A model generated the notes under the pieces. That model did no database searches, was not told the DNA's origin, and was given only the letters and a program-made list of their open reading frames with translations. A stretch of DNA of 23,544 nucleotides from a virus: IMG/VR virus record IMGVR_UViG_3300027848_000096, positions 1-23,544 of that record. One strand, 5' to 3'. Positions 1 through 23,544 of the stretch are shown piece by piece; position 1 is the stretch's first letter; each line of letters opens with the position of its first letter. The translations under genes and the position numbers were made by a program.

Positions 1-46
1 TGGTAATCCGTTGTTGTAGAGCGGTGAACGATTAAGAAACACATTG

Positions 47-91
47 AACCTCTTGGGGATGCGCTACAACCGCTGAACCAAGAGGTTTTTT
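47..91 (+). terminator. Rho-independent terminator of an upstream unit
   Basis: A perfect 10-bp inverted repeat (AACCTCTTGG at 47-56, CCAAGAGGTT at 78-87) with a 21-nt loop is followed directly by a T-rich run (86-91). It lies 19 nt before the first start codon and only the plus side has a T tract, so it should end a rightward transcript entering from the left. The genes at 110 and beyond would then need their own promoter or read-through. I see no clear TAnnTTTG box between the terminator and 110. Confidence 0.85.
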
Positions 92-109
92 ATTACTTAA
101 AAACGAGAT

Positions 110-514
110 ATGAAATTAGAATTAAAACACGTTGCCGCGTACTTGCCTTATGGGTTGACTGGACAAGACCACAACGGTAAGAAAATGAGGCTTACCCCTA
201 TTTTATTAGCTCACATTGAATCGGATAGAATAGGGTTTACTCCGTACCTCCGACCCTTATCAGACCTGACTAAAGATATTGATGTTAACGGGGAAAGGTT
301 TGTGCCGTACGAAATTAATGATGTAGTTGAACTAATGGTACGAGACAACGACATGGAGTGTCTGTGTGAGTTTGAAGGCGACATATCTAAAAACACAGGC
401 TTACCATACACTATTATACAGCTACTCCACGAGTGGCACTTCGACACCTTCGGATTGATTGAAGCAGGGTTAGCAATTGACATTAACACATTGCTGATTG
501 ACGAGGGATTTTAA
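110..514 (+). CDS. Hypothetical phage protein, 134 aa
   Basis: An open frame of 134 codons that starts at the first ATG after the terminator and ends one base before the next gene's start. The protein is acidic and mixed alpha/beta, opening with MKLELKHVAAYLPYGL. It contains a central acidic stretch (VVELMVRDNDMECLCEFEGD) and a C-terminal segment with a WHFDTFGLIEAGLAIDIN pattern. There is no signal peptide, membrane segment or catalytic motif that I recognise. It resembles short uncharacterised proteins often found just before replication genes in Bacteroidota phages and prophages, but I cannot name a function. The position next to the DUF4373 gene suggests an early gene in the same operon. 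Confidence 0.8.
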   Translation: MKLELKHVAAYLPYGLTGQDHNGKKMRLTPILLAHIESDRIGFTPYLRPLSDLTKDIDVNGERFVPYEINDVVELMVRDNDMECLCEFEGDISKNTGLPYTIIQLLHEWHFDTFGLIEAGLAIDINTLLIDEGF

Positions 515-515
515 A

Positions 516-1319
516 ATGGCAAGACCACAACGACATAACGTAGACTACTTTCCACACTACATTTCAGACGGCAAAAAGATGTTCATCATTGAAAGCAAAT
601 TTGGAAACGATGGCTACGCGGCATGGTTCAAGATACTTGAAACTTTAGCCAAGACAGACAACCACTGGATTGATTTGCAGGATGAAGCAAACCTTATGTT
701 CTTATCTGCCAAGTGTAGAATAGCGGAGGGTGTTCTTTTAGAATTGATTGAAGCGGTTGTTAAACTTGGCGAAATAGATTCCCAATTATGGCATGAGCAA
801 AAGGTTATCTGGTGTCAGAAATTCGTTGATAGTATTGAAGATGCCTACCGTAAAAGAAACAACGAATGTGTAACGAAAGCCAGTTTAATTGCCATTCTAG
901 GGGGTTTAGGGCGGAACATTAAGCCATTAGGGCATAGTGAAGGCGGTGTAAACCCACAAAGTAAAGAAGAGGAAAGTAAAGAAGAGCAAACAAAAAGCCT
1001 CGACCCTCTATCAAAAGATGAAAAATTAGAAACCGAGTTTGATTTATTCTGGAAGGCTTACGGTTCGGAACGTGGGTTAGTGCCATGCCAACGAGAATGG
1101 TCAACGATTGACCATGCTGAATACCCCAAGATAATTGAACACGCTCCTAGATTTGTAAAAGCCTCGGGAAGTTATCAGAAATTGCCAATCAACTATTTGA
1201 AGGAAAGATGCTGGCAGGACAAACAGTTACCAAACTACGCGGACAAGTCAAAGGCGAAAAACACAACGGTGTTGGTAGTGCCGACTGACGGGTACGGGAA
1301 GAACTCTTGGGATGAGTGA
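516..1319 (+). CDS. DUF4373 (Lin1244/Lin1753-like) replication initiator-like protein
   Basis: The 267-aa protein has an N-terminal DUF4373-type domain (about residues 1-110: MARPQRHNVDYFPHYI, then KFGNDGYAAWFKILETLA), a form related to the DnaD and phage replisome-organiser winged-helix proteins. A charged, low-complexity linker follows (KEEESKEEQTK, about 152-162). The C-terminal region has an FDLFWKAYGSE motif and ends with NYLKERCWQDK, a pattern common at the end of phage replication proteins. The likely role is binding the phage origin and bringing in the helicase loader encoded nearby. The frame is open upstream to a TTG at 498, but the ATG at 516, one base after the previous stop and starting the conserved domain, is the better start. 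Family assignment is firm, the replication role is inferred. Confidence 0.85.
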   Translation: MARPQRHNVDYFPHYISDGKKMFIIESKFGNDGYAAWFKILETLAKTDNHWIDLQDEANLMFLSAKCRIAEGVLLELIEAVVKLGEIDSQLWHEQKVIWCQKFVDSIEDAYRKRNNECVTKASLIAILGGLGRNIKPLGHSEGGVNPQSKEEESKEEQTKSLDPLSKDEKLETEFDLFWKAYGSERGLVPCQREWSTIDHAEYPKIIEHAPRFVKASGSYQKLPINYLKERCWQDKQLPNYADKSKAKNTTVLVVPTDGYGKNSWDE

Positions 1320-1369
1320 TGGGTCGGAAATACCGACCAGTTGAATTTAAACTATTAAATAACAATAAA

Positions 1370-1657
1370 ATGAAAACACCAGTAGAATTTTTAGAATTTT
1401 ATTTGACAGGCAAACAATACGAGTGGCTGCAAGAAGATGAACGCAACACTATTTTTATCGCGGAAGCGATGGAGGCGTACAAAAATCAGGAACTAAACGA
1501 AGCCGATGCTGAACGCATCACGATGTGGATGAGCCCTAAGGATTGGAACTTGTTTCAATGGGTTTATGCTTACGTATTGTTTACGGTGGTTGCAGCAGGA
1601 TTATGTATAGGAATCATTAACTTTTTTGATTGGGTGTTTTCCATGAATTGTAAATAA
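1370..1657 (+). CDS. Small protein with C-terminal membrane segment, 95 aa
   Basis: A 95-aa protein with an acidic soluble N-terminal half (MKTPVEFLEFYLTGKQYEWL) and one hydrophobic segment near the C-terminus (about residues 66-90, WVYAYVLFTVVAAGLCIGII). It should therefore sit in the inner membrane with a short tail. The frame opens at an ATG at 1319 that overlaps the previous stop (TGATG), which would add 17 residues. I prefer the ATG at 1370 because it follows an A-rich stretch typical of Bacteroidota starts, but the longer form cannot be excluded. The family is not recognised. It lies inside the replication operon. Confidence 0.7.
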   Translation: MKTPVEFLEFYLTGKQYEWLQEDERNTIFIAEAMEAYKNQELNEADAERITMWMSPKDWNLFQWVYAYVLFTVVAAGLCIGIINFFDWVFSMNCK

Positions 1658-1673
1658 ACTAGACACGACCACA

Positions 1674-2309
1674 ATGAAACTAGCAGACTACCTAACCAAA
1701 CTGGATTCCCGAAAGCCGATTCAACTCAAACCGATTGACGAAGACTACGCCAAAAAGGTATGGATTCAGATTAACAAATCCGAGGTTTCTGATTGGCGCG
1801 TAACCGACAAAGAAGTCAACCGTCAAATGGTCGCATACCTTGCTCGAAGTGCATCATTCAAAGGCGACTTGTCCAAAGGCATTCTTTTGATTGGCGAAAA
1901 CGGCACGGGCAAAAGTAGGATGCTAAAAGCCTTGTCTTTGTGCATGGGGTATCTTCACAACTTTAGATTTGCAATTCATTCCGGATTAGAAATAGAGGAC
2001 ATCTACAAACGAGGAGGCGATCGGATGAACTCTTTGGAAATGGCCATGGCGCAAAAGATGTTTGGCTTTGACGACATAGGAGAAGAACACGACAGTATTA
2101 AGGTGTTCGGAACGGATGTAAACGTGGGTATCGATGTCATTTCAAGACGTTACAACCACCAAATGAATGTAGGATGCTTGACCTTTGGAACGACTAACTT
2201 GAGCCTTGAAATGCAGGCGGCTAAGTATGGAGCTAGGATTGAAAGTAGGATGCACGAGATGTTCAACGTGGTGTACCTGAGGGGCAAAGATTTAAGGAAA
2301 ACGAAATGA
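1674..2309 (+). CDS. DnaC-like AAA+ helicase loader
   Basis: This 211-aa ATPase has a Walker A motif GENGTGKS (residues 74-81), a Walker B MFGFDD (129-134), a sensor-1 like segment TFGTTN (170-175) and basic residues R188 and R192 in YGARIESRM at the arginine-finger position. The motif order and size fit the DnaC/IstB-type loaders that deliver hexameric DnaB helicase to an origin. No transposase is nearby, so an IstB role is unlikely. It lies between the initiator-like gene and the VRR-NUC nuclease, with a 4-nt ATGA overlap to the latter. As no helicase gene is visible here, it probably recruits host DnaB, or one encoded elsewhere in the phage. Start: the ATG at 1674 follows an A-rich leader. 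Confidence 0.88.
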   Translation: MKLADYLTKLDSRKPIQLKPIDEDYAKKVWIQINKSEVSDWRVTDKEVNRQMVAYLARSASFKGDLSKGILLIGENGTGKSRMLKALSLCMGYLHNFRFAIHSGLEIEDIYKRGGDRMNSLEMAMAQKMFGFDDIGEEHDSIKVFGTDVNVGIDVISRRYNHQMNVGCLTFGTTNLSLEMQAAKYGARIESRMHEMFNVVYLRGKDLRKTK

Positions 2310-2683
2310 AACAGCGAATCAGCATCAAGCCAACAATCCTTAAAAAGTCCGAAGCACCCATCCAAAGACAATGTGTTGCTTGGTTGCGGATTCAACACCC
2401 ATCAACGCGAGGGCAGTTTTTCGAGGTCAATAACAACCCAAAGAACAAGATTGACGGAGTAAGGCGTAAGAAGATGGGAATGGTTGCAGGAGTGAGCGAC
2501 TTGATGCTACTCCGTAAAGATTTACCTCCGTTGTGTATTGAGATGAAAAACGCAAAAGGAACTCAATCGACAGCACAAAAGGAATGGCAAAAAGTAGCTG
2601 AATCATTTGGATGCGTGTATGTAATATGCCGAAGCTTGGATGAGTTTAAAAAGATAATTGAAATTAATTTGGCGGGGTATTAA
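2306..2683 (+). CDS. VRR-NUC domain nuclease
   Basis: A 125-aa single-domain nuclease of the VRR-NUC (PD-(D/E)XK) type. Visible motifs are an N-terminal E16-xxx-Q20 helix, the GVRRKKMGMVAGVSDLMLL core (51-69, acidic D65), and the catalytic E79-M-K81 in CIEMKNAKG, followed by the typical S-xx-Q-xx-W helix (STAQKEWQ). Such small stand-alone VRR-NUC proteins are common in phages, where they are thought to cut branched DNA during recombination or packaging. The start overlaps the stop of the helicase loader by 4 nt (ATGA), so the two are translationally coupled. It is the last gene before the promoter at 2668-2700, whose upstream half lies within its last codons. Confidence 0.9.
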   Translation: MKQRISIKPTILKKSEAPIQRQCVAWLRIQHPSTRGQFFEVNNNPKNKIDGVRRKKMGMVAGVSDLMLLRKDLPPLCIEMKNAKGTQSTAQKEWQKVAESFGCVYVICRSLDEFKKIIEINLAGY

Positions 2684-2700
2684 ATTAGTTTGTATATTTG
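2668..2700 (+). promoter_or_regulatory. Bacteroidota-type promoter for the Cys-rich paralogue pair
   Basis: TTTG (2668-2671), a 21-nt spacer, and TATATTTG (2693-2700) fit the Bacteroidota primary-sigma consensus (TTTG/TTG near -33, TAnnTTTG near -7). Between them lies GGTATTAAATTA (2678-2689), which recurs at the two minus-strand promoters at 17991-18014 and 18363-18389. The site overlaps the end of the nuclease gene and lies 38 nt upstream of the ATG at 2739. Confidence 0.75.
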
Positions 2701-2704
2701 TCCT

Positions 2705-2720
2705 GTTCCAACGAAGGAAC
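2705..2720 (+). promoter_or_regulatory. Leader hairpin or operator at the transcription start
   Basis: An inverted repeat GTTCC-aacgaa-GGAAC lies 4 nt after the -7 box, at or just after the expected transcript start. It precedes the A-rich leader ACTAAAAACAACA, which runs up to the ATG. It could be an mRNA 5' hairpin that stabilises the transcript, or a small operator. There is no T tract, so it is not a terminator. Confidence 0.45.
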
Positions 2721-2738
2721 GATACTAAAAACAACAAC

Positions 2739-3143
2739 ATGATGAACAGAGAGAATTTAAAACTAATGGCAGACCACATACGAAAAATTCCGCAGGAGGC
2801 GTTCGATATGGAGAGGTTTAGAGATGGGCAACTCATAACGCCCGAGTGTAATAGTATAGGATGCTCGGTTGGTCACTGTGTGGAGCTTGACCCGAACCCT
2901 GACGCAATTCCTAGATGGGAATGTGGGAGTATAAGTTTTGACATCTGGGCGGTAAACTTTACTGGTCTGAATAGCGGTCAGTCGCGATGGTGCTTTTCAG
3001 GAGACTGGATGCACACCGACAACACACCCAAAGGCGCGGCACTTCGGATTGAGTGGTTGTTAGAACATGGTCTTCCCGAAGATTGGGGAAGTCAAATGGA
3101 AGGTGATACGCCCCTATGTTACCGTAAATCAACAACAACATAA
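2739..3143 (+). CDS. Cys-rich hypothetical protein, copy 1 of a tandem pair
   Basis: A 134-aa soluble protein whose neighbour at 3143 is a clear paralogue (about 80 identical residues of 127 aligned, counted by eye). Conserved blocks are LMADH-x-R-x-IPQE, SIGC-x-VGHC, DPNPD-x-IPR, FTGLN, WCFS-x-DW and DNTPKGAALRIEWLL. Five cysteines are shared (those in PEC, IGC, GHC, WCF and LCY), so metal binding or a structural role is possible but not shown. The frame is open upstream to 2658, but that part covers the promoter and leader, so the ATG at 2739 is chosen. A second ATG follows immediately. It overlaps its paralogue by one base (TAATG). I cannot name a function. Confidence 0.85.
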   Translation: MMNRENLKLMADHIRKIPQEAFDMERFRDGQLITPECNSIGCSVGHCVELDPNPDAIPRWECGSISFDIWAVNFTGLNSGQSRWCFSGDWMHTDNTPKGAALRIEWLLEHGLPEDWGSQMEGDTPLCYRKSTTT

Positions 3144-3535
3144 TGAAAAGAAAGAACCTACAGTTAATGGCAGACCATCTACGAACAATTCCACAGGAGT
3201 TGTTTGATATGGAGGGCTACCGAAAAGGTCAAGACGTAACGATTAAATGTGATAGCATTGGATGTGCCGTGGGTCATTGCCCCGTAATCGACCCTAATCC
3301 TGATAAGATTCCTAGATGTGAAGACGGGGATATAGATTATATGGGGTGGTCTATGGCTTTTACTGGTCTGAATGATGCCGAGTGGGATTGGTGCTTTAGT
3401 ACTGATTGGACGGAAGTTGACAACACACCCAAAGGCGCAGCGCTTCGCATTGAATGGCTACTTAGTCACGGGTTGCCAAAAGATTGGCATGAACAGTTGG
3501 CAGGAATAACGCCCCCGTGTTACCTGATAAAGTGA
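3143..3535 (+). CDS. Cys-rich hypothetical protein, copy 2 of a tandem pair
   Basis: A 130-aa paralogue of the preceding gene, with the same block order (LMADH-x-R-x-IPQE, SIGCAVGHC, DPNPDKIPR, FTGLN, WCFS, DNTPKGAALRIEWLL) and the same five cysteines. It is expressed from the same promoter by a TAATG stop/start overlap. The most conserved part, GDNTPKGAALR-like, is nearly identical in DNA as well (GACAACACACCCAAAGGCGC at 3018-3037 and 3419-3438). The N-terminus and the stretch after FTGLN differ most (GLNSGQSR versus GLNDAEWD), which may mark a surface that has diverged in binding. Function unknown. Keeping both copies in a compact genome suggests different or dosage-dependent roles. Confidence 0.85.
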   Translation: MKRKNLQLMADHLRTIPQELFDMEGYRKGQDVTIKCDSIGCAVGHCPVIDPNPDKIPRCEDGDIDYMGWSMAFTGLNDAEWDWCFSTDWTEVDNTPKGAALRIEWLLSHGLPKDWHEQLAGITPPCYLIK

Positions 3536-3540
3536 AGCGA

Positions 3541-3630
3541 ATGAAACGAACAATAGCAGTTTACGCACTCTTTTTAGGGTGCGCTATCAAGGCGGTAGTT
3601 GAAACAATCATAACAATCTTAAGACGATGA
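3541..3630 (+). CDS. 29-aa membrane peptide
   Basis: A short frame (MKRTIAVYALFLGCAIKAVV, then a tail ending ILRR) lies 5 nt after the previous stop and overlaps the next gene's ATG by 4 nt (ATGA). A basic N-terminus, a hydrophobic middle and a basic end suggest a single-pass membrane peptide. The tight fit between neighbours and the coupled overlap are the main evidence that it is translated. It may simply serve to couple translation of the DnaA-like gene. No family is recognised. Confidence 0.6.
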   Translation: MKRTIAVYALFLGCAIKAVVETIITILRR

Positions 3631-4178
3631 AACTATCAGAGGAGCAAATAAACAAGGTAGCCGAAATGCTTGAGGCGCACTGGACAAAGAAGTCCGCACA
3701 CCAAACAGTACGGGCGATGAGTGATATTGAAAGCATCATTCAACGCGTGTGTGAAACGTCTTTCCTTTCACGTGAGGAGCTTATGCGCAAGTCAAGGAAA
3801 ACTCACATAGTGATGCCGCGAACTTACGCTATCTACAGAGTCGTTGAGGCGGTCAACAAGCCGATTCGCACGTTTAGCCTACAAGTGATTGGCGAAATAT
3901 TCGGAGGCATGAACCACGCTTCTATACTACACGCACACGCTCGGATTGCCGAATGGTTATTGGTGAGAGACCCCGAAACGATGAAGGTCCACGATAGGTA
4001 CAATGCGTTTCAGGAAGATGCAGAACACGAAGACTTAATCCTCGAAAGGGCAATGTTAATCATTGATGACTTCTTGAACGTAGGAAGTTTCGAGCAACGA
4101 AATGAAGTAGTTGAGAAGGCTAAGTATATCTATCAGGAATACTACAAAGAGAAGTATGTAAACCGAAACGAACGATAA
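3627..4178 (+). CDS. DnaA domain-IV-like DNA-binding protein
   Basis: The 183-aa protein carries a helix-turn-helix resembling the DnaA C-terminal DNA-binding domain (about residues 34-110). It contains MRKSRKTHIVMPRTYAIYRV, then IGEIFGGMNHASILHAHARI, matching the conserved DnaA pattern (R/P-x-A-x-Y, IG-x-x-FGG, H-x-S/T-V/I-x-H/HA). There is no AAA+ domain, so it cannot act as a full initiator. The C-terminal 70 residues are helical and charged and of unknown role. Such stand-alone domains in phages may bind DnaA-box-like sites at the phage or host origin, as a co-initiator or a competitor. I saw no TTATNCACA box in the window by eye. The start overlaps the 29-aa peptide by ATGA. Confidence 0.8.
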   Translation: MKLSEEQINKVAEMLEAHWTKKSAHQTVRAMSDIESIIQRVCETSFLSREELMRKSRKTHIVMPRTYAIYRVVEAVNKPIRTFSLQVIGEIFGGMNHASILHAHARIAEWLLVRDPETMKVHDRYNAFQEDAEHEDLILERAMLIIDDFLNVGSFEQRNEVVEKAKYIYQEYYKEKYVNRNER

Positions 4179-4193
4179 TAATAATCAAATGAA

Positions 4194-4397
4194 ATGAACG
4201 AAGAAACCGACAATCCGCATTCTTTGGGTGATGTTAAAAGATACCACATGTTTACTGTTATGTTAACCCTAAACAACGGAAAAAAGACATACTATGTCGA
4301 CTCAATGGAAGGGGTTGACAAAGATAAAGCAAAACAAATTGCTTTAAACCGCAATTGGATTAGCGGAGTTAAATCAGTTGATAATGTCTTTTTTTAA
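4194..4397 (+). CDS. Hypothetical protein, 67 aa
   Basis: A short soluble protein with a beta-rich middle (YHMFTVMLTLNNGKKTYYVD) and a helix (DKDKAKQIALNRNW), ending in a C-terminal VFF. The layout looks like a small compact alpha/beta domain. Start ATG at 4194 is 15 nt after the DnaA-like gene. An ATG at 4189 gives only a two-codon frame. No family or function recognised. The conserved-looking fold and the position in a dense operon support that it is real. Confidence 0.7.
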   Translation: MNEETDNPHSLGDVKRYHMFTVMLTLNNGKKTYYVDSMEGVDKDKAKQIALNRNWISGVKSVDNVFF

Positions 4398-4415
4398 GAC
4401 TTAATTTGAAACCAA

Positions 4416-4550
4416 ATGAAATACCTTAGAATCTACGTTTTCGTATGTATGATTTGCCCGTTGGCGAATTACAAAGCACCTCCGCCGCCTCCGCCTATAC
4501 CGGCTAAAGTGGTCGAGATATGGCCTGAACAATGTGGGAACTATTTTTAA
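4416..4550 (+). CDS. 44-aa peptide with signal-like start and proline run
   Basis: A frame of 44 codons fills the space between the 67-aa and 60-aa genes. It starts MKYLRIYVFVCMICPLANYK, a short hydrophobic export-like or membrane segment with two cysteines. A run of six prolines then I-P (residues about 22-29) follows, and the peptide ends with a tail PEQCGNYF. The stretch CMIC resembles a lipobox only loosely. A membrane-anchored peptide with a rigid Pro stem could fit a lysis or envelope role, but this is a guess. It was probably missed by standard length cut-offs. Confidence 0.55.
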   Translation: MKYLRIYVFVCMICPLANYKAPPPPPPIPAKVVEIWPEQCGNYF

Positions 4551-4577
4551 TCTAACAACAAACTAAACGAAAACACA

Positions 4578-4760
4578 ATGAGTATGGAAGCGAAAGACAT
4601 TAAGACTGTGTCCGACATGCAAAGGTATGTCGAGGGTTGCCTCAACGACCTTGCAGAAGGAATTAGCACGGTTGACGAAACCATGGAATACATGAAGGAT
4701 TACACGGACCGAGTTATCGAATTAAGGATAGAGAAGTTACATCCCCTTGATAGCGATTGA
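4578..4760 (+). CDS. Hypothetical protein, 60 aa
   Basis: A small acidic, helical protein (MSMEAKDIKTVSDMQRYVEG, later TMEYMKDYTDRVIELRIEKL) without a membrane segment. The length and helix-turn-helix-free all-alpha look suggest a small binding protein or inhibitor, but no family is recognised. The ATG at 4578 follows an A-rich leader (CTAACAACAAACTAAACGAAAACACA) in the style of the other starts in this region. Confidence 0.65.
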   Translation: MSMEAKDIKTVSDMQRYVEGCLNDLAEGISTVDETMEYMKDYTDRVIELRIEKLHPLDSD

Positions 4761-4778
4761 ATTTCTATTGGATATTTG
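4747..4778 (+). promoter_or_regulatory. Possible promoter touching the 4779 start codon
   Basis: TTG (4747-4749), a 21-nt spacer and GATATTTG (4771-4778), one mismatch from TAnnTTTG, are followed immediately by ATG at 4779. If used, the message would be leaderless. Weak on its own. It is listed because three other genes have the same arrangement. Confidence 0.3.
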
Positions 4779-4931
4779 ATGGACACTCATTTGCAGCTGA
4801 CCCTTGAACAAGCCACAAATCTTTACACCTTTTCAACGTCAAGGGGGATTTGGTACAAAGATGTTTATGGTGACGGCTCAATAATGCTACCTATGTTGAG
4901 GGAACAAACCGATACATTTAAATTAAACTAA
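4779..4931 (+). CDS. Hypothetical protein, 50 aa
   Basis: A 50-codon frame (MDTHLQLTLEQATNLYTFST, later GDGSIMLPMLREQT) fills an otherwise empty gap of 180 bases. Its TAA stop forms the first bases of the TAACTTTG box before the next gene. It reads as a soluble alpha/beta peptide without low complexity. It is below the usual ORF length limit, so homologues may be unannotated. Function unknown. Confidence 0.55.
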   Translation: MDTHLQLTLEQATNLYTFSTSRGIWYKDVYGDGSIMLPMLREQTDTFKLN

Positions 4932-4936
4932 CTTTG
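4929..4936 (+). promoter_or_regulatory. TAACTTTG -7-like box upstream of the 4942 gene
   Basis: TAACTTTG lies 5 nt before the ATG at 4942, inside the sequence TAAACTAACTTTG that recurs before the gene at 5157. The region upstream (TTTAAATTAAAC) is AT-rich, but no TTG lies at the usual distance, so promoter activity is uncertain. Confidence 0.35.
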
Positions 4937-4941
4937 AAGAA

Positions 4942-5142
4942 ATGAGTTGTCCAGCTACAAAAAGAAACAAGGTATATATACAATTAGAGGCAGCCGAAGT
5001 ATACGCCGACACGGGCGAATGTCGCGTTACTATTTCGATAAGCCTAACAACCACCAAGCAAAGGACAGAACGTCTTTACGATGAACCGATAACCGCACAA
5101 GATGTTATCGGATTGCTGATTGATTGCGATGAAGCACTTTAA
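4942..5142 (+). CDS. Hypothetical protein, 66 aa
   Basis: A short soluble protein that alternates in beta style (KVYIQLEAAEVYADTGECRV, then TISISLTTTKQRTERLY) and ends in a helix (AQDVIGLLIDCDEAL). Three cysteines, none in a CxxC pair. No recognisable family. It starts 10 nt after the 50-aa gene and is followed by the methyltransferase gene after a 14-nt gap containing a promoter-like box. Confidence 0.7.
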   Translation: MSCPATKRNKVYIQLEAAEVYADTGECRVTISISLTTTKQRTERLYDEPITAQDVIGLLIDCDEAL

Positions 5143-5152
5143 ACTAACTTTG
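5124..5152 (+). promoter_or_regulatory. Promoter-like site for the methyltransferase gene
   Basis: TTG (5124-5126), an 18-nt spacer and TAACTTTG (5145-5152) fit the Bacteroidota promoter pattern. The ATG at 5157 follows after only 4 nt (GAAA), so a transcript from here would have almost no leader. The 13-mer TAAACTAACTTTG is identical to that upstream of the 4942 gene. Confidence 0.45.
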
Positions 5153-5156
5153 GAAA

Positions 5157-6383
5157 ATGCAGAACAAAACTGAATATAGGAAACTTTCAGACCTCAAAAA
5201 GCTACCAAACAACCCTAGGACAATTAAGACAGATTCGTTCGAGAAGCTTTGCGAATCGTTGAAGAACAGCCCCGACTACTTTGAGGCGCGCCCGTTGATA
5301 CTTTCAGACCGCACGGGTGAACTGATTGTGATTGCAGGAAACCAACGCTATGAAGCCGCAAATGCAAACGGGTCGAAGGAAGCGCCGACCTACCTGTTGA
5401 GCGGATTGACCGAAGAAAGGGAACGCGAGATAATTATTCGTGACAATGTTAACAATGGAACTTGGGACTGGAACATTATAGCGAATGAGTGGGATGCCGA
5501 ACAGGTTGCGGAGTGGGGCTTGGAGATTCCTGACTTTAACACCGAGACATTAGAGGCAGAGGAAGATGACTTTGATACAACACCGCCAGAGATACCGATA
5601 ACAGTTTTAGGAGACCTTTACGAGATTGGGGAGCATCGTTTGTTGTGTGGGGATAGTACTTGTAGTGACACGGTTGCAAAGTTAATGAATGGAGAGAAAG
5701 CGGACATGGTGTTTACCGACCCGCCTTATAATTTAGGAGAAATAATTAAAGGGGATGCTTTTATTACTGAAAACAAAAGGAAAATAGAGCAGCAAAGTTG
5801 GGATAAAGGGTTTAACGTAAAGGATTCTGTTTTAATTGCAGACCTGTTTACAAAGAAAGATTCTTCATGCTATTTTTTTACAAGCCAATACTTATTTGGT
5901 GATATTGTTGAAGTAGCAAAAACATTTTCCGAAATGGTTCAGTTTTGCGTGTGGATTAAAAACAATCCACAGCCAAATATGGGAAAACGATACTATACTC
6001 AAAGCGTTGAACTATGTGTTTTTTTCACAAAAGGGAAGCACGTTTTTAATTTTACAGAACAGGGGCATGAGTATAATTTTTGGAATATAAATAAAGAAAA
6101 ACATACTACAGAACACCCAACCGAAAAGCCAGTAAACGTATCAAGCCACGCAATAATAAAATCAAGTCATGTAAGCGCTTTAATACTTGACTTATTTTTC
6201 GGCTCAGGCTCAACAATGGTAGCATCACACCAATTAAAGCGAAAATGTTACGGCATGGAATTAGACCCAAAGTACTGCGATGTAATTGTAAACCGAATGA
6301 GAAAGCTCGACCCGACCCTAGTGATTAAACGCAACGGGGAGGTGGTAATTGAAACAGACGAACAACAGGTGAATAACAGGTAG
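5157..6383 (+). CDS. ParB-like domain fused to a beta-class DNA methyltransferase
   Basis: The 408-aa protein begins with a ParB/sulfiredoxin-like domain (about residues 8-110: SDLKKLPNNPRTI, then VIAGNQRYEAANANG near 58-72). A DNA methyltransferase follows (about 145-400) with DPPY at 188-191 and the AdoMet-binding FGSGST at 348-353. DPPY before FGSGS is the order of beta-class enzymes and DPPY favours N6-adenine methylation. Phage fusions of this kind probably methylate phage DNA to resist host restriction. No restriction endonuclease gene lies beside it. The part between the two motifs (about 5740-6180, the target-recognition region) is about 32% GC by hand count, against about 50% on the 5' side, which suggests exchange of that segment. 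The start is the ATG after TAACTTTG. Confidence 0.92.
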   Translation: MQNKTEYRKLSDLKKLPNNPRTIKTDSFEKLCESLKNSPDYFEARPLILSDRTGELIVIAGNQRYEAANANGSKEAPTYLLSGLTEEREREIIIRDNVNNGTWDWNIIANEWDAEQVAEWGLEIPDFNTETLEAEEDDFDTTPPEIPITVLGDLYEIGEHRLLCGDSTCSDTVAKLMNGEKADMVFTDPPYNLGEIIKGDAFITENKRKIEQQSWDKGFNVKDSVLIADLFTKKDSSCYFFTSQYLFGDIVEVAKTFSEMVQFCVWIKNNPQPNMGKRYYTQSVELCVFFTKGKHVFNFTEQGHEYNFWNINKEKHTTEHPTEKPVNVSSHAIIKSSHVSALILDLFFGSGSTMVASHQLKRKCYGMELDPKYCDVIVNRMRKLDPTLVIKRNGEVVIETDEQQVNNR

Positions 6384-6384
6384 C

Positions 6385-6729
6385 ATGGCATTTCCAAACA
6401 AAGATACCCAATTCAAGAAAGGCGAAAGCGGCAATATGGGCGGCAGGCCGAAAGGAATACCCAATAGTTCCAAGCGATTAACCCGATTGTTGGAGTTAGT
6501 GCAGCGTAAAAAGAACCCAGTAACTGGCGAAGAGGAGGACTTTACTACCATTGAATTGATGGACATGGCTCAGATAGCAAAAGGATTGAAGGGAGACACA
6601 GTAGCCTATCGCGAGGTGTTGGATAGGTTAGAAGGCAGAGCCAAACAAGTGATTGATGCAACCGTTCGAGAGGCTTCACCGTTCAAGTCAATAGACCTAG
6701 ATGTTCCAAAAGACAACAGCACAGACTAA
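6385..6729 (+). CDS. Probable small terminase subunit (DUF5681-like)
   Basis: A 114-aa protein opening with a basic, glycine-rich motif (FKKGESGNMGGRPKG, residues 10-24) typical of DUF5681-type proteins, followed by helices (RLTRLLELVQRK, TVAYREVLDRLEGRAKQV). Such proteins commonly sit directly before the large terminase and are taken as the DNA-recognition subunit. Here it overlaps the large terminase by 29 nt, and it starts one base after the methyltransferase stop. The family match is clear, the terminase role rests on position. Confidence 0.75.
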   Translation: MAFPNKDTQFKKGESGNMGGRPKGIPNSSKRLTRLLELVQRKKNPVTGEEEDFTTIELMDMAQIAKGLKGDTVAYREVLDRLEGRAKQVIDATVREASPFKSIDLDVPKDNSTD

Positions 6730-7924
6730 AATAGCCGCCTTGCGTTCCCGATATAGGGTTGTGCAGGGCGGGACAAGTTCAAGCAAAACATTCTCAATCA
6801 TTCCGTTGCTGATTGCCTACGCGGTTCAAACACCAAAGGCAGAAATCTCCGTAGTATCGGAATCCGTGCCACACCTTCGCAGGGGTGTGATACGTGACTT
6901 CCTCAAGATAATGGAGGCAATCGGCAACGATGTCAGCACTAACTGGAACAAGACCAGTCTAACTTACAAGTTCAACAACGGCAGTTTTATTGAGTTCTTT
7001 TCGGCAGACCAACCCGACAAGGTGCGAGGTGCGAGGCGTGACGTTCTGTTTGTCAACGAGGCTAACAACATAGCGTGGGAAACCTTCCATCAATTAGCGG
7101 TACGGTCGCGCAAGTTCATCTACATCGACTACAACCCAACGCAAACATTTTGGGCACATACGGAGTTGATGGGTGATTCTGACACCGATAGCATCATTCT
7201 GACTTACGCGGACAACGAAGCGTTGGACTTGTCTATTATTCGTGAGATTGAAAAGGCACGGGATAAGGCGTTTAAAGACCCAACATTGCCGATTGACAAG
7301 CTATTCGCAGAAAGCAACATCATATCAACGTATTGGGCGAATTGGTGGAAGGTGTACGGTCTTGGAATGGTCGGTTCTTTGGATGGTGTTATCTTTTCGG
7401 ATTGGTCTATCATTGATGAGTTGCCAAAGGATGCGAAGTTGGTGGGCGCGGGGATTGACTTCGGCTACACTAACGACCCGACCGCTATCAGTTGCGCTTA
7501 CGAGTACAACGGTATGCGAATATGGGATGAAGTGGCATACGAGAAAGGGCTACTCAATTCAGATATTGCAAATCGCCTGACAGCATACGGGCTAAACAAG
7601 CAGACGAATATCTATGCGGATAGTGCCGAGCCGAAATCAATACAGGAGATTAATAACATAGGGTTCAACATTAAGCCCGTAAGCAAAGGCGCGGATTCAA
7701 TCAGCTACGGTATTGGCATCATGCAGGAGAACCACTTTCAGGTCACGGCACGAAGCGTTAATGCTATTAAAGAACTAAGGGCGTATTGCTGGGACACGGA
7801 CAAGACGGGCAAATCATTGAACAAACCGATTGATAACTGGAATCATTGGATTGATGCAGCGCGGTATTTAGAAATGATGCTTAAATTGAAGCCCAAATTT
7901 AAACCAATGCAAATCAAATTTTAA
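6701..7924 (+). CDS. terL: Terminase large subunit
   Basis: This 407-aa packaging motor has an N-terminal ATPase with Walker A GGTSSSKT (23-30) and Walker B VLFVNEANN (about 112-120). The C-terminal RNase H-like nuclease has GAGIDFGYTNDPTAI (about 249-263, metal-binding Asp), IYADSAEP (about 303-310) and a terminal WIDAARY helix with the third acidic residue. Length and motifs fit the Terminase_3/PBSX-like group. It pumps DNA into the prohead and cuts the concatemer. The start at 6701 overlaps the small subunit by 29 nt and is needed for a complete Walker A region. Unusually, the portal and capsid genes lie 14 kb downstream rather than next to it. Confidence 0.95.
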   Translation: MFQKTTAQTKIAALRSRYRVVQGGTSSSKTFSIIPLLIAYAVQTPKAEISVVSESVPHLRRGVIRDFLKIMEAIGNDVSTNWNKTSLTYKFNNGSFIEFFSADQPDKVRGARRDVLFVNEANNIAWETFHQLAVRSRKFIYIDYNPTQTFWAHTELMGDSDTDSIILTYADNEALDLSIIREIEKARDKAFKDPTLPIDKLFAESNIISTYWANWWKVYGLGMVGSLDGVIFSDWSIIDELPKDAKLVGAGIDFGYTNDPTAISCAYEYNGMRIWDEVAYEKGLLNSDIANRLTAYGLNKQTNIYADSAEPKSIQEINNIGFNIKPVSKGADSISYGIGIMQENHFQVTARSVNAIKELRAYCWDTDKTGKSLNKPIDNWNHWIDAARYLEMMLKLKPKFKPMQIKF

Positions 7925-7928
7925 CAAC

Positions 7929-8189
7929 ATGAAAAAGCTACTACTAATTATAGCCGTTGCGCTAATCAGCTGCGACAAAGAAATCTGCAGCACTTGTGCG
8001 GAGACCATCGTAACCAACCACACCGAGCCAATATACGGCAGGGTCACGAATGAGACCGAGGTACGAAAGTACACGCTATGCGAACAGGCAGACGTTGACG
8101 CGGTTGACGGGCAGGTAATCATAGGGCAGCGCGTGTACACTTCAAACGGGCGAACCTTTCAAGTGACCAAAACGACTAATTGTAATTAA
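7929..8189 (+). CDS. Small lipoprotein, 86 aa
   Basis: The protein begins MKKLLLIIAVALISCDKE: a basic start, a hydrophobic core and an LISC lipobox with the acylated cysteine at residue 15. A signal peptidase II cut would leave a 72-aa lipidated domain with a CSTC pair near its start and a cysteine near its C-terminus. It is thus expected in the envelope. It lies between the large terminase and the tail genes, 4 nt after the terminase stop. Lipoproteins encoded among phage late genes are often superinfection-exclusion or receptor-masking proteins, or outer-membrane spanin subunits. Sequence alone does not choose between these. Confidence 0.8.
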   Translation: MKKLLLIIAVALISCDKEICSTCAETIVTNHTEPIYGRVTNETEVRKYTLCEQADVDAVDGQVIIGQRVYTSNGRTFQVTKTTNCN

Positions 8190-8194
8190 GCAAC

Positions 8195-8434
8195 ATGGAA
8201 AACACGAAGCCATTGTATTACGATGATTTGATGAAGGAATGGCAAAAAGGCGGTTGCTTTTATGGCGAGGAATCATCAGACCCCAAAGCAATAGCAGCTA
8301 AGGTAGCGCTGCTTTTTGACCCATTGTTAGCCACACAAGAGGAGGCAATCTTTGTTTCGGGGTTTTTGGAGTGCGCAAAGCTGATGGATTATAGCCTTAC
8401 AGCCGCTTTAAAAACAGCCATAACAAACGACTAA
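8195..8434 (+). CDS. Hypothetical protein, 79 aa, ending at an in-frame stop before the 8435 gene
   Basis: A short acidic helical protein (MENTKPLYYDDLMKEWQKGG, later AIFVSGFLECAKLMDYSLTA). It ends ALKTAITND-stop, and the next gene starts in the same reading frame directly after the TAA with KTAITIND. A read-through product would be about 318 aa. No family is recognised. The position before a possible tail-assembly gene suggests a role in tail building. Start ATG at 8195 is 5 nt after the lipoprotein stop. Confidence 0.75.
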   Translation: MENTKPLYYDDLMKEWQKGGCFYGEESSDPKAIAAKVALLFDPLLATQEEAIFVSGFLECAKLMDYSLTAALKTAITND

Positions 8435-8461
8435 TTGAAAACAGCAATTACAATTAACGAC
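8408..8461 (+). repeat. Imperfect tandem duplication at a gene junction
   Basis: TTAAAAACAGCCATAACAAA-CGAC (8408-8431) and TTGAAAACAGCAATTACAAT-TAACGAC (8435-8461) are near copies on both sides of the TAA stop. They encode LKTAITND and (L)KTAITIND in the same frame. Confidence 0.7.
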
Positions 8462-9151
8462 CAACCCGTTCACGTTCCTGCATCGTGGAGCGAGGTGACA
8501 TTCGGGCAATTCTTGGCCATGAAGGAAGCCACAACGGATGCCGAATTGATGGCGGTTTTTACGGGGTTTCCTTTGGCAGTTTGCGAGCAGATTAGCCCTG
8601 ACAAGTTGGCAATCATATTGCAGCCCTCCACAATGATGGGTGAGCCTGAATTTTCAGACGTGGTTCAGATATTTGGTAAAGACGCGCCTGGCGCAATTGG
8701 CCAATTGGAATATGCTCGAAAGGTGAACTGCGATGCTATGCACCGTGACAATGATAGTGAACAGTATATCGGGCGAATGGTTGCTATCTATTGCGCGGAC
8801 GGCATAGAAGACGAAGACATTGAGGCTGCCTACGCGGAGGTTCTAACCCTGCCGTTTACGTCTGTCATATCGGCAGGTAGGATAATATCGAACCAGTTGA
8901 TTGAGATGCAAAAGGGCGAAGAAACAATCCAAGCACCTGAGTATGAAAGCGAAGAGTTTAGCGCGGGTATTGGAGACTTCAAGAAGTACGGAGTGGTCGG
9001 ATTGGTTAGAGGTATTGCGTTGCGCTGGCATATCACAAAGGAGGACGTGTTCAGGTGGTCGTATAATTCCGTAATTTTGGAGTTGAGATATAGCGCGGAT
9101 GAGAACGCATATCAAAGGAGATTGAACAAGCTATTGAGTAGGAAGAAATGA
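8435..9151 (+). CDS. Probable tail-module protein with TTG start, 238 aa
   Basis: The frame begins with TTG immediately after the stop of the preceding gene. The first in-frame ATG (8519) would remove a segment (VHVPASWSEVTFGQFLAMKE) that looks like the conserved start of a Bacteroidota phage family, so TTG initiation, or read-through of the upstream stop, is favoured. The rest is helical and acidic, with ADGIEDEDIEAAYAEV in the middle and RRLNKLLSRKK at the C-terminus. Size and place at the start of the tail genes fit a tail assembly chaperone or related factor, but the homology is not secure. It overlaps the next small ORF by ATGA. Confidence 0.75.
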   Translation: MKTAITINDQPVHVPASWSEVTFGQFLAMKEATTDAELMAVFTGFPLAVCEQISPDKLAIILQPSTMMGEPEFSDVVQIFGKDAPGAIGQLEYARKVNCDAMHRDNDSEQYIGRMVAIYCADGIEDEDIEAAYAEVLTLPFTSVISAGRIISNQLIEMQKGEETIQAPEYESEEFSAGIGDFKKYGVVGLVRGIALRWHITKEDVFRWSYNSVILELRYSADENAYQRRLNKLLSRKK

Positions 9152-9243
9152 AACGTAATTGCCTTGCTATTGATGTTATCGTTGGGTTTATCGTAGGTAA
9201 TATACTGGCCACTTTAATTACCTACTTATTAAACATGTTGTGA
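9148..9243 (+). CDS. 31-aa membrane peptide
   Basis: A 31-codon frame starts at an ATGA overlap with the preceding gene and ends one base before the next ATG (9245). The sequence is a short polar start (MKRNCLAID) followed by one long hydrophobic segment (VIVGFIVGNILATLITYLL), so a single-pass membrane peptide. The exact filling of the gap and the coupled starts argue for translation. A holin-like or purely coupling role is possible, no family recognised. Confidence 0.6.
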   Translation: MKRNCLAIDVIVGFIVGNILATLITYLLNML

Positions 9244-9244
9244 A

Positions 9245-9697
9245 ATGAGCAGCATCATAAGCATTATCGAGGCGGTCGTTCTGGACTTAGTGCCAAAGCC
9301 TACCTTCATCTATGGCTTCAAATCGTGGGCTAATTTAGCCGCTGACGACAAGGCGTTTCCGATAGTGATATTGGTTGAACCGATTACCTCGGAGGACACG
9401 TTTAGCCAAGGCGGAACGGTTGACAGTAGCTACCCGATATTCATGTTGTTTCTCGACCGAACGGAGCTAGCGCACACACCGCAAGAACACCGCGTAAAAG
9501 TGGATGAGATGCGAGAGTTGAGACGGCAATTCGTCTTGAAATTGAAAATCGCCAAGAACCAACACAACGAACATATTTTTAAATCAATCACGGGGGTCAA
9601 AACCACGGACACATTTAACGAACTGGACGCAAATGCTTCGGGCGTTGGTCTTAACTTTACAGCGACACCACTAAACGGAGATTCAGTATGCACGTAA
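9245..9697 (+). CDS. Tail terminator-like protein (tentative)
   Basis: A 150-aa protein with an N-terminal helix (SSIISIIEAVVLDL), alternating strands (FPIVILVEPI, YPIFMLFLDRT), a basic helix (VKVDEMRELRRQFVLKLK) and C-terminal strands ending TGVKTTDTFNELDANASGVG. This order of helix-strands-helix-strands is like the small tail-completion or tail-terminator proteins of long-tailed phages. Together with the gp10-like protein at 10024 this supports a neck or tail-end role. No specific motif proves it. It overlaps the next gene by 10 nt. Confidence 0.7.
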   Translation: MSSIISIIEAVVLDLVPKPTFIYGFKSWANLAADDKAFPIVILVEPITSEDTFSQGGTVDSSYPIFMLFLDRTELAHTPQEHRVKVDEMRELRRQFVLKLKIAKNQHNEHIFKSITGVKTTDTFNELDANASGVGLNFTATPLNGDSVCT

Positions 9698-10023
9698 CAC
9701 ACTCAAAACAAGGCGGCAAAAGCCACAGGAAAACAACTAAGAAAATGTTTGGCACAACCAAGACCAAGGCGGTCGCGGAGGTAATGAATAACATTGCAGC
9801 GGAAGCAAAGAAGATTGAAATGAACGCGGTTACGCAAATTCTTGAACTACACATCGGCAGAAAGCTGACATTCCAGGACATTCCAAAAGTGGATCGTGTG
9901 GCAAATGAGTTCGGTTATGTGTTGGTTTATGACGGTAAACGGCTGGGAGATATTACACGACATAACCACACCGACCACAAGTCTGAATCGAATTACAAAG
10001 TAACCTTTACGCCTTACGAATAG
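9688..10023 (+). CDS. Basic hypothetical protein, 111 aa
   Basis: The N-terminus is strongly basic (MHVTHSKQGGKSHRKTTKKM), then a helix (AVAEVMNNIAAEAKKIEMNA), and a small C-terminal domain with HIGRKLTFQDIPKVDRVANE and GYVLVYDGKRLG. The basic head may contact nucleic acid or a negatively charged virion surface. It overlaps the tail terminator-like gene by 10 nt and is directly followed by the gp10-like gene. The setting suggests a head-tail joining or tail-completion job, but the family is not recognised. Confidence 0.7.
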   Translation: MHVTHSKQGGKSHRKTTKKMFGTTKTKAVAEVMNNIAAEAKKIEMNAVTQILELHIGRKLTFQDIPKVDRVANEFGYVLVYDGKRLGDITRHNHTDHKSESNYKVTFTPYE

Positions 10024-10491
10024 ATGGGTATCCAGCAAGACCTTTTGCAGAAACTTGGCGAAACGCTTGTGATGAAATTCAGAGCGAGCATTGAGCCCGT
10101 GAAAGCATCGGGGCGAACGGCTGAATCGATTCACGCGGTTGCAACTGACACTACTCTTGAGGTGCTGGCACATCGCAGCATCGGTTCATTAGAGTACGGA
10201 CGTAAGCCCACAAGTTCGGGCGCGACAAAAGGCAACCCTTCACTATACGAACAGATATTGGACTGGATGCAATACAGAAGCGTATTTGCAGGGTTGAAAG
10301 GCAACGAAAGAAAAAGCGTTGCGTACGCCATTACAAAGAAGATACATGAGAAAGGTTGGCAGTCTCGATTGAATAAGCCGTTGCAAGGCGTGGCGGACAG
10401 TTTAAACTATGACGTACTTTTACGGGAAGTAATTGCGTATCAAGTGACGGTTTACGAAAGCGAGATAATCAAAGAACTAAAGGCATTGTAA
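10024..10491 (+). CDS. HK97 gp10-like tail completion protein
   Basis: The 155-aa protein has the signature of the HK97 gp10-like/virion morphogenesis group: an N-terminal amphipathic helix (LLQKLGETLVMKFRASI), SGRTAESI, the central LEYGRKP, and a C-terminal AYAITKKIHEKGWQSR block. These proteins join or complete the tail in siphoviruses. It starts directly after the previous stop and overlaps the membrane protein gene by one base. Function is from family resemblance read by eye, so moderately sure. Confidence 0.8.
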   Translation: MGIQQDLLQKLGETLVMKFRASIEPVKASGRTAESIHAVATDTTLEVLAHRSIGSLEYGRKPTSSGATKGNPSLYEQILDWMQYRSVFAGLKGNERKSVAYAITKKIHEKGWQSRLNKPLQGVADSLNYDVLLREVIAYQVTVYESEIIKELKAL

Positions 10492-10700
10492 TGACATATC
10501 TATACGTAGTTGGGGCTGTAGTTTTCGTGTTGGCTTGGGCGTGGTTTCTTTACGGTTTGCATTTAGCCCATAAAGTATTTATTGGCAATCTGATGTATAA
10601 GAGGAAAAAAGAAATTGAAAGACTGGGTGAACTAAAAGAGCAGATAAAGTCATTGGAGTACAGACAGAAAGTTTTGCGTGCATTAGAAAGACTACAGTAA
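10491..10700 (+). CDS. Membrane-anchored coiled-coil peptide, 69 aa
   Basis: An N-terminal membrane segment (residues about 4-25, YVVGAVVFVLAWAWFLYGL) is followed by a basic, heptad-like helix (KRKKEIERLGELKEQIKSLE). This architecture, one membrane anchor plus a coiled coil, is that of an inner-membrane spanin or of a small holin-like accessory, and the lipoprotein at 7929 could be an outer partner. Neither role is proven. The gene lies inside the tail module (TAATG overlap with the gp10-like gene), an odd place for lysis genes. Confidence 0.75.
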   Translation: MTYLYVVGAVVFVLAWAWFLYGLHLAHKVFIGNLMYKRKKEIERLGELKEQIKSLEYRQKVLRALERLQ

Positions 10701-10701
10701 C

Positions 10702-10908
10702 ATGGAAAAGAACACTAAGGAATCAAAGATAAACGTAGAGGTTGAAAGCTTAAGCAAGATTGCTTTGTTTCTGGAGGGCGTTAAGCTTGGCAGGGGCGGT
10801 GATATTCAGCCTTTAGGAACTTACGACCTTGAGCAACTTTGGAACGCTGTAAAGTTTTTGCAGGGCGGATCTATGTATGAGTGCAAGGAATTTGATGCAA
10901 AAAGATGA
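10702..10908 (+). CDS. Hypothetical protein, 68 aa
   Basis: A small soluble protein (MEKNTKESKINVEVESLSKI, then ALFLEGVKLGRGGDI and LEQLWNAVKFLQGG). One base follows the stop of the coiled-coil peptide before its ATG, and it overlaps the next gene by ATGA. The helix-loop-helix look gives no function. Its place before the large tail protein suggests a small virion or assembly factor. Confidence 0.7.
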   Translation: MEKNTKESKINVEVESLSKIALFLEGVKLGRGGDIQPLGTYDLEQLWNAVKFLQGGSMYECKEFDAKR

Positions 10909-11999
10909 GTTTCCTGATAACCCGAAGACCCGAGAAGCAATTCAGTCCGTCAATCAAGATGAGCCGATGGACGGCACTCGGCAACCCGTATTTGTTCGAG
11001 TTTATCCGTAGCGACTTTGCCGTCAACAATACCCTGATAAGGGTAGCGTATAGCACAACACGTCCGACCGTCTGGATAAACGCAGACCCCGTTGAGGTTG
11101 CGTTGCTGATATATCCAGGGGATCAAATCTACTTAAACAGCGGAGCGTACAACGGTGTCTATACCGTGTTTTCTGTAACTGGCGTGTACGTGGTAATTGA
11201 TACACCCCACATTGGAAACGGTGGCGCAGGACGGCTTAACGCAACGCAGCGATTGACGAACTTCAAAGCTTATGTAAAAGTTTACAACGCCATTACCAAC
11301 GTGTTGATTGACACCTTATACCCAAAGCCCGACAGCACAGGTTTGCTGACTTTTGACGTGTCGGGAGTTATTCAGTCAACCGTTAAGACGGAGGCAACAA
11401 TCGGACAGACGGTAATCAATAAAGCTAACAAAGGAATATCGGGCAGCTTCAAAATCGGTTACGGAGCAACCTACACGGTGGTGTTTCCTGCATTCTCATA
11501 CGTTGTCACTATTCCCGAAATTCCGAGTTCTCCAGTAGGCAATACCCAAATATACTATTGGCTTGCAGGCGCACGGCAAATAGAAGGAAACATGCCATTG
11601 AGTATAAACGGGAATGGTCAAAACCTAAAGGAATACGTGCCAAAAGAATTGGTTGGCTCAGCGGCTAAGTTTCTGACCATGTTTGAGCGACCTACCTATT
11701 TTGAGGGGTTTCCGTTTCTGCTATCGTTTATCTACGATGAGGACTTTGATTCGGTCTATCTCGAAAGGCATCAACAAGACGTTGACGTTAACGGTACAAG
11801 CGTAGGGGCGGAGACTGATGACACGCTACTTATTTCAGAAAGAAAGTACGTCAACCAAATGAAGATACGAGCGTTGAACGCTGGGGCTGATGGCTTTGAT
11901 GTTTGGATTGAAACGGGCGGCGTCGTTACGAATGGATATGTTACCGTTGGTTCAATTCCGAAGCACGGAGCAAACGAATACTCAGCACCTTGGCCATGA
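10905..11999 (+). CDS. Large beta-rich distal tail protein, 364 aa
   Basis: A beta-rich protein with many Thr/Val/Tyr-containing strands, for example FKAYVKVYNAITNVLIDTLY and STGLLTFDVSGVIQSTV. This pattern is typical of Bacteroidota phage tail or baseplate proteins in which a ~500-aa chain ends with an L-x-W-x-N-x-LGG-x-DSW-x-F motif. Here that motif lies in the separate next gene, so the two look like a split version of one protein. It has no signal peptide and is probably a virion component near the tail tip. The next gene starts by an ATGA overlap, so the two should be made in similar amounts. Confidence 0.75.
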   Translation: MSFLITRRPEKQFSPSIKMSRWTALGNPYLFEFIRSDFAVNNTLIRVAYSTTRPTVWINADPVEVALLIYPGDQIYLNSGAYNGVYTVFSVTGVYVVIDTPHIGNGGAGRLNATQRLTNFKAYVKVYNAITNVLIDTLYPKPDSTGLLTFDVSGVIQSTVKTEATIGQTVINKANKGISGSFKIGYGATYTVVFPAFSYVVTIPEIPSSPVGNTQIYYWLAGARQIEGNMPLSINGNGQNLKEYVPKELVGSAAKFLTMFERPTYFEGFPFLLSFIYDEDFDSVYLERHQQDVDVNGTSVGAETDDTLLISERKYVNQMKIRALNAGADGFDVWIETGGVVTNGYVTVGSIPKHGANEYSAPWP

Positions 12000-12433
12000 T
12001 AGTGACGGAAGTTTTAAGAGTTGATTATGTTGGTTGCGAACCGCAAAGCCCGATGCAGCTGGTCTGGCACAACTCACTTGGTGGCGTTGATTCGTGGGTA
12101 TTCTCAAGACGTCAAGAGTATTCCCTAGATGTTCGTAATGAAGACACTTTTGAGCCGATAATCAACTACCTTCAGTTGGCAAATGGGTTGCAGCGTGTTT
12201 TAAAAAAGGATGCGTTTATGGTAATCAAACTCGGTTACGAAGGATTGAACGCGCAACAGGTAATAGGCATAAAAGAGGTTTTGATTAGCCCACTTGTTTA
12301 CCTTGTCGATGGGGCAACTCAATTGGTGGTTGTTGTCAAGGACGGCACGTTTAAGCTGCGAGACACGGGCGAAAGCAAGTTTGCTTTGGAGTTTGAAATC
12401 GTGATGCCTAAACTATTCACAGTCTCGTTGTGA
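11996..12433 (+). CDS. Tail protein with LGG-x-DSW-x-F motif, 145 aa
   Basis: The motif MQLVWHNSLGGVDSWVFSRR (about residues 20-39) matches the C-terminal part of larger Bacteroidota phage tail proteins. The remaining ~105 residues form beta strands (VIGIKEVLISPLVYLVDGAT and VVVVKDGTFKLRD). The start ATG overlaps the stop of the preceding gene (ATGA), though the frame is open back to a TTG at 11990. The stop overlaps the GTG start of the next gene. It likely associates with the 364-aa product in the tail tip. Confidence 0.75.
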   Translation: MIVTEVLRVDYVGCEPQSPMQLVWHNSLGGVDSWVFSRRQEYSLDVRNEDTFEPIINYLQLANGLQRVLKKDAFMVIKLGYEGLNAQQVIGIKEVLISPLVYLVDGATQLVVVVKDGTFKLRDTGESKFALEFEIVMPKLFTVSL

Positions 12434-14418
12434 GCGATCTGATTATCAAAATAGGAGATTCGCCTTTAGACCTTTCGGACGGTGAAACGATTGCCATTAC
12501 CAAGCAAGCGGCAAAGGTTGGCGACTTCTCAACCGTATTAGCTGATGGAACAAACGAGGTTACTATCCCACTAAGCGCAATCAACAAGGCGGCACTTGAC
12601 AACGCTCACTTAATGACTTCGGATAGTGAAAAGCCTTACGGTCGTTTGGATGCTACGTTGATACAAGAGGGGTACGAAACAATTCAGGACGGCTTTGCTA
12701 TTATCAAGAGTTCGGATAGCAATTTTTCGTTGCAAGTGGTAGGAGGTAACGCCGGGTTCTTTAGTCTAATCAAAGATGAAGACCTTCGGGCTTTACCCTT
12801 TGACGAATACAAGCACTTCTGGACAAACCAAAACGTGTTTGATTTACGCAATGAAACGGAGGGGTTAATTTATGCGGTGTTTGAGCAGAGCGGAGACGTT
12901 CCAACGATGACAACTTATGCCCCGTTGTCTTACGCGGTTGAAACCGACATGTTGCTTCCATCGTTCTACATCAAGACCTTAGTAGATTTGATATTTGCGG
13001 CACAGGGTTACACGTTTGTAACCGACATTGTTAACGAGGACATCTACGACAAAGCGGTGTGGTTTCGGGGTTCTGTTCCGAATAGAGGTACTGATATGAG
13101 TTACCACGAATGCACGATTAGGAACGGGCTTGACCAGTCAGACTTTTACCAACCATTTTTTCCAGTCAATATCCCGATTTTCAACAACGCAACGATTGAC
13201 CCACCGACAAACACGTACACGGCCGAGCCTATCTTCTTGGTCAGCTTGCAAGCAATTTCAGGGTGGAAGTTTAGAATGACCGATGCGTGTTCATTCAAAG
13301 TTAGCGCGAGTATAATTATCGATAACCCAACCGGAGCGAGTGCCCTGCAGGGCCCGATGAAATTAACCGTTCAATGCACGTCTGAAAACGGGATAGTATC
13401 GTTTCAGTCTAACGGGTTATCGCTATTACTCGGAACGAATACATATGATTTTGAGGTTGACTGCACCTGCACGATGGATGAGAACGGCAGCATTTATTTC
13501 ATTCCGACATTAGAATTTCAAGTTCAATCCTTTTTACAGCTGACATTCAAGCAAGACAGTACCTACACGGTTTCCGATGTTGTGCTAATCGCAAACACAC
13601 CAGTTACGTCACTATACCCATTCAACTACCTTACGGGTGTCACCATGATAGCCGACATTAAACAGGGTGACTTTATGAAAGAGTTAGCCCGGATATATCA
13701 ATGGGTATTCGACACGGATGAGACTACGCACACCGTGACGGCCAAGAGGTTTGACCAAATCAAAGAGAACACCATCAACGCCCTAGACTTCTCAGACAAG
13801 ATTGACGCGAAAAAAATAAAGACGACCTACGGAATTGACGGATTCGCGCAAACAAACGCGCTACGATACAAAGAAGACCAAACGAAATATGATGCGGTCG
13901 GCTACATCAACGTGGACGACACTACGCTCAAAGCCGAGGGCAAATACGTGACGATGACAAACCTTGCTGCGTCCTCAACCATATTACGATTTGACACGGT
14001 TAACGCCCCTAACGTACCTTTGTTTTTAGAAGCATTACCAACCAACGGGCAGACGGATAGAATACTATTAGTTAAACGGGTGACACCTTTTCCGTACAAC
14101 GTGAATTTCAACAGGGATACGGAATCGCCTGCTAACCGATCAACGGACGATCTGACATTTGCATATTTTACCGAGGCAGGAAACAGTGATAGCCTTGATT
14201 TTCCGACTTTGATTGTTCGGTTTTATCAAACGGTTGTCGCTATGACTTTCAGGGGAAAGACTGTTGATTGTGAGGTTAACTTGAAAATCAAGGACGTGAT
14301 GAATTACGACCCGTTTCTTCCCGTTTACATATCGCACTTCGGCAACTACTTTTATTGGGAAAAGTTGAGCAACTACGTGAAGGATAAAAAGACGAAGTGC
14401 AAATTTATCAGGCTATAA
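12430..14418 (+). CDS. Large distal tail/baseplate protein, 662 aa, GTG start
   Basis: The N-terminal 120 residues follow a pattern common in Bacteroidota phages: DFSTVLADGTNEVTIPLSAI (near 32-51), PYGRLDATLIQEGYETIQDG (about 70-89), a repeated hydrophobic strand and FFSLIKDEDLRALPF. The middle is beta-rich, including EFQVQSFLQLTFKQDSTYTV. Further on, IKQGDFMKELARIYQWVFDT resembles another recurrent block. It probably forms the tail tip or a baseplate hub in front of the tape measure gene. Translation starts at GTG in the overlap GTGA with the preceding stop. No hydrolase motif is visible. Confidence 0.8.
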   Translation: MSDLIIKIGDSPLDLSDGETIAITKQAAKVGDFSTVLADGTNEVTIPLSAINKAALDNAHLMTSDSEKPYGRLDATLIQEGYETIQDGFAIIKSSDSNFSLQVVGGNAGFFSLIKDEDLRALPFDEYKHFWTNQNVFDLRNETEGLIYAVFEQSGDVPTMTTYAPLSYAVETDMLLPSFYIKTLVDLIFAAQGYTFVTDIVNEDIYDKAVWFRGSVPNRGTDMSYHECTIRNGLDQSDFYQPFFPVNIPIFNNATIDPPTNTYTAEPIFLVSLQAISGWKFRMTDACSFKVSASIIIDNPTGASALQGPMKLTVQCTSENGIVSFQSNGLSLLLGTNTYDFEVDCTCTMDENGSIYFIPTLEFQVQSFLQLTFKQDSTYTVSDVVLIANTPVTSLYPFNYLTGVTMIADIKQGDFMKELARIYQWVFDTDETTHTVTAKRFDQIKENTINALDFSDKIDAKKIKTTYGIDGFAQTNALRYKEDQTKYDAVGYINVDDTTLKAEGKYVTMTNLAASSTILRFDTVNAPNVPLFLEALPTNGQTDRILLVKRVTPFPYNVNFNRDTESPANRSTDDLTFAYFTEAGNSDSLDFPTLIVRFYQTVVAMTFRGKTVDCEVNLKIKDVMNYDPFLPVYISHFGNYFYWEKLSNYVKDKKTKCKFIRL

Positions 14419-14421
14419 TCT

Positions 14422-14553
14422 ATGGAAAATATAAAAGCCCTTTCTAACAGTCAATTGGTACAATTGATGAGAGCTATAAGCAACGAGTTAAAAACTCGCG
14501 AGTCTCAGATTCCGCGTTCGACTAAAGGTGGCGGCAATTACAAACAGGCATAA
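14422..14553 (+). CDS. 43-aa peptide before the tape measure gene
   Basis: A frame of 43 codons (MENIKALSNSQLVQLMRAIS, then NELKTRESQIPRSTKGGGNY) fills the 138-base gap between the tail-tip and tape measure genes, ending 3 nt before the tape measure ATG. It is helical, then basic and glycine-rich. It could be a small chaperone of the tape measure protein, but that rests only on position. No family recognised. Confidence 0.6.
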   Translation: MENIKALSNSQLVQLMRAISNELKTRESQIPRSTKGGGNYKQA

Positions 14554-14556
14554 CAC

Positions 14557-17304
14557 ATGGCGACAGAATTTAGTAAGCTAATCAGCATCGGGCTTGACCC
14601 AACCATTATTTCCAATAGCATCAAGTCAGCGGACGAACTGGCGGTAAAAATCAAAGCACTCCGCGACGCGCAAAAAGAAAGCGGTGTTGTGACTGCTGAA
14701 AGCGAGGGTAAAATTAAGGCCTTAACCCAAGTCAGAAATCAAGACCTGCAAGTTGTCAAGCAAGCAAACATATTGCTGGAGGACAGCGTACAGGGTCAGC
14801 AACGCCTTAAAGCGATATTGTCTATTCAGACGGCCGCGCTTAATAAGCTGACAACAGAAGAACAGTTAAGCACGGCCGAGGGTCAAAGGTTAGCTAAGTC
14901 GGTCAAAGACATTACGGACGAATTAAAGGCGAATGAAAAGGCGGTTGGCGACAATCGTAGGAACGTAGGCAACTACGAAGAAGCACTTGAGAAGACGAAC
15001 AGTAAGCTAGACGAGTTTGGCGAATTGGCTGGAAACATGCCCGGGTCATTAGGCAAATTTAGCCAAGGATTGAGCGGTATGGCGAGTGGCTTAAAAGCCG
15101 CGACAATAGCCTCTTTAAAATTCCTTGCTACTCCATTGGGTATGGCAATAGCAGCAATTGCGCTTGTTGTTGGTGCGGTCGTTGGTACGTTCAAATTGTT
15201 TTCCGAATCATTAAATAGAACAGAGGACGGGGCGGCTGCATTAACGGGCGTTATGAATGTCTTCAAAGGCATAATGAGTGGTGTGTTAAAGACCGTTGAG
15301 CCCATTGCGCTGTTCTTGGTAAAAGGTCTTGCTAATGGCTTTGAGAAGCTTGGCGAAGTAGTCGAGACGGTGTCGAAAGGAATCGAAAAGGCTTTGAGGT
15401 TTATCGGAATGGAGGCGGCTGCAAATGGGTTAAACACCATCACAACCAACATAAAAGAAACGTCTTCGGCAACGGCTCAATTGGCTAAGGCGGAGGCTGA
15501 ATTGAACAAGATAAAACGGGAGCAGGGTAAGATTCAATTAGAGTTTCAAAACCGAGCAGAAAAACAACGGCAAATTAGAGACGATGAATCGAAGTCACTA
15601 AAGGAACGGATGCAAGCGAACAGAGACTTAGGGGTCGTATTGACCGAACAGTCCGCAGTTGAAACGGCACTAGCTAAAAGGTCTTTAGAAATTGCAAACT
15701 TGAGAATAAAAGCGGACGGAGCGAGTTCTGAAAACCTAGACCGAAAAGCCGAGGCGGAATTAAAGTTGGCCGAAATTGAAGAACGTATAACCTCGCAGCG
15801 TTCCGAGCAAATGACAAACGAGAACTCATTAATTAGAGACGGTGTTGCGCTTGCGAAAGAAGCGAACGCGTCAAGGATTGCAATTCTCAAGGAAAAGGAA
15901 GCCGCAACCAAGGAAGAACAGGCGGCATTGATTCAATCCTTTGAAGACCAAAGGGCGTTGATTGATGCCAAGGCAGAACTAGACATAGACAAGGCAACCG
16001 CAAGCATTAAGAACGCGGAAGAACGCGCTGAGAGAATAGCAGCTATTGAAAAACAGGCATTACTAGATAAGCGCACAAGCATTGAAGAAGAAGTAAAGGT
16101 GGAAACGGCTGCGGCTGATATGATTGGCGTAATTGATGAAAAGAAGTACGCGAAGCAAGCGGCTGATTTGGCGAAAATAAATGCAGAACTAGCTGAGATA
16201 GATAGAGCCGCACGGGCGCAAAAGTTCAACGATAAGATTGAGGCGTTAGCACTCGATGAACGTCTTGAGATGGAAGCCGCCGAACTTTCGATTGACAACG
16301 AAAGGGAACTGGCAGACAAGAAAGGTCAAATTGCCCTTGGGTTCTTGGCTCAAAAGCTAGCGTTAATGACCGAGTTGGCGAATGCTGACAAGCTACTGAC
16401 AGACCAAGAGAAAAAGAACCTTAAACTGGTTTCAAATGAAATTGAAAGAATACAACAAGGGCTTCAAGAAAGTATAGACAATCCGAATGCTCCAACCCTT
16501 GGGGCTTTGCTTGGGTTGTCCGAGAAAGATATTGAGGACATCAGTCTTGGTATGGAAGTCGTTAGTGGCTTGCTTTCTTCCGTTCAATCGGCTATTGCGG
16601 CAGGTGCTGAAAACAAGCTGCAAGATATAGATAATCAGACAAGCGCGGAGATTGCAGCGGTTGAGAAAAGCACTCTTTCGGAGGAGCAGAAAGCGGCAAA
16701 AATTACGGCAATCGAAAAGAAAGCCGCCAAAGACCGATACAAGATTGAACTCGAACAATTCAAAGTCTCTAAAGCGTTGTCCATCGCAATGGCAATCGCA
16801 AACACGGCAACGGCTGTAATGGCTCAAATGTCAGCACCACCACCAGTTGGTTTCATTTTAGCCGCTGCGGCTGCCGTATTGGGAGGTATTCAAATAGGCA
16901 TTGCCGCATCGACAAAGCCACCTGCGCCACCTGCACTTGCGCAAGGTGGATTTGTATCGGGTCCAGGAACGGGAACAAGCGATAGCATACCTGCAATGCT
17001 GTCCGATGGTGAGAGTGTAAACAATGCACGGACAACGGCAATGTTCGGGCGTGAGTTGTCGGCTATGAATGCGGCTGGCGGTGGTGTTGATTGGTATCGC
17101 GGTAACGGCTATGCACAAGGCGGTTTAATTCAAAAGTTTGCGGCTGGCGGCATCGCTCAAAGTAGCGGCTCAATGCTGCAAGCCTCGGAATCGAATGCGA
17201 TGATAGCAGAGACATTTATGAAGATGCAACCAGTTCTTGTCATTGAGGAGTTTCAGAACGTACAAGGGCGGCAGATTAGAACAGAACAAAACTTGTCACT
17301 ATGA
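14557..17304 (+). CDS. Tail tape measure protein
   Basis: A 915-aa protein with long alpha-helical and coiled-coil stretches rich in Ala, Lys and Glu (especially about residues 300-640). The N-terminal part contains EKAVGDNRRNVGNYEEAL, a motif frequent in Bacteroidota tape measures. Two hydrophobic segments are visible (about 186-214, GMAIAAIALVVGAVVGTF, and 764-785, GFILAAAAAVLGGIQI). The C-terminal glycine-rich region includes SGPGTGTSDSIPAMLSDGES. At about 1.5 angstrom per residue the tail would be about 137 nm, an inference from length. No peptidase or lysozyme domain is seen. The ATG is 3 nt after the small upstream ORF, and the stop overlaps the next gene. Confidence 0.93.
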   Translation: MATEFSKLISIGLDPTIISNSIKSADELAVKIKALRDAQKESGVVTAESEGKIKALTQVRNQDLQVVKQANILLEDSVQGQQRLKAILSIQTAALNKLTTEEQLSTAEGQRLAKSVKDITDELKANEKAVGDNRRNVGNYEEALEKTNSKLDEFGELAGNMPGSLGKFSQGLSGMASGLKAATIASLKFLATPLGMAIAAIALVVGAVVGTFKLFSESLNRTEDGAAALTGVMNVFKGIMSGVLKTVEPIALFLVKGLANGFEKLGEVVETVSKGIEKALRFIGMEAAANGLNTITTNIKETSSATAQLAKAEAELNKIKREQGKIQLEFQNRAEKQRQIRDDESKSLKERMQANRDLGVVLTEQSAVETALAKRSLEIANLRIKADGASSENLDRKAEAELKLAEIEERITSQRSEQMTNENSLIRDGVALAKEANASRIAILKEKEAATKEEQAALIQSFEDQRALIDAKAELDIDKATASIKNAEERAERIAAIEKQALLDKRTSIEEEVKVETAAADMIGVIDEKKYAKQAADLAKINAELAEIDRAARAQKFNDKIEALALDERLEMEAAELSIDNERELADKKGQIALGFLAQKLALMTELANADKLLTDQEKKNLKLVSNEIERIQQGLQESIDNPNAPTLGALLGLSEKDIEDISLGMEVVSGLLSSVQSAIAAGAENKLQDIDNQTSAEIAAVEKSTLSEEQKAAKITAIEKKAAKDRYKIELEQFKVSKALSIAMAIANTATAVMAQMSAPPPVGFILAAAAAVLGGIQIGIAASTKPPAPPALAQGGFVSGPGTGTSDSIPAMLSDGESVNNARTTAMFGRELSAMNAAGGGVDWYRGNGYAQGGLIQKFAAGGIAQSSGSMLQASESNAMIAETFMKMQPVLVIEEFQNVQGRQIRTEQNLSL

Positions 17305-17525
17305 ACGAAATAATCCGAAAGCTAGACCAGTCAGGCGACCTCTTGCGCTTGTTCAAAGGGGGCTTTATATCGTGGACAATCCTTCGCGACAAAGACATGT
17401 ACGCGACCTACTTAACGCACCGTCATACGGGCAAGAAGAAGACCCAAGCTGTCAAAGCCACAGCCGACCAATTCGAGGTTGGCGATAACCTTGTCTGGGT
17501 TGCCATTCGGAAGATGGAGGGGTAA
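17301..17525 (+). CDS. Hypothetical protein after the tape measure, 74 aa
   Basis: A small basic soluble protein (MNEIIRKLDQSGDLLRLFKG, then ISWTILRDKDMYATYLTHRH and FEVGDNLVWVAIRKMEG). The start overlaps the tape measure stop by ATGA, so it should be produced with it. It is the last gene of the long plus-strand tail operon and meets the minus-strand genes at a shared terminator. Function unknown. Confidence 0.75.
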   Translation: MNEIIRKLDQSGDLLRLFKGGFISWTILRDKDMYATYLTHRHTGKKKTQAVKATADQFEVGDNLVWVAIRKMEG

Positions 17526-17556
17526 TAAAAAAGCCGCTACATTTCTGCAACGGCTT
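17525..17556 (-). terminator. Terminator between convergent units
   Basis: AAGCCG (17531-17536) pairs with CGGCTT (17551-17556) across a 14-nt loop with two further possible pairs. On the minus strand the stem is followed by TTTTTTATTA, so it best serves the minus-strand genes. On the plus strand only CTTATT follows, a weak terminator for the tail operon. Confidence 0.65.
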
Positions 17557-17583
17557 CTTATTGCTACGGTCTAATTCTACGCT

Positions 17584-17970
17584 CTACTTCACTTGGTAAA
17601 AGTATTCCGTACAATCTTCGTCAATTGCATGCGGCTCGCCTTTTTCGTTGCTAAGTAGAACGGAGCGGTTCGCCCAACCTAACTGCTCGTACAGCCTTCC
17701 CTTTTTGAAAGCTATCCAACCCACCTGCATTGTGAGGTCTTTTATACATTTCCAAACGCCTACGGGTATAGGCTTTTCTTCGGGGCGCGCTACCTCGGGA
17801 GATTCAATGTCTGTAAATTCTTTCATATCCCAACAAATGCACTGATACCCAATTAGGTAGTGGTCTCCGCGTTTAGTCACCATACCTACTTTGGGTTCTG
17901 TCATCAGCACGACCATGCCGTCATCTGTTTGCATGTGTTTCGGAAACGGCTTTTTTTCATTTTCTTTCAT
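17584..17970 (-). CDS. Minus-strand moron-like protein, 128 aa
   Basis: A 128-aa soluble protein on the minus strand, opposite to the structural genes. The second half (GVWKCIKDLTMQVGWIAFKK, then GRLYEQLGWANRSVLLSNE and CTEYFYQVK) resembles a small beta domain seen in uncharacterised phage proteins, of the form V-x-x-C-I-K-D ... F-K-K-G-R-L-Y ... Y-F. The first half may be a separate strand-rich segment (YLIGYQCICWDMKEF). It has its own promoter box and ends at the terminator 27 nt downstream. Function unknown. The orientation, own signals and location suggest an independently expressed host- or defence-related cargo gene. Confidence 0.75.
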   Translation of the reverse strand: MKENEKKPFPKHMQTDDGMVVLMTEPKVGMVTKRGDHYLIGYQCICWDMKEFTDIESPEVARPEEKPIPVGVWKCIKDLTMQVGWIAFKKGRLYEQLGWANRSVLLSNEKGEPHAIDEDCTEYFYQVK

Positions 17971-17990
17971 GGTGTTGTTTTTAGTTCACC

Positions 17991-18014
17991 CAAAGATAGG
18001 ATTAATTTAATACC
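17991..18014 (-). promoter_or_regulatory. Minus-strand promoter for the 17970 gene
   Basis: On the minus strand this reads GGTATTAAATTA, ATCC, TATCTTTG. TATCTTTG fits the TAnnTTTG -7 box and the upstream block recurs at 2678-2689 (+) and 18376-18387 (-). It is followed by GGTGA and the leader ACTAAAAACAACACC up to the ATG. The -33 TTG is not obvious. Confidence 0.6.
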
Positions 18015-18016
18015 AT

Positions 18017-18316
18017 TTAAACATCAACCCAATCAGAAACCTGTTTTAATATTTTGTAACCATTAGATTTTAACAAATCAATAGCGTACATTATCTCATC
18101 TGGTTTGTCTCTTTTGAAAGTTTCGATTTTCTGATTCCTTTTCGTCCACATTCTTCTTGTATCTCCCTGAACAGCGTTTACGTGTAAAAAATTGCCGACA
18201 ACCCCATTTGCAACGGCTCTTTTGTTTAGCCCTAATTTTTTAGCCGTTAAGCTAAATTCGTTTGAAGAAAAATTATTCTTCATTTTGCTAAGTGTTTTAA
18301 AAAGTACTTCATCCAT
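18017..18316 (-). CDS. Possible winged-helix DNA-binding protein, 99 aa
   Basis: The minus-strand 99-aa protein has a helix-turn-helix-like pattern (FSSNEFSLTAKKLGLNKRAV, residues about 16-35) and a possible wing (TRRMWTKRN). The C-terminal DEIMYAIDLLKSNGYKILKQ is a recurrent alpha motif in phage proteins. DNA binding is a fair guess, making it a candidate regulator for the shared promoter module, but no family is confirmed. GC is about 34% by hand over 18061-18300, lower than the flanking structural genes (about 48% in a sampled part of the capsid gene), a sign of separate origin. Its stop is only 3 nt from the upstream edge of the next promoter. Confidence 0.7.
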   Translation of the reverse strand: MDEVLFKTLSKMKNNFSSNEFSLTAKKLGLNKRAVANGVVGNFLHVNAVQGDTRRMWTKRNQKIETFKRDKPDEIMYAIDLLKSNGYKILKQVSDWVDV

Positions 18317-18362
18317 AATTTTGTTGTTTTAGTGCTTGGGGTTATTCCCTTGCTTCTGATGC

Positions 18363-18389
18363 CAAAGATATACATTAATTTAATACCCC
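18363..18389 (-). promoter_or_regulatory. Minus-strand promoter for the 18316 gene
   Basis: On the minus strand it reads GGGGTATTAAATTA, then ATGTA, then TATCTTTG. The block and spacing equal those of the plus promoter at 2676-2700. The leader, about 46 nt, contains an imperfect hairpin (GC-AA-GGG...CCC-AA-GC) and then ACTAAAACAACA before the start codon at 18316. Confidence 0.65.
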
Positions 18390-18470
18390 AACAAATTAAT
18401 TTCATTTATTTTCAGTTCACCTAAAATACCACAGATACTACAAATTACCGATAGTAAACAAGAAACAACC

Positions 18471-18512
18471 ATGCGCGAATTTTACCGCCATGATTGGACA
18501 CATCTACATTGA
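18471..18512 (+). other. 13-codon upstream ORF overlapping the protease start
   Basis: ATG at 18471, preceded by AAGAAACAACC, opens a 13-codon frame (MREFYRHDWTHLH) that ends at a TGA at 18510-18512, 22 nt inside the protease gene and in another frame. The A-rich leader looks better placed for this ATG than for the ATG at 18490. Confidence 0.4.
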
Positions 18513-19581
18513 AGGACAAATTGGTTCATCTTTAAAAGAAGATGGAACGGTTGACGTTCGCGGAGTTGAACTCCAAGACGTTATATCAATGGTTAAACGA
18601 AACGCACACGCGGAGTTCGTTCATTGCCACATTACATCACCAGGGGGCAGCGTTGCTATTGGCCGCGCAATTGCCGAATATCTCCATTCACTACCAAACA
18701 TCATTACAATCGCTGAAGTGCAATGCGCTTCGATTGCTACCGAAATCCATTTATCTGTTCCCGTTGAGCGGAGACAAATATCCGCTGGCACTTCCTATCT
18801 GATTCACCAACCAATGTTTCAACTCCAAAGGGGTGTTGCGTTGAACTCGGACGAGTTGACGTTGATGGCTTCTGAAATCGGGAAGACGCAAGGCGAAATG
18901 TTATCAATGTACGCTAAGGCCACGGGTATGGACAAGGTAAGTCTTGAGCAGCTAATGAAGCAGGAGACGGCATTAACACCTGAGCAATGTAAAGAGTTCG
19001 GGTTTGTATCTGAAATTATCACATCTCCAATGTTGGCGGTGGCACTATTAACACCAAAAAAAGAAGACGAAATGTCAAAGTTAACGAATGAAATTAAAGC
19101 ATTGAGATTGCAAGTCGCATCTATCGTTGCAGGTCAAACAGTTAAAGCCGTATCGCTTGACCTAACCACGGTTGACGGCAAGTTACTAATCATAGTGACG
19201 GAAGGCGATGTTCCAATGGTTGGAGATGGCGTAATGCTGGAAGATGGCACGAACGCACTCGATGAAACTTACGACTTGGAAGGAATGCAGATTGTAGTTG
19301 TTAATGGGGCGATTTCTGAAATCATTCCAGTGATTGCTACGGAAGATGCAAAGACATTGGAATTGAATGCCAAAATCGCAGAACTCACAGCCGAGAATGA
19401 GGCGGCAGTATTAGCACTTGCAGCGTTGAAAACAGACGTTGTTGCAATGGCAAGAATGCAATCAACGTACAAGCCGAAAGCTTTGCAAGTTGCATTCAAA
19501 AAAGTAGTTGAAACCACCACAGAAGCGGATTCTTATAACGCAATTAAGGACGCTCGAAAAGCCAAAAAATCTAACAAATAA
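18490..19581 (+). CDS. ClpP-like prohead protease fused to a scaffold-like C-terminus
   Basis: A 363-aa protein. Residues 1-178 form a ClpP-like serine protease: HITSPGGSV (47-55), the nucleophile in CASIATEI (Ser81) and the base in LIHQP (His106). The usual G-x-A-A-S-x-G context of ClpP is altered here. The rest (about 190-363) is a scaffold-like region, with a helix at KLTNEIKALRLQV, a middle beta domain (DVPMVGDGVMLEDGTNALDE, then IVVVNGAISEIIP) and a helical end (KIAELTAENEAAVLALAAL). Fusion of head protease and scaffold is known in phages. An in-frame ATG at 19072 (codon 195) after an A-rich stretch could yield a separate scaffold. It sits directly before the capsid gene. Confidence 0.85.
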   Translation: MIGHIYIEGQIGSSLKEDGTVDVRGVELQDVISMVKRNAHAEFVHCHITSPGGSVAIGRAIAEYLHSLPNIITIAEVQCASIATEIHLSVPVERRQISAGTSYLIHQPMFQLQRGVALNSDELTLMASEIGKTQGEMLSMYAKATGMDKVSLEQLMKQETALTPEQCKEFGFVSEIITSPMLAVALLTPKKEDEMSKLTNEIKALRLQVASIVAGQTVKAVSLDLTTVDGKLLIIVTEGDVPMVGDGVMLEDGTNALDETYDLEGMQIVVVNGAISEIIPVIATEDAKTLELNAKIAELTAENEAAVLALAALKTDVVAMARMQSTYKPKALQVAFKKVVETTTEADSYNAIKDARKAKKSNK

Positions 19582-19587
19582 AATAAA

Positions 19588-20694
19588 ATGGGAAACATTA
19601 TCAACGCCTCAGATTTAGCCTTTAACGGTGAAGAAGTCCGCGCAATAGGCGAGGGCATCATGGAGGAAATCTTCGCTAAACCAGCGATAACAGAATTTCT
19701 GACAGCCTACACGGGTATCAAAGCAAAAAAACAAATCGCCTTCCTAGGTCGATTGACTGGGCTTGTCGGGCAAAAGCACGATGCGTCAAGTTGTTCACCA
19801 GTTGAGAACGATGCGACCATTACCAATACTGAAAAATTCTGGACACCTGCATACATTGACGACAGGTTCTCGGAATGTTGGGATGACTTACTTGACACGT
19901 TCTTCATCTACGGAACGCAGAACGGTGTTAACAAGGCAGACCTGACAACGACAGATTTCGCGGTGTTCTTCATCTCTCGTTACGAAGATGCAATTGCTGA
20001 AATGTTCTACCGCTTGGTGTGGTTTGGAGACACAACCGCAGACGATACCGCAGGAGGTGGTAACTTGGTAACGGCTGGTTTCGTTGCCAAGCGTTGGAAT
20101 GCTTTTGATGGCATTTGGAAACAATTGTTCGCAATTGTTACGGCTACTCCAGCACGTAAGACGGCAGGTCTTGCAGCAAAGAACGCAGAGCTATCCTTTG
20201 CACTACAAGCATTTGATTCAACAGACACGACCAATAAGGTTGTGACTACTGTGCTGCAAAACTTGGTGTTTAATGCAGACCACAGACTTCGAGGCAAAGC
20301 AGACAAATTCATCATGGTAACTCAATCCGTTGCAGACCAATATGTGCGAGAACTTGAAGCGTCAGCCGCTGATGGAATCTCTATCGCGTTTGAGTATTTG
20401 CAAGATGGTATTTCAGTTCTGAAACGAGGTGGTGTATCTGTTTTCGCTTTCAGCTTCTGGGATAGAATTATCGAGGAGTACATGAGAACGATTGGCACGG
20501 AGTTAAACTATTACTTGCCACACCGTGCCATTCTAATGACCAAGGAAAACTTTGCTTTCGGTACAGAGGAAGAAGGAAACCTGTCAAATGTTGACGTATT
20601 CTTTGACAAGAAAGACAAGAAAACGTACTTCGATTTTGGTGCCAACTTGGACGCGAAAGTTCTTCAGAATTACATGGTTCAGGTTGCTTACTAA
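19588..20694 (+). CDS. Major capsid protein
   Basis: A 368-aa protein immediately after the protease/scaffold gene. It starts MGNIINASDLAFNGEEVRAI, has a conserved-looking middle (FWTPAYIDDRFSECWDDLLD, later FISRYEDAIAEMFYRLVWFG) and a C-terminal half with FIMVTQSVADQYVRELE and a terminal FGANLDAKVLQNYMVQVAY. Length, location and these blocks fit the HK97-fold capsid proteins of Bacteroidota phages. An N-terminal propeptide typical of HK97 itself is not obvious, so the neighbouring protease may mainly remove the scaffold. The ATG follows AAATAAA in a 6-nt gap. Confidence 0.88.
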   Translation: MGNIINASDLAFNGEEVRAIGEGIMEEIFAKPAITEFLTAYTGIKAKKQIAFLGRLTGLVGQKHDASSCSPVENDATITNTEKFWTPAYIDDRFSECWDDLLDTFFIYGTQNGVNKADLTTTDFAVFFISRYEDAIAEMFYRLVWFGDTTADDTAGGGNLVTAGFVAKRWNAFDGIWKQLFAIVTATPARKTAGLAAKNAELSFALQAFDSTDTTNKVVTTVLQNLVFNADHRLRGKADKFIMVTQSVADQYVRELEASAADGISIAFEYLQDGISVLKRGGVSVFAFSFWDRIIEEYMRTIGTELNYYLPHRAILMTKENFAFGTEEEGNLSNVDVFFDKKDKKTYFDFGANLDAKVLQNYMVQVAY

Positions 20695-20714
20695 CTAAAT
20701 AAAGAAAAGAACAA

Positions 20715-21293
20715 ATGGCAGTATGTGATTTACTAACAGCAGGGATAGCGTACGATTGCGCTAATCCGCCAACGGGAGGGGCTAACGACAGACTTATCCT
20801 GGTGAACTTTGCGGACATTGACGGGAACGTAACTTACAACGCGACCAACAAAGGAGTGGTTGAGAACATCACTCTATTAGGTGGTGCGGTTGGTTATGTG
20901 TTCGAGGGCTTAAACAACTCAAACGAGCCAAGAGCAGGGTTGGTTAAGGGTCGATACCTAAACGCTTACGACCACGAAGTGCGGTTTAAAGTGTTTAGCA
21001 ACTCAATCTTGGCTAAGGTACAATTGACGAAACTTGATGGTGCGCTTGTGGTAGCCATTGTGCAGAACAACCACAAGGGCGCAGCAGGTGAAGCGGCCTT
21101 TGAAATCTACGGACTTGAGACAGGTTTGCGCTTGCAAGAATTGGAGCGAATTATCGCGGATGCAGAACTGCAAGGTGCGTACAATCTACTCATCAAGAAT
21201 GATGAAGTAAGCCGACCATCTACTTTGCCGCATACTTTGTTTATAACTGATTTCGCGGCTTCCTTAGCGGTAGTTGACAGCGTCTTGGTATAA
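20715..21293 (+). CDS. Virion protein, tail tube or head decoration (192 aa)
   Basis: A beta-rich protein starting MAVCDLLTAGIAYDCANPPT, followed by GGANDRLILVNFADIDG and later LEELERIIADAELQGAYN-like helices. The pattern of an AGI-x-x-x-C start, a Gly-Gly and a LILVNF strand is common in abundant Bacteroidota virion proteins. It lies directly after the capsid gene and before a strong terminator, so it is probably made in large amounts. No better tail tube candidate is found in the tail module, so tail tube is possible. Head decoration is the alternative. Virion membership is inferred from context. Confidence 0.8.
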   Translation: MAVCDLLTAGIAYDCANPPTGGANDRLILVNFADIDGNVTYNATNKGVVENITLLGGAVGYVFEGLNNSNEPRAGLVKGRYLNAYDHEVRFKVFSNSILAKVQLTKLDGALVVAIVQNNHKGAAGEAAFEIYGLETGLRLQELERIIADAELQGAYNLLIKNDEVSRPSTLPHTLFITDFAASLAVVDSVLV

Positions 21294-21315
21294 GCTAATA
21301 CGACACATTGAAAGG

Positions 21316-21350
21316 AGCGGCAACTTGATATTCATGTTGCCGCTTTTTTT
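21316..21350 (+). terminator. Strong Rho-independent terminator after the capsid unit
   Basis: AGCGGCAAC (21316-21324) and GTTGCCGCT (21336-21344) form a perfect 9-bp stem with an 11-nt loop, followed by seven Ts (21344-21350). It ends the capsid-rich transcript and separates it from the portal genes. Confidence 0.9.
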
Positions 21351-21351
21351 G

Positions 21352-21359
21352 TAAATTTG
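21352..21359 (+). promoter_or_regulatory. TAAATTTG -7-like box directly after the terminator
   Basis: TAAATTTG fits TAnnTTTG and begins 2 nt after the terminator T tract, ending 4 nt before the ATG at 21364. A TTG at 21325-21327 is 24 nt upstream and lies in the hairpin loop, so the -33 element is weak. If active, the portal unit would restart here with an almost leaderless message. Confidence 0.4.
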
Positions 21360-21363
21360 GACG

Positions 21364-21852
21364 ATGACACCACAGGAAATAATAGACTTACTGGACGAGG
21401 TTAAGCCGTTTCTAATCGTGCCGAAAGGTCAGATTGACAAGCAGAACGAAACGGTCAGGAAGTTTATCAAAACCTACCAAAACATAACAGGAATAGAACT
21501 AGGTTTAGGCAATTGTCAAAACTGCTTAACCGATGCCTTTTTCAATTGGAAAACATTAACTGAAAATCAACTAATTTTTTTAACGATGGAACGCAAATAC
21601 AAGGTAAAAGAGGAAAGACTAATCGGGTTTGGCGGAGCACATTACAACAACGGCAATATCACGGATGAAATAGCACTTGCAATGGTCGCGGCTAACCGTA
21701 ACCACTCAAAAGGGTTTGAGAATGGTGAGGAGTTGCTTGCGGACTTGGGTAACACCTCGGACGATGTGCAGGTTGAAACCCCAAAGGCTACGCAAACAAA
21801 TCCACAGTCAAAGCCACAACCAAAGAACCGAGGCGGTAGACGCAAAGGCTAA
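21364..21852 (+). CDS. Hypothetical head-module protein, 162 aa
   Basis: A soluble protein with an N-terminal helix (MTPQEIIDLLDEVKPFLIVP), a Cys-rich middle (LGLGNCQNCLTDAFFNWKTL), and a C-terminal tail rich in Gln, Pro, Lys and Arg (NPQSKPQPKNRGGRRKG), which looks disordered and basic. The CxxC-like pair (NCQNC) could bind metal. It overlaps the portal gene by one base (TAATG), so it is coupled to it. Neither virion nor assembly role is established. No family recognised. Confidence 0.75.
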   Translation: MTPQEIIDLLDEVKPFLIVPKGQIDKQNETVRKFIKTYQNITGIELGLGNCQNCLTDAFFNWKTLTENQLIFLTMERKYKVKEERLIGFGGAHYNNGNITDEIALAMVAANRNHSKGFENGEELLADLGNTSDDVQVETPKATQTNPQSKPQPKNRGGRRKG

Positions 21853-23171
21853 TGCGCATTGATGTCACAAAGATTGAAAAGCGAATAGTCAGAAGGGATG
21901 ATAAATCTCTTGGGATTATTAACTACGACATTGACAATGCTTACCCACAGCGAGTTGTTGACATCGTTAACGGGTCTGGAGTGGCTAAGATGTGCGTTGA
22001 TATTTTTTATAAATTCATCAATGGAAGCGGATTTTTTGACTCTGTTCTGGGTCAAAAGATAGTTGACGGTGACCGCTTAACACTAGACAAACTACTGCGA
22101 AAAAATGCGTTCGACTTTGCTAATCATGGCGGCTTTGCAATACACTTCAACTACGACATCAACGGGCAAAAGGTAGGGGCAAGCGCAATACCTTTTGCGA
22201 ATTGCCGCATTGGAATAGACAAGGAAAAGCAACCAGTTTCGATAGCGGTTTACCACGACTGGACTAGAATAGTTGAAAAGCGGATTGACAGAACGAAAAT
22301 TGACTTTATTAATCTGTACAACCCCGACCCCGAAACCGTCAAAGATGAAATAATAGAAGCAGGTGGAATTGAGTTATACAAAGGACAGGTTTATTATCAT
22401 GGCGCAGGTGGTGAAGTCGTCTATCCTTTAGCGTATTACGACAGCGAGCTTGAGGACATCGAGACCGATAGCCAAATAAAGCAATTCAAGTATCGAAACA
22501 TCACAGGGTCGTTTATGGCCTCTCACATGTTTGTCCGTTACGGCCAAGAGGAGGGAAAAGAAGACCCGATGGTTGAAAAACTAAAGACCTTTCAAGGTGC
22601 GGACAACTTCAACCGGCTTATGTTGGTTGATGTTGAAACGCCTGAGCAAAAGCCGGAGTTGATACCGTTCACGCACCAAAACAACGACAAGCTATTTGAG
22701 TATCACGAGACTTCAACGCAGAATAATATAAGAAAGGTGTTCGCTATTCCTACGGTGTTCTTGGACGCAATTGCAGGTTCGTTAGGTTTGTCAAGTCAGC
22801 TTGATGATGCCGTAGCGTTCTACAATAGAATGACAGGGGATGAACGCGCGGTGCTTGAAGAAACATACGGTTACCTTTTTGGCGACATGATTGGAGGCTC
22901 GTTTAGGATAAAGCAACTGACAATGAGCGACATTGCCGTTGTCGACTTGGATGCAGAAACAGCTAGCAAAGTGGCGGACGCACAGGCTCAATTACGCGGC
23001 TCGGTTGGCGGTGTTACGGCACTTATTGCGCTGCAGCAATCCATCAGCGGAGGCTTTACAAGTGTGCCTGCCGGTGTGGCCATGCTACGTGAGATATACG
23101 GCTTTTCAACAGAGATTGCAAACGAAATGCTACAAGGTGTTAAAGAACCAGTTAATCCGTTAATCCAATGA
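21852..23171 (+). CDS. Portal protein
   Basis: The 439-aa protein shows the portal pattern of Bacteroidota phages. An early segment YPQRVVDIVNGSGVAKMCVD is followed by ...IFYKFINGSGF, a central beta region, and a C-terminal helix region with TQNNIRKVFAIPTVFLDAIA, GSLGLSSQLDDAVAFYN and RAVLEETYGYLFGDMIG. Portals form the dodecameric ring through which terminase packs DNA and to which the tail joins. It starts by TAATG overlap with the preceding gene and overlaps the next by ATGA. The placement after rather than before the capsid gene is unusual. Confidence 0.85.
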   Translation: MRIDVTKIEKRIVRRDDKSLGIINYDIDNAYPQRVVDIVNGSGVAKMCVDIFYKFINGSGFFDSVLGQKIVDGDRLTLDKLLRKNAFDFANHGGFAIHFNYDINGQKVGASAIPFANCRIGIDKEKQPVSIAVYHDWTRIVEKRIDRTKIDFINLYNPDPETVKDEIIEAGGIELYKGQVYYHGAGGEVVYPLAYYDSELEDIETDSQIKQFKYRNITGSFMASHMFVRYGQEEGKEDPMVEKLKTFQGADNFNRLMLVDVETPEQKPELIPFTHQNNDKLFEYHETSTQNNIRKVFAIPTVFLDAIAGSLGLSSQLDDAVAFYNRMTGDERAVLEETYGYLFGDMIGGSFRIKQLTMSDIAVVDLDAETASKVADAQAQLRGSVGGVTALIALQQSISGGFTSVPAGVAMLREIYGFSTEIANEMLQGVKEPVNPLIQ

Positions 23172-23544
23172 CGCACCTAATCAACATTACTGATTTTACC
23201 GACAGGAATTATCTAACTCAAAACTTGTCTGCAAGTGACATCGACCCCGTTATTTTGGAGGCGCAAGACTTTGACGTGAAAGTGGTGCTTGGCGACGCCT
23301 TGTTCTTCGACCTAATGGCCAATCAAACAGCGGCAAAGTACGTTGACCTGCTAAACGGCATAGTCTATACACCAACGGGCGAAACTAATCCTATTAGGTT
23401 CGCAGGATTGAAGGAAGTTTTGAAGTATTACGTGTATGCTCGGCTACTCGTTACGGACGGTACTAAGTCAACCAACAGCGGATTCGTTCAAAAGACTTTA
23501 GAGAACAGCGAACGGATAAGCGGAGCAAGACTTACGCAAATGAT
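23168..23544 (+). CDS. DUF6712-like head-tail connector, cut by the window end
   Basis: The first 125 codons of a frame that is still open at the end of the window, starting MTHLINITDFTDRNYLTQNL and continuing with DFDVKVVLGDALFFDLM and KEVLKYYVYARLLVTDGTKS. This opening is typical of DUF6712-type proteins, thought to be head-tail connectors. It is coupled to the portal by an ATGA overlap, which supports a neck role. The C-terminal end is missing here, so length cannot be judged. Confidence 0.75.
   Translation, partial: MTHLINITDFTDRNYLTQNLSASDIDPVILEAQDFDVKVVLGDALFFDLMANQTAAKYVDLLNGIVYTPTGETNPIRFAGLKEVLKYYVYARLLVTDGTKSTNSGFVQKTLENSERISGARLTQM

Follow-up and report, generated by a model that had tools for sequence, protein, structure and literature searches.

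The DNA analysed here, referred to as the window, is the complete 23,544-base virus record IMGVR_UViG_3300027848_000096, and its gene calls are open reading frames (ORFs) known here from the sequence alone. The terminase of this phage shares 49% identity with those of Flavobacterium psychrophilum phages, and its portal protein is related to the portals of Bacteroides and Cellulophaga phages. Therefore, the host most likely belongs to the Bacteroidota. A second contig (L062; 18,779 bases) is 100% identical to the window over 18,253 bases; it represents the same phage and hence lends no independent support.

Two groups of small genes are of interest. On the plus strand, a Cys-rich accessory gene (2739..3143; 134 aa) is followed by its tandem paralogue (3143..3535; 130 aa, 62% identity), the repeat already beginning within the leader (2730/3131). 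A gene of the DnaA-type HTH is located just downstream of this unit. A match for the first gene was sought in Pfam, PHROG and NCBIfam, but none was found, and no family model covers the pair (2739-3535). Distant relatives of the pair occur in large phages, and the Chryseobacterium phages OR050627 and OR513085 have five matching places each. The second group is an island on the minus strand, amid the plus-strand late genes. It consists of the orphan gene P0003 (18017..18316; 99 aa) and P0002 (17584..17970; 128 aa), the latter with an N-terminal match to phrog_34898, a family of unknown function. A predicted terminator follows on the same strand (17531..17556; an 11-bp stem and then a T run, fold of -16.3 kcal/mol). 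Searching IMG/VR with both island proteins did not reveal relatives outside the same phage, P0003 matching its own contig only, and a search of 396 Bacteroidota genomes with P0003 and the Cys-rich pair, performed without a positive control, found none. We rejected P0003 as a candidate repressor, since a family match was absent and its single-sequence structure model (pLDDT 42) was uninformative. Both groups are small accessory genes set apart from the structural operon.

The initial annotation had claimed one promoter module in front of three units, which may be expressed jointly and separately from the late genes. The pattern GGTATTAAATTA-N4-6-TAnnTTTG indeed occurs exactly three times in the window: ahead of the Cys-rich pair (site A; 2676-2700, plus strand), ahead of P0003 (site B; 18363-18387, minus strand) and ahead of P0002 (site C; 17991-18014, minus strand). 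It is exact with N5 in A and B and with N4 in C, which is one base shorter. The coordinates thus agree with the proposed equal spacing of A and B including a leading GGGG, and with the shorter form of C; only the start of the block in A had to be corrected, from 2678 to 2676. Promoter A (2651..2700) comprises a -33 TTTG (2668-2671), GGGG (2674-2677), the block GGTATTAAATTA (2676-2687) and the -7 box TATATTTG (2693-2700), and overlaps the last VRR-NUC codons. In promoter B (18363..18412), the corresponding parts are TTTG at 18395-18392, GGGG at 18389-18386, the block at 18387-18376 and the -7 box TATCTTTG at 18370-18363. Both were delimited by the A/B repeat and by alignment with each other and with a related phage, L066. 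Promoter C (17991..18014) begins directly past the P0003 stop codon and carries GGTATTAAATTA at 18014-18003 and the -7 box TATCTTTG at 17998-17991. A and B each form a full sigma-ABfr promoter, TTTG-N21-TATNTTTG, with GAAATTAA upstream of the TTTG. This TTTG had been overlooked before. Because it lies 21 nt ahead of the -7 box, GGTATTAAATTA fills the -33/-7 spacer, covering -29 to -18 in A and B and sitting one base nearer the -7 box in C. A search for a -33 TTG upstream of the -7 box of C did not find one. Across 79 loci of related phages, the -33 TTG was most enriched at a distance of N21 from the box (16% of sites).

Shuffled versions of the window gave 0.04 pattern matches at up to three mismatches, and no shuffle reached three sites. 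A general repeat search, which was independent of the pattern, placed A/B first among all inverted repeats in the window (84% identity over 50 nt, 2651-2700/18363-18412; BLAST E = 9e-9). When the 19,666 pairs of boxes lying within one genome of the phage group are ranked by similarity, A and B come first, agreeing at 28 of 32 positions; the next pair reaches 24. Over 42 positions they agree at 35, the similarity extending 17 nt upstream of the -33 element, which is more than for any further pair in these related phages (849 kb). The similarity stops at the -7 box on one side and at 2651/18412, about -54, on the other. Since it is confined to about -54 to -5, the stretch that was copied or conserved corresponds to the promoter. 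The frames read EINLAGY (A) and EINLLGY (B), each followed by a stop, and a longer duplication that had carried the VRR-NUC 3' end into B was considered. It was rejected, since the similarity does not continue past these 50 nt: shuffles did as well in a fraction of 0.72, and for the peptide the value was 0.16. C shares 14 nt exactly with B (GGTATTAAATTAAT), comprising the spacer block and the -7 box only.

Sigma-ABfr promoters have been mapped in Flavobacterium johnsoniae, F. psychrophilum and Bacteroides thetaiotaomicron (PMC6847099, PMC9723704, PMC7366714). In F. johnsoniae, the -7 box TAHHTTTG occupies -12 to -5, the -33 motif is weak, and two AT-rich motifs, with their centres at -18 and -28, stand out more than the -33 motif does (PMC6847099). 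All three sites have this -7 box, without G at the two middle positions, and the assignment to the known Bacteroidota type was therefore correct. The three sites are related, and their promoter-like nature is borne out as well. The block itself had been placed outside the known consensus, which is true in part: an AT-rich tract at -29 to -18 is to be expected from the published motifs, with TATTAAATTA occupying -27 to -18 of both A and B, and the peculiarity is confined to the GGGG and the precise letters. A scan with the sigma-70 consensus remained at chance level.

The exact block is rare. All pattern scans required exact matches, and together with the TATNTTTG form of the box it was found in 18 stretches of mixed taxa among about 85,000 genomes, so it is not a common feature upstream of host genes. 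The Chitinophagales and Bacteroidales matches (L050, L054) were set aside, as they share TATTGCAAGGTATTAAATTA and apparently belong to a different promoter type. The idea that the exact block is a promoter element of wide occurrence was likewise dropped, since IMG/VR yielded 37 stretches versus 28 for a shuffled control of the same composition, most of the 37 being in coding DNA. As a warning for such searches, many of the viral matches proved to be a single motif of coding DNA, GIKLIHIFEDEW, within phage ORFs (L009, L010, L013, L015, L016, L019, L022, L024-L026, L029, L037). In Arenibacter (L051, L057, L058), a P-II-like gene starting with MKKIEAIIRKSKFDDV is preceded by a promoter with GGGGGGTATTAAATTAATATATATTTTTG that is conserved in three species.

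Of the TAHHTTTG sites that lie outside genes in the window, A, B and C alone leave room for a real leader; three other extragenic boxes (4929, 5145 and 21352, all plus strand) lie 4-5 nt before an ATG. Two of these are AAACTAACTTTG sites (4929-4944 and 5145-5159), the second of which precedes a ParB/methyltransferase-type gene, and AAACTAACTTTG is kept in relatives (L064 at 296, L066 at 4909). If these sites are -7 boxes, their transcripts would be leaderless. At 21310-21352, a strong hairpin resembling a terminator (-23.4 kcal/mol) is followed by a T run and then immediately by TAAATTTG, with the ATG 4 nt on.

Transcripts start 4-5 nt past the -7 box in F. johnsoniae (PMC6847099), and by this rule starts are predicted at 2705 (plus strand), 18358 and 17986 (both minus strand). 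The predicted leader of A (2705..2738) opens with a hairpin, GTTCC-AACGAA-GGAAC (2705-2720), followed by ACTAAAAACAACAAC. In the predicted leader of B (18317..18358), a hairpin (18353-18334) is followed by ACTAAAACAACA (18333-18322). The predicted 16-nt leader of C (17971..17986; AACTAAAAACAACACC) is unstructured, and folding did not reveal a hairpin. Two of the three sites therefore carry a hairpin near the predicted 5' end, as had been stated (A: -6.6 kcal/mol, z -4.9; B: -6.4 kcal/mol, z -2.5). The leaders of A and C are 95% identical over 19 nt (ACTAAAAACAACAACATGA and ACTAAAAACAACACCATGA); B carries the shorter ACTAAAACAACA. Adenines at -3, -6, -12 and -13 mark the start-codon context in F. 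johnsoniae (PMC6847099), and our leaders are A-rich with an A at -3 (A, AACATG; C, ACCATG; B, ATTATG). Leader-like words also precede other genes of the window phage and of L066. A- and C-rich leaders are a general start-codon context in the phylum, but the identity between the leaders of A and C exceeds it.

The comparative evidence bears on the A locus, no informative relative extending over 17.5-18.4 kb, and comes from one such relative, L066, whose terminase is 80% identical to that of the window phage. Its segment ATAAATGAAAATAAATTGCACGCGTATTAAGTAAATACTTATATTTA is located downstream of a DnaC-like gene, matching the locus of A, and in ungapped alignment upstream of the box it agrees with B at 31 and with A at 28 of 42 positions. 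Among 2050 box sites in the 849 kb of this phage group, A, B and the L066 site are each other's best two partners (A: B, then L066; B: A, then L066; L066: B, then A), the third-best match of each reaching only 24-25 of 42. The register TTG-N5-GTATTAA-N8-9-TAHHTTT was present at three sites, versus a mean of 0.06 for permuted 7-mers. The -7 box of L066 is TATATTTA, and the right half of its spacer block is altered (GTATTAAGTAAATA). A diverged relative has retained promoter and spacer tract at the corresponding locus. The gene behind them is not: L066 has a 58-aa ORF where the window has the Cys-rich pair, which is absent from L066 at this locus. This contradicts the expectation of conservation upstream of only these gene families. 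Since the same promoter precedes different genes, it is probably older than the present one. We conclude from these alignments that an old phage promoter has probably been retained while its gene changed, and that a copy was probably placed before the minus-strand island in the late region.

Similar promoters occur in other phages. BLAST detected GTATTAAAATAGTTTGTATATTTGT in the divergent early region of the Flavobacterium phages Muminvirus and Lillamyvirus (e.g., filifjonk9-1, mumin6-1, morran9-1). With a single difference from A in 25 positions, it is in the same register and is followed by small early-region genes, but it lacks a TTG 20-22 nt before the -7 box and the GGGG, precedes other genes, and is present as a single copy in filifjonk9-1. 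In Muminvirus, the GTATTAAAATAGTTTGTATATTTG promoter precedes a 70-aa gene with weak Cro-like matches. A control scan led by chance to a repeated module, TTTGGTGGATTAAATTATTNNCTTTAACTTTG, on contigs of 70-105 kb (L180, L182, L188, L191, L194, L195, L198, L201, L203, L206) from phages related to those of Porphyromonas, Bacteroides and Riemerella. Up to two to three near-identical copies lie tens of kb apart before different genes. Like A and B, the module runs from TTTGGYGG through ATTAAATTA to TAnnTTTG and recurs at distant places in front of different genes; unlike them, it has a spacer of 20 instead of 21 and the -7 box TAACTTTG, and it belongs to a different phage group. A pattern spanning both forms matched 22 stretches in viral contigs. 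Several unrelated promoters showed TTTGGYGG although two letters were free in the pattern; the two unselected letters after TTTG were mostly GT or GC, and the spacing was mostly 20. In 396 Bacteroidota genomes, TTTGNNGGN{0,3}ATTAAATTAN{4,8}TANNTTTG gave 0 matches and its control 1, which is too few for a claim of phage specificity. In related phages, a TATTAAAA-type promoter (L084 at 5534, L087 at 2291, L090 at 5159, L093 at 6032, L095 at 6490) is followed by a conserved leader starting with ACAACCGCCAAAG and a possible hairpin (CCGCCAAAG/CTTGGCGG).

We consider it probable that A, B and C are ordinary promoters of the host primary sigma factor (sigma-ABfr) which are reused before accessory genes, A and B being copies of one ancestral promoter and C a partial or decayed form. 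Three observations do not sit easily with this reading. The sharing of GGGG, GAAATTAA and the block between A and B exceeds what sigma-factor contacts need, the sole informative relative has TATATTTA as its -7 box, and C keeps the exact 12-mer without the -33 TTG, which would fit a protein-binding site equally well. A specific binding protein is therefore possible, and so is co-regulation of the three units by a phage factor. Such a regulator would bind GGTATTAAATTA, along with a second box, AAATTAATTTG, that A and B have 22 nt further upstream, and would switch the three units jointly. The identity of the 12-mer at three sites with differing flanks would fit, as would its retention in C, the AAATTAATTTG/AAATTAGTTTG pair 22 nt apart in A, the DnaA-type HTH gene just downstream of the A unit, and the Cro-like matches behind the Muminvirus promoter. 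However, this operator is putative and lacks a recognised repressor or activator as its binder, P0003 having no usable family or fold; furthermore, the tract falls at positions already known to be AT-rich in promoters, and its right half is changed in L066. We regard joint switching of this kind as rather unlikely. The wider proposal, in which GGGGTATTAAATTA and the upstream AAATTAATTTG form a phage-specific spacer control element for one scattered accessory-gene regulon under a phage regulator, with the TTTGGYGG-ATTAAATTA modules following the same scheme, appears unlikely.

The likeness of the sites might also reflect polymerase preference rather than descent, if strong Bacteroidota phage promoters favour a GG-ATTAAATTA spacer. 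TTTGGYGG-(N0-3)-ATTAAATTA-N-TAnnTTTG is indeed found in unrelated Bacteroidota phages, with the bias of the free letters and of the spacing described above, and Muminvirus has GTATTAAAATAGTTTGTATATTTG. But the 35 of 42 identities of A and B exceed those of any other pair in the related phages, and TATTAA is not notable in a host sample (2 of 169 boxes), so that we find convergence very unlikely. Finally, the common segment could be a recombination site for gene cassettes with a secondary promoter role, given that window and L066 have this segment in common but differ in the genes that follow it. The limits of similarity, however, are those of the promoter, and a search for an integrase site, inverted ends and recurrence at other gene borders did not find any of these. 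This explanation is highly improbable.

Taking the sites as reused sigma-ABfr promoters, the ancestral form would have been a -33 TTTG, a 21-nt spacer with GGGGTATTAAATTA and a -7 TATNTTTG, probably located downstream of a dnaC-like gene, where L066 appears to retain it. In the window phage, this ancestral place would drive the Cys-rich pair, and the second copy would front the two-gene island with its terminator, interrupting the late operon in the manner of a moron. Host RNA polymerase would bind the -33 and -7 elements, assisted by the AT-rich -28/-18 tract as in other Flavobacterium promoters. Transcription would start about 5 nt past the box, the A-rich leader, free of a Shine-Dalgarno sequence, would load the ribosome, and the 5'-proximal hairpins of A and B may protect the messenger. 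To our knowledge, promoters of Bacteroidota phages have been little mapped, and we know of few expression tools for such hosts. A promoter that stays while its gene is exchanged, and that recurs before a minus-strand island among the late genes, illustrates a way in which accessory genes may plug into a phage programme. The -33/spacer/-7 form TTTGGYGG-ATTAAATTA-TAnnTTTG, present also in several other Bacteroidota phages, offers a candidate strong promoter that can be put to the test.

Phage morons are accessory genes that bring along a promoter and a terminator. The P0003-P0002 island shares these features as predictions, with promoters B and C and the terminator, and lies inside the late region out of register with the surrounding operon; its likeness to a moron derives from promoters, terminator and strand, all read from sequence. 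Compared with mapped sigma-ABfr promoters, the three sites have the same -7 TAHHTTTG, the AT-rich -18/-28 region and a short A-rich leader without Shine-Dalgarno sequence, and A and B in addition the -33 TTTG. They differ in that GGGGTATTAAATTA is near-identical between the copies and GTATTAA is kept between phages, and in that C lacks the -33 TTG. Taken together, the promoter family looks like one already known in kind, and what sets it apart appears to be the degree of preservation and the reuse rather than a new switch.
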